A stretch of DNA of 64,000 nt from an archaeon SCG-AAA382B04. Its GTDB lineage: Archaea > Halobacteriota > Methanonatronarchaeia > Methanonatronarchaeales > Methanonatronarchaeaceae. Each line of letters begins with the position of its first letter. The first letter of the stretch is position 1. Positions 1 to 64,000 of the stretch are shown piece after piece. The translations under genes were made by a program, and so were the position numbers. Location of the stretch: positions 1 to 64,000 of the forward strand of contig PZKD01000059.1 of the NCBI GenBank assembly GCA_003034855.1, given 5' to 3'. Under the pieces are notes generated by a model, which searched no databases, was not told the origin of the DNA, and worked only from the letters and a program-made list of their open reading frames with translations.

Positions 1-314
1 TATGCTATAAGAATGAGAAGGATATATAAACAAAAAGATTAGTATTTAGTTTCTTCTTGAATGTGTAAAATTTAATATAAGGTGCTCTAGTGGGATTTTG
101 ATCAGAGATTTGCCCGTAAATTTTTGTGGTAAAATAATTTAAGTAGTTCTTATTTATTCAGATGATTATATTTCTACGGGATTCCCTATTAATCTCTATT
201 TTTTGTTTTAGGTTGGAGATTTGGAGTATATTAGTTTTTTTATAGAAATTTTAATTTGAGGTGGATAAAGAACCCTAATGTTTTTTGTGTTTGTATGGAC
301 ATGTATATATTACA

Positions 315-536
315 ATGCCTAAAGTTTCTATTAGAGTTTCAGAGGATCTGAAGAAAAGGATGGAGGAACATAGTGAGATAAATTGGAGTGAAATAGCACG
401 TAATTCTTTCGAGGAAAGGCTTAATAAGATAGATTTAGCTGATAAAATTGCTTCTAAAAGTGATTTAACGAAAGAAGATGTACAAGAGTTGAGTAAAAAA
501 ATTAAAGAGGGAATAGCGGAGAGACATGAACTTTGA
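315..536 (+). CDS. Ribbon-helix-helix antitoxin, VapB-like
   Basis: A 73-residue protein that probably acts as the DNA-binding antitoxin of a VapBC-type toxin-antitoxin pair. The first 40 residues (MPKVSIRVSEDLKKRMEEH and the following helix) have the strand-helix-helix pattern of ribbon-helix-helix repressors. The tail is charged and helical, as expected for the toxin-binding part. I chose the ATG at 315 over an upstream ATG at 285 because the RHH strand begins right there. Its stop overlaps the TTG start of the PIN-domain toxin by four bases (TTGA), so the two were translationally coupled. The family assignment is from pattern only. Since the toxin is frameshifted, the antitoxin may now be an orphan regulator. 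Confidence 0.7.
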   Translation: MPKVSIRVSEDLKKRMEEHSEINWSEIARNSFEERLNKIDLADKIASKSDLTKEDVQELSKKIKEGIAERHEL

Positions 537-938
537 AGCTAGTTATAGATACAAATATTTTGATGTCCTCTTTAATGAAAGAAGGGAAAACTAGAGAAAT
601 CATATTGGGAGGAGAGCATGATTTGTTGTCTCCTGATTTTCTTAGGAGGGAGATTAAGAAACATGAAGATCTTATTTTGGATAAATCAAATTTAAGTCAG
701 GATGAATTTGAAATTTTACTCACTCTTTTATTAGAGGAGATAGAAGTGGTTCATGTTGACGATTATGAGGATAAACTTAGTGAGGTAAGGAAGTGCTTTG
801 CCAGATTCAAAGGATGCTCCCTTTCTTGCTTTAGGAATCGAAGAGGATTGTTCAATTTGGAGCGATGATAAAGACTTTAATGAGCAGAGTATGGTAAATG
901 TGTATTCTACTAAGGATTTAATAAAAAAACTTGATTAA
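533..938 (+). pseudogene. VapC-like PIN-domain toxin, frameshifted
   Basis: The N-terminal part (KLVIDTNILMSSL, with the metal-binding Asp) and about 85 following residues match a PIN-domain ribonuclease of the VapC type, which would cleave RNA. The frame is lost at about position 794. Reading on in the +1 frame from 795 gives ALPDSKDAPFLALGIEEDCS and WSDDKDF, the expected C-terminal acidic motifs of a PIN domain, ending at a stop at 936-938. One extra T between AAG (791-793) and GCT (795-797) explains the break, and it is not in a long homopolymer. The toxin is therefore either inactivated or carries a sequencing error. It starts with TTG overlapping the antitoxin stop. Confidence 0.75.
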
Positions 939-974
939 GAAAAATATGGCCAACATCGCTAGATTAATAGTATT

Positions 975-1088
975 TTTACGTGCAAATCTCGTGTTCAAAT
1001 TGTTTTTAAATTGTTTCTCTATTTTGTGGATGAAGAATTTGTTAATATTATGCTCCAACGGGATTTAGATTCGAGATTTGCACGTAAA
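975..1088. repeat. Perfect 17-bp inverted repeat pair
   Basis: Positions 975-991 (TTTACGTGCAAATCTCG) and 1072-1088 (its exact reverse complement) flank about 80 bp of AT-rich sequence. A degenerate third copy (GATTTGCCCGTAAA) lies near 108-121. The interval between the arms holds no convincing gene. The arms could be the ends of a small non-autonomous mobile element or paired protein-binding sites. No transposase is nearby to decide. Confidence 0.6.
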
Positions 1089-1105
1089 TCTCCTTTTTGG
1101 TGTTT

Positions 1106-1457
1106 TTATGCTGGGGCATTTTTGCCTATGTTTGGTTCGAGGCTGGTGGAGATTTTTGCTAGGGTTGAGAGGGTTTTGTCTGTTCCTTCGAGCTTTGACT
1201 CTATGTCTTGGTAGAAGGCGTTTTCCTGCATGAATGCTTCGAAGTTGTTGTATTTGCCTTTTATGTCCCAGTCTATTTTTTTATTATATCGAAGCTTGGG
1301 ACTCTTGCATACTTAGGGTCATCCGTTGTTCCGTATATGACGAAGTTTTCTTCCGGGTATCCTTGGAGCCTCATCGTGGCCTTTACCTGGTCCAAAAGCC
1401 TTTCAAAGTCGTTGAAGTTATATCCCCTGAGCTTTTCTGCGAGATCTGTGAGGCATA
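1106..1457 (-). pseudogene. Broken gene fragment of unknown function
   Basis: On the minus strand a coherent protein can be read in two pieces. The first runs from about 1457 (LCLTDLAEKLRGYNFNDFER and on, ending VPSFDIIKK) to a stop at an A7 run. The second continues in another frame as IDWDIKGKYNNFEAFMQENA to a stop at 1106-1108. Joined, it gives about 115 residues, rich in C-ending codons unlike the surrounding AT-rich spacer. There is no start codon: two in-frame stops lie just upstream. I do not recognise the family. It is a truncated and frameshifted remnant, consistent with the decayed state of the whole first 1.5 kb. Confidence 0.5.
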
Positions 1458-1620
1458 ATTATTAAATTGTTAATTAGGAATTCTCTATTCACTTTCGTTA
1501 ATTCAGAAGAAAACCTACGAAATAGATGTTAACGGATTTAATGAAGAATTTCGATTTCTCTTTTTAATAAAAAAATAAAAAAGAAAAATTAATACTCTCA
1601 AGTTGATAATATTGTAGGTA

Positions 1621-1881
1621 ATGGGAAGTAAGAGAGGTAAGTGGCGGATTTTCTTTGATATAATGGATGTCTTGGTCAAGGAAGAGGAAATTAAAAGGAC
1701 TAGGTTAATGCAGAGATCAACCCTGGACTGGAACAGCTTCAAGAAATACTTTGATTTTTTATTAGAAAATGATTTAGTGGTAACTAAAGATGGAACTGAA
1801 AACGTTTATAAGTTAAGTGAAGAAGGAAAAAATGTATATCAGAATCTAAGAGAAGTTAAAAAAGTTTTTGAAGTCAAATAG
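1621..1881 (+). CDS. Winged helix-turn-helix protein, HTH_45/SSO10a-like
   Basis: An 86-residue basic protein with the layout of small archaeal winged-helix DNA-binding proteins. Residues 4-20 form a first helix (WRIFFDIMDVLVKEEE), 27-55 form the helix-turn-helix (STLDWNSFKKYFDFLLENDL), and 56-70 form a wing strand (VVTKDGTENVYKLSEEG). A C-terminal helix (residues 70-86) could form the antiparallel coiled-coil dimer typical of this group. It probably acts as a local transcription regulator or chromatin-type binder, target unknown. It faces another small winged-helix gene, with only 23 bp between the two stop codons. Confidence 0.7.
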   Translation: MGSKRGKWRIFFDIMDVLVKEEEIKRTRLMQRSTLDWNSFKKYFDFLLENDLVVTKDGTENVYKLSEEGKNVYQNLREVKKVFEVK

Positions 1882-1904
1882 GAACGTGAACTAATAAATA
1901 AAAA

Positions 1905-2129
1905 TTAATATTTATTTAAATCTAGGATTTTTTTACCTAACTTAGTTAGTTTTATTTCCTCTTTTTCATTGAGTTTGATGACTTTGATTTCTAGGAGAGC
2001 ATCAAATATTTTATTTGTTTCGGCTTTTCCTAGTTTATGGTTTTTCAATACTTTTTTTACTATCTTGGTTTCATGCCATTCGCCATCAACTAGTGGATTC
2101 AAGACCTTGTCTATTAACTTTAAGTTCAT
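1905..2129 (-). CDS. Small winged-helix protein
   Basis: A 74-residue lysine-rich protein. An N-terminal helix (LKLIDKVLNPLVDGEW) is followed by a helix-turn-helix (residues about 22-45, KKVLKNHKLGKAETNKIFDA), then a strand pair (VIKLNEKEEIKLTKLGKKIL) that fits a wing. This is the usual shape of short archaeal wHTH regulators, but no family can be named from sequence alone. It is convergent with the winged-helix gene at 1621-1881 and divergent from the exported-protein gene at 2373. It could therefore regulate either itself or the exported-protein module across the 240-bp AT-rich gap. That link is inference. Confidence 0.6.
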   Translation of the reverse strand: MNLKLIDKVLNPLVDGEWHETKIVKKVLKNHKLGKAETNKIFDALLEIKVIKLNEKEEIKLTKLGKKILDLNKY

Positions 2130-2372
2130 TATTTATCTCCTTTGTACATTGCTTTTTGCTTTCTTTAGTTGGTTTTATAGATTAGGTATAAATTGATTTG
2201 TTTTAATATATAGTGATAAGGTGTTTTTATATGGTCTTAAGAAACCTTTTTAAACAATATTTTTTATAAAGATATTTATAAAGGGTTTTTATTAAATATT
2301 GATAGTTTTCTTACATTTTTATATAAAATAAAATATATTTATGTATTATAAAACTAAAAGGAGAATAATAAA
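2130..2372. promoter_or_regulatory. AT-rich promoter region of exported-protein module
   Basis: A 243-bp gene-free stretch, very AT-rich, with several TATA-like runs (TTTATAAAG near 2272-2282, and further TATA-like runs downstream to 2350). A clear ribosome binding site (AAAGGAGAATAATAAA) lies just before the ATG at 2373. The divergent small wHTH gene starts on its left side, so it is the likely shared regulatory region. Which TATA run is used cannot be decided here. Confidence 0.35.
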
Positions 2373-3104
2373 ATGAATAAATCAAATAAAAGAAAGTATT
2401 TAAGTATTTTATTGGCTGTTGGAGTTGTAATAGCTTTAACAGTAGTAATAACAGGGTTTGGTACACTAGCACAGTTTACCGACACACACAATGATAACTC
2501 AGACGCATCATACGCAGGGTCCGTTGACCTAAAACTAAACGGAGAAGACAAAGACGTAAAAGCATTCATAAGAGGAGAAAACCTAAAGCCTGGAGACACA
2601 CATAACATAGGAACAGTTACAGTTAGCAACGACGGTTCAGTTGAAGCAACATTAATTATGAAAATAATTAACCCAATGAGCTATGAAAACGGCAGAACCA
2701 GTGCAGAAAAAGCAGCTGGAGATCCAGCAGGACAAGAATACGACCCAACATCAATTGATCAAAATGGAGGAGACGGAGAACTCTGGGACCAACTCCAAAT
2801 GGAAATATACGTTGACCTCAACAAAGATGGACAACTGCAATACAATGAACGCATAAAAACATACCAATACTTAGACATGACAGACAGCTATAAATTACCC
2901 CTAAACACTAATCTCTTGAGTTCCACGAACCACGTTCCTGCAGAAACATATGACTTAGAAGAAGGTGAAGAAATAGACATAGGAATCGTAATAAAATTCA
3001 TAGATGACAGCAGCTTTTGGGGAAGTCAAAGTGACCTAAAGAACAATCATGCAATGACAGATGACGCAAAATTCACAACTGTATTCGACCTGGTACAAAA
3101 ATAA
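2373..3104 (+). CDS. TasA/camelysin-like exported protein (SipW substrate)
   Basis: A 243-residue secreted acidic protein. Residues 9-30 form one hydrophobic segment, followed by GTLAQFTDTHNDN, the signal-peptide style of SipW-dependent substrates such as TasA and camelysin (cleavage expected near residue 33). The rest is a beta-rich domain with VDLKLNGED, then GDTHNIGTVTVSNDGS, and a C-terminal DIGIVIKF strand, all typical of the TasA fold. In bacteria these proteins form surface fibres. In archaea related genes are often called by-products of SipW clusters, with unclear function. A strong ribosome binding site precedes the ATG. The next two genes are its probable signal peptidase and a DUF5305 partner. 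Codons are more C-rich than in the flanks. Confidence 0.7.
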   Translation: MNKSNKRKYLSILLAVGVVIALTVVITGFGTLAQFTDTHNDNSDASYAGSVDLKLNGEDKDVKAFIRGENLKPGDTHNIGTVTVSNDGSVEATLIMKIINPMSYENGRTSAEKAAGDPAGQEYDPTSIDQNGGDGELWDQLQMEIYVDLNKDGQLQYNERIKTYQYLDMTDSYKLPLNTNLLSSTNHVPAETYDLEEGEEIDIGIVIKFIDDSSFWGSQSDLKNNHAMTDDAKFTTVFDLVQK

Positions 3105-3127
3105 AATAAAGAAAACATTAATAAATT

Positions 3128-3163
3128 AAATAGTTTAGAGCTTAATTGCGCTCTAAACTATTT
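3128..3163. terminator. Perfect 14-bp stem-loop after the TasA-like gene
   Basis: Positions 3128-3141 (AAATAGTTTAGAGC) pair perfectly with 3150-3163, leaving an 8-nt loop, 24 bases after the stop of the TasA-like gene. Archaea mostly terminate on T-runs without hairpins. A stem of this quality between a structural gene and its processing enzyme may therefore be an mRNA-stabilising or processing element that lets the substrate be made in excess. The structure is seen directly; the role is inferred. Confidence 0.6.
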
Positions 3164-3386
3164 TAGAAATTTATTAAAATCAATAAAGATATAAAAATAA
3201 ATTAAAAAACCAAATAAGTGGTTATAAGTCGGTAATAAAATTTAAAATTATGAATAAGTTAATAAAGAAATTTAAAAAACCCCATAAAACGTAAATTTGT
3301 TCCTTAAAGATCCTTGGTAGTACTTATTAGAGGTTTAGTGTTGAATCAAGGTTCAAAGAAAGAGAAGATAAGGGAGTTGATAATAA

Positions 3387-4487
3387 ATGAAAAGAGAGTT
3401 AGTTGGAAATAAAGAAAAGAAGGTTATTAAAAGAATTGGTTTAGTATTTGTCTTGTCTGTGTGTTTAGTTTTGTTTTTACCGAACCTATTGCAAGTTTCT
3501 CCTGGCCTTATAGGTGCAGATAAGAGTTATACAGTGATAGGGGGGAGTATGGAGCCAACGATAAAACCAGGAGACGTTGTCTTTACAAAACAAACTGACT
3601 TAAGTGAAATAGAGGTAGGGGACATCTTAACAGTTCAGACAGAATCCAGTTTGTACACTCATCGCCTAATAGAAATAAAGGAAAACGGAGAAAAAGCTTT
3701 ATTACAGCTAAAAGGTGACGGAAACGAAGCTAAGGACCCCTGGTTGGTGGAGGAAAAAGACATAATTGGAAAAGCTTCCCTGGTTCTGCCACTAGGATTC
3801 TTTAACACACCAATAGGTTACTTGACAATCATAGTTTTTCCCTTAATCTTTATCTTGATACATCAAATAAACAAAGCAATCTTAACTAGCAACGAAAACT
3901 CAATGAAAAACAGAAAAAACAAAAGAACAAGAAAAAACCAAAATAAGAAAAAACATGTTCTTGATGTCTTTTCAATCTCATTGATGGTCATAGTTTTGTT
4001 AGGAGCAATATTGGTTGCTTCTCCATTAGTACTCAGCACCCAATCCAAGTTCACTGACTCAACACAGACCAAAGGAAACGCAGAAGCAGGAACTTGGAAA
4101 ACAAGTTCACAAATAACACTGGCATCAAACGCTACTGAAGTACCCAAGCTTTCCCACGTAACGGTCTCTGGAGAAATAAACCCAAATCCTGGAGAAGTAC
4201 CCGTTAAGATAAAGGCTTATTTAAGGCTCGCTAACTTCAGCAACTCCAATCAACTACCCTTGATAGAGGAACACACAGTATACACAAACAACAATGGTTA
4301 CTTTAGCAAGGAACTATGGATAAAGAACTCCCTAGTGGTGGAAGCAAGTTGGGAGGGAAAACCAACTCTAGATGCTTCAACATCTAGCACAGTAGAGATA
4401 GCAGTTATTCCTCCCTCAATCGAGCCACCAGTAACTCCACCACATCCCCCAGCACCCTATGAAGCCTCAGGAAGTGATCTCCAATGA
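3387..4487 (+). CDS. SipW-type signal peptidase I fused to a second surface domain
   Basis: A membrane protease with an extra half. Residues 17-40 are a transmembrane helix. The catalytic serine is S54 in GGSMEPTI and the paired histidine is H92 in YTHRLIEI, the Ser-His form found in archaeal, eukaryotic ER and SipW enzymes. GDGNEAKD at 110-117 is the third box. A second helix spans about 137-160. A very basic linker (173-190) then leads to a third helix (191-217) followed by TQSKFTDS, which closely resembles a SipW-type signal region. A beta-rich, proline-ending domain follows to residue 366. Usual SipW proteins stop near residue 190, so this looks like enzyme plus a built-in substrate-like domain. 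The stop overlaps the next gene by four bases. Confidence 0.8.
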   Translation: MKRELVGNKEKKVIKRIGLVFVLSVCLVLFLPNLLQVSPGLIGADKSYTVIGGSMEPTIKPGDVVFTKQTDLSEIEVGDILTVQTESSLYTHRLIEIKENGEKALLQLKGDGNEAKDPWLVEEKDIIGKASLVLPLGFFNTPIGYLTIIVFPLIFILIHQINKAILTSNENSMKNRKNKRTRKNQNKKKHVLDVFSISLMVIVLLGAILVASPLVLSTQSKFTDSTQTKGNAEAGTWKTSSQITLASNATEVPKLSHVTVSGEINPNPGEVPVKIKAYLRLANFSNSNQLPLIEEHTVYTNNNGYFSKELWIKNSLVVEASWEGKPTLDASTSSTVEIAVIPPSIEPPVTPPHPPAPYEASGSDLQ

Positions 4488-5512
4488 ACCTTAGGAATTG
4501 GAAAACCTTTGCATTAGTTGCAACGATAGCTATTATCTTTGTTGGATTAGGTGTAGTCACAACTAGAGGAATTGAGACTCAAGAGATTCAGGAAGAATTG
4601 GTGCTCGCTTATGAGAAAGAACTAATAAGTAGTTACACTTCTGAGGTGGAGCCCTCAATACTTTATGAAGGCACTGTTGTCTCTGATGATAGACTTTATT
4701 TGACGCTGACTAAGCAAATAGACGTTAACTTAACTTATTCTTTCTCAACCAACCGGGAATTTAGAATAAATAATAGTTATATAACCAGAACTGTGTTGGA
4801 GAACGCAGATGAGGAATATGGTTGGGAAAAAGATATCTCAAATAATATAACACAAACCGTCAGAGAAGAAGAACAAGATAATGTAACTACACTTGAATTT
4901 GATTTTAGCTACGATATTAGGGAAATTGAAGAGGTTGTCGAGGCTATAGAAGATGACACGGGATTAAACTACCCTAAGTATGTTATTAAGACAGAGGTAG
5001 GTATAAGGACATTGAATACAACCAAGGAAGGAAGTGATGTAATTATAGATGAAGCATTATCTGAGGGAGTTGTGATTAGTTGGGAACAATGGGGGTTTAA
5101 AGATGATAAAAGAGTTGGAATCATAGAAATCACGACATCGATGTCAAGAACCCAGGAAACTATAAATAAGGAAGTAATAGTTGAGAAAAAAAATAATAAG
5201 TTCCTGAAATCCGCGATGCCATTCACTTTCTTGGTTACATTGTTTACTGGAGCCTTTGCTACAAGATGGAGATATAAGAAGGATAAGGAGGTCATTAATG
5301 CGTTATCAGAGGCTCAGAGAATCTTAAGGGATAACCATGTATTGGAATCAAAAAACATGTTCAGCGGAAAAAAACAGGAATTAAGTAATTTTAGAGACCT
5401 AAAGAATTTATCAGATGATTATTACCTAGAAATATTCCATACAAAGGATCAAAACAAAGATATTTTTTATTGTATCGATCAAAATGTAGTTTATTTCTAC
5501 CAAACAAAATAA
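4484..5512 (+). CDS. DUF5305-like membrane protein
   Basis: A 342-residue protein with an N-terminal membrane segment (residues 9-27) and a large outside domain of about 210 residues. The outside domain is rich in charged residues and Asn-x-Ser/Thr sites. A second membrane segment (about 238-258, MPFTFLVTLFTGAF) and a cytoplasmic tail of about 85 residues follow. This topology and its position right after a SipW-type peptidase (ATGA overlap) fit the DUF5305 family, which in haloarchaea is repeatedly coded beside SipW/TasA-like genes. Its biochemical role is unknown; a scaffold or chaperone for export is a guess. The family call rests on topology and context. Confidence 0.6.
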   Translation: MNLRNWKTFALVATIAIIFVGLGVVTTRGIETQEIQEELVLAYEKELISSYTSEVEPSILYEGTVVSDDRLYLTLTKQIDVNLTYSFSTNREFRINNSYITRTVLENADEEYGWEKDISNNITQTVREEEQDNVTTLEFDFSYDIREIEEVVEAIEDDTGLNYPKYVIKTEVGIRTLNTTKEGSDVIIDEALSEGVVISWEQWGFKDDKRVGIIEITTSMSRTQETINKEVIVEKKNNKFLKSAMPFTFLVTLFTGAFATRWRYKKDKEVINALSEAQRILRDNHVLESKNMFSGKKQELSNFRDLKNLSDDYYLEIFHTKDQNKDIFYCIDQNVVYFYQTK

Positions 5513-5870
5513 ACACATCCCTAGTTTTATTTTTTCACATATTGTTTTAAATGCTTTGAATTGATTATAAACTATTAAATTTTCTTTATTAGTTATTTAT
5601 TTGTTTTAAAGGAAATTTTAGGTATTAAAATTGTAGATATATGTCCAGAAAATATTTAATTACATTAATAAAATATTAATTGGGTTTTTGTTCAGTATAA
5701 TTCTTTGATTTACTAGTAAATTGTTGTGATAATTTTTTTTTTTTTATCTTTGGGATCTACAAATTTTTTTTAAAATACTAGTTAAAAAAAGAAAAAAACA
5801 AGTTAAAGATTCTTCGATTAAAATTTGTAAATTTTTGAAATAGGAAAGAGAATTAAACCCTTTTTTTAAA
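5513..5870. other. AT-rich spacer with long T-run
   Basis: About 360 bp without a convincing gene on either strand. A T-run of more than a dozen bases near 5736-5750 would act as an archaeal intrinsic terminator for plus-strand transcripts from the export module. I see no repeats or RNA genes in it. Confidence 0.4.
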
Positions 5871-5945
5871 TGCTCCGACGGGGATTTGAACCCCGGTCTT
5901 CGGCTCGAAAAGCCGAAATGATTGGCCGGACTACACTATCGGAGC
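5871..5945 (-). tRNA. tRNA-Glu(TTC)
   Basis: Read on the minus strand the gene starts GCTCCGA and ends TCGGAGC plus discriminator A at 5871, giving a 7-bp acceptor stem. The anticodon stem TTCGGC/GCCGAA encloses a loop with anticodon TTC (reads GAA/GAG). The T arm is CCGGGGTTCAAATCCCCG. No intron; CCA is not encoded. A plain housekeeping tRNA. Confidence 0.95.
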
Positions 5946-5999
5946 AATAAGCAAAAGAAACAAAATGGTTTAATTGGAATTCTTATTAATATTTATGGT

Positions 6000-6541
6000 T
6001 TATCTGTATGAATTATAGACATCGTCTTTGTTAAGGATTTTTTTGAACTCCTGGGTTAGTTGCTCTTGTTCCTCTTCAAAATTTCCTTTAAGGTTTTTAA
6101 CCGGCTTTGGCGAAGCATTTCTTGAATGACTCATCGCACCTCTTATGTTAATACCTAAAGCATCTAAAACATTTTTGAAAAGACTAGCTGGATCTTTAAA
6201 TGTTTTGTTTTTAACCAATCTTTCCGCTTTTCTCTTTCTAGACTTTTTTTTTTTATCTTATCTGGTAAGACACCAAAGATAGAATTATTTTCTTCTTCAA
6301 AATTCTTTTTTAAATCATCATCGACATTTTTTGTTAGTTTGGTTCCAACTCCTTTTTGGGTATATGGGTTTTTGTTATAACTCTTAAATTGATATAGTCC
6401 TACATCTGGATGGCCAAGGAACCAGTCATTTCCAAAATCATTATGTTTTCCTTTTCCAGCCCACCATTTGTCTTTATTATCTACCTTTTTACCTTCTTGC
6501 TTAATCTCGTTAACTATCTCTTCTAGGTCATGGATTTTCAT
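6000..6541 (-). pseudogene. Hypothetical protein, split by a poly-A frameshift
   Basis: The reading starts at the ATG at 6541 (MKIHDLEEIVNEIKQEGKK) and runs about 100 residues, including DKWWAGKGKHNDFGNDWF and LGHPDVGLYQFKSYNKN. It breaks at a run of eleven T on the plus strand (6244-6254). With one more base in that run the protein continues as KSRKRKAERLVKNKTFKDPA and ends NKDDVYNSYR at 6000, about 180 residues in all. An 11-base homopolymer is a common place for sequencing error, so the gene may be intact in the cell. I do not recognise the family. The tryptophan- and glycine-rich first half suggests a compact folded domain. It is divergent from malic enzyme. Confidence 0.55.
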
Positions 6542-6642
6542 TTTGCTTATTGTGTTTGGTGGTTTATTTAAGAAAAAACTTACTTGTTCACCACTATAAT
6601 TTAGGGAATTAGAAGATAATAAGAATGAGAGCGTTTTAGACC

Positions 6643-7920
6643 ATGAATGAGTTGAAAAAAAAGGCATTAGAATACAATGAAGGCGGAAAGATTAGCGTAG
6701 AAAGCAAAGTTAGTTTGAAGAATCAAAGGGATTTAAGTCTTGCATATACTCCTGGAGTTGCTGAACCATCAAGGAAAATTGCAGAGGATGAGGAAAGGGT
6801 TTATGATTATACCTCTAAAGGAAACACAGTTGCTGTTGTGAGTGATGGATCAGCTGTGTTAGGGTTAGGTAATATTGGTGGAGAAGCTTCTCTTCCTGTT
6901 ATGGAGGGAAAGTCAGTTCTTTTTAAGCTTTTTGCGGGAATTGACGCATTTCCAATTTGCTTAGATAAACAAGAAGAGAGTCAAATAACTAAAATAACTC
7001 AATCAATAGAACCAAGTTTTGGGGGAATTAATTTAGAGGATATCACGGCTCCAAAATGCTTTAAGATAGAAGAAGAATTGAAAAAAACTATGAATATTCC
7101 GGTTTTCCATGATGACCAACATGGAACTGCAATAATTGTGTTAGGAGCTATTATTAACTCATTGAAATTATTAAATAAAAAAATTGGAGAAGTAAAAGCC
7201 ATAATAAGTGGAGCAGGAGCTTCAGGAATAGCAATAGCTAAAATATTAAAAAATGCAGGGATAGGAGAATTATTACTAGTTGATAGTGAAGGAATAATCT
7301 ATCCACAGAGGAAAAACAACATGAATCCATATAAAAAAGAAATAGCAAAAAAAACCAACCCAGAAAACATTCAAGGAGATTTAGAAACCGCAATGAAGGA
7401 TTCAGACATATTTATTGGTGTTTCAGCACCTAACATAGTCTCCAAAGATATGGTTAAAAAGATGAAAGAAGAATCAATTGTTTTTGCCATGGCAAATCCT
7501 GAACCTGAGATTTTTCCAGACAAAGTAAAAGAAGCAGGAGCTCAAATAGTTGGCTCCGGTCGATCAGACTACCCAAACCAAGTTAATAATGTTTTAGGGT
7601 TTCCAGGAATATTCAGAGGAGCACTAGACATCAGAGCCTCCGACATAAATGAAGAAATGAAAATTGCCGCTGCAGAAGCATTAGCAGAACTAGCAAGAAA
7701 AAAAATCCCAAAAGAAGTGAAAGAAGCCTATCCTGATGAGAATCTCAACGGCTTTAATTTTGACTATGTAATCCCCAAACCACTTGATGCTAGAGTAGTT
7801 CCAGAAGTTGCTAAGGCTGTTGCCGAAGCAGGAATAAAATCAGGAGTGGCTAGGAAGAAAGTTTCTCCTAACGAAGTGAAAGAAAAAACCAAAGAGGTAG
7901 TAAGTAAGATTAATTCGTAA
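6643..7920 (+). CDS. maeB: Malic enzyme, NAD(P)-dependent (maeB-type)
   Basis: A 425-residue decarboxylating malate dehydrogenase (L-malate + NAD(P)+ to pyruvate + CO2 + NAD(P)H). The malic-enzyme N domain shows the catalytic Tyr35 in YTPGVAEPS, Lys90 in VMEGKSVLF, and metal ligands in INLEDITAP (130-137) and FHDDQHGTA (156-163). A Rossmann fold with SGAGASGIAIAK (189-200) binds the cofactor. The length is that of the short bacterial/archaeal form without a phosphotransacetylase domain. The ATG at 6643 directly precedes the conserved start. In an archaeon using acetate or pyruvate it links C4 acids with pyruvate and supplies reducing power. It is followed 40 bp later by phosphoglycerate kinase, suggesting a central carbon metabolism pair. 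Confidence 0.95.
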   Translation: MNELKKKALEYNEGGKISVESKVSLKNQRDLSLAYTPGVAEPSRKIAEDEERVYDYTSKGNTVAVVSDGSAVLGLGNIGGEASLPVMEGKSVLFKLFAGIDAFPICLDKQEESQITKITQSIEPSFGGINLEDITAPKCFKIEEELKKTMNIPVFHDDQHGTAIIVLGAIINSLKLLNKKIGEVKAIISGAGASGIAIAKILKNAGIGELLLVDSEGIIYPQRKNNMNPYKKEIAKKTNPENIQGDLETAMKDSDIFIGVSAPNIVSKDMVKKMKEESIVFAMANPEPEIFPDKVKEAGAQIVGSGRSDYPNQVNNVLGFPGIFRGALDIRASDINEEMKIAAAEALAELARKKIPKEVKEAYPDENLNGFNFDYVIPKPLDARVVPEVAKAVAEAGIKSGVARKKVSPNEVKEKTKEVVSKINS

Positions 7921-7959
7921 TAAACTAAAGATTATTTTAAGTAGCTTCAATTTTAGTAA

Positions 7960-9207
7960 TTGAATAGGGATAAATTGGGATCAGATAAAAATAATTATCT
8001 AACATTAGAAGATGTTGAGTTAAAAAATAAGAGAGTTCTCTTAAGGATAGATGTTAACTCACCAATGGACCCAGTTTCTAAAAGAATCCTAGATGACAGC
8101 AGGTTTAGGTCCCATGTAGGTACATTAAAGGCGCTTAGAAACTCAAAAACAGTTTTATTAGCACATCAAAGTAGACCAGGTAGAAAAGATTTTACAACAA
8201 TGGAAAAACACGCAAGCAAGCTTTCAGAAATCCTAAATAGAGAAGTAAAATATATTGATGACATTTTTGGAAAAAGAGCTCAAAAAGAGATCAATAAAAT
8301 GAATAATGGAGACATTATTTTTCTTGAGAATATTAGATTTTATTCCGAAGAAGTCTTAGAACGAGAAGATGAGAAACAGAAGGAAACCTTTTTAGTGAAA
8401 AATCTTTCTCCTTTATTTAATTATTACATAAATGATGCTTTTGCAGCTGCTCATAGACCCCATCCTTCAATAGTTGGGTTTCCTCAGACACTGCCTTCAC
8501 TAGCAGGTAAGTTGATGGAAAAGGAGATTAAAACACTAGAAAGCATGATTGAAGATAATGGCAAAACATATTTCGTTTTAGGTGGTGTAAAGGTAAAAGA
8601 TTCACTAAAGGTGATGGAAAATCTTTTAGAGAGAGATGAAGCTAGTAAAATATTTACAACGGGAGTTCTTTCAATATTGTTTTTGGATTCTAAGGGAATT
8701 GATATAGGAAAAAAGAACAAGGAATTTCTAGAAAACGAAATTGAATATCAAAAACAATCTAAACGAGCTATAGAATTGTTGGAAAAATACCAAGATAAGA
8801 TAGAGATACCTGAAGATGTTGCGATAAACAAAGAAGGTGAAAGAGAAGATGTTTCTGTAGAAAAAATACCAGATGAGTATAGAATTGAGGATATAGGAAT
8901 AGAAACAATAGTTAATTATTCAGAAAAACTAAAAGATGGTCAAAAAATTGTTATGAATGGTCCAGCAGGAGTTTTTGAAAAAGACAAGTTTTCTATTGGA
9001 ACAGAAGAACTTCAAAGAACAACTACAGAGAGTGAAGCCTATTCAATTATAGGTGGGGGACATATCTGTACCGCTGCAGAGGAATGTGGCCTCAAAAATT
9101 ACTTTGACCATGTAAGCACTGGAGGAGGAGCCTTAATGAACTTCTTTTCTTCAGATCAATTACCTGCTCTTCGATTATTAGAAGAATCTAAAGAGATGTA
9201 TAGTTGA
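7960..9207 (+). CDS. pgk: Phosphoglycerate kinase
   Basis: A 415-residue enzyme transferring phosphate between 1,3-bisphosphoglycerate and ADP in glycolysis or gluconeogenesis. Signature parts are visible: VLLRIDVNSPMD near residue 26, LAHQSRPGRKDF near 68, NDAFAAAHRPHPSIVGF near 153, GGVKVKDSLKVME near 208, and the nucleotide-binding MNGPAGVFEKDKFSIGTEEL and GGGHICTAAEECG near the C-terminus. The start is TTG at 7960 by my reading; there is no ATG upstream of the conserved core. It lies 40 bp after malic enzyme in the same direction and ends 11 bp before tRNA-Thr. The start codon is the only uncertain point. Confidence 0.95.
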   Translation: MNRDKLGSDKNNYLTLEDVELKNKRVLLRIDVNSPMDPVSKRILDDSRFRSHVGTLKALRNSKTVLLAHQSRPGRKDFTTMEKHASKLSEILNREVKYIDDIFGKRAQKEINKMNNGDIIFLENIRFYSEEVLEREDEKQKETFLVKNLSPLFNYYINDAFAAAHRPHPSIVGFPQTLPSLAGKLMEKEIKTLESMIEDNGKTYFVLGGVKVKDSLKVMENLLERDEASKIFTTGVLSILFLDSKGIDIGKKNKEFLENEIEYQKQSKRAIELLEKYQDKIEIPEDVAINKEGEREDVSVEKIPDEYRIEDIGIETIVNYSEKLKDGQKIVMNGPAGVFEKDKFSIGTEELQRTTTESEAYSIIGGGHICTAAEECGLKNYFDHVSTGGGALMNFFSSDQLPALRLLEESKEMYS

Positions 9208-9218
9208 AAATTGGGATT

Positions 9219-9319
9219 GCCTCGGTAGCTCAGATTGGTGGAGCGATGGCTTCGTATCTAAGCTCTATATTTTAAAGAGAAAAAGCCATATGCCGCGGGT
9301 TCAAATCCCGCCCGAGGCT
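9219..9319 (+). tRNA. tRNA-Thr(CGT) with a 27-nt intron
   Basis: Acceptor GCCTCGG (9219-9225) pairs with CCGAGGC (9312-9318), discriminator T at 9319. The D arm is GCTCAGATTGGTGGAGC. The anticodon stem ATGGC (9246-9250) pairs with GCCAT (9285-9289). The loop TT-CGT-A ... A is interrupted after position 37 by an intron at 9257-9283, the canonical archaeal site. The anticodon CGT reads ACG. The T arm is GCGGGTTCAAATCCCGC. Its 3' end serves as the attachment site of the island that follows. Confidence 0.93.
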
Positions 9320-9346
9320 TGACCTTTTCAGTTCAAAGCCTTATCA

Positions 9347-9394
9347 TGTATTACTTTCAACTAATCCTCCTCTGCCTGTATTACTTTCAACTAA
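9347..9394. repeat. Tandem 18-bp repeat, 30-bp period
   Basis: The sequence TGTATTACTTTCAACTAA occurs at 9347-9364 and again at 9377-9394, each followed by a C/T-rich stretch (CCTC...). It lies between the attachment site and the integrase gene, where recombinase or excision-factor binding sites are expected. The shorter string ATTACTTTCA also occurs near 15943 and 29007. Two copies are too few for a CRISPR. Confidence 0.55.
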
Positions 9395-9449
9395 CCCTCT
9401 CCCCCCCTCTCCTATAAGTGAAAACATCTGTTAAAAAATAGAGATCACT

Positions 9450-9572
9450 ATGTCTAAATGCCAGATCTTAGAGATCATGGAAAAGGAGGAAGAGGAAAAT
9501 AAAAAAGAAAAAATCTTGTTGAAAGCAGAGAAAAAAAACTGTCCTCTTTTGGCTTTATTAAAGGAAAAATAA
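9450..9572 (+). CDS. Small charged protein coupled to the integrase
   Basis: A 40-residue reading frame beginning MSKCQILEIMEKEEEENKK and ending LLALLKEK-type helix, with its stop one base before the integrase ATG (stop 9570-9572, ATG 9574). The composition is helix-forming and highly charged with two cysteines. The tight spacing suggests co-translation and a possible role as excision or directionality factor, but there is no sequence evidence for that. It could equally be an upstream control frame. Confidence 0.4.
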   Translation: MSKCQILEIMEKEEEENKKEKILLKAEKKNCPLLALLKEK

Positions 9573-9573
9573 A

Positions 9574-10758
9574 ATGCCAATAAAGAATTTTAAAAAAGAC
9601 CATGAAAATGAAATCCAGAACATAAAAACCTCCAACGAAATAATTGAAGAAAACAAAAAAACTCTTAAAAAATTTTATAGAGATCTAAAAGTCAAAGACT
9701 ACTCAGATTCCAGGATCCTCAAATTAATAAATTACACCAAACTTCTAGCAAAACAAATAAACAAACCCTTTCAGGAAACCACTAAAGAAGATATTAAAGA
9801 TTTAGTGGCCTGGATCAATCAGAGAAACTTAGCTGATTCAACAAAAAGAACCTATAAAGTAATTTTAAAAGTCTTTTATAAATGGCTAAATGATGGCTCC
9901 CATCCAGAAAAAGTTGAATGGATCAAAACATCAACCAGCAAAAACAACAAACTACCAAAAGAACTCCTCAGAGAAAAAGACATAAAAAAACTATTATCTG
10001 GAGCTGAAAACCCTAGAACCAAAGCCTTAATCTCTTTATTATGGGAAACTGGAGCTAGAATAGGAGAATTAATTGATCTAAAAATCGGAGATATAGAAGA
10101 TCATGAGCATGGGAAACAAATAATTATTGATGGAAAAACTGGCCAAAGAAGAATCCCCCTAATAGAATCTGTGCCTCATTTAAGGAATTGGCTCAATCTC
10201 CATCCAGAGCCAGAGCCAGAAAACCCAATATGGGTAAATGTTGGAAACACCAGGCATGGAAAAAAATCCTCATACAGAAATTTAAGAAAAAGCCTAGAAA
10301 CAGCTAAAAAGAGAGCTAAATTAGAGGAAAAACCAGTTAATCCTCATCACTTCAGGCACTCCAGAGCCACTTACTTAGCAAACAAATTTACTGAAGCTCA
10401 GATGTGCCAATTCTTTGGATGGGTCCAAGGAAGTGATATGCCATCAAAATACATTCACTTATCTGGAAGAGATATTGATGAGGCCTATGCTCAATTACAT
10501 GGATTAGAAGATGAAAACAAAAAAGAAAGCAATCTCACTCCTAAAACATGTCCTAGATGTAAAAACCAAAACCCCCATGACGCCAATTTATGTAGTTACT
10601 GTGGCCAAGCATTGAGCCATGAAGAATTTAGGAAATTTGAAAAAGCTAAAGAAGATCAAGAAGAGATTGATGTAGATAAACAAAAATTAATTAGCTTAAT
10701 CCAGGACTATGAAGAGAATGGAAAAATCAGTAAGGAATTACTAGAAAAATTACTCTAA
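9574..10758 (+). CDS. Tyrosine recombinase (integrase) with C-terminal zinc ribbon
   Basis: A 394-residue site-specific recombinase, the likely integrase of the tRNA-Thr island. A SAM-like core-binding domain covers about residues 25-110. The catalytic domain shows R162 (TGARIGEL), K188 (DGKTGQRR), H258 and R261 (NPHHFRHSR), a Trp in the second His position (W283, FFGWVQGSDMP), and the nucleophile Y293 (SKYIHL). A zinc ribbon follows with C326-x2-C329 and C340-x2-C343, then a charged helical tail. This recombinase plus ribbon architecture is common in halophilic archaea. The Trp for His exchange is found in active members of this family. Confidence 0.9.
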   Translation: MPIKNFKKDHENEIQNIKTSNEIIEENKKTLKKFYRDLKVKDYSDSRILKLINYTKLLAKQINKPFQETTKEDIKDLVAWINQRNLADSTKRTYKVILKVFYKWLNDGSHPEKVEWIKTSTSKNNKLPKELLREKDIKKLLSGAENPRTKALISLLWETGARIGELIDLKIGDIEDHEHGKQIIIDGKTGQRRIPLIESVPHLRNWLNLHPEPEPENPIWVNVGNTRHGKKSSYRNLRKSLETAKKRAKLEEKPVNPHHFRHSRATYLANKFTEAQMCQFFGWVQGSDMPSKYIHLSGRDIDEAYAQLHGLEDENKKESNLTPKTCPRCKNQNPHDANLCSYCGQALSHEEFRKFEKAKEDQEEIDVDKQKLISLIQDYEENGKISKELLEKLL

Positions 10759-10859
10759 AAAAGTGTTTTTTAATGCTTTTCTAAAAAAAATAATTTTCTA
10801 TAGGGGGAATCAACCCCCATATATTTTATTAATAAGGGAACTATGGAGCCGAGAATCAC

Positions 10860-11078
10860 CTAATTATTATTAAAGCGATTCTGGGTACTGCCAATTACAT
10901 TTTCTTTATTGGATTCTTGTTTCTTCTCAATGACTTCAATTCTTTTTTTTATCTCCTCAATATTTTCCTTAATTATTTCATTTATATAATGTTGTAAAGC
11001 TATGCTTCTCAATTTATCATCTGAGATCTCAGCAACAACCTTTTCTCCACAATTTGGGCATTTCATATTGGTTTTCAT
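10860..11078 (-). CDS. Small zinc-ribbon/coiled-coil protein
   Basis: A 72-residue protein with a single CPNCG knuckle at residues 7-11 and a long helical part with heptad-like spacing (EIIKENIEEIKKRIEVIEKK). Only one pair of cysteines is present, so a zinc site would need a dimer. I cannot assign a family. It lies convergent with the integrase, 100 bp after its stop, and is followed by a short repeat-free spacer and a pilin remnant. It may belong to the island's own functions. Confidence 0.5.
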   Translation of the reverse strand: MKTNMKCPNCGEKVVAEISDDKLRSIALQHYINEIIKENIEEIKKRIEVIEKKQESNKENVIGSTQNRFNNN

Positions 11079-11211
11079 TGGATTATAAAAATCAATTTCA
11101 CAATACTTAAAAACTAGATAGACCTAACCAAAACTAAAAAACTTCTCTGAAAAGTTGAATAAAAGTAACTAAAAAAAGAAAAAAATAAAAAGGAAAAGGT
11201 TATTCTGCTAG

Positions 11212-11582
11212 TTAATATGTTACTGTTGCTGAAGGTTGACTAATGGTTCCTCCAGATGAAGAATCAATAACTCTTACTTCTACAGTTCCATCATCTGTTA
11301 ATGCATCATTGGTACCTATATTAATTGTTGCTCGTTCACCTGTTTCAAAATCAGGTCCAGGTATAGCAGCCTGTACTGTGGTACTCCCTGCATCAAAAGT
11401 ATAAGTGGTATCACTTTCTTCATCATAAACTACAATCCGAGTATCATTTTCAGCTAAGGTATCACCACTTTGGTGTAAAATCGTTACTGAATCATTTGTT
11501 GTATCGTCTATTGTTATTGATGCTTGTGGTGTTGTTTTTGGTGTGCTTATTACCCCGAATACGAATCCTGCGACAGGGCAAG
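11212..11582 (-). pseudogene. Type IV pilin remnant lacking its N-terminus
   Basis: Minus-strand reading from just after the thioesterase stop gives AGFVFGVISTPKTTPQASIT and then about 95 residues of a beta-rich, threonine-rich domain ending TISQPSATVTY at a stop at 11212-11214. The opening AGFVFG motif is the end of the hydrophobic helix of haloarchaeal PilA-type pilins. The class III signal peptide and most of the helix are missing, cut exactly where the thioesterase gene ends. This is therefore a truncated gene, created when the neighbouring DNA was inserted or deleted. Confidence 0.65.
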
Positions 11583-11583
11583 G

Positions 11584-12000
11584 TTAGTGGGTTTTGGATT
11601 CTGCTTTTTTGTTGAATTTTTCTTTGTTGATTATGTATCGTTTGTGGGTTCCTTTGGATATGGTTTCTTCTTCATCTTTTGCTACTATGGAGAATGTGAG
11701 TTTTCTGTCTTTTATTTTCTCGAGTTTTCCTTTTATCTTCACTTCTTGTCTAGGTGGTGTTGGAGCGTCGTGGCTTAGGTCTACGTGTATGCCAAGGGTC
11801 TGTTCTTTGGGCCAGTCTATGTGTGGATTAATTGCCTGTATGCATGCCCATTCGATGAGGCCAACTAGGTACCCTGTGGCTAGTACTTCAGGCATCTCCT
11901 GAAACTCCTTTGATTCTGGGTAGAGATTGGGTACCATTTTATCTTCCAAAACTCTGTATTCGAATTCGAATGTTAAGCCTTCTTCAAGCGTGTCTTTCAT
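11584..12000 (-). CDS. Hotdog thioesterase of the fluoroacetyl-CoA thioesterase (FlK) type
   Basis: A 138-residue single hotdog domain. It aligns by eye with FlK-type thioesterases: T42 and E50 sit at exactly the FlK catalytic numbers (LATGYLVGLIEWA), and H77 in the GIHVDLSHDAPT strand corresponds to FlK H76. FlK hydrolyses fluoroacetyl-CoA; most relatives have other acyl-CoA substrates, so the substrate here is open. It is divergent from the amidase gene at 12167 with a 166-bp shared upstream region. A link with amide-derived acids, such as acetate or fluoroacetate, is therefore plausible but inferred. The gene ends at the broken pilin. Confidence 0.75.
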   Translation of the reverse strand: MKDTLEEGLTFEFEYRVLEDKMVPNLYPESKEFQEMPEVLATGYLVGLIEWACIQAINPHIDWPKEQTLGIHVDLSHDAPTPPRQEVKIKGKLEKIKDRKLTFSIVAKDEEETISKGTHKRYIINKEKFNKKAESKTH

Positions 12001-12120
12001 AACAGACCCTAATTTTTTATGGGCATAGATAAATTATTTGCCTTCTATGTGATATGGTTTTTTGTTGAGGGAAGCTTCTTTTGATTGGAGTGTTAACCAA
12101 TTTTTTTATTCAAAAGAAGT

Positions 12121-12131
12121 AACTATATATG
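12121..12131 (+). promoter_or_regulatory. Putative TATA box of amiE
   Basis: AACTATATATG lies about 40 bases upstream of the amiE ATG (12167), placing a start of transcription near 12150-12157 with a short leader that includes GGGTGA as ribosome binding site. It sits in the spacer shared with the divergent thioesterase gene. Position and composition fit; nothing more supports it. Confidence 0.4.
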
Positions 12132-12166
12132 TCATCATCTTTTATTAAGTTTATGGGTGAATTGAT

Positions 12167-13219
12167 ATGAGGCATGGTGATATTTCCTCGTCTGAGGAAA
12201 CTGTTGGTGTTGCTGTGGTTAACTATCCTCCGTTGAAGACGTATCCAGAGTTAGGGGGAGATGGTAAAGAAAAGATATTAGAAAACTGTAAGGAAATTGC
12301 TGACTATATTGAAGGTATGAAGGCCACGCATCCTGGTCTTGACTTAATCATATTTCCCGAATATAGCACAGAAGGAGTTTTGTATGATGAAGAGGAGATG
12401 ATGGAGCTTTCTACGACTGTTCCTGGTGATGAAACTGAAATTTTCGCAGATGCCTGTAGAGAAAACGATGTGTGGGGTGTTTTTTCAATAACAGGAGAAT
12501 TACATGAAGATCATCCGGAAAAGAACCCATATAACACTCTTATCTTAATGAATGATGAGGGAGAGATCGTTCAGAAATATCGCAAAATAATGCCCTGGTG
12601 CCCAATTGAGGGATGGACTGCAGGAGACAAAACATATGTTTCTGAGGGTCCAAAGGGATTGAAAATTAGCTTAATCATCTGTGATGACGGAAACTATCCC
12701 GAGATATGGAGAGACTGCGCCTATAAGGGAGCTGAACTCATCATTAGGTGCCAAGGCTATATGTATCCACCAAAGGAGCAACAAGTTCTAGCTGCGAGAG
12801 CTGCTGCCTGGTTTAATAATAGTTATGTAGCAGTTGCAAATATGGCAGGATACGATGGAGGATACTCCTTCTTTGGACATTCAAGCATAGTTGGATACGA
12901 TGGAAGAGTCTTAGGAGAGACTGAAACAAATGAATATGAGAACCAATATGCTGAACTTTCTGTATCTGGAATAAGAGATGCAAGAAAGAACTGGCAGAGC
13001 CAAAACCATTTATATAAGCTCTTGCATAGAGGATACACTGCAGAACTTGCTGCTGGTGAAGAGGAAGGGGTTGCGGAATGTCCTTACGATTTCTATAAAG
13101 ACTGGGTCAACGAACCTGAAAAAGCAAAAGAACAAATCGAAGAAGTAACTAGATCTACTCCTGGAACCGAGGAATGCCCAATCTCTGGAATTAGGAACAA
13201 AGAAGAAGGGGAGGAATAA
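12167..13219 (+). CDS. amiE: Aliphatic amidase (acetamidase)
   Basis: A 350-residue nitrilase-fold amidase that hydrolyses short aliphatic amides (acetamide, propionamide) to the acid and ammonia in the cytoplasm. The catalytic triad is E65 (IIFPEYS), K140 ([10 protein letters not shown]) and C172 ([10 protein letters not shown]), each exactly six residues after the Pseudomonas AmiE numbers 59/134/166. Long stretches, including the start MRHGDISSS, look nearly bacterial. Such similarity in an archaeon points to recent transfer, in line with its place in a tRNA-borne island. The next gene is the matching amide channel. Distinguishing amidase from formamidase (AmiF): the start and active-site context favour AmiE. 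Confidence 0.93.
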
Positions 13220-13256
13220 ACTCCTCCTTCTATGTTTTTTTCTTTGGTGAATTAAG

Positions 13257-13763
13257 ATGGCGGAACCTAATATCCTTGGGCTTGGGTTGCTATATGTTGG
13301 AGCAGTCTTGTTTGTGAATGCAATTTATATTCTAGGCTACACTTCATCTAGAGATGCGGCAGTCATGAATCTCTTCACAGGTGGACTTACTTTCTTAAAC
13401 GCTATCTATTTTGCCTTTGTAGGTGAAACAGCTTTTGCAGCTGCTCAAACCTTGTTGTTTTCCTTCACGTATCTCTGGGTTTTTGTTGAGTTCTGGTGGG
13501 AAAGAGAAAGCATGAGGGCTCTTGGCTGGTATTGTCTCTTTGTTGCCATATGTGCAGCGCCTACAGGGATCCTGACATTTTCATCTCTTCCCATATTAGG
13601 AATTATTTGGGAAACTTGGGCCTATCTCTGGTTTGTTTTCTTCCTCTTCATGGGCCTAGAGCTAGACATCCCCAAAGAGACCGCATATTCAACCATGGGA
13701 GTAGCATTACTAACATGGGCCTATGCATACTACATACTAGCCTTCTCTGGAACCCCAATATAA
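13257..13763 (+). CDS. amiS: AmiS/UreI-family amide channel
   Basis: A 168-residue membrane protein with six hydrophobic segments (about residues 6-26, 33-52, 59-81, 88-107, 114-131, 143-162), the topology of the AmiS/UreI family. UreI is an acid-gated urea channel of Helicobacter; AmiS is coded with amidases and presumably lets short amides through. The signature LGLLYVGAVLFVNA at the start and the aromatic FVEFWWERES after helix 3 fit the family. It lies 37 bp after amiE on the same strand, so substrate uptake and hydrolysis are one operon. The start ATG at 13257 is preceded by a GGTGAATTAAG-like ribosome binding site. Confidence 0.9.
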   Translation: MAEPNILGLGLLYVGAVLFVNAIYILGYTSSRDAAVMNLFTGGLTFLNAIYFAFVGETAFAAAQTLLFSFTYLWVFVEFWWERESMRALGWYCLFVAICAAPTGILTFSSLPILGIIWETWAYLWFVFFLFMGLELDIPKETAYSTMGVALLTWAYAYYILAFSGTPI

Positions 13764-14024
13764 ACAAAACCTCCATCCCCAATTTTTCTCTTTTTTTAAT
13801 TAGGCATAAATTTGGATGATGAAACACTAATCGAATAAAAAACCATTTTCTTAATGATAAGTTGAATCTGATCAAGTACTATTAAGTATGGTTTTTAGTT
13901 TGTCTCAGAACCCCTGTTTTGACCTAATAGTCGTGAGGTAATACGGGAATAAACTATTTCTCTATCTTTAGGTGAGGTTATTTAATTAACCTAACCATTA
14001 AGAATTGCCATAGCCTAAATGAAA

Positions 14025-14043
14025 AATTAAGCAGTGCTTAATT
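14025..14043. promoter_or_regulatory. Perfect 19-bp palindrome, candidate operator
   Basis: AATTAAGCA-G-TGCTTAATT, a 9-bp perfect inverted repeat with a one-base centre. It lies about 55 bp upstream of a TATA-like TATATAAAA (14097-14105) in the 550-bp spacer before the ACR3 gene. The form suits a dimeric repressor such as an ArsR-type protein, but no regulator gene is near. A short SD-led open frame (ATG at 14138, five codons) follows the TATA box and is cut by the repeat at 14148. Confidence 0.45.
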
Positions 14044-14147
14044 ATGTCTTATATGTAATTAGTATATTAATACTAATAGCAAAGTAGCTGAAAGATGTAT
14101 ATAAAAGAGAAGAACAGAAACATATAAAGGAGTTGTTATGGTAGAAA

Positions 14148-14311
14148 ATTGAAAAAAGCCCATATAATGGAAAACCATGGATTTTTGGAAAACCATGGAT
14201 TTTTGGATTCATCAAAACCTAGAAATTTTAGTAATCTCAAATCCTCATAAACTTTGGAAATTTTGTTATTAGAATTATTTAGATAGAAAGTTCAAGCAGG
14301 TAAATCTGAGA
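14148..14311. repeat. Long dispersed repeat, copy 1
   Basis: About 160 bp, matching 23951-24096. A core of about 90 bp (14213 to 14305) is identical in both copies, and the left part is similar but here has an extra in-frame 18-bp duplication around ATGGATTTTTGGAAAACC. It ends 5 bp before the ACR3 start codon. Both copies keep a short open frame starting ATG-GAT in the repeat (here 14177-14275, 32 codons) that ends at the same TAG. The copy-to-copy differences change amino acids, so coding is not shown. It may be a mobile promoter-bearing segment. Confidence 0.75.
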
Positions 14312-14315
14312 AAAA

Positions 14316-15383
14316 ATGTCAGAAGAATCAGAGATTGAGGGGGAAGCAAAGGATCTTGGCAGAGAACTAAGTTTCTTTGAAAAGTATCTCTCGATTTGGG
14401 TAGCCTTATGTATCTTAGTAGGAGTTGCTTTAGGTAGATTTATTCCTATTATTCCAAATACTCTAGGTGAATTTGAGTATGCTCATGTGAATATACCGAT
14501 AGCAATTTTGATATGGTTCATGATTTATCCAGGAATGGCTGAAATAGATTTTAAAAGTATATTAGGTGTAAAGGAAAAACCTAAGGGCCTAATAGTTACT
14601 TGGGGATCTAATTGGTTGATTAAGCCATTTATAATGTATGCTTTATTTTCTTTTTTTATGACAGTTATATTTAAAGGTCTTATAACTCCAGAACTTCAGA
14701 CACAATATATAGCCGGAGCTGTACTTTTAGGAAGCGCTCCTTGTACTGCAATGGTTTTTGTATGGAGTTATTTATCAGATGGTGACCCAGCTTACACGCT
14801 GGTCCAAGTTGCTACGAATGACATTATATTGCTTTTTGCTTATGTACCATTAGTTACTCTTTTACTTGGAATAGGCGGCATCTCAGTTCCGTATGAAACC
14901 TTGATTCTTTCCGTAATGTTATATGTAGGGATTCCGCTAGCAACTGGTTATCTGTCCAGAGTATACTTAATCAGAAAAAAAGGAAAGGAATGGTTCGAAA
15001 ATGTTTTCCTTGAAAAAATTGGGAAATTCACTATTTTAGGGCTATTGTTTACATTAATCCTCTTATTTTCGTTCCAAGGAGATATTATAATTAATAATCC
15101 TCTCCATATTCTATTGATAGCAATTCCTCTGACGATTTTCACATTCACTATATTTTCAATTGCATACAGCTGGGCTTATCTTTGGGGTATAGAACATGAA
15201 GTAGCTGCTCCGGCAGCAGAAATTGGAGCCAGCAATTTCTTTGAATTAGCAGTAGCAGTTGCAATATCCGTCTTTGGGGTTTCATCAGGAGCGGCATTGG
15301 CTACAGTAGTAGGTGTTTTAGTAGAAGTTCCAGTAATGCTTTCATTAGTATGGATAGCAAACAGAACGAGAAAATATTTCTAA
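14316..15383 (+). CDS. acr3: ACR3-family arsenite exporter
   Basis: A 355-residue membrane protein with about ten hydrophobic helices. The motif LLGSAPCTAMVFVWS (138-151) carries C143, the conserved cysteine of ACR3 helix 4, followed by SDGDPAYTLVQVATND. The helix 9-10 region contains ASNFFELAVAVA and VEVPVMLSLV, also family signatures. It exports arsenite (and possibly antimonite) using the proton gradient. A cytoplasmic N-terminal stretch of about 20 acidic residues precedes the first helix. No arsenate reductase or ArsR is adjacent. The upstream DNA is the 160-bp repeat, so its native promoter may have been replaced. It is part of the tRNA-Thr island. Confidence 0.93.
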   Translation: MSEESEIEGEAKDLGRELSFFEKYLSIWVALCILVGVALGRFIPIIPNTLGEFEYAHVNIPIAILIWFMIYPGMAEIDFKSILGVKEKPKGLIVTWGSNWLIKPFIMYALFSFFMTVIFKGLITPELQTQYIAGAVLLGSAPCTAMVFVWSYLSDGDPAYTLVQVATNDIILLFAYVPLVTLLLGIGGISVPYETLILSVMLYVGIPLATGYLSRVYLIRKKGKEWFENVFLEKIGKFTILGLLFTLILLFSFQGDIIINNPLHILLIAIPLTIFTFTIFSIAYSWAYLWGIEHEVAAPAAEIGASNFFELAVAVAISVFGVSSGAALATVVGVLVEVPVMLSLVWIANRTRKYF

Positions 15384-15408
15384 TTTAAATCCTAAGGTAA
15401 AACTAGAA

Positions 15409-15498
15409 ATGAAAAAAGAAAGAGATAATGAATATCAAACCTATACCATAGTATATAAAAAAGGAACAAGCCAAGAATATCAAATAAGAGTAAAATAA
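15409..15498 (+). CDS. Possible 29-residue small protein
   Basis: A short frame beginning MKKERDNEYQTYTIVYKK and ending QIRVK, 25 bp after the ACR3 stop. The alternating polar/hydrophobic pattern (TYTIVYKKGTSQEYQIRV) looks like a beta hairpin. No clear ribosome binding site precedes it. It could be a remnant of a small regulator. I give it only because it is coherent and directly follows the exporter. Confidence 0.25.
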   Translation: MKKERDNEYQTYTIVYKKGTSQEYQIRVK

Positions 15499-15538
15499 AA
15501 ATCTATTTCAATTAACTAACCTTTTTTTATTTATTTAA

Positions 15539-15667
15539 TACCATAACCAAGCCTTCATCGCCACATCAACCGGGATCTTCTTATTGATTTTATTAGAGCA
15601 ACAGAAACAACTCAAAAAACAACAAAGAGAACTAAAAAAACTCAGAGAGAAAGTAATCGATGAATAA
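15539..15667 (+). pseudogene. CcmD-like small membrane protein without a start codon
   Basis: An open stretch reading NQAFIATSTGIFLLILLEQQ then a basic coiled helix (KQLKKQQRELKKLREKV) up to TAA at 15665-15667. One membrane helix followed by a basic helix is the layout of CcmD, a small helper of haem delivery in cytochrome c maturation, and a c-type cytochrome gene lies 2 kb away. There is no ATG, GTG or TTG between the preceding stop and the hydrophobic segment, so it is a remnant or has an unusual start. Confidence 0.3.
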
Positions 15668-16007
15668 TTATCCTATATTTTCTTTTTCCTGCAGATACTC
15701 AAAGAATTCATTAGCGTATTTTAGCCCACATGTTTGGAATTAAACAATATTTAAGGCAGAGAACCCTCATGGCAAGCTGTGGGGTTTTTTGCCTTACTCT
15801 ACTATAAACCCTCATAATTGTCATGTTTTTCCTTTTAATGAAGAGAGAGGGGTCCGAAAGGATAGAGAGGCTAGAGTTTGTTCCGAAGTTAGAAGGCTTT
15901 ATAGTTTGAATGGATCCAAAGGATAGTTAGACAGGAAGCTATTACTTTCACTTACCTCACTCCCTGTTTTAGGTTTATAAGTTTTGGAGTATTAATTAAG
16001 TAGTCCA
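15668..16007. other. Spacer with an imperfect hairpin
   Basis: A 340-bp stretch without a supported gene. Around 15752-15793 the arms AAGGCA...AACCCTC and GTGGGGTT...TGCCTT form an imperfect stem around ATGGCAAGCT, similar in style to subterminal hairpins of small transposable elements. A 23-codon frame at 15838-15909 (MKREGSERIERLEFVPKLEG) is too short to support. Confidence 0.3.
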
Positions 16008-16349
16008 ATGAAATCTATCTACAAATGTGAATACTGTAAGAAGGAGCAAATAGTGGAGGCGAAGAAAGAGGAAAAGAGGGAGCTCATAAAGAATAGCTCT
16101 AATTTAGAGTTGATTTATAAAGAAAAACCCAAGGACCTGAAATTCAGTGGCTACAAGATAAAGGAATATTTTCACCAATTAACTCAGGACCTAAAAACTA
16201 GGTTCGATGACACAGTTATCTCTAAAAAGGATCTTGAAAAATATTTTGAAGAGATGGAGTTTGGGACAAAAGCAATTATCGCTTACCAAGAATGGATTCG
16301 AGCAAATGGAGGAGTAGTTAAAGAAAAAGAAATTATGTTGCCAAACTAA
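16008..16349 (+). CDS. Hypothetical protein with N-terminal Cys pair
   Basis: A 113-residue protein. The first ten residues (MKSIYKCEYCKKE) hold one CxxC pair, then a long charged helical region follows (residues 15-95) and an aromatic end (AIIAYQEWIRANGG). I do not recognise the family. The single knuckle recalls small archaeal element-borne proteins with half zinc ribbons. It is the last gene before the right attachment site of the tRNA-Thr island. Transcription is toward that site. No neighbour suggests a role. Confidence 0.55.
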   Translation: MKSIYKCEYCKKEQIVEAKKEEKRELIKNSSNLELIYKEKPKDLKFSGYKIKEYFHQLTQDLKTRFDDTVISKKDLEKYFEEMEFGTKAIIAYQEWIRANGGVVKEKEIMLPN

Positions 16350-16395
16350 TTTTTTTAGCCACAAAAAACCAGGATACACACCCTAGGTTCAAGCG

Positions 16396-16410
16396 TCCCG
16401 CCCGAGGCTT
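16396..16410. repeat. attR of the tRNA-Thr island
   Basis: TCCCGCCCGAGGCTT, identical to the end of tRNA-Thr at 9306-9320; upstream GGTTCAA (16386-16392) also matches, but the four bases between are altered. The match is a dead fragment of the tRNA, not a second gene, and marks the distal boundary of the island. Confidence 0.75.
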
Positions 16411-16581
16411 TGAAAAAAACATTCCAAGTAGAATTTTATTCCTAGTGTTTTTTAGCTAAAAAACAAGAGTTCTTATAACAAAGCCCATATAGATATTGAT
16501 AACTAGAGATTGAGAAACTAGAAAACTACAACAAAAAAGGTATTAGCTACCAAATAAAGGTGATGGAGGCTGTGGATTGAG

Positions 16582-16783
16582 TTGAGAACTAAGTATTTTT
16601 TGACTCTTGTTTTGGTTTTGGTAGTGGTTTTGGGTTTCTGTGGTTGTGTTGGCTCAAACAGGATTAGAGGTGACATCACGTATGTAGGTGTTGCCATGTG
16701 AGGTTAATAGTGATTGTCCTGATTTTGCCGTTTTAAAGGTGGATGATTATTATAGCATACAACTGGTAAATAATATTAATTAA
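16582..16783 (+). pseudogene. Broken small lipoprotein gene
   Basis: A frame from a TTG at 16582 encodes a typical lipoprotein leader: RTKYFLTLVLVLVVVLGFCG with lipobox cysteine. It stops at 16699-16701 after DITYVGVAM. Shifting frame there gives VNSDCPDFAVLKVDDYYSIQ and a stop at 16781-16783, which reads like the rest of a small secreted domain. The gene is therefore short and frameshifted. No family is recognised. It lies just outside the island boundary. Confidence 0.45.
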
Positions 16784-16860
16784 AAATTTTTCATCTGTGT
16801 TTGTTTTTTTAAGGGGTTAGAGTTAGTGTGGTATTAAAAAATTAGGAAAAGAAGTAGGAG

Positions 16861-17172
16861 TTATAATAGTTTTCTCTTTTTTTCTTCGAATTCTTCTTTA
16901 GTTATTTCTCCTTCAGCATACTTTTCTCTGAGTATTTTTAGAGCTCTGTCTCCTGTTGTCTCTTTTTCTTCTTTCCCCATGAATGCTAAGAACATAACGA
17001 TTATTAAGAGAGGTATTAGAATCCACCAGATCCATATTCCTCCACCCATCATTGTTCCATCCATCATCATTCCCCCGGATGTTCCGTAGTTTACAGCTCC
17101 TCCTAAAATAGCTCCAATTATTAAACCTACAACCACATACAATAAGATCCTTAATTCTTTTTCCATACTCAT
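16861..17172 (-). CDS. SHOCT-domain membrane protein
   Basis: A 103-residue protein with two hydrophobic segments (residues 8-27 and 46-64) separated by a Met/Gly-rich loop (GGMMMDGTMMGGG). It ends in a classic SHOCT motif: ALKILREKYAEGEITKEEFEEKKRKL. SHOCT is a short oligomerising helix pair found at the ends of many bacterial and archaeal membrane proteins. The methionine-rich loop could bind copper or another soft metal, which is a guess. It begins 10 bp after the cytochrome c gene on the same strand, so both probably belong to one membrane unit. Confidence 0.8.
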   Translation of the reverse strand: MSMEKELRILLYVVVGLIIGAILGGAVNYGTSGGMMMDGTMMGGGIWIWWILIPLLIIVMFLAFMGKEEKETTGDRALKILREKYAEGEITKEEFEEKKRKLL

Positions 17173-17181
17173 TAACCTCCA

Positions 17182-17676
17182 TTATGGGTTTTTTAAATAA
17201 CTTACCAGATCATTAAGATCTTCTTGACTCATCTGCCACCTCGGCATGCAGCTGGATAATTCCTCTCCATCAGGTTCCACCCCCTCAGTTATTACAGTCT
17301 TTACATCGCTTTCACTCATCCCATGTTCTGTGAGGTGTTGCCAAGTAATGCTAGGAGTTTCTTTACTGCACATCATGGGAGTGAAACCACCTTCTCTATC
17401 TCTTCCATGACAATCAACACAACTTCCACCATGAACACTTAACCACCTAGGACCTCCAATAAAGGGAATTCTTTCCCCTGTTTCACTCACACCTGTAAAG
17501 TATATTCTCTCGCCATTGGAAGTGAAATTTTCGGGACCCTGACAGCAACCAGGTGGATAATACCTTCCATCACCATATCCAAAGTCTAAACTATATCCCG
17601 AACCCAATGAGACAATTAACAAGAAACCAAGGAATACCCCTAAAACTATGTAGATCAATTCTCTATGGCTTTTCAT
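17182..17676 (-). CDS. Membrane-anchored monohaem cytochrome c
   Basis: A 165-residue protein. I take the ATG at 17674-17676 because the membrane segment (residues 9-27, IYIVLGVFLGFLLIVSLG) follows directly; an upstream ATG would add a 40-residue unconserved stretch. One haem site CVDCHGRD sits near residue 97. A distal methionine in SSCMPRWQMSQEDL and the ending DLVSYLKNP match class I cytochromes. An extra CC pair lies at GCCQGP near residue 47. It faces the outside and transfers electrons in an unknown chain. Such proteins need the Ccm machinery, of which only a possible CcmD remnant is visible in this window. Confidence 0.82.
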   Translation of the reverse strand: MKSHRELIYIVLGVFLGFLLIVSLGSGYSLDFGYGDGRYYPPGCCQGPENFTSNGERIYFTGVSETGERIPFIGGPRWLSVHGGSCVDCHGRDREGGFTPMMCSKETPSITWQHLTEHGMSESDVKTVITEGVEPDGEELSSCMPRWQMSQEDLNDLVSYLKNP

Positions 17677-18024
17677 CTTAATTAAATATATAAAAAAAAC
17701 AATTAATACCTTTTGCCCACAAAAATAACCAATTTTTTTGTTTGTTTGGTTCTGGATATTTATTTTATCTTTAATGGTTGAGAAAACCCCTTCCAAGATC
17801 TTTGATTTTGGTAGGGGAGGAAGTCACAAGTAATACTCACATATATTGTTAACCATCTTTAGAATAAAAATAGAAAATTTACGTAGCTGATTTCGTGTTT
17901 TTTTGATGCTCGAGATTAATATCTTTGATTGAACAAAATTATGTAACAAGCACAAGATAATAACGATTATAGATAAAAAAAGTTAAGGATAATATTTATA
18001 AGCAAATAAAAACAAGTATATATT

Positions 18025-19365
18025 ATGAAAGAAATATTGAGGAAAAACGAAAGTGTTAAGAGATGGTTAAATAGTAAGAGTTCTAATACAAAAAGATCTT
18101 ATCTAACTGGACTAGCTGAGTTTTGTGAATTTCACGATATACAAAACCCAGAGGAAATCGTGGAGGAGGTCTTAACTAAACTCGATAGCAAGGAACTATT
18201 TTCCGATTCCCCCAACAAAAAAATCGATGAATGGGCTGAATCACTTTACGAAGGAAACTCTGATCCAACAGTAAGACAAAGAACTCGTGCTGTTTTATCC
18301 TACATAAATTACTACCTAAAAAAGAACGAAGGCAAAAAAATTTCTTACACCTGGAAAGATAGAGATGAAAGCATAACACAATCAAGAATTTTAAAACCAA
18401 GAGAAGCTAGAAAACTCATTGATAATTTAAAGAATCTTAGAGACAAAACAATAGTTTCATTAGCCTATCAATCAGGTCTTGGAATAGGAGACATAGTGAA
18501 TCTAAAAAAGAAATATCTTGAATTTGTAGATGATAATCGAATACAGATAACAAAGAAGAGAAAGAAGAGTAAACAGAAACATTACACGTTTGCGGGTAAG
18601 TACACGAGGGAGTATCTTGAAAAGTGGTTGAAGAAGAGAAAGGAAATAGGTAAATACGAACCTGACTCACATGTTTTCGTTTACACATCCTCGGGAAAAA
18701 CAATAGATGGGGATGCCCGAATAAATCATAGAATTAGAGAGACATGTCTGCGTATAGACCTGTTAACTAAGGAAGAAATAGAAGAAAACAACGGCATATC
18801 TCCAATAACTATGCATTCTCTAAGAAAGAGTTTTTCAGCTAGGCTCAAAGCAGAAGGAGTATTCGAACATGAAGATGTGGAGTTTATGATGGGGCACTCA
18901 TTGGATTACAGAGGAACTTATGAGGTTTACAGCGAAAGAATAGAAGAGATGAGGGAGAAGTATAAGAAATCAAGTGCTTTAGCCCTATACCAAAAAGGAG
19001 TGAATAAAGAGGAACTAAAAGAATACAAACAAAAAGTCGATGAACTTGAAAAGAAAGTTAAAGAAAAGGACAGGAAGCTGGAGAGGCTCCTTAAATCCAT
19101 AGAAAAAATAAACCAGCCATCGATTCCCGAAAAGTATTTGGGTGAACCCAAAGAAGAGGGAGGCAGACCAATCAAAGACGAATATTTCAAAGACATCGAT
19201 GAGGAAGAAGCTGAGATATCCGACTCAATTATGGATGCACAAGTAGAAGCCGAAGAGGTCGAAGGATCAAACGAAAAGGAAGAAACAAAAGTCAAGGAAA
19301 ACAAAGAATTATTTGAAGTTATTAAGAACCTCCAAAAGAGAGTAAATCAGTTAGAAGAACAATAG
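18025..19365 (+). CDS. Tyrosine recombinase with altered catalytic Arg
   Basis: A 446-residue protein. An N-terminal core-binding domain (about 10-100) is followed by a catalytic domain to about 320 with MHSLRKSFSARL (His-Arg box) and MGHSLDYRGTYEVYS (second His and the Tyr nucleophile). The first catalytic Arg box reads SGLGIGDIVNL, with Gly153 where Arg is expected (TGLRIGDL). A long coiled-coil and acidic tail (residues 335-446) is unusual. It may be inactive or have a shifted Arg. No attachment repeat was found around it. It lies upstream of the type IIG restriction gene, so it may mark the entry point of that defence gene. Confidence 0.8.
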   Translation: MKEILRKNESVKRWLNSKSSNTKRSYLTGLAEFCEFHDIQNPEEIVEEVLTKLDSKELFSDSPNKKIDEWAESLYEGNSDPTVRQRTRAVLSYINYYLKKNEGKKISYTWKDRDESITQSRILKPREARKLIDNLKNLRDKTIVSLAYQSGLGIGDIVNLKKKYLEFVDDNRIQITKKRKKSKQKHYTFAGKYTREYLEKWLKKRKEIGKYEPDSHVFVYTSSGKTIDGDARINHRIRETCLRIDLLTKEEIEENNGISPITMHSLRKSFSARLKAEGVFEHEDVEFMMGHSLDYRGTYEVYSERIEEMREKYKKSSALALYQKGVNKEELKEYKQKVDELEKKVKEKDRKLERLLKSIEKINQPSIPEKYLGEPKEEGGRPIKDEYFKDIDEEEAEISDSIMDAQVEAEEVEGSNEKEETKVKENKELFEVIKNLQKRVNQLEEQ

Positions 19366-19928
19366 ATAGAGAAAAGGAAATGAAGGAAGAAATTGAATAA
19401 ACATATAGTTAGATAAATAAAAATATATATTTGCATTGCATAACATAACATGATTAGATGGAACTAAAAAATGAAATAGAAGAAATAATCCTACATCAAA
19501 ACCTTAAATAGTAAAAACATATACAAGTGTTGTACCCAAAATAAATAAATAGTAAAGGAAAAATAAGTAAGAAAAAAAAAGGGTGAAAATTGGTTTAGAC
19601 CCTTTAACTAATTTACGTTCTATGCCCCTTAAGCCTTATTTTAAGGGGATTTTATTTGATCAAAGGGGTAAAGGGTAACCCCCCCAAAAAACCCCATTTT
19701 TTGTCAAATTAAAGTCTATGGGGTCTTAGCCTCAAAATAAGAATAAAGGAATTGGGAAATCATTCAACCAAATCAAGTGTAGAATCTTGACCTATATAGC
19801 AGAATATATAACCAAAAATAGAACAACAATAACTACTTAAGAAAAAAACATAACACTCCCATATTGATAAATCATTCAGTTATCGAAAATGAAAAGCATT
19901 ATAATCTAAAACCGAGATAAATTTATTC
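19366..19928. other. Intergenic region before the restriction gene
   Basis: About 560 bp. It contains C- and G-runs around 19620-19740 (AAGGGGA, GGGTAACCCCCC, AAACCCC, AAAATGGGG-type complements) that could form short hairpins, and A-rich flanks. I find no supported gene. The promoter of the restriction gene must lie in its last 100 bp, but I see no clear TATA box. Confidence 0.35.
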
Positions 19929-22900
19929 GTGTCAACTCAAAAAACCCTAACCAAATTCAACAACCAAAACCTATTCTCAACCCATTACCTAGAGGAACTA
20001 GTAAAAGAGAGACCAGAATGGGATATCTCCAAAGAAGAGATTAAAGAAATCCAGGAAAAATTAAGGAAAAAATTCGAGAGAAGGAAAAGTCAATTTAAGG
20101 GCTATACTGAGGGCAACTTGGAGGGGGAGTGGATTGTTCCTGTTTTAGAAGAACTTGATCACTCTATTGGTCAACAACAGACCGATAGAACCGGTCAACA
20201 ACCAGACTACGCCTTCTTTGAAAGCGACGATGTCAAATATAGCTTAGATCCAGGCAGTGATGAATATTACGAAAAAGCTGTTGCAGTTGGAGACGCTAAA
20301 AGATGGAACCGAGACCTAGACAAAAAAAGAAGTGATGGCAAAGTCTTCGACAAAACTAACCCAAGCTATCAAATCGATTACTACATGCGAGAAACCAATA
20401 CAGACTGGGGCATTCTAACCAATGGAAAGAAATGGCGGCTCTATTACACTGGAGGAAGACTTGACCGATACTACGAAGTCGACCTAATAGACCTACTATA
20501 CGAAGATCCAGAAACTTTCAAATACTTCTATGTATTCTTCAGAAGAAAAGCATTCGAAGAAGACCAAGATGGAGATAATGTTTTAGACAAATTCTATGAA
20601 GGAAGCACACTCTATTCTAAAGAACTTGGAGAAGAATTAGAGGAAAATATATATGAGGCAATTAGATTATTAGCTCAGGGATTCCTGGAACACGATGAAA
20701 ACAACCTAGAACCAGATCAAGAAACCATTAAAGAGATCTATGACAATTCTTTGATTTACCTATATAGAATTATCTTTATTCTCTATGCGGAAAGCAGAGG
20801 CTTAATCGATACAGAATCAAAGATATACAGAGGAGATTACGGATTAATTACGCTAAAGCAAGATATATCTGATAAAATAGGAACAAGTGAATTCAAGGCC
20901 TGGCGGGACAAGATATGGAAAAGACTCCATCGATTATTTGAACTCATTGACGAAGGAAGTGAAGAAGAGGGAATTCCTAGGGATGAGTTGTTTATTCCAC
21001 CTTATAACGGTGGACTTTTTGACCAAGAAAAACATCAGTTTTTGAATGAAAATAAGGTAGCTGATTCTTATCTAGCAAAAGTAATTGACTTGTTATGTAG
21101 GTCTGAGAGTAAAAAAGAAGGTGATAGAGTTTTTGTTGATTACTCTTCTCTAGAGGTTCGTCACCTTGGTGGTATATATGAGGAATTGCTTGAGCATGAA
21201 TTGAATTATGCTGATGAACCGATGGTTGCAGCTGGAAAAAGCGGAGAAGAAACATGGCAACCCAAATCCGAAACAGATGATGAAAGAATTGTCGATGAGG
21301 TTAAGGAAGGTGAGATCTATCTCTCAACGGATAAAGGTGGGAGAAAGGCCACGGGATCTTATTACACTCCTCAATATGTTGTTGAATATATTGTTGAGAA
21401 CACTTTAGGTCCAATTGTTGAGGACTTAAGAGATAGAGCTTGGAAAAAAGAGGATTCTGGTGAGTGGTTTGCTAATCAGATTTTTGACTTAGATGTTTTG
21501 GATCCAGCGATGGGTAGTGGGCATTTCTTGGTTGAGGCAACAGATTATTTGGCTTCTCAAATAATCCAAGTCAAATCAGAAACCAAAGAACAAGATAAAG
21601 AACATGATATTCATTGGGCAAGAAGAGAAGTAGCTAGAAGATGCATTTACGGAGTAGATGTAACTCCCTTAGCAACTGAATTAGCTAAGTTGTCTCTTTG
21701 GTTGGAAACTATGGCTGAGGAGAAACCACTAACCTTCTTAGATCACCACCTAAAAACAGGGAACTCCCTAATAGGAGCAGACATGGAAGAACTAGAAACA
21801 TTGCCTAACATTGAGAAAAAAGGAGAAAGCATATCCAAAATAGATAAAGACTTCGAGGAAGCTATAGATGGATTAGTGGAGAGATACCAGAAAATAGAAG
21901 AACAACCAGACGATTCATTAGAAGATATAAAGCTTAAAGAAGAAATGTATGATGTGTTAAAGGATAATTATCTAAAAATTAGGTTTGAGGAACTAGCTAA
22001 CGTTTATCTATCTACCTATTTTGGAAATGAAGTCCCAGAAGGCGAATACAATAACCTAAAAAACAACATTCAAGACGACAAAGTTTGGGAAAAATTTAGA
22101 GGAAAAGATTGGTTTAAGAAAGCTCAAAAAATAGCAAAAGAAAAAGATTTTTTCCATTGGAAGGTGGAATACCCAGAAGCATTTTTTAACCATAAAGATG
22201 GTTTTGATGCAGTAGTAGGAAATCCACCTTATGTAGACATAAAGAATCTTAACAAGGAGCTAACTGAGTACCTAAAGAAGGTTATGGAAACCTCATACCG
22301 TAGATTTGATTTGTATGTTTGTTTTATGGAAAAGTCTCTGGATATACTAGCTGAAGGAGGTCTTAACTCAATGATTGTTCCTGAGAAATTCCTGAAATTG
22401 CCTTATGGGAAGAGTATAAGAGAAAAGTTGTTAGAGAATAATATTCTTAATTTCGTTGATTTGATAGATAAGGATGTTTTTCCTGAGGCAAAGGTGAATA
22501 ACGTAATATATATAGTGAAGAAGTCAGATTACCAAAAAAAGGAAGTTAGTGTATATAATCTTGAAGATGGAGACTATATAAAATCACATTCGATAGATTA
22601 TTCAATGCTTGAGAGCCTTCCCAATAATGTGTTTAAGATAAATTTAACCCCTCAGCAGTTAGAAACCATCGAAAGAATCCAGAGAAACACCATTCCACTC
22701 TCAGAAATATACTATGTGAGCTATGGTTGTCAGACAGGAAATAGGGATGATTTTGTTTATGGAGAGAAAGAACCAAATTATAAACCCTACATTCAAGGAG
22801 AAAATATAACTAGATACTCAATTAAGAAATCTAATCTATGGCTAGATTATGACCCAGAAAATTTACACAGACCAGCTTTCCCAGAACTATTTGAACAGGA

Positions 22901-23927
22901 AAAAATAGTTGCTTGTCAAGTTTCAGGGAATAAGGGAATAATTGCTTCTATAGATACAGAAAATTATTATTCAGATGTTACTACCATAATAGCAATTCCT
23001 TATAGTGGCTTAACTGAAGTAGATGATAAAACAATAAGTAGAAGGGGCTTAGTTTTAACCAAAGAGAAAATAGAGAAATCAAAATCCTATGATATTAGGA
23101 TTATCCTCGGTTTGATTAATTCTTGGGTTTCAAACTTCTATTTTCAAAAAACAATTTCAGACGATTTGCATGTCCATCCTAATGACTTGAAAAAAGTACG
23201 CATACCCAAGAAATTTCGGAGGAGGAAAAAAAGAGATATATCTGAGAGGGTTGAAGCTATGATAAATCTGAAAGACCGATATAACAGATTAAACCTTGAT
23301 ATACAAGATTATTTAGGGAACTATCAGATGGGGAACACCCTAGGCAATCTCTATACCCCAACTTCAGGACTTGCTGATACTGTTTTAACTGAAACAAAAA
23401 CTGATAGAGATAACCTAAAATTAGGACAAGTAAATTTTGAAGAAGAAAATGGAGAATTAATCTTGAAAGCTTCTGCAAAATACAAACCAGAAAATGAAGA
23501 TGAATTTTATAATTTAGATAGGTGGGGTTATGCTGAGTCTGATTTGGTTCCTTGTATGCGGTTTGATGTAAGTGAAAAGATGGAGGCTTTGATTAGGGAG
23601 TTTGTTTCTTTGGCTGTTGATGAGGGTGGTGGTTTTGGTGGATTCAGAGAAAATGCTACAAAAACAATTTCTATCCTAGATCGATTAGAAAACATAACTT
23701 TGCCAGAGTTGAGTGATGTTGAAGATGGATTAGAAAAATATATTGAAAACAAGGAAAAAGCTGAGAAATTAGAAAAAGATATCGAGGAAATTGATAATGA
23801 GATTGATGCTATTGTCTTTGATTTATATGACTTAACTAGGGATGAGGTAGTTACTGTTCTTGATTCCTTGGATACTCCTAGAGAAGAGAAAAGAGATATT
23901 TTGGAAAAGTTCGAGAATTTGGATTGA
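19929..23927 (+). CDS. Type IIG restriction-modification protein (Eco57I-like/PglX-like)
   Basis: A 1332-residue single-chain enzyme, starting at GTG. Residues 60-130 hold a PD-(D/E)xK-type nuclease site: E67, D93 (QQPDYAFF) and D122-A-K124 (AVGDAKRW). The methyltransferase part has the SAM motif DPAMGSGHFLVEA near 525 and catalytic NPPY near 764 (DAVVGNPPYVDI), so it methylates adenine. Target-recognition sequence follows (about 950-1100), then a coiled-coil C-terminus (1260-1325). It would cut unmethylated foreign DNA and modify its own. No BREX or DISARM partners are next to it, so a stand-alone type IIG system is most likely. The gene looks complete. Confidence 0.9.
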   Translation: MSTQKTLTKFNNQNLFSTHYLEELVKERPEWDISKEEIKEIQEKLRKKFERRKSQFKGYTEGNLEGEWIVPVLEELDHSIGQQQTDRTGQQPDYAFFESDDVKYSLDPGSDEYYEKAVAVGDAKRWNRDLDKKRSDGKVFDKTNPSYQIDYYMRETNTDWGILTNGKKWRLYYTGGRLDRYYEVDLIDLLYEDPETFKYFYVFFRRKAFEEDQDGDNVLDKFYEGSTLYSKELGEELEENIYEAIRLLAQGFLEHDENNLEPDQETIKEIYDNSLIYLYRIIFILYAESRGLIDTESKIYRGDYGLITLKQDISDKIGTSEFKAWRDKIWKRLHRLFELIDEGSEEEGIPRDELFIPPYNGGLFDQEKHQFLNENKVADSYLAKVIDLLCRSESKKEGDRVFVDYSSLEVRHLGGIYEELLEHELNYADEPMVAAGKSGEETWQPKSETDDERIVDEVKEGEIYLSTDKGGRKATGSYYTPQYVVEYIVENTLGPIVEDLRDRAWKKEDSGEWFANQIFDLDVLDPAMGSGHFLVEATDYLASQIIQVKSETKEQDKEHDIHWARREVARRCIYGVDVTPLATELAKLSLWLETMAEEKPLTFLDHHLKTGNSLIGADMEELETLPNIEKKGESISKIDKDFEEAIDGLVERYQKIEEQPDDSLEDIKLKEEMYDVLKDNYLKIRFEELANVYLSTYFGNEVPEGEYNNLKNNIQDDKVWEKFRGKDWFKKAQKIAKEKDFFHWKVEYPEAFFNHKDGFDAVVGNPPYVDIKNLNKELTEYLKKVMETSYRRFDLYVCFMEKSLDILAEGGLNSMIVPEKFLKLPYGKSIREKLLENNILNFVDLIDKDVFPEAKVNNVIYIVKKSDYQKKEVSVYNLEDGDYIKSHSIDYSMLESLPNNVFKINLTPQQLETIERIQRNTIPLSEIYYVSYGCQTGNRDDFVYGEKEPNYKPYIQGENITRYSIKKSNLWLDYDPENLHRPAFPELFEQEKIVACQVSGNKGIIASIDTENYYSDVTTIIAIPYSGLTEVDDKTISRRGLVLTKEKIEKSKSYDIRIILGLINSWVSNFYFQKTISDDLHVHPNDLKKVRIPKKFRRRKKRDISERVEAMINLKDRYNRLNLDIQDYLGNYQMGNTLGNLYTPTSGLADTVLTETKTDRDNLKLGQVNFEEENGELILKASAKYKPENEDEFYNLDRWGYAESDLVPCMRFDVSEKMEALIREFVSLAVDEGGGFGGFRENATKTISILDRLENITLPELSDVEDGLEKYIENKEKAEKLEKDIEEIDNEIDAIVFDLYDLTRDEVVTVLDSLDTPREEKRDILEKFENLD

Positions 23928-23950
23928 ACATAGAAGTAGAAATAATAGGA

Positions 23951-24096
23951 AATTGAAAAACCCCATATAATGAAAACCATGGATTCTTGGATTGGCCAAA
24001 ACCTAGAAATTTTAGTAATCTCAAATCCTCATAAACTTTGGAAATTTTGTTATTAGAATTATTTAGATAGAAAGTTCAAGCAGGTAAATTTGAGAG
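23951..24096. repeat. Long dispersed repeat, copy 2
   Basis: Matches 14148-14311 with an identical core of about 90 bp (from CAAAACCTAGAAATTTTAG to GTTCAAGCAGGTAAAT). It starts 20 bp after the stop of the type IIG gene and is followed by no gene, whereas copy 1 leads straight into the ACR3 gene. The short frame MDSWIGQNLEILVISN... is kept here, 25 codons. The near identity over spacer DNA suggests a recent duplication or gene conversion. Confidence 0.75.
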
Positions 24097-25023
24097 AAAA
24101 AGAGGAGAACTAGTATAGAAGGAGGGGGGAATATCAAGTAAGTGTTTTTTTAGAGATAGATAGTTATACACTAACCCAAGGTTCCTTCCCAATGAATTAG
24201 GGCCCTATATATTATATGGTGAAAAGTGTATCTCCACTCTCCTGATTCCAAATATCTTTTTTTATCCAAAATCTTAGGATCTACTCAACCCATCTTTGTT
24301 ACAAAAAATGAGAAATCCCCAAATATATCTCCCTTTATATTCCTTTATTCGTTTATCTAAGGGTTCTAACCCCCATCTTTAAAGAAGTTTAGTACTGTAC
24401 CCACTAAGGGTATAGGGTTTTGTGTATGAGTGCACTACTAGATTAGTAATCTCCTCAACCAAGATAATTTTTACCATTTAATTTTTTTGAACCTACTCCA
24501 ATTGAAGATTTTTCTAGCTTTTTTCTAAGTAAAGGCCTATAAACAAAGGCCATTTATAGTATCTAGTTTTTTAGTAGGGGAAATTACGAGTAAATTGTTT
24601 TATTGTTCTATTAGAGGGATCTAATTTTTTATTCAAAAAATTTATATTAAAAAATTGATAACTTTTTCTAGTAATTAGTTTAGATAGTTTTATTTTGGAA
24701 TCCAAGAAAGAATCCCTTAGACAATTACCGAATAATCCAATCAGAGGGAGTTATTTAGTGCCCCAATAATGGCATTGTTTATGGCCTCTTTTATGATTTA
24801 AGTAAACAACTCCATCCATTCCCCCCCTTACTACCAAAAAGAAACCTACATAACTCATACCCCGTCACTTAACCCCAAAGAGAGAACATCCCCCATAATC
24901 CATCTTTTCCCAAATAGAAGAAACAAACCCCTCAACCATCACTAACATAGAAAAAGAAACAAAAAACAAACTCTCCACTCAAATATTCTTAAAAATTTTT
25001 CCCAGGAACTAGGAATTGGTGAG
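24097..25023. other. Long gene-free AT-rich region
   Basis: More than 900 bp with no supported gene on either strand and no RNA gene seen. It carries C-rich strings (CCATTCCCCCCCTTAC near 24817, CCCCGTCACTTAACCCC near 24863) in otherwise AT-rich DNA. It separates the type IIG gene from the insertion sequence and probably represents decayed mobile DNA. Confidence 0.4.
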
Positions 25024-25130
25024 TAATAAAATTCCCAAAATTCGGTTTGATTTACACAAGAAATAAAACTTTTAATTATTAAATATATTATATACAAAAA
25101 ACCTCTTTCACTTATTTAAGAAAAAATAGG
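25024..25130. repeat. Diverged direct repeat, left copy
   Basis: Shares TAATAAAATTCCCAAAATT exactly with 26961-26979. It then shows weaker similarity, including TATATTATATAC and TTTCACTTAT against TATATTATTATATAC and CTTCACTTAT, over about 100 bp. The two copies bracket the insertion sequence and the M50 protease gene. They may be related promoter regions or the ends of an older element. Confidence 0.5.
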
Positions 25131-25204
25131 AAAAATTAAGTTCTTCGATTTTTTCCTTGACCCATATACGTTTAAATAATTTTAGAACTTATTTCAAAAG
25201 TGTT

Positions 25205-26060
25205 AAGTAGGCTCTGTTCTTAAGTTTTTTGTGGGGATGGGATTGAGGTTTGAAGAACTTAAAGACGAACAATGGAAGTTTGTAGAGCCTGTTCTTCCTA
25301 GTCAGCCGGAAACTGGTAGGCCAAGAGCTGACGATAGAAGAACTATCAACGGAATTCTGTACGTGCTGATAACCGGTTGCAAGTGGTCGGATATGCCTGA
25401 GAAGTACGGATCTTATGTTACAGCATGGAGGAGGTTGAAGAGATGGCAGAAAAAAGGTGTGTGGCAGGAGATAGTTGAAAGGCTGCAGGAGGAAGCATAC
25501 AGAGAAGGAGAACTCGGACTCGATAAGGCAGTAGTTGATTCAACGACGGTGGAGGCAAAAAAGGGGGACAGAAAGTAGGATATGACGGATACAAGAACAG
25601 GAAAGGATCCAAGGTTCATGCTGTAACCACGAAGGATGGCTTACCTCTATCCATAAAGGTATCAAAAGGCGATAGACATGACTCAAAGCTGTTTGAGGAG
25701 ACAGTTGAGGAGATAAGGATCAAAACAGGGGCTAGACCGAGGACAAGACCGGGAGAGATGTTGGCGGATTCAGCATACGACACAAAAAAGATAAGAGACT
25801 ATCTGAGGAACAGAAACATTAAGAGCAACATTCCAAGGAATGAGAGGAACAGAAAGAAAAAGAAGAGAGGGAGACCGACAAGGTTCGATAAAAACTCCTA
25901 CAAGGATAGAAGGTCTGTTGAAAGATTTTTCGCCTGGCTAAGAAGCTTCAAAAGAATAGCATTGAGGCATGAAAGGTTGGTCAAAGTCTTCAAAGCATTC
26001 ATCAATATAGCATGCTTCCTCATGCTATGGAGGGTTTTGAAATGAGTTCTTAAATAAATG
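25205..26060 (+). mobile_element. IS5-family insertion sequence
   Basis: A transposase of the IS5 type in two overlapping frames fills 25231-26045. The exact ends are not clear: GGCTCTGTTCTTAAG near 25210 looks like a left end, but I could not find its mirror image on the right. Estimated limits are given. The C-richer, G/A-rich coding differs from the AT-rich flanks. Confidence 0.75.
25231..26045 (+). CDS. IS5-type transposase, two frames joined by -1 frameshift
   Basis: Frame 1 (25231-25578) gives the N-terminal DNA-binding part and VVDSTTVEAKK. Frame 2 (up to 26045) continues GGQKVGYDGYKNRKGSKVHA and runs to FLMLWRVLK. The frames meet at A-AAA-AAG (25557-25563), a canonical -1 slippery heptamer, followed by a G-run. 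The joined protein of about 270 residues has the DDE set: D in VVDSTT, D in MLADSAYD, E in RRSVERFFAWL. IS elements of this group are known to use such frameshifting, so the gene is probably intact and regulated, not broken. The start is GTG at 25231 or ATG at 25237. Confidence 0.85.
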
Positions 26061-26097
26061 TTCTTGACTATAGGTAGTTAAAGTAAAGATAGATAAA

Positions 26098-26886
26098 ATG
26101 AATTTTAAAAAGAAAGATTATATTATAACTTTGTTTATAGGAATTATTTCGACAGTTTTATTAGGGTTAGTTAAGAATGGTCCTAAAATTGGGATTCCAG
26201 AAATCAAATATTACGGCTATCCCCTCTCCTGGAGAGCCACAATTACTTTTCAACCGCAAAGATTCATCATACTAAATTTCTTGATCGATTTCTTGTTTTG
26301 GGTTGCAATTTTTGGAATAGTAATATTTTTACTGAATAAGTTTGATGTTTCAATATATAATTTGTTAATGTTAGTTGCCTTAATTATCTTTTGTGGCTTT
26401 TTTATGGATATAGTGCATGAATTGGGACACGTATTATGGGGTTCAATTGCAGGAGGAGAATTGCATTTTTTTAAAATAGGTTTTTTAGAGTTTTATCCAA
26501 AAATTGAACTTACCAATAATTTTGAGCTAGGGAAAGCTTTATTATCAGGTTTTGAAACAGATTTTGGTAGAGGGATCTATCTATTAGGGGGTTCTTTGAC
26601 TACAAATCTAGTTTCATGGATATTTACTGTTTTTAGAAACAAAAATATTTTATATAGGATTTCAGGGGTATTTGGCTTGCTTGATCTCCCTCTTTATGTC
26701 TTCCTTCCTCAATTAGGCGTTAGGCACTGGGTTTTGAGGGGGGGGTTAACTCCTGAACCCCTTTTAGGGGCTAAAAAGGTTGGTGTTCCAGATGAATTGT
26801 TTTATCTCTTGGTTTTATCTTCAACTATCGCTTTGATTTATCTATATTTTTTTCGTAAAAAACCTATCTCTCTTTTATTTAATTAA
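26098..26886 (+). CDS. M50-like membrane metalloprotease
   Basis: A 262-residue protein with about six hydrophobic segments (8-24, 57-80, 86-104, 165-178, 192-206, 235-252). The zinc motif HELGH (residues 107-111, in DIVHELGHVLWGSIAGG) lies at the end of a membrane helix, as in site-2-protease-type (M50) and related membrane zincins. A second metal ligand in the usual NxxPxxxLDG box is not obvious; LTTNLVSW or GLLDLPLY may replace it, so activity is uncertain. Such enzymes cut membrane-bound regulators. It follows the IS element by 50 bp and has no recognisable partner. Confidence 0.65.
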   Translation: MNFKKKDYIITLFIGIISTVLLGLVKNGPKIGIPEIKYYGYPLSWRATITFQPQRFIILNFLIDFLFWVAIFGIVIFLLNKFDVSIYNLLMLVALIIFCGFFMDIVHELGHVLWGSIAGGELHFFKIGFLEFYPKIELTNNFELGKALLSGFETDFGRGIYLLGGSLTTNLVSWIFTVFRNKNILYRISGVFGLLDLPLYVFLPQLGVRHWVLRGGLTPEPLLGAKKVGVPDELFYLLVLSSTIALIYLYFFRKKPISLLFN

Positions 26887-26960
26887 TTCCAACTAAGAAA
26901 AGTATAATGAAGTCATAAAATATTCTTTAAAGTTTTTCTAGATATCTTAGAAATATTCCC

Positions 26961-27060
26961 TAATAAAATTCCCAAAATTTGGTCTAGTTCACTCAGAAAT
27001 GACACTCCTAAGTATATTATTATATACAGATGCCCCCCTTCACTTATAAAGAAAACACAA
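26961..27060. repeat. Diverged direct repeat, right copy
   Basis: Partner of 25024-25130: identical 19-mer TAATAAAATTCCCAAAATT at 26961-26979 and a similar TATA-containing part ending in CTTCACTTATAAAG. It lies about 110-210 bp upstream of the small membrane-protein gene at 27172, where it could serve as its promoter region. Confidence 0.5.
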
Positions 27061-27171
27061 AATAATTTAGGTTTTTTTCTATATCTCCATTATAATTATA
27101 AGCTTTTTATAATATTTTCACTTATCCCATCAAAAACGAGATTGCTTATTAACAACAAATAATAATTAACT

Positions 27172-27396
27172 ATGATCCCCTATTTAGTGGAATTAGTAGC
27201 TGGTTTAACAGAAATAGTAAGTATAAGCATAGAAGTTATTTTAAGTAATCTTTACACTATCTTGGGATTTGCTGCCATTGTTTATGTAACATGGCATATA
27301 TTATTACAGGGTTCAGTATCAGAAATTTCCCAGAGTCTCGGGAACTGGGCAATTATATTCCTTGCTTTAGCTGTCATTCTCTATTACATAAGGTAG
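27172..27396 (+). CDS. Small two-helix membrane protein
   Basis: A 74-residue, very hydrophobic protein. A first helical stretch spans residues 5-26, a second 31-47 (YTILGFAAIVYVTWHILL), and a third 58-73 (NWAIIFLALAVILYYI). Size and pattern recall small element-borne membrane proteins and also capsid proteins of spindle-shaped archaeal viruses, which are short and have two hydrophobic helices. There is no motif to decide. It lies upstream of an orphan integrase N-half, so it may be left from an older integrated element. Confidence 0.5.
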   Translation: MIPYLVELVAGLTEIVSISIEVILSNLYTILGFAAIVYVTWHILLQGSVSEISQSLGNWAIIFLALAVILYYIR

Positions 27397-27862
27397 TTTA
27401 CCTAAAAGGAATAGAAATGGAAGATGAAGAAATCTAAAGTAATGAATTTCAAAAAATCGGTATATAAGTAGAATATAAATAGGATAAATGAGAAAAGGAA
27501 AATTTTATTTATTATTTGGCTTAATGGTGATGCTTCATAACACATTTTTGAAATTTTTTAGGAATAAAAATAGAATTAAAAGATATTCAAAAAATCTACG
27601 AAAATTTCCTTAATAAAAAAATAATTGTCTTCTCTCTTATTTTATATACCAATTACCCTATTTTCATACTCCTCATACCTTGGAAATACATTTAATAACT
27701 CAATGCTTTGCACATAAACACAAGAGTTGATAAAAAAACAAAAAACCTAATTAAGAACTTAGAAGTTTAAAACATCGCTTTTATTATTTAATATAGAAAT
27801 TAAAATAAAAATTAGACACATCATATCTATTTTAATCCTTTAAGGCAAAAAAATGAAAACTT
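27397..27862. other. AT-rich spacer
   Basis: About 470 bp of very AT-rich sequence without a supported gene or repeat. It precedes the orphan integrase N-terminal fragment and presumably contains its promoter. Confidence 0.35.
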
Positions 27863-27931
27863 ATGCCCATTAAGACCCTTATTTCAAAAGTTATTAGTAT
27901 TAATAAAATTAATAATATTATTAGGATAAAG

Positions 27932-28162
27932 ATGACTGAAAGAGTTGTAACATCCATAAATATAGACGAACCTACACTTAGAAAAGCCAAATCCTTGGGC
28001 CTAAACATTAGTAAAGTAACAGAAAACGCATTAAAAATCGCTGTCTCCAATTTAGAGAATACATACAAAGATATAGATAAAGAAAAACACTTTAAGAACA
28101 GAGTGCGGGGGAGGGGATTCGAACCCCTGGACCCCTACGGGACAGCGCCCTCAAGGCCCTAA
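27932..28162 (+). pseudogene. Orphan int(N): RHH N-half of a second SSV-type integrase
   Basis: A 76-residue frame from ATG 27932 (ribosome binding site AGGATAAAG). It has the same ribbon-helix-helix start as the int(N) at 38998: VVTSINIDEPTLRKAKSLGL then NISKVTENALKIAVSNLEN. It runs into the tRNA-Leu repeat, but in a different frame (RGRGFEPLDPYGTAPSRP) from the neighbouring int(C), and stops just past it. It therefore belonged to another element using the same tRNA. An upstream ATG at 27863 would add 23 unsupported residues. It is a leftover of an older or tandem integration; it could still be expressed as a small DNA-binding protein. Confidence 0.65.
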
Positions 28163-29003
28163 AACAGCTAGAATCGAAAATAAAGTTTTTGAATTTAGTG
28201 AGAGACACATTAATGATTTTTTGGATCGGTTAAGAGCGGCTGACCGTTCAGAGATGCGAATAAATGCACTCAAAAGAACAATCACAAAATACGCAAAACA
28301 CGTAAACTTCAAAGCCAGCTTAAATAAGACAATCGATTACATAAACCAGCGACGCCAAGAAGTTAGTAACAGAACACTCGCCGACAATATACAAATGATA
28401 AAACAATTCCTAAACGAATACAACGTAAACTGGACTGAAAAAATCAATAAACCAAACGTTGGACGCAAAAGGCCAAAAAGAATTGACAAAAAAGACGTTA
28501 ATGGATTAATTGATCAATTAGAGGATGTAGATATTGATTATAAGTATTTTTATCGAGCCAAAACCGCAGTAGTATTATCCGCCGTATCAGGAATGCGTCC
28601 CTGGGAAATATATCGCCTACAATGGAACGAATTAAACGTGGACGAAAGAATAGTTGAGTTACCTGCTGAAAAAACGAAAACCAAACACGAGAGAATCGTC
28701 GTATTTAATGAGGAAGCACAAAACCACTTAACTAAACTAATGGATTTGTTTGAGGAGCAACCATTTAGCACCAAAACCATCTATTGCCTAACAAAAAAGA
28801 TGAAAAATAAACCGGATGTTAAGTTAAAGCATTGTCGTAAATATTTTAGCCAACAATGGGACCGAGAAGGCCTACCAACATCAATAAAAGAGATGTTGTT
28901 AGGTCATTTCGGAAACGTAGACTTAAGAAACTATGATCGACAAAGTGCCGAGGATCTGAAGCAAATATACGATAGAGCAGAGTTCAAACTAAACCATAAT
29001 TAA
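28155..29003 (+). CDS. int(C): catalytic half of SSV-type integrase
   Basis: The frame is open from the tRNA repeat (GGGDSNPWTPTGQRPQ read through the repeat) and continues GPKTARIENKVFEFSERHIN to the end, about 280 residues after the junction. The core-binding domain is at about 30-110. The catalytic residues are R in SGMRPWEIYRL, K in PAEKTKTKHE, the HCRKYF box, LLGHFGNVD and the Tyr in LRNYDR, all present. No start codon lies in the left part of the element; the first in-frame option is TTG at 28221. It may thus be silent until excision rejoins it with int(N) at 38998. It integrates and probably excises the element at tRNA-Leu. Confidence 0.88.
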   Translation, partial: GPKTARIENKVFEFSERHINDFLDRLRAADRSEMRINALKRTITKYAKHVNFKASLNKTIDYINQRRQEVSNRTLADNIQMIKQFLNEYNVNWTEKINKPNVGRKRPKRIDKKDVNGLIDQLEDVDIDYKYFYRAKTAVVLSAVSGMRPWEIYRLQWNELNVDERIVELPAEKTKTKHERIVVFNEEAQNHLTKLMDLFEEQPFSTKTIYCLTKKMKNKPDVKLKHCRKYFSQQWDREGLPTSIKEMLLGHFGNVDLRNYDRQSAEDLKQIYDRAEFKLNHN

Positions 29004-29073
29004 ACTAATTACTTTCACTTCACTATTGATAAGTTTTTTTATAATATAAAATAAATTATATTAAATAAATAAT

Positions 29074-29373
29074 ATGATAAACGTGATAAATATGATAACT
29101 CCATTAATAAATAACTTAATTGGAATTATAATCCAATCAATAAAATACATAATTGGGTTCTTATTAGGGGCACCAATAAAATTCCTAAAAACTGTTTTGA
29201 ACAAAGGTGAGGGAATATTTGTTTTAATATTTGCTTTTATACATCTAATTCAAGGAGAAATAGCAAAAGCAATACTTGATGTGTCTCTTCCACCACTAAC
29301 ACCAGCTAGTATAATAACAACAGTAATCTTAGGAATAATAGCATTAGGAATAAAATACGGAATAAATGTTTAA
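29074..29373 (+). CDS. Small hydrophobic protein, possible structural protein
   Basis: A 99-residue protein with hydrophobic stretches at residues 6-33 and 47-60 and a C-terminal helix 76-97 (ASIITTVILGIIALGIKYGI). The loops are short and basic. A small hydrophobic protein next to an SSV-type integrase recalls the capsid proteins of spindle-shaped archaeal viruses, but many plasmid-borne membrane proteins look the same. I see no family signature. It is 70 bp downstream of int(C) on the same strand with a TATA-rich start region (ATAATATAAAATAAATTATAT). Confidence 0.5.
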   Translation: MINVINMITPLINNLIGIIIQSIKYIIGFLLGAPIKFLKTVLNKGEGIFVLIFAFIHLIQGEIAKAILDVSLPPLTPASIITTVILGIIALGIKYGINV

Positions 29374-29428
29374 ATGCATGATAGAGCAGAGTTAAAGGTT
29401 TTGGATTAATTGAACCCTTTTTTATTAA

Positions 29429-30451
29429 TCATTTAGGGAATATTTTGGTCTTTGTGTCTCCTGAAATCTTATATATTTCTTTTAGTTTTCCTTTCAATCT
29501 ATATTTAGGGTTTTCCTTTCTTTCACCAGTATCCTTATCTTGAGTGGTTTCACCCAGTATTACTTCCATGCCCTCTTTATAACTACTTGGATTAACTGGT
29601 TGACTTGTTCCTACTAAAGTTTCCCCTTCTTCCACTTTTTCTTCGATATGTCTCTCAACACGATTTGGATACCACTGGAAAACAATTTTCTCAGGTTCTC
29701 CTTCTTCATCACGAACAAAAGTAAAGCCTTGCACGTATTTACTAATATCATGTTTTTCGTCGAATTCTTCCCGAGAAATACCTATTTCTTCAACATCACT
29801 TATCTTGAACTTATAACTAGTCCCAACATCAGTAGAAGGTTCACCTTCTCTCTCGAAAAGAGGGGTAAAACTTAATATTTCATCCTCATTATCAGAATCA
29901 GAGGATTCGAAAACTCCAACTTCAAGGGGCTTAAAATCTATTTGTGTATACCCTTCAACTTCCTCAAGAAACGAGGGTTCTCTATCAATCGGCATTAAAA
30001 TAACAGCCTCATCTCTATTAACTATCGCTTCATCCAATAGATGGCGTTTACTATCGAATACCTCGCCCGATTCTTTAACAGTTCTTTTAATTAAATCCTT
30101 GCCATCTCTACTAATATTCTCATAAAAAACTTTCTTTATTGTATTCTTGTTTGAATTAAAAGCCATTGCGAATTTAACTAATTGTGGAGCAATATGATCT
30201 AACCTATGCCTCGCCAATTCAACTTCTACTAAATAAAAAACTGGATTACTTGGATCAGAGAGATCTAATAAAAAACCATCTGGTATAGTGTTTAGGCCAT
30301 CAAATTTACTCCTTAACTTCTTTTTGAGATTAAGAAAAATAGAAGCCTCCCCAAATATCTCATCAGAATACTTCTCAAGAACATCCTCTAACTCTTCCTC
30401 ATCAGAAAAAGATTTCCTTTCATACTTAGTATCATCATGCAACAATACCAT
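29429..30451 (-). CDS. PD-(D/E)xK nuclease-like protein of unknown role
   Basis: A 340-residue acidic protein. Residues about 50-95 read KFDGLNTIPDGFLLDLSD ... FYLVEVELARHRLDHIAPQL, the Asp ... Glu-x-Glu pattern of PD-(D/E)xK-fold nucleases such as the NucS-like or DUF91 group. Here the usual Lys is replaced by Glu-Leu and an Arg follows. The C-terminal 200 residues are beta-rich and charged without known motifs. It lies in the same strand block as the restriction-modification genes, but 570 bp after them. A defence or DNA-repair function is likely in general terms only; the nuclease site may be degenerate. Confidence 0.5.
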   Translation of the reverse strand: MVLLHDDTKYERKSFSDEEELEDVLEKYSDEIFGEASIFLNLKKKLRSKFDGLNTIPDGFLLDLSDPSNPVFYLVEVELARHRLDHIAPQLVKFAMAFNSNKNTIKKVFYENISRDGKDLIKRTVKESGEVFDSKRHLLDEAIVNRDEAVILMPIDREPSFLEEVEGYTQIDFKPLEVGVFESSDSDNEDEILSFTPLFEREGEPSTDVGTSYKFKISDVEEIGISREEFDEKHDISKYVQGFTFVRDEEGEPEKIVFQWYPNRVERHIEEKVEEGETLVGTSQPVNPSSYKEGMEVILGETTQDKDTGERKENPKYRLKGKLKEIYKISGDTKTKIFPK

Positions 30452-30616
30452 AATAAAAACTAATATAAAAACAACAATCCTAAAAGCTTTCGTTAATTCA
30501 ATAATAAAATTCTTCCTCCTACCATCTCCAAATCTTTCAATTACCTCACTGAAACCAACTATTTAACGCTAAACTATATCAATCTACGAGAACCAAAGAG
30601 TAGATGGTTCTCACTA

Positions 30617-30784
30617 ATGGTTCAAGAACACCGAAGAATAACATGCCCCTACTGTAACCAAGAAATAATGGTAGAATTCCCCGATCCACACGAAATGAAG
30701 CATGCAAAGTGTAAAAAAATTGGAGCCAGATTCATCATCTCAAACATCTACGGTGAAAGATTCATCGAGTGTATGAGTTGTTAG
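30617..30784 (+). CDS. Small zinc-binding protein
   Basis: A 55-residue frame starting MVQEHRRITCPYCNQEIMVE. One CxxC knuckle at 10-13, then a second set of cysteines around HAKCKKIG and a final CMSC. Four to five cysteines and a histidine can hold one zinc ion, as in short archaeal element-borne zinc fingers. It is the only plus-strand gene between the nuclease-like gene and the methyltransferase, in a divergent position. Its role is unknown. Confidence 0.5.
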   Translation: MVQEHRRITCPYCNQEIMVEFPDPHEMKHAKCKKIGARFIISNIYGERFIECMSC

Positions 30785-31016
30785 TTATTGAGTTTGAGGC
30801 TTTTTAAAAATATATCCATTTACCCCCACATTTGGATATTACATTCCACAAAAACCACAATCCCATTCCCTGTGGTGAAAAAATTGGTTTTTCCCCAACC
30901 AGCAAAAAAAATTTGGATCAATTTTTTTGTGAAAAACTCCACACAATACTCTGAATTTCTAAATTGGCCATATCTTACTTTCCCTGTTTTCTAGTTCAAT
31001 AAAAACATTGCTAATA

Positions 31017-32321
31017 TTAAAGTTCACTTAAAGTCTTTTGATTTTCTTCTTCTCTAAACCTTTTTTTCATAATTTCTCTATACTCCTCATTCAATTCAAC
31101 CATAATTGATCTCCTACCAAGTTCCTGAGCAACTTTTCCAGTCGTTCCTGCACCTGCAAAAGGGTCCAATACTATACCATCCTTTGGACATGTGGCTTTT
31201 ATGGCCTTCCTAGGTAATTCTTTAGGAAATACAGCGAAATGAGCATCATTAAAACTAGCAGTGCTAATCTCCCACATATCACCTGGATTTTTTCCTTTAG
31301 GATGTTTTCTTACGCCTTGAAGGACATAATGTGTTTCTGTCATAATTTTGTCAAAAGTGTCATCAAATTCGAGTAATTCTTTTAATCTTTTCCAATCTTC
31401 AGGTGATGGTAAAGATCTCCCTCCTTCATCTAATCTAAACCAATGTCCAGCTGTATGGGAATAACCTAATTCATCATCAATATCCGATGTGGAGTATTTT
31501 GAATTATCCCTACACTTTCTCAAATATTTAATTACTTTCTCTTCATTAGGATCATGTTTTCTCTGCCTAGAATAATATAGTCCCTTAACAGACATTCTGG
31601 CACCAGGGGATTGCCCACGGTTTATCTCAGAAGTACCTTCAAACTTACCACTATATTCAGTTTTACCTTTTGTTTTCAATCTTTCAGGTAATTGATCGTA
31701 AATCTCTTTCTCGATTTTATAGGGAAGGGTTTCTCTATCGGTAAATTCATTAGGCAACTCTTCTAATTCTTCATCTGAAAGAACATCCTTCGGAGATGGA
31801 ATGGAATTTTTATCAGTCTGATGAGGTATTCTCACTCTATCCAAGAAAAAATTATAGCGAGGGGCAAGATAGTGATTTTTATCGTCCTTAACTAAAAAGA
31901 AAATTGGCTCCCAAGTGTTAGTAAATCTATCCTTTATTGATGTAGGCATATGATTCGTTTTATACCATACGATTTTATTTCTCAAAGCCCAACCTTGTTC
32001 TTTCATCTCATAAATCAGCCTAGAAGGGACCATCTGTAAATCTTTTTCTACATATTTATCTCCAATATTTAAGAAAAAAGACCCATCATCATCGAGAACA
32101 TGATGTAATTGTTTAGTTACTTCCAACATGTTTGAAATATAATCTTTAGGTGAACTTTCCTGTCCAATCTGATTAGAGTCTCCATATTCTCTTTGTTGCC
32201 AGTAAGGAGGGGAAGTAACTACTGTATCAATACATCCCTCAGGTAGCTTTTCTAATTCTTCCCGAGCATCTCCAATAATTATTTTAGGATAAGTTGAGTT
32301 TGGAATAACTTTGTCCTTCAT
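31017..32321 (-). CDS. Type II DNA methyltransferase, beta class (probably N4-cytosine)
   Basis: A 434-residue methyltransferase. The catalytic motif TSPPYWQQREYGD is near residue 35 and the SAM-binding motif VLDPFAGAGTTGKVA near 385, with the target-recognition region between them. This order (IV-TRD-I) defines the beta class, and SPPY is typical of N4-cytosine enzymes, though N6-adenine members exist. A good ribosome binding site (GGAGGGTGATAAA) precedes the ATG. It lies 58 bp after the restriction enzyme gene and protects the element's sites from it. It is larger than typical stand-alone enzymes of this class, with an inserted charged region at about 150-330. Confidence 0.9.
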   Translation of the reverse strand: MKDKVIPNSTYPKIIIGDAREELEKLPEGCIDTVVTSPPYWQQREYGDSNQIGQESSPKDYISNMLEVTKQLHHVLDDDGSFFLNIGDKYVEKDLQMVPSRLIYEMKEQGWALRNKIVWYKTNHMPTSIKDRFTNTWEPIFFLVKDDKNHYLAPRYNFFLDRVRIPHQTDKNSIPSPKDVLSDEELEELPNEFTDRETLPYKIEKEIYDQLPERLKTKGKTEYSGKFEGTSEINRGQSPGARMSVKGLYYSRQRKHDPNEEKVIKYLRKCRDNSKYSTSDIDDELGYSHTAGHWFRLDEGGRSLPSPEDWKRLKELLEFDDTFDKIMTETHYVLQGVRKHPKGKNPGDMWEISTASFNDAHFAVFPKELPRKAIKATCPKDGIVLDPFAGAGTTGKVAQELGRRSIMVELNEEYREIMKKRFREEENQKTLSEL

Positions 32322-32379
32322 TTTATCACCCTCCAGCTTTTTATCTTTCTTTGGAAATGATTGCTAATAAAAGATTCCT

Positions 32380-33168
32380 CTAGCTAAAATTATCTAAACT
32401 TCCTTCCAAATCAAAATCTGGATGATTAATTAAATCTTCATCTTCAAGATTAAGAATGTCATTTTTCGGAAGTTCATCTTCATAATCTTCATTGTAATAA
32501 AGGAACCTCACTCTAAAATCGTCTTCATCAAGTTTTTCAAAATATGGATTCTTCGAGAATTTATATCGGAAACTTTCATTTTTGGTTTTCCCAGCTTTAA
32601 CTATCTTATTTCCATAAACATCAAAAAGTTGACCATTAGGAACAGAAACAAGTATTACATCAATTATGTCATATGTCTTATGATCATATATAATTTGAAG
32701 CGCATATGTCAAGCAAGGTTTTTTATTTCCTTCTAATTCATAATAATGTGGTAAATGAGGTTCAGCATCTATATCAGTTCCTGAATAAGACCTAGAAGGA
32801 TTATAAGAAGTTTGATTATGGCCTAACGGGACTTCCCCCCCATAATCAGAAGTATTAGATATTCTAGCTGTTTTAACTTCAATGTGAATAAATGCCTCAT
32901 GTGATTCAAAAAATAAATCGGAACCAATTGGTGCAGAATTTGGTCTCCAATCCTGTGGTGAAAGATAGAAAAAAACTCTCTCAGCACCCCTAGCCAAATC
33001 AGAAGTCTTTTTATCAGCTCTATCAAAATATTGCCACCATTCGTCCTTAATTTTATCCTTAGAAGTTAGATACTTCCCCATTAAATTTTCTGCTTCAAAC
33101 ATAGAGAAATATATTTCATCAAAATATCTTTTTTCAAATTGTTCAATCTCCTTATCAGTCAAACTCAT
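32380..33168 (-). CDS. Type II restriction endonuclease (PD-(D/E)xK)
   Basis: A 262-residue protein directly upstream of the methyltransferase in one operon. Residues about 85-105 read PIGSDLFFESHEAFIHIEVKTA, the Asp ... Glu-x-Lys catalytic core of a PD-(D/E)xK nuclease. The rest shows no known recognition domain. Size and position match a type II restriction partner. Together they form a complete restriction-modification system carried by the integrated element, which may stabilise the element in its host by killing cells that lose it. The recognition sequence cannot be read from the protein. Confidence 0.75.
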   Translation of the reverse strand: MSLTDKEIEQFEKRYFDEIYFSMFEAENLMGKYLTSKDKIKDEWWQYFDRADKKTSDLARGAERVFFYLSPQDWRPNSAPIGSDLFFESHEAFIHIEVKTARISNTSDYGGEVPLGHNQTSYNPSRSYSGTDIDAEPHLPHYYELEGNKKPCLTYALQIIYDHKTYDIIDVILVSVPNGQLFDVYGNKIVKAGKTKNESFRYKFSKNPYFEKLDEDDFRVRFLYYNEDYEDELPKNDILNLEDEDLINHPDFDLEGSLDNFS

Positions 33169-33309
33169 ATTAAAATTTTTATTTCAACAATCCTTAGCTT
33201 TTTTGGAGCTACATCCAACCTATCTCTATATACCTATATCCACCTAATTCAGAACTAATTAAATGAAAAACTAAAAAGATCCATGATGTAAAACCATACC
33301 CACTTCCCC

Positions 33310-33711
33310 TCACTTATGTTCCCTATACTTCTTCTCATCAACTTCTTTCCCTTTAATACTCATAAACCGACCAGGGTTCCAAAAAACAGATTCCCAAACA
33401 CTCCTAGGAAGAACCTCTTTAACATAATAAAGATAACACAGCTTCTCCCACCCATGCTTCTTTAATCTATAAATGCCCTCTTCTAATCTCTCAACATCAC
33501 CACTCCTAACTAACTTAGTTAAATAATACGCAACCGGATTACAGCTGTCCCTGATCCTGCCGAAGTGATTCGAGTATTCCATTCTCAACTTATAAATACC
33601 TACTCGCTCATACCACCCAACAAACGCAAGAACACAATGCTTTTTCGATAAATCAGTATCCTCAACCAACCTCGATAAATCCTTATTCATTGAACCACTC
33701 CATAAACTCAT
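33310..33711 (-). CDS. Hypothetical wHTH-like protein
   Basis: About 133 residues; I use the in-frame ATG at 33711 (MSLWSGSMNKDLSR), though ATGs at 33729 or 33690 are also possible. The middle part (VGIYKLRMEYSNHFGRIRDS ... LVRSGDVERLEEGIYRLKKHG) fits a winged helix with the wing strand EGIYRL. A C-terminal extension is rich in aromatic and basic residues. No family is recognised. It may regulate the element's genes. It stands alone between the restriction operon and another unknown gene, with spacers of 150-210 bp on both sides. Confidence 0.5.
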   Translation of the reverse strand: MSLWSGSMNKDLSRLVEDTDLSKKHCVLAFVGWYERVGIYKLRMEYSNHFGRIRDSCNPVAYYLTKLVRSGDVERLEEGIYRLKKHGWEKLCYLYYVKEVLPRSVWESVFWNPGRFMSIKGKEVDEKKYREHK

Positions 33712-33919
33712 ACCAAACAACACAAACAAAGAGGGTTTCTAGCCCTAGATGAGGTGTAGAAAACACCAAATCAAAAATCAACCAATTTAAGCTAGAGCAA
33801 AAATCCCAAATCCCATATAAAAACCTAATTTTAAAAAAATAAATAATTTATGAATAGTAATTAGAGATATAAATTGTTCAAGGACATTAGAAAATGCTAA
33901 AACAAAGAGATGTAGTTTA

Positions 33920-34609
33920 TTAATCTTCTATCATGCCTGAAAACCTAACGAAATTAAATTCATCCATCATCTTAGTCAAAGTTTCACGATAACCAAATTT
34001 ATCATAAATGGTCTGAGTAAAAGAAGATAAGTTTCCATGATGCTCTTCCAAAATCCTTTCTCTACTACTATCTCTTAAAAAACTTTTAAGTATAGTTTGA
34101 CAATCCACTAAGAACTGAAGATAACATTCTTTCCCTTCAAAACTATGTTGACGATAATGTTTATCTTTAAAAAGTTCCTTGTGATATTTCTCTCTAATTC
34201 CATCATCCCACATCACAAATAATTCCTGATTCAATAAATGAAGAGTCTTAGACGCACCTGTTTTCTTTATTGCTTCCGTTTCCCTCAAAATCCTGTAAAC
34301 CTCTCTAACTTGATTTCTAATTTCATTATCATCTAAGTCAATACTTAACAAAGAAAAACCATCCAATTCTTCTAACAAATTATCCTCAGTAATCTTCTCC
34401 AAAGCACACTTTACCTGCTTAGTTAAATCATCATATTTACCACTCCAACGCTGATTCCAAGTATTCAACAACAAACTCACACCACCAACTCTCCCCCCAT
34501 TTCTAACATACCAACTAGCCAAAGGAAAAATAGGGCTACGGTTCTCACATCCATGAAAAGTATCACACTTCTCCAAAAAAACATCAACACTAACTTCCAA
34601 CATAGTCAT
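33920..34609 (-). CDS. Hypothetical protein with LNxELFVMWDxxIR motif
   Basis: A 229-residue protein, mostly helical. Residues about 115-140 read GASKTLHLLNQELFVMWDDG followed by IREKY, a signature I know only from uncharacterised bacterial and archaeal proteins (KxLHxLNPxLFVMWD), often on mobile DNA. The N-terminal half is aromatic-rich and contains two cysteines (CDTFHGC). No catalytic residues can be named. It sits in the element's variable middle, close to the restriction-modification genes, so a defence or element-maintenance role is possible but unproved. Confidence 0.5.
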   Translation of the reverse strand: MTMLEVSVDVFLEKCDTFHGCENRSPIFPLASWYVRNGGRVGGVSLLLNTWNQRWSGKYDDLTKQVKCALEKITEDNLLEELDGFSLLSIDLDDNEIRNQVREVYRILRETEAIKKTGASKTLHLLNQELFVMWDDGIREKYHKELFKDKHYRQHSFEGKECYLQFLVDCQTILKSFLRDSSRERILEEHHGNLSSFTQTIYDKFGYRETLTKMMDEFNFVRFSGMIED

Positions 34610-34700
34610 CTAATCTAATAATTAATGTGAAAACAACAACTTAAGACCTACCTCCATTTTTGGAGTAGACATACAACAAAAAACCAGTGTTTAAATCCTA

Positions 34701-35003
34701 TTAAAGAATCCTAGAAATCATTTCCATCAATAACTCTTTATGGTCCTCCTTATCCACCAAATCCAACATCAAATCAACCACAGCACTTAGATCATCTTCC
34801 TTCTCATAAATCCTAGCTGTCCTCAAAAAATTCCCAACTAATATATTTCTATAACCTCGCTTAAGATAGTTCTCAACCCAGTAAGCATCCTTGTATCCAT
34901 TATTAGTCTTTCGAATTCTTATGTAATTGGTTGTAGGCGGCTCCCCCTCGACCTCAAAATCCTTTTCTTCCCCATAGCTACTTCTAACAACATCTTTTAG
35001 ACC
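34701..35003 (-). CDS. Hypothetical protein
   Basis: About 100 residues from the ATG at 35003 (MGLKDVVRSSYGEEKDFEVE); an upstream start would add a hydrophobic stretch that overlaps the promoter region of the divergent gene. The body is helical, with KRGYRNILVGNFLRTARIYE and an acidic end (LMLDLVDKEDHKELLMEMIS). No motif or family is recognised. It is divergent from the transglutaminase gene with 113 bp between starts, a likely shared promoter region containing ATTATTTAC-type AT-rich sequence. Confidence 0.4.
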   Translation of the reverse strand, partial: GLKDVVRSSYGEEKDFEVEGEPPTTNYIRIRKTNNGYKDAYWVENYLKRGYRNILVGNFLRTARIYEKEDDLSAVVDLMLDLVDKEDHKELLMEMISRIL

Positions 35004-35116
35004 CATAGTAATTAAACAATAAGAAAGAAAGACAATAAACCAAACGGTCAAATAAAAATCCTACACAACTACTAAAAAAATATTTATTCATTATCTAAGC
35101 ATTATTTACCTAAGCA

Positions 35117-36160
35117 ATGGAAAGACAAAAAATCAAAAACTTGTTTCTATCTACTTTACGGATTGTGTCCCTGATAATCATAATTTTGTTTGTTTCAATT
35201 TACGCTTACAACTTCTACATAAATTCTACAATCACTGAAGAAAAGATAACAAAAACAGCTTTAAGTAACTCAGGACTACAAGAATTACCAAAAACGCCTC
35301 AGGAAAAAGTAAAAGCAGTAAAAAACTTACTTAACTACACAAAAAAACACATCAAACACACAGATTACAAAAACAAAGAACCACTCCCCTACTTCCCATT
35401 CCTCAAAGTTGATTGGTTTGATCACAACCCAAAATGGATATACAAAACAAAATATGGAAGTTGTGAAGAACACGCAGTGTTATTCACAAAATTCTCCAAC
35501 TCAATCAACATCACAGCAAGATTCGTAAGCGCACCAGCCCAAGACCATGCATGGAGCGAAGTAAAAATCAACAACACATGGATACAAGTGGACCCATCAA
35601 ACAACATCTACAACCAACCCAAAACCTACGAAAACCAATGGAACTACAACCTCTCCACTGTTAGATGGACAAAAAATGAAAAAACCGGATATAGAACAAA
35701 CCAATACACAGACACCAATAACCTAACCATCAAGATAACTAAGACATCAAGAAAACCTGACGATGTCAAAATTTTAATATATAGTAATTACCTCAAAAAA
35801 CATGTAAAAGGATACAACTCAAAACAACTCGCACTCAAAAAAGAAACAAAAAATGAAAAAACAAATGCAATACTAGGAGATGCAATACTAGGAGATGGAA
35901 ACTACACAATAACAGCCTACCAACCACTACTACCACTCGGTAAAGCCTCAATAATAGGATGGACAACCACCAAAACAACAACCCTAAAAGAAAACACTAC
36001 AAAACAAATAAACCTAAAAATAAACCAAGACCTTACAGAACTAACAATTCTACCCAATACACAAAAATATTTAGAAATATACTCATTGCTTTTCGCAATC
36101 GGCATCCTATCCATACTGATATACAATAAATATTCTAAAAAACCACAAAAACAAAAATAA
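35117..36160 (+). CDS. Membrane-anchored transglutaminase-like protein
   Basis: A 347-residue exported protein. The signal anchor is at residues 13-34, the transglutaminase-like core at about 60-165, and a C-terminal membrane helix at 321-336. The cysteine-protease-type triad is visible: C116 in KYGSCEEHAVLF, H144 in AQDHAWSEV and D159 in WIQVDPS. Archaeal members are thought to act as proteases or cross-linkers on surface proteins. The region 200-300 is Thr/Lys/Asn-rich with a beta pattern and many potential glycosylation sites. Codon use is A/C-rich on this strand, unlike the core genome. It stands alone within the element. Confidence 0.82.
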   Translation: MERQKIKNLFLSTLRIVSLIIIILFVSIYAYNFYINSTITEEKITKTALSNSGLQELPKTPQEKVKAVKNLLNYTKKHIKHTDYKNKEPLPYFPFLKVDWFDHNPKWIYKTKYGSCEEHAVLFTKFSNSINITARFVSAPAQDHAWSEVKINNTWIQVDPSNNIYNQPKTYENQWNYNLSTVRWTKNEKTGYRTNQYTDTNNLTIKITKTSRKPDDVKILIYSNYLKKHVKGYNSKQLALKKETKNEKTNAILGDAILGDGNYTITAYQPLLPLGKASIIGWTTTKTTTLKENTTKQINLKINQDLTELTILPNTQKYLEIYSLLFAIGILSILIYNKYSKKPQKQK

Positions 36161-36370
36161 AACCATTAAACCCAATTATTTCAAAAATAAACCCATTTAA
36201 TATTTTTTTAAAAAAATTAAAAAAATTTAAACAACTACATAACTACGGATTATTTAAAAATAAGAAAAAAGAAATCAAAAAAATAAAAAATATAAAAATT
36301 TTAAATTTTGTTTTTCATATATTATTTTCCAAAAATATGTGTAGTTTTGTAGTTATTTTTTTCTTCACCC
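36161..36370. other. AT-rich spacer between convergent genes
   Basis: 210 bp of poly-A and poly-T rich DNA between the transglutaminase gene and the helicase gene, which converge here. T-runs on both strands can end transcription from either side. Confidence 0.35.
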
Positions 36371-37789
36371 TCAATCTGGTGTTACTAACCTAGGATCTTC
36401 ATTTTCACCAACTATCCTAATACCTTCCCAAACACGCACACTCTCACCTGCCCTAGTGGTTGGGTTACTACCACTTGGATTCAAATAAGCATCATTCGCA
36501 ATTCTCTGACCCAATTTCCTCTTTGTCTCAATAGGCAAATTTTTATCATCGCAGAATTCCTCATATTTCTCCCACAACTCCTCATTAGTTACCTCACTTG
36601 ATTTATCATTAGCAATTTTCTGACTAATGAATTTATCCACACTATTAGACCTGCTATACCAAAAATTCTTAACCTGCCTAGGCTCCATCTCATTCAACAA
36701 CTCTTTCTTTTCTCTTGCCTCCTGCAAACATTTGATTGCTACATTAAGGATGCCTTCAAGTTCCTCATCAGCAGTTAATTCCTCAATAAGATCCTCTCTC
36801 TCAACTCTTTCATCACGAGGTATCCTCTTAAACCTATAAATCGGATGAATACGTCTCCAAAACCCAGGACTCGGATCTTTTACTTCAGGAAATTTGTTAC
36901 CAGCAAAAATCATTGTCGCCTTGTTCTCAAAAGAAAATTTTTTCTCGTGCTTAGGGTTAGCCATCAAAGTATCACCACCAACGATTTGCTGAAACTTATC
37001 GGTTCCACGTATCTTAGAATCAGAAACATCTCCATCAATGTTTGCAAGTTTCTCATATAAAGCAGCTAACGCATAGTTATCTTGACTCAAATCCTTTAAT
37101 CCAAGATTCGAAACATTGCTTTTACCAATTAAATTCTTTATAACCCTCAGTAATACAGTTTTTCCGGAATCTGGAGGACCATACAAAAAATATCCCTTCT
37201 TAAATAAGCTGCTTCCTCGATACAATGTATCCCCAATCATCTCAAATATCTGTTGAATCATTTGAAGGTCATTGCCAGTAATCTCCCTCAAAAAAGAAAT
37301 AAACTTCTTCGGTTCACCAGATTCAGGATTATAATCTGTCTTTACCTTATTTATCGCAACTAAATCAGGACTAAAGTCAATAAACTCATCATTGTGAAGA
37401 TCATAGATCCCATTATTCAGAAACAACAAACGGGATGGTGCAGTCTTTTCTTCAAAATCTTTCTTTTTAACGCCAATCAAAACATCTAGTTTATCAATGA
37501 CTAAGTTCTTCTTATACTGGCTAATGTTCTCCGCCTTCTCATAGATCTTTTCTTTGAGGAAATGGTCAGTTCCTTCGTGCTTATATATTCCGTTCTCATA
37601 ATGAAAACGCCTCTTGTCTTCTTTTATTTTAATCAAATAGTTTTCTTTAGCTATTTGTTTAGCTAACTCCATAGATATAACTTTGCCTTTTTCATTCCTG
37701 AATCCATTTTTTGATTGGGAAACATTTTTATTCTTCAAATTTTTATTTTCCTTTGGAGGGTTTTTTCCCTCCTCACTTTCCTTATTCAT
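36371..37789 (-). CDS. SF3/D5-like replicative helicase
   Basis: A 472-residue protein. I start it at the ATG at 37789, which has a strong ribosome binding site (GAGGTG, six bases upstream). A D5_N-like region (about 60-165) precedes the helicase core: Walker A GPPDSGKT near 208, Walker B-type LANIDGDVSDS near 250, and the SF3 motif C region MIFAGNKFPEVKD near 295. A winged-helix C-terminal part follows. Proteins of this kind start and drive replication of plasmids and viruses (P4/poxvirus D5 type). The primase domain is absent, so a host primase is needed. It is the key replication gene of the element, and the GC-rich region upstream may be its origin or leader. Confidence 0.88.
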   Translation of the reverse strand: MNKESEEGKNPPKENKNLKNKNVSQSKNGFRNEKGKVISMELAKQIAKENYLIKIKEDKRRFHYENGIYKHEGTDHFLKEKIYEKAENISQYKKNLVIDKLDVLIGVKKKDFEEKTAPSRLLFLNNGIYDLHNDEFIDFSPDLVAINKVKTDYNPESGEPKKFISFLREITGNDLQMIQQIFEMIGDTLYRGSSLFKKGYFLYGPPDSGKTVLLRVIKNLIGKSNVSNLGLKDLSQDNYALAALYEKLANIDGDVSDSKIRGTDKFQQIVGGDTLMANPKHEKKFSFENKATMIFAGNKFPEVKDPSPGFWRRIHPIYRFKRIPRDERVEREDLIEELTADEELEGILNVAIKCLQEAREKKELLNEMEPRQVKNFWYSRSNSVDKFISQKIANDKSSEVTNEELWEKYEEFCDDKNLPIETKRKLGQRIANDAYLNPSGSNPTTRAGESVRVWEGIRIVGENEDPRLVTPD

Positions 37790-37823
37790 AATTTTCACCT
37801 CATTTTGTTCATAACCACTAGGC

Positions 37824-38078
37824 TACGGATCTTGGAACCCTGGGCACGCCCCATACCACATACCATCCGGAGTTACGGGCGAATCCTTGCTTGCTATGGA
37901 GCCCTTGATCACCTAACATGTCCGGGCATTCAATAGTTTAGGCAGCCCCTAACACCCAATAGGCAAGAGCAGCACAATCAATCAACACACTGGAACACCT
38001 AAATAACTAGTATACCCAAAACAATAGTATGGGCCTAGGTCCCCAAGTATGGAGACCTTGGGCACTCCAAGATCCGTA
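37824..38078 (-). ncRNA. Candidate structured RNA, leader or origin upstream of the helicase
   Basis: A 255-bp stretch with clearly higher GC than its surroundings. Its ends pair perfectly: 37824-37836 (TACGGATCTTGGA) and 38066-38078 (TCCAAGATCCGTA). Inside there is a further stem (CCCAAG/CTTGGG around 38044-38062) and repeated GGGCA strings. On the minus strand a TATA-like sequence lies about 27 bases upstream of 38078, the normal archaeal distance, so a transcript would begin at the outer stem. It ends 35 bp before the helicase start. It is not recognisable as SRP RNA or RNase P RNA. RNA versus DNA origin cannot be decided here. Confidence 0.45.
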
Positions 38079-38097
38079 ACATGGGGATTATGAACTC

Positions 38098-38112
38098 TTA
38101 TATACTATATAG
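38098..38112 (-). promoter_or_regulatory. TATA box upstream of the GC-rich region
   Basis: CTATATAGTATATAA on the minus strand, centred about 27 bases before the first base of the outer stem at 38078. Position and composition match an archaeal TATA element driving transcription toward the helicase gene. A plus-strand use is also possible because the sequence is nearly symmetrical. Confidence 0.5.
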
Positions 38113-38245
38113 CCCATACAAATATGGTTTTTTAAGTATAAAGGTTTTAGGTTTTCAATTTCAATCTAAAAAAGAACCCATGAACCAAACTAACTAACTT
38201 CAATAAAAATCATCGAACACTACATAGATCACCAAAAAAAAATTA

Positions 38246-38428
38246 TCAATCCTTTAGCTGTGGTTTTATCCTCAAATCACCACTATCATCTTCCTCAATC
38301 CGAAGAACATCCCGTTTACTCAATCCCTTCTCCTTGATCCAATTCTCCGGAATCGCAACCAAAAAATAATTGACATCATCTCTAGGCCTCTGCAATTTCC
38401 TCAAACCCAAAATCTTACGATTAGGCAT
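38246..38428 (-). CDS. AbrB/MazE-like swapped-hairpin regulator
   Basis: A 60-residue protein. LVAIPENWIKEKGLSKRDVL and RIEEDDSGDLRIKP form the beta-hairpin/helix/beta pattern of the SpoVT-AbrB fold, here preceded by RKLQRPRDDVNYF. Such proteins bind DNA as dimers and control plasmid genes or act as antitoxins. An excellent ribosome binding site (GGGAGGTGATTTAATATG) precedes the start. It lies upstream of the GC-rich region and the helicase gene on the same strand, so it is well placed to control replication. No toxin gene follows. Confidence 0.7.
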   Translation of the reverse strand: MPNRKILGLRKLQRPRDDVNYFLVAIPENWIKEKGLSKRDVLRIEEDDSGDLRIKPQLKD

Positions 38429-38976
38429 ATTAAATCACCTCCCATGTCCTAAACACATAGATTTTTATTTCCATGCAAATCCCATCCTTAATTTGTTTTT
38501 TAATTTATTTAAATGTTTTATTCCCAATCTAAATATTTACTAAACCCATTATAACTAAATAATAGTTAATGATTGATCTAATTGATCTAAAATTAAATTA
38601 AATAAATGTTTAATTTAGATTAAAAGAATATATTCTTTTTATGTTACATTTATTGATACATAAATGCTGAACTAAATTTTGGAGACACAAAATTGAAAAA
38701 TGGTTGTGGAGAATACAGGATTTTTTTCAAATCCAAAACAATCCATATTTCAATTCAAACCCACCCAATAACCAAAATATGAAAAATTTAAATAAACCAA
38801 ATGGTTTTCTATTTCTAAATATAAAAACTTCAAATATTCCAAATATGGATTTTATAATCGATTATTATAGAAAAACAATCTATAAAAACCTTTTATTTAC
38901 AAATAACCTATAAATAATCAATCATAAGCCAAAATAAGCCAAATGATGCATAATAACGCAATTAGATTTATATTCT
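38429..38976. other. AT-rich region, possible replication origin
   Basis: 550 bp of very AT-rich DNA with short direct repeats (ATTGATCTAA twice near 38573-38592) and palindromic ATTTAGATTA-type sequence. A 69-codon frame at 38704-38913 is Asn-rich and not convincing. Its composition suits a DNA-unwinding region. It separates the regulator from int(N). Confidence 0.35.
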
Positions 38977-38997
38977 ATGATAAAAGAGCTTAGAGAT

Positions 38998-39303
<306 letters not shown>

Positions 39304-39441
39304 CTTGTTTCGGGTTTCAGAGAGCTTGTTCTTAAGGAACTGGGAGACATTTATTCCGTAATTTTTAGCCCATTTATGGATTTCCTCATCAATCTTAACA
39401 GAGGTCATTTTCTTAGTCATCGTATATACGAGTATATATTC

Positions 39442-39738
39442 TTATTTATTCCTCTGTTCAGGTGGCTTATAATCTAATCCCAATTCCTCATAAATCTCCT
39501 CCTCTGTTTCACCTGCAACCTTTTCATCAGTTTCTCGGTTGAAGAGTCTGTGCCTTATAAGCTTGAGCCCTTGTTTCTTTGCCACCGAACAGAGAAAGAT
39601 GTTATGGTTCTTGGAGCCAGTATGCATCTGGAGGATTGAACCCCAACTATCGGGTTTAGTGAAGGAAATTTCGAAAATAGCAAACAATTTACAGAAATCA
39701 CTTAAGGATTTAACAGAATATTTGAGAAAGTAAATCAA
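39442..39738 (-). pseudogene. C-terminal remnant of a family X DNA polymerase
   Basis: The final 70 residues (TKPDSWGSILQMHTGSKNHN then IFLCSVAKKQGLKL ... EEEIYEELGLDYKPPEQR) match the end of PolX/Pol-beta-type polymerases (TGSKEHN, GETEEEIYxxLGLPYIPPELR). The catalytic palm with its aspartates and the helix-hairpin-helix domain are missing. The first 25 residues of the frame do not look like the family. It is therefore a decayed end piece of a repair polymerase, in line with the broken DNA between tRNA-Leu and rpoD. Confidence 0.7.
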
Positions 39739-39863
39739 ATTTTACCCTAGTCTCTCTAACGAACCTTTAATCTTTAAGGCCCTAGTAACTCTTAAATTTC
39801 CAGAGTTCTGGACAATCTGCTTTAGAAATTTTCCAAAGCCCCCTAATGCAAGAGAAAATAGCT

Positions 39864-40268
39864 TTAAACTCCTGGCATTCCTGGTTTTATTTTAACAGAA
39901 GCAGGATCTGACTTAGGTCCTTCAACACCTTCTGTTGAAACTGCTGAAACCCTATATGTATATTCTTCATCCACCTCTACTCCATAATCAATATATTGGT
40001 TGTCTTCAGAATCTCTTACATGTTCTCCATCTCTATATACCTTATAATAGGCTATAGATGTTCCATTTGTGTTATTTAAAACAGGACACTTTACATCCCA
40101 AGTCAGGGTGGCAACCCCAGATACTTTATCAGATGCATTCAAATTTCTAACCTCACAAGGTTCCTTTTCTTGTGTCGATACTTCTTGCTGCAAACAACCA
40201 GAAAAACCTATAACCATACCTAAAACAACTATTGCAACAAAAAATGTTTTTACATTGTCAACTTTCAC
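39864..40268 (-). CDS. Lipoprotein with a fibronectin type III domain
   Basis: A 134-residue exported protein. The leader FFVAIVVLGMVIGFSGCLQQ has a lipobox (GFSGC, Cys24). Residues 40-130 form one fibronectin III domain: TLTWDVKCP, YYKVYRDGEHV, DYGVEVDEEYTYRVSAVSTE. It would sit on the outer face of the membrane and bind a partner or polysaccharide. The FN3 domain carries two cysteines that may bond. It is an isolated gene between the PolX remnant and the IS element. Confidence 0.8.
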   Translation of the reverse strand: MKVDNVKTFFVAIVVLGMVIGFSGCLQQEVSTQEKEPCEVRNLNASDKVSGVATLTWDVKCPVLNNTNGTSIAYYKVYRDGEHVRDSEDNQYIDYGVEVDEEYTYRVSAVSTEGVEGPKSDPASVKIKPGMPGV

Positions 40269-40431
40269 TTCATTACTAAATTTAGCATAAAGAGAGGTAA
40301 TTGTTTCGTTAAACCAAAAACTCTGGAAAGTGATTTTCTGAGTTTTTAAACCTTTATTCAGAACTTTTACTAGTGAACTACTCCTGTCTAATTAAAGGGT
40401 TTAGGAATGAGGTGTTTTGGATTAGATAGGG

Positions 40432-41174
40432 GGCACTGTTCAGTTAAGCACCTCCTTTGGTGTCTGCCAGTTTAGTCCTTGGTGTTTTCTCATGTTGTTG
40501 TGGTAGAACACAAACATCTTTTAGCCACCTGTTAGCGTGTTCAACACTCTTGCTTTCTGGGAAGTAGCAATAGAAGCTGTTTATCCTTCTCTTCAATGTT
40601 TGAAACCACCTCTCTATGTAACTCCTGATGTTTCCTGAAACAACATGTCTATCGATTCCTAGTCTTTCAACAATCTTATATCAGGAGACCTCCATCTACA
40701 ATAACCTTCTCCGGGTTCTTCCCATATTTTTTTTATTATCTCTCTGAAGAAGCTCTTTGTTGAGTAGTTTCTAGGTTGGATATATTGAAGCGTAAACTAT
40801 CCCTTCTATCTTTAGGGGATATCGCAGAATACAGGTACCAACGCTCTCCACCAATCTTCACTACTGTTTCGTCTACAACAATCTTTGAAGGTAATCCATC
40901 TTCTTCGTTCCATATTTCTTGTCTTCCCAGCTTCTGTAGTCCAATAATGCTCTATATTGGTCCTCGTCCAAATAGCTTAAATAGTTCCTTCAACCTCCTT
41001 AAGCTATGTCCCTACTTGTATAACAGTATTTGATAGTGCTATAACCTTGTGTTCTCTTCTCTCCTCTCTCAACAAAACTTAGGGTCTAAGGGAAACTTAT
41101 CATAGATTGCTTCTATCAACCCCATCCCCTCAATAGGGGTTTTACTTCTACTTAACTCTTAACTGAACAGTGCC
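40432..41174. mobile_element. IS6-family insertion sequence, degenerate
   Basis: The ends are a perfect 17-bp inverted repeat: GGCACTGTTCAGTTAAG at 40432-40448 and its complement at 41158-41174, beginning GGCACTGTT as in IS6-family elements such as IS26. TAGATAGGG flanks both ends, a target duplication of 8-9 bp, as expected for this family. The transposase inside is broken. The intact ends and target duplication argue for insertion at this spot not long ago. It sits 73 bp after the end of rpoD. Confidence 0.9.
40440..41090 (-). pseudogene. IS6-type transposase, multiple frameshifts
   Basis: On the minus strand several frames together give a DDE transposase: VVDETVVKIGGERWYLYSAI (first Asp), then VIVDGG (second Asp), then NIRSYIERWFQTLKRRINSF (Glu) and HNNMRKHQGLNWQTPKEVLN, whose stop falls inside the left terminal repeat. 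Frames change at least three times (near 40960, 40790 and 40690), so no active protein is made. The N-terminal helix-turn-helix part is recognisable only in fragments. The element could still be moved by a transposase coded elsewhere, since its ends are perfect. Confidence 0.8.
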
Positions 41175-41247
41175 TAGATAGGGGCAAGAAAAGTATTTTG
41201 GTGTTCTTTTGAGAATTTTATGTTTTTTAAAAAAGATGGAAGGGATA

Positions 41248-42024
41248 TTAGAGGTTGTTTTCAAATTTTTCAAGTTTATCTATGATAATGTCAATTCCTT
41301 CTTCTAGAATCTGTTTTGATGGGAGGGATTGGTCTGTTTCGAAATCGAAAATGAACTTGGTGTCGTCTTCTTTTATGTTTATTGCATCTTGGGGGCATGC
41401 TTCGACACAATTTTCACAAAACATACATGCTTCTTGGTCCACTATTTTTAGTTCATCATTTTTAATTTCATATACGTCTTTTGGACAAGTTTCGATACAT
41501 TCACCGCAGTTATCGCATTCTTCTCCGATTTCCTGGATTGGATATGTTTTGTATCCACACCCTATGGTTGGTTGCCATTTTGCGTGTTCTCTACCTTTTC
41601 CTAATTGTGCTGTTGCTTCTAGTATCAGTTCTTGGCCTTCGGCTAATTTAACTATTGGTATATCTTGATGTGGTACCTCTACTCCTGGTTGTGTTTCTAG
41701 ATCGCTTGAATGTAGGGTTGTTTCACCTTCTCCTGCAAGTGTTATTTGTGTTTGGCATTGTCCGCATCCTTCTCCTCCACATTCACATTCTTCTGGTAAT
41801 ATGAATTCTTCTTTGTCTGTTTTTAGTGGAATAAGTCCTAATCTTAGTGCTAAGATTTCGTCAAATAATACTGATCCGTTTTCATAAACTTTTAGGTCTT
41901 CTATTGCGAGTGTTGGTACTTCTGCTATTAGGGCTCTTCTTAGGGCATTTGCTTTAGCTGGTGAAGAGTCTTTTAGTAAGAATTCTATGTTTTGATTGGA
42001 AAGTTCTCTTGTTTCTAGTTCCAT
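41248..42024 (-). CDS. rpoD: RNA polymerase subunit Rpo3 (D) with ferredoxin domain
   Basis: A 258-residue archaeal RNA polymerase subunit, the partner of Rpo11 in the assembly platform. The start NIEFLLKDSSPAKANALRRA and the FDEILALRLGLIPL box are conserved. A cysteine-rich insert (CECGGEGCGQCQ) follows near residue 78. Domain 3 carries two ferredoxin-like sets (CDNCGECIETCP and CMFCENCVEACP, about residues 173-214), enough for two [4Fe-4S] clusters. Many archaea have lost one or both, so this polymerase is a full iron-sulfur form. It is the last gene of the ribosomal cluster; the IS6 element follows. Confidence 0.95.
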   Translation of the reverse strand: MELETRELSNQNIEFLLKDSSPAKANALRRALIAEVPTLAIEDLKVYENGSVLFDEILALRLGLIPLKTDKEEFILPEECECGGEGCGQCQTQITLAGEGETTLHSSDLETQPGVEVPHQDIPIVKLAEGQELILEATAQLGKGREHAKWQPTIGCGYKTYPIQEIGEECDNCGECIETCPKDVYEIKNDELKIVDQEACMFCENCVEACPQDAINIKEDDTKFIFDFETDQSLPSKQILEEGIDIIIDKLEKFENNL

Positions 42025-42027
42025 TTT

Positions 42028-42417
42028 TTATACTCTCCTTCCTCTTTTTCCACCTGGGGATCTGGTTCCGTCGTGTGGTATTGGTGTTACATCTTCTATT
42101 CTACCTATGTCTAATCCTGCTCTTGCAAATGCTCTTATACATGCTCCTGCTCCTGGTCCTGGGTTCTTTTGTAGGTTTCCGCCTGGTGCCCTAATTTTTA
42201 CGTGGACTCCTGTTATTCCTTTGTCTTTTGCTTCTTGAGCTGCTTGTTCTGCTGCTTGCATTGCTGCATATGGTGAGCTTTCGTTTCTATCTGATTTTAC
42301 TTCCATTCCTCCACTGCTTTTGGAGATTGTTTCGGCTCCACTTAGATCGGTTATTGTTACTAAAGTGTTGTTGAAGCTTGCGTATACGTTTGCTACTGCC
42401 CATCTTTTGTCTGCCAT
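42028..42417 (-). CDS. rps11: Ribosomal protein uS11
   Basis: 129 residues; part of the platform of the small ribosomal subunit, near the mRNA exit. [20 protein letters not shown] at the start and the C-terminal [16 protein letters not shown] are universal uS11 features. It lies between uS4 and rpoD with gaps of 0 and 3 bases, so translation is tightly coupled. Nothing unusual in the sequence. Confidence 0.97.
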
Positions 42418-42969
42418 TTATTTTTCCTCCTTTGTTGCTCTTTCTGGTGATTCTGGATGTGGTTCCTCATTTAGAGGTGATGTTTGGCTATAATGGATTT
42501 TGTTTTCTTCTTGTTTTTTTAGTTTGTAGCTTGGTGTTGTTACTTTTTCTTGGTCGATTGCTATGTGTCCGTGAACTATGAACTGTCGTGCTTGTTTTAT
42601 TGTTTTTGCATATCCTTTTTTGTAGACTTGGGTTTGGAGTCTTCGGTCAAGTATTGCTCTTGTGTTTAACCCTAAAACGTCGCCTAGTGTCTGATCTTGG
42701 TTTATTAATCCGAATTTTTTTAGTTTATCTAAGAATTGTTGTTTTTCTTTTTTTGCAATTTCTGATTGTTCTGTTTCTTTCCCTAGAGCTGCTTGGAGTT
42801 TTCTAGCTTCTCTCCTATATTCTCTTAGTTTACTTTCTTCTATCCATAGTTCTTTTTTGTTTTTGAGACCGAATTCCTCGATGAGGTTTTCCTCATCTTG
42901 CATTCGATTCTGTTGCCATGGCTTGGGTGGAGTTTCGTATTTTTTTCCTGATCCTCTTGGTCCTACCAT
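42418..42969 (-). CDS. rps4: Ribosomal protein uS4
   Basis: 183 residues; primary 16S rRNA binder that starts small-subunit assembly. The N-terminal PRGSGKKYETPPKPWQQNRM is the archaeal form without zinc cysteines. The S4 RNA-binding domain covers about 105-165 (RRLQTQVYKKGYAKTIKQAR, IVHGHIAIDQEKVTTPSY). A short acidic tail follows. Its stop abuts the uS11 start, and its own start lies 3 bases after uS13, the standard archaeal alpha-operon order. Confidence 0.97.
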   Translation of the reverse strand: MVGPRGSGKKYETPPKPWQQNRMQDEENLIEEFGLKNKKELWIEESKLREYRREARKLQAALGKETEQSEIAKKEKQQFLDKLKKFGLINQDQTLGDVLGLNTRAILDRRLQTQVYKKGYAKTIKQARQFIVHGHIAIDQEKVTTPSYKLKKQEENKIHYSQTSPLNEEPHPESPERATKEEK

Positions 42970-42971
42970 TA

Positions 42972-43484
42972 TTATAGGCCTCCTTCTTCGGCTTCTTCTT
43001 CCTCTTCCTCTGCTTCTGCTTCGGCTTTGAGTTCGGCTCTTTTAACTCCTACTGTGCTTCCGGTTCTTCCTGTGGATCTTGTTCTTTGTCCTCTCACTTT
43101 TTGTCCTCGCTTGTGTCTTACTCCTTTGTATGAATTAATTTTTTTCATTCTGTCGATGTCTTGTCTCTCTGAAACTACTACGTCGTTACCTATTAGGTGT
43201 TTGTCTTCTCCGGTTTCTACGTCCTTGGTTCTGTTTACAAACCACGCTGGTGTTTCTTGTTCTAATTGATCTATTGCTTCTTCGATTTCTTCGACTTCAT
43301 CTTCTGATAGTGCCCCTATTCTCCTTTTTGGATCTAAGCCTGTTTTTTGTATCACGGCTTTAGCTGTTCTATATCCTAGGCCCTTTATCCCTGTCATACC
43401 ATAATCTAATTTTTGGTCTCCTTCTAGATTTGTGTTTTTTATTCGAACAATATGCTTTAATTCTTCTGACACTATAACACCCAT
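42972..43484 (-). CDS. rps13: Ribosomal protein uS13
   Basis: 170 residues from ATG 43484 (MGVIVSEELKHIVRIKNTNL); longer upstream reading would run through the tRNA-Ser gene. A helix-two-turn-helix core (GIKGLGYRTAKAVIQKTGL) and the basic RGQRTRSTGRTGSTVG stretch bind the head of the small subunit. The C-terminal tail is a run of Glu and Ala, an acidic extension. Only 19 bases separate the tRNA-Ser 3' end from this start, so the promoter must lie in or before the tRNA gene. Confidence 0.95.
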   Translation of the reverse strand: MGVIVSEELKHIVRIKNTNLEGDQKLDYGMTGIKGLGYRTAKAVIQKTGLDPKRRIGALSEDEVEEIEEAIDQLEQETPAWFVNRTKDVETGEDKHLIGNDVVVSERQDIDRMKKINSYKGVRHKRGQKVRGQRTRSTGRTGSTVGVKRAELKAEAEAEEEEEEAEEGGL

Positions 43485-43503
43485 TAATTTTAAATTATTT
43501 GAA

Positions 43504-43600
43504 CGCCGGGAAAGGGATTCGAACCCTTGAGGGGCGTTCGCCCCACATGCTATTTGTTCTGTTACTCCAAGCATGCGCTTTTCCACTCAGCCATCCCGGC
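43504..43600 (-). tRNA. tRNA-Ser(GGA) with a 13-nt intron
   Basis: On the minus strand GCCGGGA (43600-43594) pairs with TCCCGGC, discriminator G at 43504. The anticodon stem CATGC/GCATG encloses TT-GGA-G ... A, with 13 extra bases (43552-43564) after position 37, the canonical intron site. The anticodon GGA reads TCC/TCT. The long variable arm GTGGGGCGAACGCCCC is typical of tRNA-Ser. It lies between cmk and uS13, inside the ribosomal cluster and on the same strand. Confidence 0.92.
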
Positions 43601-43644
43601 TTAAAGTTAGGCTCTTTATCCTTTTTCTTTGTTTATTGTAAAAC

Positions 43645-44175
43645 TTATGTTTCGTTAGAGAAGTTTTTTATTGATTTTTCTATTATCTCTACTACTGAAT
43701 TTTGATTCCATTTGGATGTATCGATTATGAGGCCATATATTGATTTATCATAGATGTTTATGTCATAAAATTTTTTGTATCGCTTTTTTTCTGATTTTTC
43801 TCTTTTTTGGATTCGTTTTAGTGCTTTTTCGTGTGTTATTTGATCTCTTTTTGCTACTCTTTTGGCTCTTAATTTTAAGGGGGCTTTTAGCCAAATTTTT
43901 ATGTCGGCTTCAGCCATCCACCCTGCAAGTCTTCCCTCTATTACTATTTTTTCTCTTTTTTGGCTTATTTCTCTTTGTTTTTGGTCAATTTCTTTATCTA
44001 TTTCTGGGTTTTTTTCAGCGTATTTTCCAAATTCTTGAAGGGACATATTTTTTTGTTTTGCCATTCGTCTGAAGATGTCTCCTGCTCCTATGAATTCCAT
44101 TCCTAGTTTTTTTGCTACTTTTTCTGCAGTTGTGCTGGTTCCTGAACCTGCTCGGCCACTTATTGCTACTTTCAT
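43645..44175 (-). CDS. cmk: Cytidylate kinase
   Basis: 176 residues; phosphorylates CMP and dCMP with ATP. The P-loop is GRAGSGTST (7-15), followed by IGAGDIFRRMA and a lid-like KREKIVIEGRLAGWM. The short archaeal cmk form lacks the bacterial NMP-binding insert. Its start abuts the DUF106 gene. In many archaea cbf5 (and eL14) follows cmk; here the tRNA-Ser gene follows instead. The lysine-rich segment at 115-140 is typical of the family in AT-rich genomes. Confidence 0.93.
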   Translation of the reverse strand: MKVAISGRAGSGTSTTAEKVAKKLGMEFIGAGDIFRRMAKQKNMSLQEFGKYAEKNPEIDKEIDQKQREISQKREKIVIEGRLAGWMAEADIKIWLKAPLKLRAKRVAKRDQITHEKALKRIQKREKSEKKRYKKFYDINIYDKSIYGLIIDTSKWNQNSVVEIIEKSIKNFSNET

Positions 44176-44796
44176 TTATATTCCTACATTTAAGATTTTT
44201 CTTGCTAATTGGCTCAGAGGAAGTGACGCTATAAAGTACCAGATTATCCAGCCAGGGAAACCGAGAAAGAATGTTCCTCCTAGATTTACTTCATGTAGGA
44301 AAGGTAATGTCATTTTGAGGGCTTGTTGGGTATAGAATGGGTTTGCTGGATTTGTTATATAATACACCCATGAAAATATTGGTATTGTTACTAGGAGTAT
44401 GTAGAGCATGGGTTTGAATTGTGATGTGAGATTGCTCATCATTTCTTGAGTCATTTGGGCTCTTTCTTTTTGGAGTTGTTCGAGTTTTTCGTCATTATCT
44501 GACATTCTTGCTTCTTTTATTTTTTGATTGAGTTCGTTCATTTTTTCTCTTTGTTGTTTTTGGCCATCAGTGTCCATACCATATTTTTGTGATAGTGTAC
44601 TTAATATTCCTGTTAGAGCTGCTGCTATCATTATTGGTATTTCTACTGCATTTGGTATTGCAATTGGTTCTAATATCATGTTTGCAGCTTGTCCTAGCTG
44701 ATTAAAGAAGTCTCTGTTTATAAAAATCATTATCATCATAGCTATAGCTAGAAATAAGAGAGATTTTCTTAATATTTCTTTTATTCTATCTATCAT
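44176..44796 (-). CDS. DUF106/EMC3-like membrane protein insertase
   Basis: 206 residues; the archaeal member of the Oxa1/EMC3 superfamily, which helps insert membrane proteins beside the ribosome. Hydrophobic segments lie at about 12-27, 50-68, 131-150 and 178-196. A cytoplasmic coiled coil (about 75-118, QREKMNELNQKIKEARMSDN) contacts the ribosome in related proteins. Its place after adenylate kinase and before cmk is the conserved archaeal one. SecY, its usual functional neighbour in this cluster, is not coded here. Confidence 0.9.
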   Translation of the reverse strand: MIDRIKEILRKSLLFLAIAMMIMIFINRDFFNQLGQAANMILEPIAIPNAVEIPIMIAAALTGILSTLSQKYGMDTDGQKQQREKMNELNQKIKEARMSDNDEKLEQLQKERAQMTQEMMSNLTSQFKPMLYILLVTIPIFSWVYYITNPANPFYTQQALKMTLPFLHEVNLGGTFFLGFPGWIIWYFIASLPLSQLARKILNVGI

Positions 44797-45363
44797 TTAG
44801 GCTAGAGCCCCCGCTAGTTCTTCTGATGCTTCTTCGAGGCCTCCATCGTGGTTTTTTATTATTTTTACAGTTGCTCCTGATATCATGGAGTAAGCTGCTG
44901 TTGCTGATCTATTCATAAATTGATGTTCTTCTAATTTTTCCTTTGATTCTATTTCTCTTTCTCTAATATCAGAGTCTTTTTTTCTTCTACCTATAATCTC
45001 CTCTGAATCTGCTTCTACACATATTATTAATTCTGGATTCAAGGGCCTCAAGACCCATTCTGGCAATCCAGGAAGATAACCATCAGGTGTGTTTATTGTG
45101 CTATGTGTATCGACAATAACTGGTTGGTTTTCAGCCATTTCTGATATTTCTTCTCCAGCTTGGCCTTGAATATCTCTCTGTGTTTTGGGATCTAGTTTTC
45201 TCATTTGGTCTCTATCTTCTACAAGATCTCTTTTTTTGGCTACTTCCAACATTTTGTCGCCATAATTGACGATTTTGTAGTCTTTTTGTATATTTTCTAG
45301 TGCTTTTTCAGTCACTGTTGTTTTTCCTACACCTGGAACTCCAGTGAGAACGGCGACTTTCAT
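44797..45363 (-). CDS. adkA: Archaeal-type adenylate kinase
   Basis: 188 residues; converts AMP + ATP to 2 ADP. The archaeal AdkA form (not bacterial Adk) is shown by the start KVAVLTGVPGVGKTTVTEKA with P-loop GVPGVGKTT (8-16), the INYGD-like VNYGDKMLE, DTHSTINTPDGYLPGLP, and the lid RRKKDSDIREREIES. It directly follows uL15 (3-base gap), where secY normally lies between the two. It is followed without gap by DUF106. Confidence 0.94.
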   Translation of the reverse strand: MKVAVLTGVPGVGKTTVTEKALENIQKDYKIVNYGDKMLEVAKKRDLVEDRDQMRKLDPKTQRDIQGQAGEEISEMAENQPVIVDTHSTINTPDGYLPGLPEWVLRPLNPELIICVEADSEEIIGRRKKDSDIREREIESKEKLEEHQFMNRSATAAYSMISGATVKIIKNHDGGLEEASEELAGALA

Positions 45364-45366
45364 TTT

Positions 45367-45771
45367 TTATTTTTCCTCCACTTTGCCGCCAGCTTGTTCT
45401 ATTTTTTGTTGTGCTTTGGAAGAGAAGCCTTCAGCTTCTATTTTTAGTTTGTTGGTTACTTTTCCTTTTCCTAATACTTTGTCTGCTTCTAGTTTTTCTA
45501 CATCTACATATATGTAGTCTTCTCGTTCTTCGGCTATTTCTCTTTGAAGTAAATAATCAATTATTTGGTCAATTTCTCCTATGTTGACGATTTCCTTTTC
45601 TTCTACGAGTTTTTGTGGTCTCTTGAATCCTGATTTACCCCATTTTTTTTGGGGATATTTTTCGTGTTTTTGACCACCGGTTTTACCTCTCCCTCCTTTG
45701 TGACCTGCGCCTCTACTTTCTTTTCCTGAACCTTTTCCGTGGGTATTGGATCCTCTATCTTTATTTCCCAT
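45367..45771 (-). CDS. rpl15: Ribosomal protein uL15
   Basis: 134 residues; binds 23S rRNA late in large-subunit assembly. The glycine-rich basic start (THGKGSGKESRGAGHKGGRG) and VLGKGKVTNKLKIEAEGFSS near the end are diagnostic. It lies 7 bp after uL30. Its stop is followed after 3 bases by adenylate kinase, not by secY, which is unusual (see findings). Confidence 0.95.
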   Translation of the reverse strand: MGNKDRGSNTHGKGSGKESRGAGHKGGRGKTGGQKHEKYPQKKWGKSGFKRPQKLVEEKEIVNIGEIDQIIDYLLQREIAEEREDYIYVDVEKLEADKVLGKGKVTNKLKIEAEGFSSKAQQKIEQAGGKVEEK

Positions 45772-45778
45772 TTTTAAT

Positions 45779-46225
45779 TCACCTCATTCTGTATATTAAT
45801 TGATTTATTTCTTCTCCTCGGTAACCTAGTGAGCCTCCTTCTTTGTAGCTTCTTTTTGTATTTTTATATCCTTTTCTTGGAGGATGTAATCTAATCACTT
45901 GCTTTGGATTTAGTTCTGAGTAATCTATCTCTCCTGATAGTATTTTGGAGCTCAGTTTTTCTACTGAGTCTAGGTTTTTTTGTTCGAGTATTTGTTCTAG
46001 TGAATTGTTTTTGAAGTTTGTTCTTTTGAGGAGGTGTTTCAGTCCTTCTTGGTTAATTTCTCCCCAGGTGATATAGTTTCTTGCCTTTTGAAGCATTCCT
46101 TTGTTATCGGATGTTTGTTCAATTAGGTTACAATGGTTTGGCCTGTTTAGGTTTAGTAATTTTAAGGTATCTTTTATTTCTTGTTTTATTCCTACTGTTC
46201 CTCTTACTCTGATAGCTGCATACAT
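45779..46225 (-). CDS. rpl30: Ribosomal protein uL30
   Basis: 148 residues, the longer archaeal form of uL30, which sits near the 5S rRNA region. The start AAIRVRGTVGIKQEIKDTLK and LNLNRPNHCNLI are typical, and the archaeal C-terminal extension (VIRLHPPRKGYKNTKRSYKE, GGSLGYRGEEINQLIYRM) is present. Three bases separate it from uS5. Confidence 0.95.
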   Translation of the reverse strand: MYAAIRVRGTVGIKQEIKDTLKLLNLNRPNHCNLIEQTSDNKGMLQKARNYITWGEINQEGLKHLLKRTNFKNNSLEQILEQKNLDSVEKLSSKILSGEIDYSELNPKQVIRLHPPRKGYKNTKRSYKEGGSLGYRGEEINQLIYRMR

Positions 46226-46228
46226 TTT

Positions 46229-46858
46229 TTATTCCTCTTTAGGCATTCTTAGTTTTGCTGCTTCTTTTAGTGCGTTATATGTGGCGTTTCCAAAGTTTAT
46301 TGTTGTTCTTGTTTCTCCTTTAGTGAAAGACCAAATGTCTTGTATTCCTGCTAGCTCTAGGACCTTTTTTGCTGTTTCTCCTGCTGCTAGTCCTATACCT
46401 TTTGGTGCAGGGATTAGTGTTATTCTGGCGCTTCCTGATCTTCCTGTGGTTTTTAGTGGGATACTATGTTTTTCTCCACATCCACATTCCCATGAACCAC
46501 ATCCTCTTCGGACTTTTATTAGGTTGAGTTTTGCGTTTTCTATTGCTTTTCTTATTGCAGGTCCTACTTCTTCGTGTCTTGCTTCGGCTAATCCTACTAA
46601 TCCTGCACGATTACCTACTACGACTTGGGTTCTGTATTTGACTCTTCTTCCTGAGTCAGTCATTCTTTGGACCATGTTCACATCGAGGACTTCGTCGTCT
46701 AGTTGAACTAATTCGTCAACTATTTCTACTTCTTTTAAGGGTAATCCTGATTCTAGAGCTTCTTCCATTGATCTAATTTCGCCTTCTAAAACTAGTTTGC
46801 CTAATTTTGTCTTTGGTTCCCATATCTCCAACTCTTCTTCAGGTTCTTGTGCTGACAT
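46229..46858 (-). CDS. rps5: Ribosomal protein uS5
   Basis: 209 residues; small-subunit protein at the mRNA entry, important for decoding accuracy. The dsRBD-like part ([20 protein letters not shown]) and the second domain ([20 protein letters not shown]) are clear. The archaeal insert [16 protein letters not shown] carries three cysteines. The acidic start ([19 protein letters not shown]) fits a salt-adapted relative. It follows uL18 by 2 bases. Confidence 0.96.
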
Positions 46859-46860
46859 AT

Positions 46861-47412
46861 TTAATCACCAAATTTTTTTGTTATTTTTTCTTTTATTTTC
46901 TCAAAATGATCTGGTATGTCTTTGGGGTCGAGTCCTCTTTCTTTGTATTTATTGAAATCTCCTTCATCTGCATAATCGGCTATGTGTTGGCCTTTTATTC
47001 TTTCTTTGTTTGGAACTACTTTTTCCCTTACTGGAACTTCTATTCCAGCATCTTTTGCTCCTTTTAATGCTGCAAAGATGTTTGAGCCTATTGTAACAGG
47101 ATTTAACCCTATGTCTGGTATTACAGATTTTATGTTTTGTTGTTTACCTTTTAGTCCACAGAGGTAACCTGTTAGGTACGCTGCTGGGGTGTTGTTAGTT
47201 GATGCTTTCCATCCAAATTCTTTTAGATTGTTTGAATGAGCAGAAGCTAATATTTTGTCTCCTTCTTTTTTATAATCTATAATTTGAACATTAAAGTGAT
47301 TCTCGCTTTTTCTAACTACCAATCTAGGTTTTTCTGAGGTTAATAAGTTTTTTCTTTTGTAATAATCGGTTTTCTCCTCTCTTCTTCTTTTTAGCTTCTC
47401 ATTTTTGGTCAT
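46861..47412 (-). CDS. rpl18: Ribosomal protein uL18
   Basis: 183 residues; binds 5S rRNA. The start region [20 protein letters not shown] and [20 protein letters not shown] are archaeal uL18. [19 protein letters not shown]-like sequence ([19 protein letters not shown]) follows, and the end [12 protein letters not shown] is usual. It lies between eL19 and uS5 with 1- and 2-base gaps. Confidence 0.95.
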
Positions 47413-47413
47413 T

Positions 47414-47857
47414 TTATTCCTCCATCTCTTCTGCTACTGTTTTTAGATGGTCTATATCTCTTATTTCTCCACCTTTTGATTTTTTGTAGAGTTCTCTATA
47501 GGTTCTGTTTGAGATTTCGCCTTGGTTTCTTAGTTGTTTCAACACTTTTCTTTGGGCTCTTAAATCACTCATCCATTTGTCTTTTTCTGATCTTTTGGAG
47601 TCTTTAGCTCCTTTTTTTGTTCCTGGTCCTTTTGATCTTCCTTTTTGTTTTTGACTTTGTTTTTCTCTTGCTCTTCCTCTGCTTGTGCCTTTTTTATCCT
47701 TGGCTTGTATTGATCCCTCTTCGATTAGTTCCTGTATATCCTCTTTTGTGATGGCCATAGCTACATCTTGCTGTTTATTAGGATCTATCCAGACCCTGTT
47801 TTTTCCTACTCCGAGTATATCAGCTGCCATTCTTTTTTGACTTTTTAGATCAGTCAC
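47414..47857 (-). CDS. rpl19e: Ribosomal protein eL19
   Basis: 147 residues. I start it at GTG 47857 (TDLKSQKRMAADILGVGKNR), because GAGGTGAACAAA just before it is a good ribosome binding site and the family starts at this point. A long basic helix (SRGRAREKQSQKQKGRSKGP) crosses the large subunit. It overlaps the end of eL32 by 8 bases. Archaea and eukaryotes share this protein; bacteria lack it. Confidence 0.94.
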   Translation of the reverse strand: MTDLKSQKRMAADILGVGKNRVWIDPNKQQDVAMAITKEDIQELIEEGSIQAKDKKGTSRGRAREKQSQKQKGRSKGPGTKKGAKDSKRSEKDKWMSDLRAQRKVLKQLRNQGEISNRTYRELYKKSKGGEIRDIDHLKTVAEEMEE

Positions 47858-48200
47858 TTTGTTCACCTCGATATTTTTCGTTTAGTATTTTGATGTTTTT
47901 TTCTCTAGCTTTTTGTTCAACTTTTATTCTTTTTCGTTTACCTACTTTTGAGGCTATTCTTATTGCTTGGTTTTCTTCATTGATCTCAGCTAGATCACTT
48001 GTATTGTGGACTAGTTGTTCTTTGTATCCAGAGGGGTGGAAACCTCTTTGTTCTTCGGGTTGTTTCCTCCCTACCTTTGGTTTTGCTGGTTTTCCTTTTT
48101 CTTCTTTCCTTTGTTTGCTCTGAATTCCCTTTGGACGTCTCCAAGTGCTTTTTATTTTTTTATAACGTTGTGAATTTTGACGTTTAAATTTTTTAGCCAT
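47850..48200 (-). CDS. rpl32e: Ribosomal protein eL32
   Basis: 116 residues; KFKRQNSQRYKKIKSTWRRP at the start and KVGRKQPEEQRGFHPSGYKE are conserved eL32 features. VHNTSDLAEINEENQAIRIA and VGKRKRIKVEQKAREKNI follow. It lacks the long N-terminal extension found in haloarchaeal eL32. It lies 2 bases after uL6 and overlaps eL19. Confidence 0.94.
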   Translation of the reverse strand: MAKKFKRQNSQRYKKIKSTWRRPKGIQSKQRKEEKGKPAKPKVGRKQPEEQRGFHPSGYKEQLVHNTSDLAEINEENQAIRIASKVGKRKRIKVEQKAREKNIKILNEKYRGEQSD

Positions 48201-48202
48201 TT

Positions 48203-48727
48203 TTATTCCCTCTCAATTACGTAGATACCATCTTGGAAAACTCTTGGATCTTTCCCTCTTATATCTGTTTCTTCCTCAATTTTGGCAGCTGTTTGGCCTA
48301 CAGCTTCTTTATCAGGTCCTCTAATAGTTAATTCTTCACCTGATACTTCTACTTTAGTTTGTTCTCCAATTATATCCACTTTTCGTGGACTCTCTTCACC
48401 AATGAAGTTTTTTATGAGGACTTGTTTGTCGTTGGTTTCTATTTTTATTGGAAAGTGAGAGTAAACTGCTTTTGCTTTGTATTTGAAGTCTTCTTGGACA
48501 CCTTTTAGCATGTTTTTTAGGTGAGAACTAAATGTTCCTAATTGTGATTTATCCTCTTTTCTTTTTGTTAGAGATGTAAGGATTATTTTATCGTTTTTTT
48601 TCTCGATTTTTATATTAGGGGATTTAAATTCTTTTTCTAGTTTTCCGTTTTCGCCTTCTACTTTTATCGTGTTGTTTTTTATTTCAAAGCTTACTTCCTC
48701 TGGAATTTGTATTTCTTTTTTTGCCAT
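48203..48727 (-). CDS. rpl6: Ribosomal protein uL6
   Basis: 174 residues with two similar beta-alpha domains; it sits near the factor-binding site of the large subunit. Domain 1 shows VEGENGKLEKEFKSPNIKIE, domain 2 shows AVYSHFPIKIETNDKQVLIK, and the signature region FIGEESPRKVDI follows. The end GKDPRVFQDGIYVIERE is typical of archaea. It follows uS8 by 13 bases. Confidence 0.96.
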   Translation of the reverse strand: MAKKEIQIPEEVSFEIKNNTIKVEGENGKLEKEFKSPNIKIEKKNDKIILTSLTKRKEDKSQLGTFSSHLKNMLKGVQEDFKYKAKAVYSHFPIKIETNDKQVLIKNFIGEESPRKVDIIGEQTKVEVSGEELTIRGPDKEAVGQTAAKIEEETDIRGKDPRVFQDGIYVIERE

Positions 48728-48740
48728 TATCTATTCACCT

Positions 48741-49130
48741 CTAGTATACGTATGCTAGTAGTTTTCCACCAATTCCTTCTTTTTGTGCTTTTCTATGTGA
48801 AATAACGCCATTTGAAGTTGTTACTATTAGTAAACCAAAGTTTTTGCCTGGTAAATATCTTTTTTCCCATTTCTCGAATTCGTCTTTTTGGGCTGAGAAT
48901 TGTGGTTTTACTGAGCCACATTTGTTTATATTTCCATTTAACTTGATCTCGAATTCCCCGCCTTTTCCATCCTCTATGTACTCGTAGCCATCTATGTAAT
49001 CGTGTTCTTGCATTACTTTTAGTGTCCTACCTATTAGTTTAGATGCTTGGGAGATTGTGCATTTTAATTTACCTGATTGTTCTGCATTATTTACTGTGGA
49101 TAAAGCATCTGATAGTGGGTCTAACCTCAT
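48741..49130 (-). CDS. rps8: Ribosomal protein uS8
   Basis: 129 residues from ATG 49130 (MRLDPLSDALSTVNNAEQSG), with AGGTGATAAAA as ribosome binding site; a GTG three codons earlier lies inside that site. It binds the central domain of 16S rRNA. The C-terminal GLLIVTTSNGVISHRKAQKE and GGKLLAYVY are the conserved uS8 end. It starts 5 bases after the uS14 stop. Confidence 0.96.
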   Translation of the reverse strand: MRLDPLSDALSTVNNAEQSGKLKCTISQASKLIGRTLKVMQEHDYIDGYEYIEDGKGGEFEIKLNGNINKCGSVKPQFSAQKDEFEKWEKRYLPGKNFGLLIVTTSNGVISHRKAQKEGIGGKLLAYVY

Positions 49131-49135
49131 TTTTA

Positions 49136-49270
49136 TCACCTGTATTTTTCAAATCCCATGTTTTCAGCTATTTCCCTAAAGCATTGCCTGCAGAGGCAGA
49201 TGTCATATTTGCTGATGAGTGCTTGATCTCGTCCACATCTCCTACATTTTCTTCTTTCATCATTGCTCAT
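49136..49270 (-). CDS. rps14: Ribosomal protein uS14, zinc-binding form
   Basis: Only 44 residues: [20 protein letters not shown], then [20 protein letters not shown] and KYR. C9-x2-C12 and C27-x2-C30 bind zinc, the short archaeal type. It overlaps the uL5 gene end by 11 bases. The stop TGA at 49136-49138 lies within the uS8 ribosome binding site. Easily overlooked because of its size, but its place between uL5 and uS8 is the universal one. Confidence 0.95.
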
Positions 49271-49784
49271 CTTCCTTCACCACCTCTAGGTCAAATTCTT
49301 TTTCTAAGAATTGTATTGTTTCTTCAGGAGAAATTTTGTGGTTTTTTGGGATTTCTTTTTGATCTGATTTTTCTTCAACTCTATAACCTGGTCTTTTTAG
49401 TCTAACAGAAATGTCTAATCCAAATATTCCTATACTTGGATCATATTCCATTTCCGGAAAGTTGGTATGTTCTTCTATTCCAAATGAAAAGTTACCATGT
49501 TTGTCTATGGATTTTTCTTTTATTTGTTTTCGATTTACTTCTAAAGCTTTGGTCAAAAATTGTTTTGCTTTTTTGTCTCGTAAAGTTACTTTGCAACCTA
49601 TTGGTTCTCCTTCTCTTATTCCAAAATTTGGAAGTGTTTGTTTTGCTTCTGTCCGTATTGGCTCTTGTCCTGTTATTTCTTCTATTATCTTTTCGGCATT
49701 TATCAGTTCTTCCCCACTACTTCCTACTCCCATGTTGACTACTACTTTACCGATTTTTATTTGTTTCATTTGATTTTTACTCAT
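49260..49784 (-). CDS. rpl5: Ribosomal protein uL5
   Basis: 174 residues; binds 5S rRNA and contacts tRNA in the P site. [20 protein letters not shown], the basic [17 protein letters not shown] and the signature [18 protein letters not shown] are clear. The acidic C-terminal extension ([16 protein letters not shown]) is archaeal. Its start overlaps the end of eS4 by 8 bases. Confidence 0.96.
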
Positions 49785-50478
49785 GTGTTGTCACCTCTGG
49801 GTTATTCTCTCCTATTACTGTTACATATTTTTGGATTGTTGAGAATTGTTCACCATCTTTGTCTAACATCACTTCATTTGGTGTTGAGCCTTTGATGATT
49901 TTTCTTTGTTTTATTTCTGCTACTTTTCCAGAGTGTTTTCCTCCAGTTATAAGAGCTTGATTGCCCTCTTCGAATTCAAGGGTTTTTTGTATTTCTTGGC
50001 TTGGTAATTCTATAAGAAGAGAATCTTGGGGGGAATATTGCTCTGCTTCTTCTAGTTTAATGTTTTTGCCATCATGTAGATTTAGTTGAAAATCGCCGCC
50101 ACTTACACTTCTCTTGTCTTCGATTTTGCATATTTTTTTGTTTGCTTCTTCTTGGTCTATTTCTATAAATTTCAATCTATCTTTTTTATCTAGTGAGACT
50201 CTTATATAGAAATCTGCTTTTGGAATGCTTATTACATCTAATAGCCCTACCCCAAATCGGTGGTCTCTTATTTTTCTTCCATCTACCTCTAGATCTCCAT
50301 TTTCTAGTATTCTTTTTACTTCCCTTGTTTTGTCAACTAATCCAATTATGTCTCTGAGTAAAACGTTTAGGGGAATTGATTTTTCCTTACTGTGAGGGGA
50401 ATTTGGGGAAGTAACCCAAGTTTCGTCTCTCTTTTCTATTTTCCAACTTTTTGGAATAGAATATTTCTTCATTGGCAT
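49777..50478 (-). CDS. rps4e: Ribosomal protein eS4
   Basis: 233 residues; archaeal/eukaryotic small-subunit protein with an S4-like RNA-binding domain (about 40-100, VKRILENGDLEVDGRKIRDH) and a KOW segment (about 172-200, GNQALITGGKHSGKVAEIKQ). The start PMKKYSIPKSWKIEKRDETW is typical. It lies 3 bases after uL24. No unusual features. Confidence 0.95.
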   Translation of the reverse strand: MPMKKYSIPKSWKIEKRDETWVTSPNSPHSKEKSIPLNVLLRDIIGLVDKTREVKRILENGDLEVDGRKIRDHRFGVGLLDVISIPKADFYIRVSLDKKDRLKFIEIDQEEANKKICKIEDKRSVSGGDFQLNLHDGKNIKLEEAEQYSPQDSLLIELPSQEIQKTLEFEEGNQALITGGKHSGKVAEIKQRKIIKGSTPNEVMLDKDGEQFSTIQKYVTVIGENNPEVTTHE

Positions 50479-50481
50479 ATT

Positions 50482-50829
50482 TTATCTCTCCAGTTTTTCA
50501 ACTCTTTTTCTATCTTTTGTTTGTAAATCAACTATTTTTAGATTAGATGGTTTTATTGGTCTTGGAACTTCTGAGCCATCTGATTTTTCAATTGTTACAT
50601 CCTCTATTTTAATAGTTATAGAATCTAGATCAACATTGCTAACCTTTCCCGTCTGCCCTTTTTTATCTCCTCTCATTATCTCTACCTTATCTCCTTCTCT
50701 TATTGGCATTCTTCTCTTGTCGTGTTTTTCTCTAAGATCTTCTGAAAGAGGAGCTGCCATCATATCTTGTTTTTGATGAAGTGGGGCATTTTCTTTTCTT
50801 TTTCTTTGCTTACTTGGTTTTCGTGACAT
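50482..50829 (-). CDS. rpl24: Ribosomal protein uL24
   Basis: 115 residues from ATG 50829 (SRKPSKQRKRKENAPLHQKQ), with GAGGTGAAAATA as ribosome binding site. The KOW motif (PIREGDKVEIMRGDKKGQTG, about 42-61) is the rRNA-binding core that starts large-subunit assembly. The archaeal C-terminus (VPRPIKPSNLKIVDLQTKD) follows. It lies 10 bases after uL14. Confidence 0.95.
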   Translation of the reverse strand: MSRKPSKQRKRKENAPLHQKQDMMAAPLSEDLREKHDKRRMPIREGDKVEIMRGDKKGQTGKVSNVDLDSITIKIEDVTIEKSDGSEVPRPIKPSNLKIVDLQTKDRKRVEKLER

Positions 50830-50839
50830 TATTTTCACC

Positions 50840-51238
50840 TCAAACTATCATAGTTGCTGCACTAGCAACTTTTGGAAATCTTTCTGCTGCCTCTTTTGAG
50901 ACTGGGCCTTTTATCTCTGTTCCTTTGGTTTCTCCCATCTCGTCTACTAATACTGCTGCATTGTCTTCGAAACTAACTCTTAACCCATCTGGTCTTCTGT
51001 ATTCTTTTCTTTGTCTTACTACAACAGCATTTACTACTTGTTTTTTCATCTCTGGGTCGCCTTCTTTTACTGATACAACTATTAGATCACCTACACCTGA
51101 TTTTGGTTGTCTTCTTCTAACTCCTTTGTATTCTTTTGCTGAAACAAATTCAAGGATTCTTGCACCTGTGTTGTCTGCGCATTTTAGTTTTGTTCCTGTT
51201 TGTATTCCTTTTGTTACACTTGCTTTAAGGCCTCTCAT
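50840..51238 (-). CDS. rpl14: Ribosomal protein uL14
   Basis: 132 residues; forms part of the subunit interface near the GTPase factor site. The uL14 signature is clear: GTKLKCADNTGARILEFVSA, then GDLIVVSVKEGDPEMKKQVV and VVRQRKEYRRPDGLRVSFED. ETKGTEIKGPVSKEAAERFP near the end is typical. It lies 5 bases after uS17. Confidence 0.97.
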   Translation of the reverse strand: MRGLKASVTKGIQTGTKLKCADNTGARILEFVSAKEYKGVRRRQPKSGVGDLIVVSVKEGDPEMKKQVVNAVVVRQRKEYRRPDGLRVSFEDNAAVLVDEMGETKGTEIKGPVSKEAAERFPKVASAATMIV

Positions 51239-51243
51239 TGATT

Positions 51244-51564
51244 TTATCCTCCTTCAACTACTACATAGGATTTTGTTTTGCTGAGTGGTCGGCATTCTGC
51301 GATTTTGACTGTATCTCCTACATTGACTTCTATACATTGTGGTTTGTGAGCTCTTAGTTTAGATCTTCTTTTTTCATATCTTTCGTATTTTGGTATTTTT
51401 TGTGTGTATTCTCTTTGGATTACAACGGTTTTGTTGTCGATTACTGAAGCTACTTCTCCCTCTAGTATTGCTCCACGAACTGATAAATGTCCATGGAAGG
51501 GGCAGTTTTTGTCTTCACAGGTTTGTTTTGGTTCTTTAACATCAATTCCAATATCTGCTGACAT
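51244..51564 (-). CDS. rps17: Ribosomal protein uS17
   Basis: 106 residues from ATG 51564 ([20 protein letters not shown]); an upstream extension has no conserved sequence and overlaps rnp1. [20 protein letters not shown] is the archaeal uS17 pattern, with an OB fold to the end ([17 protein letters not shown]). It binds the 5' domain of 16S rRNA. The two cysteines at 15 and 20 are usual in archaea. Confidence 0.95.
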
Positions 51565-51574
51565 GAATAACTCC

Positions 51575-51829
51575 TCAATTCTTAATTCGTTCTTCAGGAG
51601 ATGAATTAATAACTTCTCCTTTAACTCTAACTCTTTTTTTATCAGGAAGAGTAAAAATGAAGGTTGAATCTTTTTTCGAAATTGTTTTTCCTGAAATGTT
51701 AATAGTTTTTTGTGTCTCATCAACTACCTCTCCTCGGATACCTATTTGTGATTTGTTGGTGCTTTCTTCTACTTTTGCTTTTAGTCCTATTAATTCGTGT
51801 TTTTTGAGGTTTTTAGGTGTTATTTTCAT
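51575..51829 (-). CDS. rnp1: RNase P protein component 1 (Rpp29)
   Basis: 84 residues; Rpp29/POP4-type subunit of archaeal RNase P, which trims the 5' leader of tRNAs. [21 protein letters not shown] start, then an Sm-like beta barrel ([38 protein letters not shown]). It overlaps the end of uL29 by 17 bases and precedes uS17, its standard archaeal position. It is short, but complete for the barrel. Confidence 0.9.
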
Positions 51830-52025
51830 CTCCTTCCTCCTTTGATATTGTCTTTATTCTTGCTATGGTTTTTTTTATCTCTCTTATTCTTCCTGGGTTT
51901 TCTGGTTGTCCTCCAGCTGCTGAGATCCCCTTTTCTGTTATTAATTCGTTTTTTAGGTTTTCTAATTCTTGTTTTCTTTCTTCAGCGGACATGTCTCTAA
52001 TTTCGTCGGGTTTGAGTATTGACAT
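51813..52025 (-). CDS. rpl29: Ribosomal protein uL29
   Basis: 70 residues forming two antiparallel helices near the exit tunnel. [20 protein letters not shown] and [18 protein letters not shown] are the conserved uL29 features; the GGQPENPG loop is archaeal. It lies 3 bases after uS3. The acidic end (SKEEGDENN) overlaps rnp1. Confidence 0.94.
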
Positions 52026-52028
52026 TCT

Positions 52029-52853
52029 TTATCCTCCTTTTCGAATAGGTGCGTCTGGGTATTCTTCTTGATATTCATCCATATCCATATTATGGGTTCT
52101 TAGATGGCTAGCTGTTATGGCTTTGTATTCATTACCGCATACTCGGCAGATAACTTTTTGGTCTTCTTCTGTTTCTCCCTCTTCTTCCTCTGTTTCTTCC
52201 TCTTCCTCTGTTTTTTCTTTGTCTTGGGTTATTTCTATTTCTTCTTCTTCAATTTCTTCTGGTTCTTGTATTTCTACTTGGTCAGGTAGTTTTGTGTCTT
52301 CTGGTATTATTCTCACTGAAACTCCTATTGTTCCTAATTGTTTTTTGGCTACGGCTTTTCCTTCGTCTACTATTTCTTTTGCTGGTTGTCCACAATGTTT
52401 TATGTATCCTTCTGTGAATTTCTCGACTCTTGATCTTGAGCCGGTTAGTTTTCCGGAGAGTATTATTTGTGCTCCTCTAGCTCCTGCATCCATTATGTCT
52501 CTTAGTGTTGAGTAACCTGCTTTTCTGAAGTACCAACCTCGTTCTAGTGCGTTTGCTAATCTTTGTGCGACCACTTGGGCGTTTAGATCGGGTTTGTCTA
52601 CTTCTTTTACTTCTATGGAAGGATCTTCAAGGTTAAATCTGTTTTTGAATTTCTCAGTTAGTTCCCTTATTCGGCTTCCTCCTTTTCCAATTATCATTCC
52701 TGGTTTTTCGGCGTAAAGAACTATTTGTGTTCCTGTGGGAGTTCTATTTATGTCGATTCCTCCATATCCTTCTCTTTCTAATTCGTCTCGTAAGAATTCA
52801 TTCATTTCTGCTTTTTGTAATCCATCTTCGATGAACTTTCTTTCCATTGGCAT
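52029..52853 (-). CDS. rps3: Ribosomal protein uS3 with an added zinc-finger-like tail
   Basis: 274 residues. The KH domain ([20 protein letters not shown], about 47-66) and the C-terminal uS3 domain ([36 protein letters not shown]) are normal; they help hold mRNA at the entry site. After about residue 205 a Glu-rich linker leads to [20 protein letters not shown] and [16 protein letters not shown], a C-x2-C ... H-x3-H finger of the Ros/MucR-like type. Such a finger is not part of ordinary uS3. It follows uL22 without a gap. Confidence 0.95.
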
Positions 52854-53312
52854 CTATTTTTCCTCCAGAACTACTTCTACATGTGTAGTTTTGGTGTTTT
52901 TCGGAGTTGCTCTTCCAAATGCTCTTGGCATCATTCCCTCTATTTCGGTTCCTCTTTTAGCTGCAATATGTTTTATTCTTAGTTTATTGATTTCTAATCC
53001 TTTATATTCGGCATTGCTTTCTGCATTTTCTATTACTTTTAATATCTCTGATGCTGCCTTTTCTGGATAGCCACCAGTGTCCCATTTTTCAATTCCTTTT
53101 CTGTGACCCTTCTTTTTGTTGTGTTTTTTATATGCTATAGGTTTTTCTTTGTTTATTACGCCTTTAAGGATTTCTTTAGCTTTTGATAGATCTTTTCCTC
53201 TTATTGAATCACATATTTCTACTGAATCCTTTGGGGATATATGTAACTCTCTTCCCATTGCTTTTGAAGTGGTTTTGGGATCAGGGTCTATTGAGTATTC
53301 TATATCAGACAT
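52854..53312 (-). CDS. rpl22: Ribosomal protein uL22
   Basis: 152 residues; its hairpin lines the exit tunnel. The start DIEYSIDPDPKTTSKAMGRE is archaeal, HKKGHRKGIEKWDTGGYPEK and the hairpin region AAKRGTEIEGMMPRAFGRAT follow. TTHVEVVLEEK ends it. An AGGTGAAAAA site precedes the start. It lies 10 bases after uS19. Confidence 0.96.
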   Translation of the reverse strand: MSDIEYSIDPDPKTTSKAMGRELHISPKDSVEICDSIRGKDLSKAKEILKGVINKEKPIAYKKHNKKKGHRKGIEKWDTGGYPEKAASEILKVIENAESNAEYKGLEINKLRIKHIAAKRGTEIEGMMPRAFGRATPKNTKTTHVEVVLEEK

Positions 53313-53322
53313 TTTTTCACCT

Positions 53323-53718
53323 TTATTTTAGTGGCACATATTTTGATGATCTTGTCGCACCGATACCTGGTCCGCCATGTTCAACTTTCTTTCTGGTTAA
53401 TGTGAATTCTCCTAGATAATGGCCAATCATCTCTGGTTCAACTTTAACTACTTCAAAACTACTACCGTCATGTATTCCAAATTTTAGTCCTACAAATTTT
53501 GGTAATATTATCATATCTCTTAGATGTGTTTTTATTACTATGTCTTCTCCTGTTCCTTTTACTTCCATAGCCTTTTCTATTAGTTTTTCTTCTTCTTCGT
53601 TGAGTCCTCTTTCTATTTTTCTTCGAGCTCTAGCATCTGCTATTTTTTTGAATTCATCTATACTCATATCTTCTAATTCTTCTAGTGAGTGTCCTCTGTA
53701 TTGAAATTCTTCTTGCAT
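53323..53718 (-). CDS. rps19: Ribosomal protein uS19
   Basis: 131 residues; in the head of the small subunit. The archaeal N-terminal part ([20 protein letters not shown]) and [20 protein letters not shown] precede the core [20 protein letters not shown] and [20 protein letters not shown]. Its C-terminus [12 protein letters not shown] is typical. Three bases separate it from uL2. Confidence 0.96.
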
Positions 53719-53720
53719 AT

Positions 53721-54428
53721 CTAATCACCTCTTCCTGTCTTACTTGCTCTTATGCTTCCTACTTTTCTACCTGGTGACGTATCGCCTCCAGGTGTTTTTG
53801 GTTTGCCGGGGTGTTGAGTTCTTCCTCCTCCAAATGGATGGTCTACTGCGTTCATTGCTACTCCTCTGACCTTTGGGTATTTTCCCCCTTTCTTCTTCAT
53901 CTTGTGATGTTTATTTCCAGCTTTTACGAATGGTTTTTCGGTTCTTCCTCCTCCAGCAACTACTCCTATCGTGGCTTTGCAATTAGGACTTAATTTTTTG
54001 AGTTTACCAGATGGTAGTTGAATTATTGCTTTTCCAACATCATGAGCTATCAGCATTCCATATACTCCTGACGCTCTTGCAAACTTACCTCCATCTTCGG
54101 GTTTGGCTTCTATGTTACTAATCGGAGTCCCTTCTGGAATCTCGGCTAGGACTGTTGTGTTACCTGGCTCGATTTCTACATCTGTTCCACATTCTATTTT
54201 GTCACCCGTTGAAACTCCTTCTTGAACCAATATTAGTCGTTCTTCTCCGTCATCGAATTTTACTTTTGCGATGGGAGCGTTTCTAGATGGATCATGTTCT
54301 ATGTCAATTACCTCTCCCTTTAGGTTTTCATCTGATGAAGGATGTTTTAGTTCTTCTTTGTAATTATGAGAGGGTGCTGAGTAGGATTCTCCTCTTCCAC
54401 TTTTTTGAGATCTTATTCTTTTTCCCAT
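53721..54428 (-). CDS. rpl2: Ribosomal protein uL2
   Basis: 235 residues from ATG 54428 ([20 protein letters not shown]), with GAGGTGAAAAA as ribosome binding site. It shapes the peptidyl transferase centre. IRSQ...RGES, the SH3-like [20 protein letters not shown] and the highly conserved [16 protein letters not shown] (about 190-205) are all present, including the functional histidine. No anomaly. Confidence 0.97.
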
Positions 54429-54438
54429 TTTTTTCACC

Positions 54439-54690
54439 TCAGAATATTCCTATTCTACCTGCTATTTCTTCTGCATCAAATTCAGGATGAAGCTTAACAT
54501 ATGCCTTCTTTTCTCCTTTGGAAGAAATCATTGTGTTTATCTCCTCAATTTCTACATCGTAGGTTTTTTCCACGGCCTCTCTCACTTGGTGCTTGTTTGC
54601 ATCTATATTCACTACGAATGTCAGCGTGTTGTTTTCTTCCATCAACCTAGTTGTTTTTTCAGTAACCAATGGATTCTCAAGTATATTCAT
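54439..54690 (-). CDS. rpl23: Ribosomal protein uL23
   Basis: 83 residues; at the tunnel exit, docking site for SRP and translocon. NILENPLVTEKTTRLMEENN and VVNIDANKHQVREAVEKTYD are the uL23 signature, and VKLHPEFDAEEIAGRIGIF the archaeal end. It overlaps uL4 by four bases (ATGA). Confidence 0.96.
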   Translation of the reverse strand: MNILENPLVTEKTTRLMEENNTLTFVVNIDANKHQVREAVEKTYDVEIEEINTMISSKGEKKAYVKLHPEFDAEEIAGRIGIF

Positions 54691-55418
54691 CTAAATACCT
54701 CCTCAATTTTAGATAATGCTGATTGGGTATATAAAGTGAATCGACCAAGATTTGTTCCAGGGGCTAGTAGTTCTGCGTTAAGTTTATCCACATTAGCTAA
54801 ATCCACTCCTGGCAAATTTCTTGCTCCTCTTTTAATACCATTATCTTCTTCACAAACAATTAATAAGCTTCTTGGAGTTCTATATCCTTTCTTTATTCTT
54901 TTTCTTTTATTTTTAGCTCTTTCTATGTCTTGATAGGCTCCAACTATTTCTAAGAAATCTTTTACTTCTTTTGTCTTTTTTATTTGATTAAAGGCATCCT
55001 CAACTATTATTGGAGCTGTTTCAAATTTATGTCCTCTTTCTTCAACTATTTCAGGTTTCGAAGTTGCTGCTATTGCACTTTTTATTGCCAAATTTTTCTC
55101 TTTTTTATTTATGTCCTTTTCAAACTGTTTTTCTGCTTTTGGGGGATGAGCTTTCCTTCCTCCAACTGCTTGGGGTACTATTGCAGCTCTTCTACCATCT
55201 TTTATTCTCGGAACCATTGCTGATCCTCTACCAGCTCCCCAAGATTCTGCTGTTGTCCTAAATCCTGCCTCTTTATTCGAACCATAGGGTTGTTTTCGTT
55301 TTGATTGTGAGGATAATACTGCTTTTTTGATCAAATCTGGTCTAACGTTTGTCTTGAATATCTTTGGTAATTCAATTTCGTCTTTTTGTTCTCCTATTTC
55401 GTCATAGAGTTTTACCAT
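54687..55418 (-). CDS. rpl4: Ribosomal protein uL4
   Basis: 243 residues, the archaeal form also called L1e. ELPKIFKTNVRPDLIKKAVL, the long tunnel loop KQPYGSNKEAGFRTTAESWG and GRRAAIVPQAVGGRKAHPPK are conserved. It reaches into the exit tunnel with uL22. The end NRFxLYTQSALxKIEEV form (LGRFTLYTQSALSKIEEVF) is present. It lies 3 bases after uL3. Confidence 0.96.
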   Translation of the reverse strand: MVKLYDEIGEQKDEIELPKIFKTNVRPDLIKKAVLSSQSKRKQPYGSNKEAGFRTTAESWGAGRGSAMVPRIKDGRRAAIVPQAVGGRKAHPPKAEKQFEKDINKKEKNLAIKSAIAATSKPEIVEERGHKFETAPIIVEDAFNQIKKTKEVKDFLEIVGAYQDIERAKNKRKRIKKGYRTPRSLLIVCEEDNGIKRGARNLPGVDLANVDKLNAELLAPGTNLGRFTLYTQSALSKIEEVFR

Positions 55419-55421
55419 CTT

Positions 55422-56372
55422 TTATCCTCCTTGTTTTGATTGTTTAGATATATACTTGATGTCTGGTTGTCCTTCAATTCCTTTTGGCCTTATTGCATCC
55501 CTAAACCTTATTAATCTCTTTGCAGGACCTGGAACACTGCCTTTTATTAATACATAATCGTTTTCTACTTCTCCGTATTTTAAGAAACCTCCATCGGGAT
55601 TAACTTCGTCTGGATTATTTCCTATTTTTAGAATTCTTTTGTTCTCCTCTGTTCGTTGATGGTATCCTGTTTGACCAGTTTGGGGAACTTGCCATCTCAC
55701 GTGAGTTGGGTGCCATGGACCTAGGTTTCCTATATGTCTTCCTTTTCCTTTTCTTTGAGCTTTTCTGTCTTGTATCTTAACTCCCCATCTTTTTACAGGG
55801 CCTTCAGTTCCTTTTCCTTTTGTTACTGCAGAAACATCTATGAATTCCCCCTCGTTGTATATGTCTGAGATTGGTATTGTGTCGCCAAATTTTTCTTTAG
55901 TATATTCTAATTGGTCTTCTAGTTCTCCACCTACTGCTATTTCCATTTGATCGGGTTCTTTTTTTGGTAAACCAGAGATTTTGTTTGGGTTTGTATTAAC
56001 TCTAAATCTTAACTCCTCTATTTCTTTTTCTTCTACCATTTCTTCTAGTTCTTCCAAGTCTTCTTCTTGTGTTGCATCATCTCTTGGTTTTAGTCCATAT
56101 GGGCCTTTACTATAGGCTCTAATTCCTTCTATTGAAAGTCTTGGTGTTTCTATGACGGTTACTGGAACTGAAATCTCTGATCCTTCAGTTACTGAGTTTT
56201 TCCTACCGTCAACCATTATTACCTGTGTCATTCCTACTTTGTACCCTGCGAATCCCAGTAGTTTGGCTATATCTTTATCTGGATATGATCTAACTCTAGG
56301 TACTTCGCTTTCAGATCTTTTTCGTGGGCTAAATGCTAATGAACCTTTTCTTGGTGTGTTTTTCTTTACCAT
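55422..56372 (-). CDS. rpl3: Ribosomal protein uL3
   Basis: 316 residues; large-subunit assembly starter near the catalytic centre. TPRKGSLAFSPRKRSESEVP, the GFAGYKVGMTQVIMVDGRKN start, and the KGRHIGNLGPWHPTHVRWQV-type finger are archaeal uL3. A charged insert (DDATQEEDLEELEEMVEEKE, about 90-115) is somewhat enlarged. It follows the SPOUT methyltransferase gene by 4 bases. Confidence 0.96.
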   Translation of the reverse strand: MVKKNTPRKGSLAFSPRKRSESEVPRVRSYPDKDIAKLLGFAGYKVGMTQVIMVDGRKNSVTEGSEISVPVTVIETPRLSIEGIRAYSKGPYGLKPRDDATQEEDLEELEEMVEEKEIEELRFRVNTNPNKISGLPKKEPDQMEIAVGGELEDQLEYTKEKFGDTIPISDIYNEGEFIDVSAVTKGKGTEGPVKRWGVKIQDRKAQRKGKGRHIGNLGPWHPTHVRWQVPQTGQTGYHQRTEENKRILKIGNNPDEVNPDGGFLKYGEVENDYVLIKGSVPGPAKRLIRFRDAIRPKGIEGQPDIKYISKQSKQGG

Positions 56373-56376
56373 CTTC

Positions 56377-57201
56377 TCAACTCCTTTCTATATTTAATAT
56401 TGATAGCGTGGCATGGATAGCTTCTTCTGTTCGAACTGTTTTTGTACCTTGATTCGGTATCGTGTTTAAAACTTTATCTATGATTCTTTGATTATCTATG
56501 TATGCGTAAACTCCTCTTTTGGGTGATCCAAATAGGATTGCTGTTTTTTTATCTAGATACTCTTCTTTAGCGGATACCCTATCGCCTTCGATGGAAGTTG
56601 CTATTATTTTCCAATCTCCTTGTTTCAGTTCCTCTAGATGTTTATCGAGGCTGTTAACAATTTTGGTTTCGTATCCCCAATAATAGGGAACAACTTCCTT
56701 TGAAACCTTTTCTACTTCTATTGGACTCTCGCTCGAAATAGTTCTGACCGTTATGCGTTCTGCCTCGTTAACATTTCCATTAACGAGGAGGGCTTTTTCA
56801 TCAAGACCTATATTCACCCTTGCGCAATAGTCAGAACCTACTTTCTCTTCTTCTACCTCTTCTACAAAACCCTCTCTGTATTCTCCAACTTTCACTTCTT
56901 TCTCTAAGTTATGGCTAGGTATCTGTAATGGAGGTATTACTCCAACATACCTGAGTTCTTCAGATATCCCAAAAAGGGGTTTTTTGAGATAAGGCGGGGT
57001 TTCTGCGTAATCTAATATTTTTTTTATTAGCGAGCTTTCGTCGTATTGATTATCTCGGTATATTGTTATTTGATCTGCTCTGAATATTGATGCAGTCCTT
57101 GCTATATTTCCTATTTTGAGTGTCTTAACTTTTTGGTCATCTGTCTCTATCGTTAGAGAGGAAGGTACTATTATCTCAAGTTTTTGTTGTGCTTTTTCCA
57201 T
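56377..57201 (-). CDS. SPOUT-fold RNA methyltransferase (putative uridine-N3 type)
   Basis: 274 residues from ATG 57201 (EKAQQKLEIIVPSSLTIETD), with GAGGAAAGAGAAG before it; a GTG upstream lies inside that site. The trefoil-knot SPOUT parts are IGNIARTASIFRADQITIYR at the start and ILFGSPKRGVYAY ... NTIPNQGTKTVRTEEAIHAT at the end, with an OB-like insert between (VGEYREGFVEEVEEEKVGSD). This family regularly precedes uL3 in archaea and is thought to modify rRNA uridine. It is the first gene of the ribosomal cluster here. Confidence 0.88.
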   Translation of the reverse strand: MEKAQQKLEIIVPSSLTIETDDQKVKTLKIGNIARTASIFRADQITIYRDNQYDESSLIKKILDYAETPPYLKKPLFGISEELRYVGVIPPLQIPSHNLEKEVKVGEYREGFVEEVEEEKVGSDYCARVNIGLDEKALLVNGNVNEAERITVRTISSESPIEVEKVSKEVVPYYWGYETKIVNSLDKHLEELKQGDWKIIATSIEGDRVSAKEEYLDKKTAILFGSPKRGVYAYIDNQRIIDKVLNTIPNQGTKTVRTEEAIHATLSILNIERS

Positions 57202-57272
57202 CTTCTCTTTCCTCACTTAAAACTTTTGGATAAAAGAAAAATACATTATGGATATCCTTAAACTTTTTAGAT

Positions 57273-57995
57273 ATGGTTAAGTTTGAGAAATATAAAAAGG
57301 TTGATAAGAAAAGTTATGGTTCCATCAATGATTTCCTAAAAAAGAGATCTTTGCTTACAACTAGAGAGTGGATGGTTTCTGAGTTAATTAAAGATTTCCG
57401 AAGAGAAAGTGATGGAAGCATCCCAATGACAGAAGTAGGTGAAAAATTACCAGATATTTTTCCTTTTATGGAAAAAAAATATAGCGCCAGTGAAGTTTCT
57501 AATGCGAAACATTCGCTTGAAAAAAAGGTTAAAAGAGCGGGAACAACCTTTCTTTATTCTTTAGAGAAGGGTGTCATTAAAGAAGAAGATTTAGAAGAAA
57601 TGGTTTCTGAAATAGCTATTAATATTCAAGATATTAGTGAAGTATTAGATGAAGAGCCGAGTGAGGAGTTAATGAAGAAATTACCAAGTGATTTACGTGA
57701 TATTATTGAAAAAATTAATGAGATAAAAAGTGGTGAAGAAGTTGAATTAAATTCTCCTTTATTTGGGGAATACATTAGAGGTGAACTTGGAGAAAAATGG
57801 GTTGAAGAAATCTCATCTGATGAGTTTGGAGAAGTGTGTGTGAAGTTAGTTTTTGACAGACCTCTTTCCAAAAATGATATCCTAGTGCCTGAAAATTTAG
57901 AAAAAAATGAATCAGAACTAACTCTAGATAGAGGCTATGGTTTTAGGAATAACGGAAGGTATGTTGAGAGATATAGTGTTGAAATTATTGATTAG
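57273..57995 (+). CDS. DUF5806-like conserved archaeal protein
   Basis: 240 residues. The N-terminal 100 residues (KYKKVDKKSYGSINDFLKKR, LTTREWMVSELIKDFRRESD, TEVGEKLPDIFPFMEKKYSA) match, from memory, the DUF5806 family otherwise seen in haloarchaea, which is helical and of unknown role. The C-terminal half (acidic, DILVPENLEKNESELTLDRG) is not part of it. It is divergent from the ribosomal cluster and overlaps the next gene's end by four bases, convergent. No function can be assigned. Confidence 0.65.
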   Translation: MVKFEKYKKVDKKSYGSINDFLKKRSLLTTREWMVSELIKDFRRESDGSIPMTEVGEKLPDIFPFMEKKYSASEVSNAKHSLEKKVKRAGTTFLYSLEKGVIKEEDLEEMVSEIAINIQDISEVLDEEPSEELMKKLPSDLRDIIEKINEIKSGEEVELNSPLFGEYIRGELGEKWVEEISSDEFGEVCVKLVFDRPLSKNDILVPENLEKNESELTLDRGYGFRNNGRYVERYSVEIID

Positions 57996-58318
57996 CCTTC
58001 TACCTCGTTTTTCATTCTCTTTCTTCTTTCTTTTGCAGTGTAACCAGTAACTTCTTCTAAAAATTCATTCAAATCTTTTTTTGTTTCTAGTGCCATATCT
58101 GCTTTTTCCATGGATGCAGTGGTGTTTACTCGCATTTTATTTTTCTTGTTCTTGTTTTCTATTAATTCAACTTTCATCTCTTCAAATGCCTTGTAGTTCT
58201 TTATGGTGTAAATGTCTCCATCTTTTTGATATTCCCCAAAAACATCCTCTAACGAATCCTCTATTTTTTCCCTTTCTATGTAATTACCTCTTTTAGCACT
58301 GAATACTCTTCCTTTCAT
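57992..58318 (-). CDS. DUF5611-like conserved archaeal protein
   Basis: 108 residues. The start MKGRVFSAKRGNYIEREKIE, a middle beta region, and the conserved end TKKDLNEFLEEVTGYTAKER with RRKRMKNEVE correspond to DUF5611, a small family of unknown function in methanogens and haloarchaea. Charged and probably cytoplasmic. It is convergent with the DUF5806-like gene; the two stops overlap. The family call is from memory of the pattern and moderately sure. Confidence 0.65.
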   Translation of the reverse strand: MKGRVFSAKRGNYIEREKIEDSLEDVFGEYQKDGDIYTIKNYKAFEEMKVELIENKNKKNKMRVNTTASMEKADMALETKKDLNEFLEEVTGYTAKERRKRMKNEVEG

Positions 58319-58482
58319 GGTTCACCTCACTGAAGTTTTATTCCAAAACTAAATAAACCTTATCAGGTAACATCCTCCTCATCCTAAAGAAAGATTTCTT
58401 AGAAAAACTAAACTAGATAAGTTTAGAAAAAAACTATGGTGTTATAAAAATTAATTGTTTGTTGATACTAAGATTGATATTT

Positions 58483-59331
58483 ATGAACCTAACTTCTACG
58501 ATAAGTGAATTGCTGGGCAAAAAGTTATTTACTATAGCTGGAGCTCCTGTTACTATAAAAAAGGTTTTAGTTTTCTTGATTCTCTTAATCTTAACTTATA
58601 TTGCCTCTAAATGGATTAGAGATATATTAAACTCGGCTCTTAAAAAAAGAGGAGTTGAGAAGAAAGAAAGATACCCATTGTTGAAATTAACTCATTATAC
58701 CATTATTATCTTAGGTGTTTATATTGCCTTTAATTCAGTTGGAATTCCTTTAACCGGTCTTCTTGCTGCTGCTGGAGTTGTTGGTATTGTTTTAGGTTTT
58801 GGTCTCCAATCCATTACAAGTAATTTAGTGTCTGGTGTCCTTTTGTTGGGTGAAGGTACTTTAAAGGTAGGTGACCTCGTTCAAGTTGGTGATCAACTTG
58901 GAGAAGTAACTGATACGGGGATTAGGGCTACTACGGTGAAAACTTTTGACAATTATCATGTTTTGGTTCCCAACGAGGAGTTTTTTTCAAAACCATTCAT
59001 CAACTATTCTTTTCACGATAAAAAAATAAGAATCGATGTTCCAATCGGTGTTGCTTACGGGAGTAATGTGGAAAAGGTAAGGGAGATTTTGCTAAATATT
59101 GCTTCCGGGAATGAAAAGGTTCTTGACCAACCTGAGCCACTTGTATTCTTTAAAGAACATGGGGATTCTAGCTTAAATTTTGAACTTAAGTGTTGGATTC
59201 CAACACCCTTTAACAGAAAAAAGACAAAGAGTGAATTGAACTTTGAAATTAACAAGAAATTTAGAGAGGAGAATATCGAGATACCTTTCCCTCAAAGAGA
59301 TGTTTGGCTAAAGGAGGAAAAAGATGAATAA
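58483..59331 (+). CDS. mscS: MscS-type mechanosensitive channel
   Basis: 282 residues from ATG 58483 (NLTSTISELLGKKLFTIAGA). Three membrane helices lie at about 20-38, 62-83 and 88-118; the pore helix contains LLAAAGVVGIVLGFGLQSIT, the glycine-rich MscS TM3. The beta domain (LGEGTLKVGDLVQVGDQLGE, DTGIRATTVKTFDNYHVLVP) and the C-terminal alpha/beta part follow. It releases solutes on sudden osmotic downshift, useful in a salt-adapted cell. The next gene starts within its last codons. Confidence 0.94.
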   Translation: MNLTSTISELLGKKLFTIAGAPVTIKKVLVFLILLILTYIASKWIRDILNSALKKRGVEKKERYPLLKLTHYTIIILGVYIAFNSVGIPLTGLLAAAGVVGIVLGFGLQSITSNLVSGVLLLGEGTLKVGDLVQVGDQLGEVTDTGIRATTVKTFDNYHVLVPNEEFFSKPFINYSFHDKKIRIDVPIGVAYGSNVEKVREILLNIASGNEKVLDQPEPLVFFKEHGDSSLNFELKCWIPTPFNRKKTKSELNFEINKKFREENIEIPFPQRDVWLKEEKDE

Positions 59332-59569
59332 AAAATTTGATGACGATAGAGACTTCCCAGGTAGAGACATAGATGGAGGGGTTTTTGAGCATGATGAGGA
59401 AATAGAAACTTCAGATTGTAAGTATTTCATTAAACATGTCGAAGGAGGGAGTTTTTCAGTCGTATATTGCTCTTTAAGAGGAAAAGTACGAGAAGATCGA
59501 TGCTTGGATTGTAGAGAGTATTCAGATCCTTCAGACGAAAGAGGACTACCAGATCCTGATCCTTTTTAG
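59324..59569 (+). CDS. Small Cys-containing protein of unknown function
   Basis: 81 residues, very acidic (NKKFDDDRDFPGRDIDGGVF). Four cysteines (DCKYF, VVYCSLRG, DRCLDCREYSDP) could hold one zinc or iron-sulfur cluster. It overlaps the end of mscS by 8 bases and so is translated with it. The pattern C...C...CxxC with an Asp/Pro-rich end resembles small archaeal metal-binding proteins, but no family is recognised. Confidence 0.6.
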   Translation: MNKKFDDDRDFPGRDIDGGVFEHDEEIETSDCKYFIKHVEGGSFSVVYCSLRGKVREDRCLDCREYSDPSDERGLPDPDPF

Positions 59570-59620
59570 ATAGATTAAGTGGAGTATTTTTATTATCCCA
59601 TAACTTTAGATACATGATTG

Positions 59621-60070
59621 ATGAGTGACAAAAAGAAAATTGAGCTTTTTGATGTAGGTGTTGCAGAAACCTCTGGTGGAATTGCACCTGCATTAGTTCT
59701 TAAAAGTGAAGATAAATTTTTACCCATCTATGTGGGGTTATCTGAAGCTATTTCTGCTAATAATGGTTTAAAAAATGAAGATTCCTTTCGTCCTTTTGCC
59801 CATGACATTATCTTAAAGTTCTTGGATAAAAACGATGTAAAGATTGATAAGGTTATAATAGATGATTTAGAAGAGGAAATTTATTTTGCCCAAATAGTCT
59901 TAAGAAAAAATGGAGAGAAAACGAGAATTGATGCTCGACCTAGTGATAGTATTGCTTTAGCTGTTAGAAAAAATGTTGATATAAAAATCAAAAAATCAAT
60001 TCTAAAAGATTCAAGTAAGAGTGGCGAAGAGATTAAAGAAAAAATGAATTCTTTAGATAATTATCTGTGA
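59621..60070 (+). CDS. DUF151 (bifunctional nuclease-like) protein
   Basis: 149 residues from ATG 59621. LFDVGVAETSGGIAPALVLK, FLPIYVGLSEAISANNGLKN, RPFAHDIILKFLDKNDVKID and the signature RIDARPSDSIALAVRKNVDI define the DUF151/BFN family. Members show weak nuclease activity in plants or act in unknown ways in prokaryotes. A TTG three bases before the ATG is also possible. It is followed by trkA with a four-base overlap if the GTG start is used; with the ATG I prefer there is a 5-base gap. Confidence 0.9.
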   Translation: MSDKKKIELFDVGVAETSGGIAPALVLKSEDKFLPIYVGLSEAISANNGLKNEDSFRPFAHDIILKFLDKNDVKIDKVIIDDLEEEIYFAQIVLRKNGEKTRIDARPSDSIALAVRKNVDIKIKKSILKDSSKSGEEIKEKMNSLDNYL

Positions 60071-60075
60071 TAACT

Positions 60076-60729
60076 ATGTATTTAATAATCGGTGGTTGTG
60101 GTCGTTTAGGGTCAACCCTAGCTAAATTATTTTCAATTGAGGGAAATGAAGTCGTTGTGATTGACAAAAAGGAAGAAGCTTTAAACCGATTGGGAAATGA
60201 ATTTGGAGGGTCGAAAATCAAAGGTAACTTCAGTGATCAATCCGTTTTAGAAAATGCTGGAGCTAAAAACGCTGACGCAGTTATTGCTGTAACTGATGAG
60301 GATAATACAAATGTTATTGGTTGTCAAATAGCTAAGGAATTTTTTAATGTAAATAAGACAGTTGCAAGAATAAATGATCCTAAACACAAAAGAACATATG
60401 ATGAGTTTAACATAGATTCACTTATTGCTCCATTTGATGCAGTTACCAATGTTTTTAAGAATGCAGTGATTGAAAAAGACTACATAACTCGAGAGATCAT
60501 CGGCGAAAACGAAATTGAATTAATCGAAGTCAGGGTTGATAAGGATGACTTAGGAACCATCGAAGAATTCAAACCTCCAAAGGGTGTTAGGTTAGTTGCG
60601 ATAAACAAAGATGGGGAAGCTAAATTAGCAGAAGCTAGTGACGAAATAAACAAGGGTGACAGACTCTTCTTTTTGATAGAAAGTAGAGAGATTAAAAAGA
60701 ACAAAGATTGGCTAAAAAAATGGCGTTAG
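60076..60729 (+). CDS. trkA: TrkA-type potassium uptake regulator, first copy
   Basis: 217 residues from ATG 60076 (MYLIIGGCGRLGSTLAKLFS). The RCK-N domain has the nucleotide-binding loop GGCGRLGS and the acidic VVVIDKKEEA end of strand 2. The RCK-C domain covers about 135-217. It binds NAD(H) or adenine nucleotides and gates the TrkH channel from the inside. The end overlaps the trkH start region, so the two are translationally coupled. A cysteine sits inside the first glycine loop, which is unusual but tolerated. Confidence 0.93.
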   Translation: MYLIIGGCGRLGSTLAKLFSIEGNEVVVIDKKEEALNRLGNEFGGSKIKGNFSDQSVLENAGAKNADAVIAVTDEDNTNVIGCQIAKEFFNVNKTVARINDPKHKRTYDEFNIDSLIAPFDAVTNVFKNAVIEKDYITREIIGENEIELIEVRVDKDDLGTIEEFKPPKGVRLVAINKDGEAKLAEASDEINKGDRLFFLIESREIKKNKDWLKKWR

Positions 60730-62204
60730 TTAACATAGACAAAGAAGAAAAAAAATATTATAGCATAATAATTAGCTATGTTGGGTTAATAGCCCTTTAT
60801 ACTGGTTTTACCCTGTTGATACCTCTTTTATTGTTAATCGCATTCCCAGAAGAACTTCACTTGGCTCCAAGTTTTCTTTTATCATCAATTTTGTCTGTTT
60901 TAACTGGATTTTCACTGTGGCACTTTTTTAAGTGTGAAAAAAACATTTCTTTTGATCTTAGACATTCTACTGTCATTGTTACTTTTGGATGGATTCTAGC
61001 TGTACTTTTTGGATCACTACCTTTCTATTTCTCTGGTGAAATGAGTTTCTTAAACTCAATATTCGAAGCTACCTCCGGCTGGACGACAACTGGTCTTACT
61101 ATGGTCGTAATAGAAAATCAAGTTCCTAATCTTTTGTTGTTTTGGAGAAGTCTAATGCAATTTATAGGAGGAGCAGGTTTAGCTGTCTTGATGTTAACTG
61201 CTGTCGTAGGTTCCACTGATATTGAATCTGGGATGTTTATATCCGAGGCCAAAGAAGACAAATTAATTCCTAGTATCGCTGGCACAACAAAGTTGATAGC
61301 TAAAATCTATGTTGGATATGTTGTTGTAGGAACATTATTATACATTTTGCTTGGTATGGGTTGGTTTGATGCAATAAATCATTCTATGTGTGCTTTTGCC
61401 ACAGGTGGTTTTAGTACAAAAGACAGTAGTTTAGGGGCTTTTTCAGTAAAGATACAAGTAATCACACTCTTATTTATGTTTTTTGGTAATTTAAATTTCG
61501 CTTTACATTATGAATTACTAAAAGGTAACTTAAAAGAACTATTTCTTGATATAGAGCCTAGAACTTTTTTTAAAATTAGCATTATCTCAATTCCATTGAT
61601 TTTCTTTTCTATCCATAAACTTGATAATGTTTTTTCTTATTCTCTTTTACATTCTGTTTTTCAATCAATTTCAGCTTTTACAGGTACAGGATATATGACT
61701 CAAGGTGCTGATGTCTTGTTAGGGTGGGGTGGTCTTCCTTTACTAATTCTAGCTACTCTAATGTTGTTAGGTGCTTCCGCAGGTTCGACAGGAGGGGGGC
61801 TAAAACAACTAAGAGTGGGTGTTATACTTAAATCGGTTTTTTGGGAATTCAAAAAAAGAATTTTGCCTAAGAGAGCAGTGATTGATACAAGCTTTCGACA
61901 CATTGGTAAAGATGTAATGGTTAATAAAGAGGATATGTGGAGCATCATAACTTTTACAACAGTTTTCCTGTCCTTTTATCTATTTGGCGTAATTGTATTT
62001 CTTTTACATGGTTATTCTCTGGAAGAATCTGTTTTTGAGTTCGCCTCTGCTCAGGCAACTGTGGGATTGACAGTAGAAGTGACAGGTCCGAACATGCCAA
62101 ATATTTTAAAAGTTGTTGAAATATTTGGGATGTGGCTAGGGAGATTGGAATTTTGGACTGTATTTACAGGAATTCTCTCTGTATATAGAGATTTAAGAAG
62201 GTGA
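60720..62204 (+). CDS. trkH: TrkH potassium transporter
   Basis: 494 residues from ATG 60720 (ALVNIDKEEKKYYSIIISYV); a TTG at 60708 is an alternative. Four pore repeats carry the filter glycines: TSGWTTTGLTM (near 125), FATGGFSTKDS (near 225), SAFTGTGYMTQG (near 320) and ASAQATVGLTVEVTG (near 445). In total about ten to twelve hydrophobic helices. It takes up K+ as the main compatible ion in a salt-adapted archaeon. It lies between two trkA genes with overlaps on both sides (10 and 4 bases), a compact operon. Confidence 0.95.
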   Translation: MALVNIDKEEKKYYSIIISYVGLIALYTGFTLLIPLLLLIAFPEELHLAPSFLLSSILSVLTGFSLWHFFKCEKNISFDLRHSTVIVTFGWILAVLFGSLPFYFSGEMSFLNSIFEATSGWTTTGLTMVVIENQVPNLLLFWRSLMQFIGGAGLAVLMLTAVVGSTDIESGMFISEAKEDKLIPSIAGTTKLIAKIYVGYVVVGTLLYILLGMGWFDAINHSMCAFATGGFSTKDSSLGAFSVKIQVITLLFMFFGNLNFALHYELLKGNLKELFLDIEPRTFFKISIISIPLIFFSIHKLDNVFSYSLLHSVFQSISAFTGTGYMTQGADVLLGWGGLPLLILATLMLLGASAGSTGGGLKQLRVGVILKSVFWEFKKRILPKRAVIDTSFRHIGKDVMVNKEDMWSIITFTTVFLSFYLFGVIVFLLHGYSLEESVFEFASAQATVGLTVEVTGPNMPNILKVVEIFGMWLGRLEFWTVFTGILSVYRDLRR

Positions 62205-62860
62205 TTTTATTGCATATCTTAATTGTTGGTGGTGGAAAAATAGGCACATATTTGGCTGAATCCCTTCAAAAAGAAGGAAACAAGATATCACTCGTTGAAA
62301 AAGATGAAGAAAGGAGTAAAAAATTAGCTAGAGACCTTGAGGCGTTAATTATCAATGGAGATGGAACTAATGTCGAAGTTTTAAGAGATGCTGGAGCTGT
62401 TAACGCAGATGTACTTGTTGCCGTTACTGATGATGATGACACTAATTTGGTTGCATGCCAATTCGCTAAAAACGAATTTAGTATTAAACGAACAATAGCT
62501 AGAGTTAACGATGAATCTAAAGAAAGTTTGTTTGAAAATATTGGTGTTGATGATGTTATCCCTATGGCAAATGCTGCCGCAACATCTTTTAAGAACTCCA
62601 TAAGAACAGGTCCTTTAAAAACTATTTTCAGTTACGGAGATGAAGACATCAATCTCAACGAAGTTATCGTTAAGGAGGACTCAGAGGTCTTAAATAAAAC
62701 CTTAGAAGAGATTAATTTTCCAGAAAATTCCATAGTTGTTTCTATTATAAGAGAAGACAATATCATATTCCCAAGTGGTAAAACCACTCTCAAAAAGGGA
62801 GATAAAGTTCAAATCCTGATGTATTCTAAAGATATTGATAAAATAGAAAAAATATTTTAG
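62201..62860 (+). CDS. trkA: TrkA-type potassium uptake regulator, second copy
   Basis: 219 residues, starting at GTG 62201 (overlapping the trkH stop) or at TTG 62210. LHILIVGGGKIGTYLAESLQ has the GxGxxG-type loop GGGKIG; NADVLVAVTDDDDTNLVACQ and the RCK-C end (about 140-219) follow. It is about as long as the first copy but diverged, so the two may form a mixed gating ring. Its stop overlaps the convergent Pelota gene by 4 bases. Confidence 0.93.
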   Translation: MILLHILIVGGGKIGTYLAESLQKEGNKISLVEKDEERSKKLARDLEALIINGDGTNVEVLRDAGAVNADVLVAVTDDDDTNLVACQFAKNEFSIKRTIARVNDESKESLFENIGVDDVIPMANAAATSFKNSIRTGPLKTIFSYGDEDINLNEVIVKEDSEVLNKTLEEINFPENSIVVSIIREDNIIFPSGKTTLKKGDKVQILMYSKDIDKIEKIF

Positions 62861-63924
62861 GAACTTATTTTGAACCTCAATAAAGCTGCTAATCCACCAA
62901 GAGCCTCAAGTTTTTCTCCCGGTTCGAATTCTGAACTAAATATCTTAACTTCTCCTCCCTTTTGTCTTGTTTGGTCTATTAATTCTTCTACTTTTTGTGA
63001 ATCTTTTTTTCTATCTTCTCTAAGTGTTTTTTCTGAAACTAATAATTCTTCTACAGCTCCTAAGTTTACTGCTTTTTTAACTCCTTCTAGACCATAAGTT
63101 GCTTTACCATCTTTTGCTATCTCTTTGAGTAATCTTTCCATTAAACGTGATTCATCTGTGATTCTTGATTCCTTCCATATCTTTTCTATTGCTCCTCTCT
63201 TAATTGCTTCATGTATCCCTCTCTCTCCTACACTTGCAGTGTCTTCGACAAAAATGTCTTTTGTTAGTTCTTGATCTGATTTTTTTAGGAAATTATAGAA
63301 ATCATTTTTTGTGAAACCTGGTCCAGCTAAAACTATTTTATCAATTTCATTTGTTTTTAAGGTTCTTTTAAGTCTCTTGTTAACTTCTGAAAAGAAATCT
63401 GTTCTTCTACCTGTCTCTCCTTCTCTTTTTCCAGAGCCTTCTTGTAAGGTAGTGGTTTTTCCTAATCCATGCCTCTTCATAACTCCAATAGTGGCTTCAC
63501 CTTCTTCTATAGCTAATATTGCAACTTTTGGTTTATCTGATTCTTCTACAGCTTTTTCTATTCTCTCTATTTGATCTTTTTTCCATCTTTGTTTTTTAAT
63601 TAGAATCGCTTTGTTTTCTTCAATGTTGATGGTGTGGTATCTTCCTATAAAATCTTCTTTTCCTTCTTTTATTATTCCTGCAACTCTTAATCTGCCTGAA
63701 AAATCTTGATATTCTATTTCCTCTACTTCTATTGTTAGTTCTACTGGTTCTTTCTTTTTATTTTCAGGTCTAATTTTGTCAGAACTATCTTCTTTACTCC
63801 TAAAGGTTAGTGCTCTTACATAATCTCCTTCTTCAACTATATTTCTGATAGTCCAGAAGTCATCTGGGTTTTCTGGAACTATCTTCATTTCTTGTTCTTC
63901 AAGGTTTTTGTGTTCAATCTTCAT
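62857..63924 (-). CDS. pelA: Pelota/Dom34 ribosome rescue factor
   Basis: 355 residues. The N-terminal Sm-like domain (IVPENPDDFWTIRNIVEEGD, LRVAGIIKEGKEDFIGRYHT), central RNase H-like domain (KVAILAIEEGEATIGVMKRH, TNEIDKIVLAGPGFTKNDFY) and C-terminal eRF1-like domain (YGLEGVKKAVNLGAVEELLV) are in the right order. With aABCE1 and aEF1A it frees stalled ribosomes. No GGQ loop, as expected for Pelota. Its start overlaps the end of an upstream minus-strand gene. Confidence 0.95.
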   Translation of the reverse strand: MKIEHKNLEEQEMKIVPENPDDFWTIRNIVEEGDYVRALTFRSKEDSSDKIRPENKKKEPVELTIEVEEIEYQDFSGRLRVAGIIKEGKEDFIGRYHTINIEENKAILIKKQRWKKDQIERIEKAVEESDKPKVAILAIEEGEATIGVMKRHGLGKTTTLQEGSGKREGETGRRTDFFSEVNKRLKRTLKTNEIDKIVLAGPGFTKNDFYNFLKKSDQELTKDIFVEDTASVGERGIHEAIKRGAIEKIWKESRITDESRLMERLLKEIAKDGKATYGLEGVKKAVNLGAVEELLVSEKTLREDRKKDSQKVEELIDQTRQKGGEVKIFSSEFEPGEKLEALGGLAALLRFKISS

Positions 63925-64000
63925 TTTTTAACCTAAGTTTTCCTGATGGGAAAAATCGTTCTATTTCGTCTGGTGTGACAAGTTTGTCTACTATTTTTTC
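63914..64000 (-). CDS. C-terminal end of an unidentified gene (cut by window edge)
   Basis: The last 28 codons of a minus-strand gene that enters from beyond 64000: EKIVDKLVTPDEIERFFPSG then KLRLKNED and TGA. The stop lies 11 bases inside the Pelota gene start, so both are read from one mRNA. Too little is visible to assign a family; FFPSGKLRLKNED is charged and not membrane-bound. Confidence 0.7.
   Translation of the reverse strand, partial: EKIVDKLVTPDEIERFFPSGKLRLKNED

Follow-up and report, generated by a model that had tools for sequence, protein, structure and literature searches.

The window, that is, the whole 64-kb stretch of DNA analysed here, belongs to an archaeal genome of 1.42 Mb assembled in 132 contigs, whose gene content and gene neighbours point to the Methanonatronarchaeia, and carries an 11,047-bp integrative element of the SSV type inserted in a tRNA-Leu gene. 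The element is bounded on the left by attL (28104–28154), a 51-bp copy of the 3' part of the tRNA-Leu gene, and on the right by attR (39151–39201), the same 51 bp lying inside the tRNA-Leu(GAG) gene (39150–39236). Its integrase is split by integration into an SSV-type N-terminal part (38977–39201, plus strand) and a C-terminal catalytic part that matches Phage_integrase (28155–29003, plus strand) and that, in the excised circle, continues the reading frame of the N-terminal part. When the flanks are joined as they would be in the circle, one open frame runs from a CcdA-like start at 38977 to the end of the recombinase at 29003. The att site thus lies inside the integrase gene and the frame is restored in the circle; an integrase gene that is interrupted on insertion into a tRNA gene and becomes whole again in the circle is the signature of SSV-type elements (PMC8371274).

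A second integrase N-terminal fragment lies at 27863–28162, directly left of attL, and is apparently the remnant of another element that used the same site. Beyond the window, on contig C56 (L366), the segment 39017–39235, which comprises the N-terminal end of the integrase and the tRNA-Leu gene, is copied at 10741–10959 and at 7477–7575. One copy sits at a tRNA-Leu(UAA) gene, with the other, a weaker match, at a distance of 3 kb; both would be additional insertions, or what is left of them, by an integrase of this type.

The cargo of the element consists of a D5/SF3 helicase, a DNA methyltransferase and several genes of no assigned function. The helicase gene (36371–37789, minus strand) begins with the ATG at 37789 and encodes 472 amino acids that match DUF5906, D5_N and Pox_D5; no primase domain was matched in the protein. 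Used as a single query against viral and genome contigs the helicase found no relative, and with an alignment as query 80 distant loci were found in each. Its first codons form a perfect 6-bp hairpin, GGAGGG/CCCTCC, with a loop of six bases (37755–37772). Upstream, on the same strand, a gene at 38246–38428 encodes a small DNA-binding protein of 60 amino acids which resembles AbrB/MazE, though the match is weak and falls below the Pfam cut-off.

The GC-rich region upstream of the helicase gene

Between these two genes lies a GC-rich noncoding region (37824–38078), for which we propose the role of a structured leader or RNA of the minus strand. Its GC content is 0.50, against 0.33 for the host element, and it is the richest 255-bp stretch in the 64 kb, in which the top window of this length, at 37821, reaches 0.506. 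The region is closed by perfect 13-bp arms, TACGGATCTTGGA (37824–37836) and TCCAAGATCCGTA (38066–38078), and it holds an internal 9-bp hairpin (38037–38058, minus strand), AGGTCTCCA/TGGGGACCT, in which 38058–38050 pairs with 38045–38037 at a pair probability of ~0.98. A preliminary description of this DNA had named the island with its perfect outer stem, an internal stem and a TATA box before the outer stem, all of which are present, the box being a TATA-like TATATAAG at 38104–38097, 26 nt upstream. It had also placed the region 35 bp before the ribosome binding site of the helicase, and here the figure has to be changed: the end of the stem is 22 nt from the ribosome binding site, and ~35 nt is its distance to the ATG. 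The longest stop-to-stop frame wholly within the region has ~33 codons, longer frames only overlapping it, and this survey rules out a coding sequence.

The pairing of the outer stem is perfect over 13 bp as described, but its extent had been understated, since it continues outward into an imperfect inverted repeat of 30 nt (25/30 identical), the left and right arms of which lie at 37807–37836 and 38066–38095. The longer repeat scores 19.1, a value that none of 1500 simulated versions of this intergenic region reaches, the highest being 16.8, and it is the best inverted repeat in 32 kb; a 13-bp inverted repeat by itself is not rare in 64 kb. The arms are bipartite, with a perfect outer 8 bp and a perfect inner 13 bp.

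Signals for transcription on the minus strand are placed around the right arm. A T9 tract directly after the AbrB-like gene (38234–38242) is a candidate archaeal terminator. The TATA-like box TATATAAG (38097–38104) predicts a start at ~38073–38078, so that the outer part of the right arm would lie upstream of this nearest start, and an alternative TATA-like box, TTTATA (38137–38142), preceded by AAACC, predicts a start at ~38113, which would place the whole 30-nt arm within the RNA. No T tract and no terminator were found between the region and the helicase gene, and the simplest transcript would therefore have a leader of ~290–325 nt. The helicase ribosome binding site, GAGGTGA (37795–37801, minus strand), is accessible in the predicted fold of this leader, being largely unpaired.

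The arms might instead act as DNA, bound by a regulator, for instance the AbrB-like protein, that would loop the DNA over the helicase promoter, the interior having no function. They do flank the start region, coming within 1 bp of the TATA box (38095 versus 38097), and the repeat continues upstream of the nearer predicted start. Against this, 229 bp is a long separation for such a pair of sites, no further copy was found in the genome, the regulator's own promoter included, and we regard the explanation as quite improbable.

Predicted folding and the search for relatives

On the minus, helicase-sense strand the whole region folds with a z of -4.0 to -4.3 relative to shuffled sequence, the largest excess stability among 314 windows in 20 kb, and on the plus strand the value is -1.9 to -2.9, a strand difference which is mostly compositional. 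When the region is split, the interior alone (38065–37837) is no better than shuffles, with z values of -1.0 (minus strand) and +0.3 (plus strand), and nearly all of the excess stability comes from the outer stem and the one 9-bp hairpin; a z of about -4 is for this reason weaker support for an RNA than it would appear. RNAs of the same genome, taken as controls on their sense strands (the RNase P and SRP RNA genes are both on the minus strand of their loci), give z values of -2.3 for RNase P RNA, -7.6 for SRP RNA and -1.5 for tRNA-Leu. As the genome's own RNase P RNA reaches just -2.3, a modest z is compatible with a genuine RNA. The GC content of the RNase P RNA is 0.46 and that of the SRP RNA 0.57, compared with 0.50 for the region.

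The region matches no family among the Rfam covariance models, relaxed thresholds included, which bears out the earlier remark that it matches no familiar class of RNA. It is neither the SRP RNA nor the RNase P RNA, the genome's copies of which sit on other contigs. A single-sequence covariance model of the region, run on the class, on 148 genomes of the phylum and on 43 loci, finds itself alone, and BLAST against phages and plasmids returned nothing. No relative was found in its own genome, in the class or in the 148 phylum genomes, at the level of sequence or of sequence plus structure; an exact 14-base pattern of the stem has at least 120 matches in viral contigs and is unspecific. The GC-rich feature, though genuine and out of the ordinary for an element of this type, is an orphan.

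Countertranscript RNAs control synthesis from rep messages in bacteria, and the preliminary description had suggested an antisense RNA of this kind, governing copy number. A plus-strand antisense RNA over the 5' part of the region would in this case control the synthesis of the helicase. The plus strand at 38020–38133 folds with a z of -3.3 and ends in a 5-bp hairpin followed by T6 (38114–38133, plus strand), a weak hint of an antisense RNA end. The terminator scan gave no terminator-like site, leaving 38114–38133 unscored, the small hairpin is no better than shuffles (z -0.5) and the plus strand has no convincing promoter, and we hold an antisense RNA to be improbable.

A candidate origin downstream of the helicase gene

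On the far side of the helicase gene, 16 bp past its stop, we find inverted iterons (36229–36358) in which AACTAC occurs twice with a period of 8 and then twice in inverted orientation, on either side of an AT-rich loop of 94 bp. The test that defines such sites asks for a 6-mer present twice with a period of 7–12, then its complement twice with the same period, within 300 bp. It returns this site alone in the 64-kb window and none in 20 simulated windows. Applied to pRN1, the test likewise returns a single site, TGTCCA with a period of 9, which falls inside the 100-bp stem-loop (5084–5183) downstream of orf904. Two studies have shown that this stem-loop is needed for replication (PMC4234260, PMC3869888).

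Iteron sites lie at most 600 bp from the helicase gene in 36 of 184 distinct relatives, 25 of them downstream and 11 upstream, compared with 0 in simulated or shuffled sequence, and their rate elsewhere in the same helicase loci is far lower. The first 40 loci served in designing the test and are not independent of it, while 160 later loci and pRN1 are. Iteron arrays, inverted and built of 8–9-bp direct repeats, are present at L159, L161, L163, L164, L168, L178, L184, L287–L347 and others. The paralogous element on contig C45 (L030) has tandem repeat arrays of 12–44 bp downstream of its helicase gene (8538–8617 and 10198–10869), and L188 (G035) and L179 (G289) have very long inverted repeats, with arms of 48 and 86 nt, directly downstream of theirs.

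The site itself, together with pRN1 and the pattern among the relatives, makes it most likely, as judged from sequence, that the origin of the element is downstream of the helicase gene, at the candidate site 36229–36358. The preliminary description had considered the GC-rich region as the origin, and its inverted repeat could be imagined as the origin of the excised circle, extruded as a cruciform that the SF3 helicase recognises. The region does adjoin the helicase gene, the pRN1 origin is a 100-bp stem-loop (PMC4234260, PMC3869888), and the relatives L163 and L164 have inverted iterons upstream of the helicase. The proposal nevertheless fits poorly with the evidence above: the only iteron site in 64 kb lies elsewhere, in AT-rich DNA, the test picks out just the proven origin in pRN1, and the sites recur near related helicases. 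The segment 37807–38095 holds no paired 8–9-bp direct repeats around a loop; its loop is GC-rich and its arms are free of iterons. An origin at the GC-rich region is accordingly disfavoured, and we think it very unlikely.

Interpretation and comparison with known systems

The best single reading of the GC-rich region, which we put somewhat short of an even chance, is that it is a structured 5' leader, or a processed RNA, of the minus-strand helicase message. What favours this reading is the place of the region between the T9 tract and TATA boxes on one side and the helicase ribosome binding site on the other, its GC content near that of the genome's RNase P and SRP RNAs, and its z on the minus strand. 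The leader RNA of the preliminary description is thus compatible with the T9 tract, the TATA boxes, the run without a terminator and the base composition, while an interior that folds as shuffled sequence does not speak for it. Also to its disadvantage, 17 bp of the inverted repeat would fall upstream of transcription starting from the nearer TATA box, which is needless for an RNA stem, and no homolog was found that could supply covariation.

The main rival, possible though less probable, is that the region is an inserted mobile element, a MITE or the remnant of an insertion sequence, of ~289 bp with a 30-nt terminal inverted repeat, whose outer 8 bp would be the cleavage end and whose inner 13 bp the transposase site, and which would have parted the AbrB-like gene from the helicase gene. 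Several observations agree with an insert: an abrupt GC island bordered on each side by inverted repeats (30 nt, 25/30), the bipartite conservation within the arms, and an interior without significant structure. The second most GC-rich window in the 64 kb is the gene of an IS4/5-type transposase, which suggests that mobile DNA is GC-richer here. The arrangement of related loci also argues for an insert and tells against a leader, given that pRN1 has no such gap, its copy-control and replication genes overlapping, and that the helicase gene of the nearest helicase relative (L005), like that of the paralogous C45 element of the same genome, is overlapped by an upstream ORF. The window is one of just 24 loci, out of 192, with a gap of at least 200 bp upstream of the helicase, and a comparable GC excess is seen in none of the rest. 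On the opposite side, the region is present as a single copy, its ends being absent elsewhere in the genome and from 393 other genomes of the phylum, and there is no target-site duplication at either pair of candidate boundaries (37806/38096 and 37823/38079). A repeated parent element could, however, be missing, as the assembly consists of 132 contigs.

If the region is a leader, transcription of the AbrB-like gene would end at the T9 tract and a new minus-strand transcript would begin from one of the two TATA boxes (at ~38076 or ~38113). Its first ~255 nt would form a compact domain with a closing stem of 13–15 bp, after which come the ribosome binding site and the helicase. This domain may set the level of the helicase and hence the copy number of the excised circle, and would do so by affecting the stability or processing of the RNA or with an antisense partner; hiding of the ribosome binding site, in the form of simple sequestration, is argued against by the fact that the site is mostly unpaired in the predicted fold. 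The fullest form of the proposal, a new class of large structured archaeal RNA in the helicase leader of an SSV-type element which controls replication of the excised circle, with a pRN1-like origin at the gene's other end, we consider doubtful.

In bacterial plasmids the control of replication at the level of RNA is well documented; for archaeal elements, to our knowledge, it has hardly been described. A structured helicase leader, if true, would be a concrete archaeal case to examine. Inverted 8–9-bp iterons beside SF3 helicase genes, for their part, recur in archaeal and bacterial elements, the pRN1 origin among them, and this signature can point to candidate origins of this type of replicon from sequence.

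Structured leaders of a few hundred nucleotides precede the replication gene in the rep messages of bacterial plasmids of the pT181, pIP501 and ColE2 types. The locus described here shares with them a folded leader, in this case a predicted one, ahead of a replication gene; it differs in being archaeal, in having no sequence relation to them and in lacking a demonstrated antisense gene or attenuator. With archaeal MITEs and insertion-sequence remnants the region has in common its length, terminal inverted repeats, foreign base composition and intergenic position, but it is a single copy with no target-site duplication and no transposase with matching ends was found. In the pRN1 family of Sulfolobus, too, a small regulator gene precedes an SF3 helicase gene, with inverted iterons just downstream of the latter; pRN1 differs in having neither a gap nor a GC-rich region between the two genes and in the primase domain of its replication protein, and its stem-loop origin does not correspond to the GC-rich region. 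The element as a whole has the same split and restored integrase as the SSV-type (suicidal) integrative elements of archaea (PMC8371274), to which it adds the proposed helicase leader region and an integrase with a CcdA-like N-terminal part.
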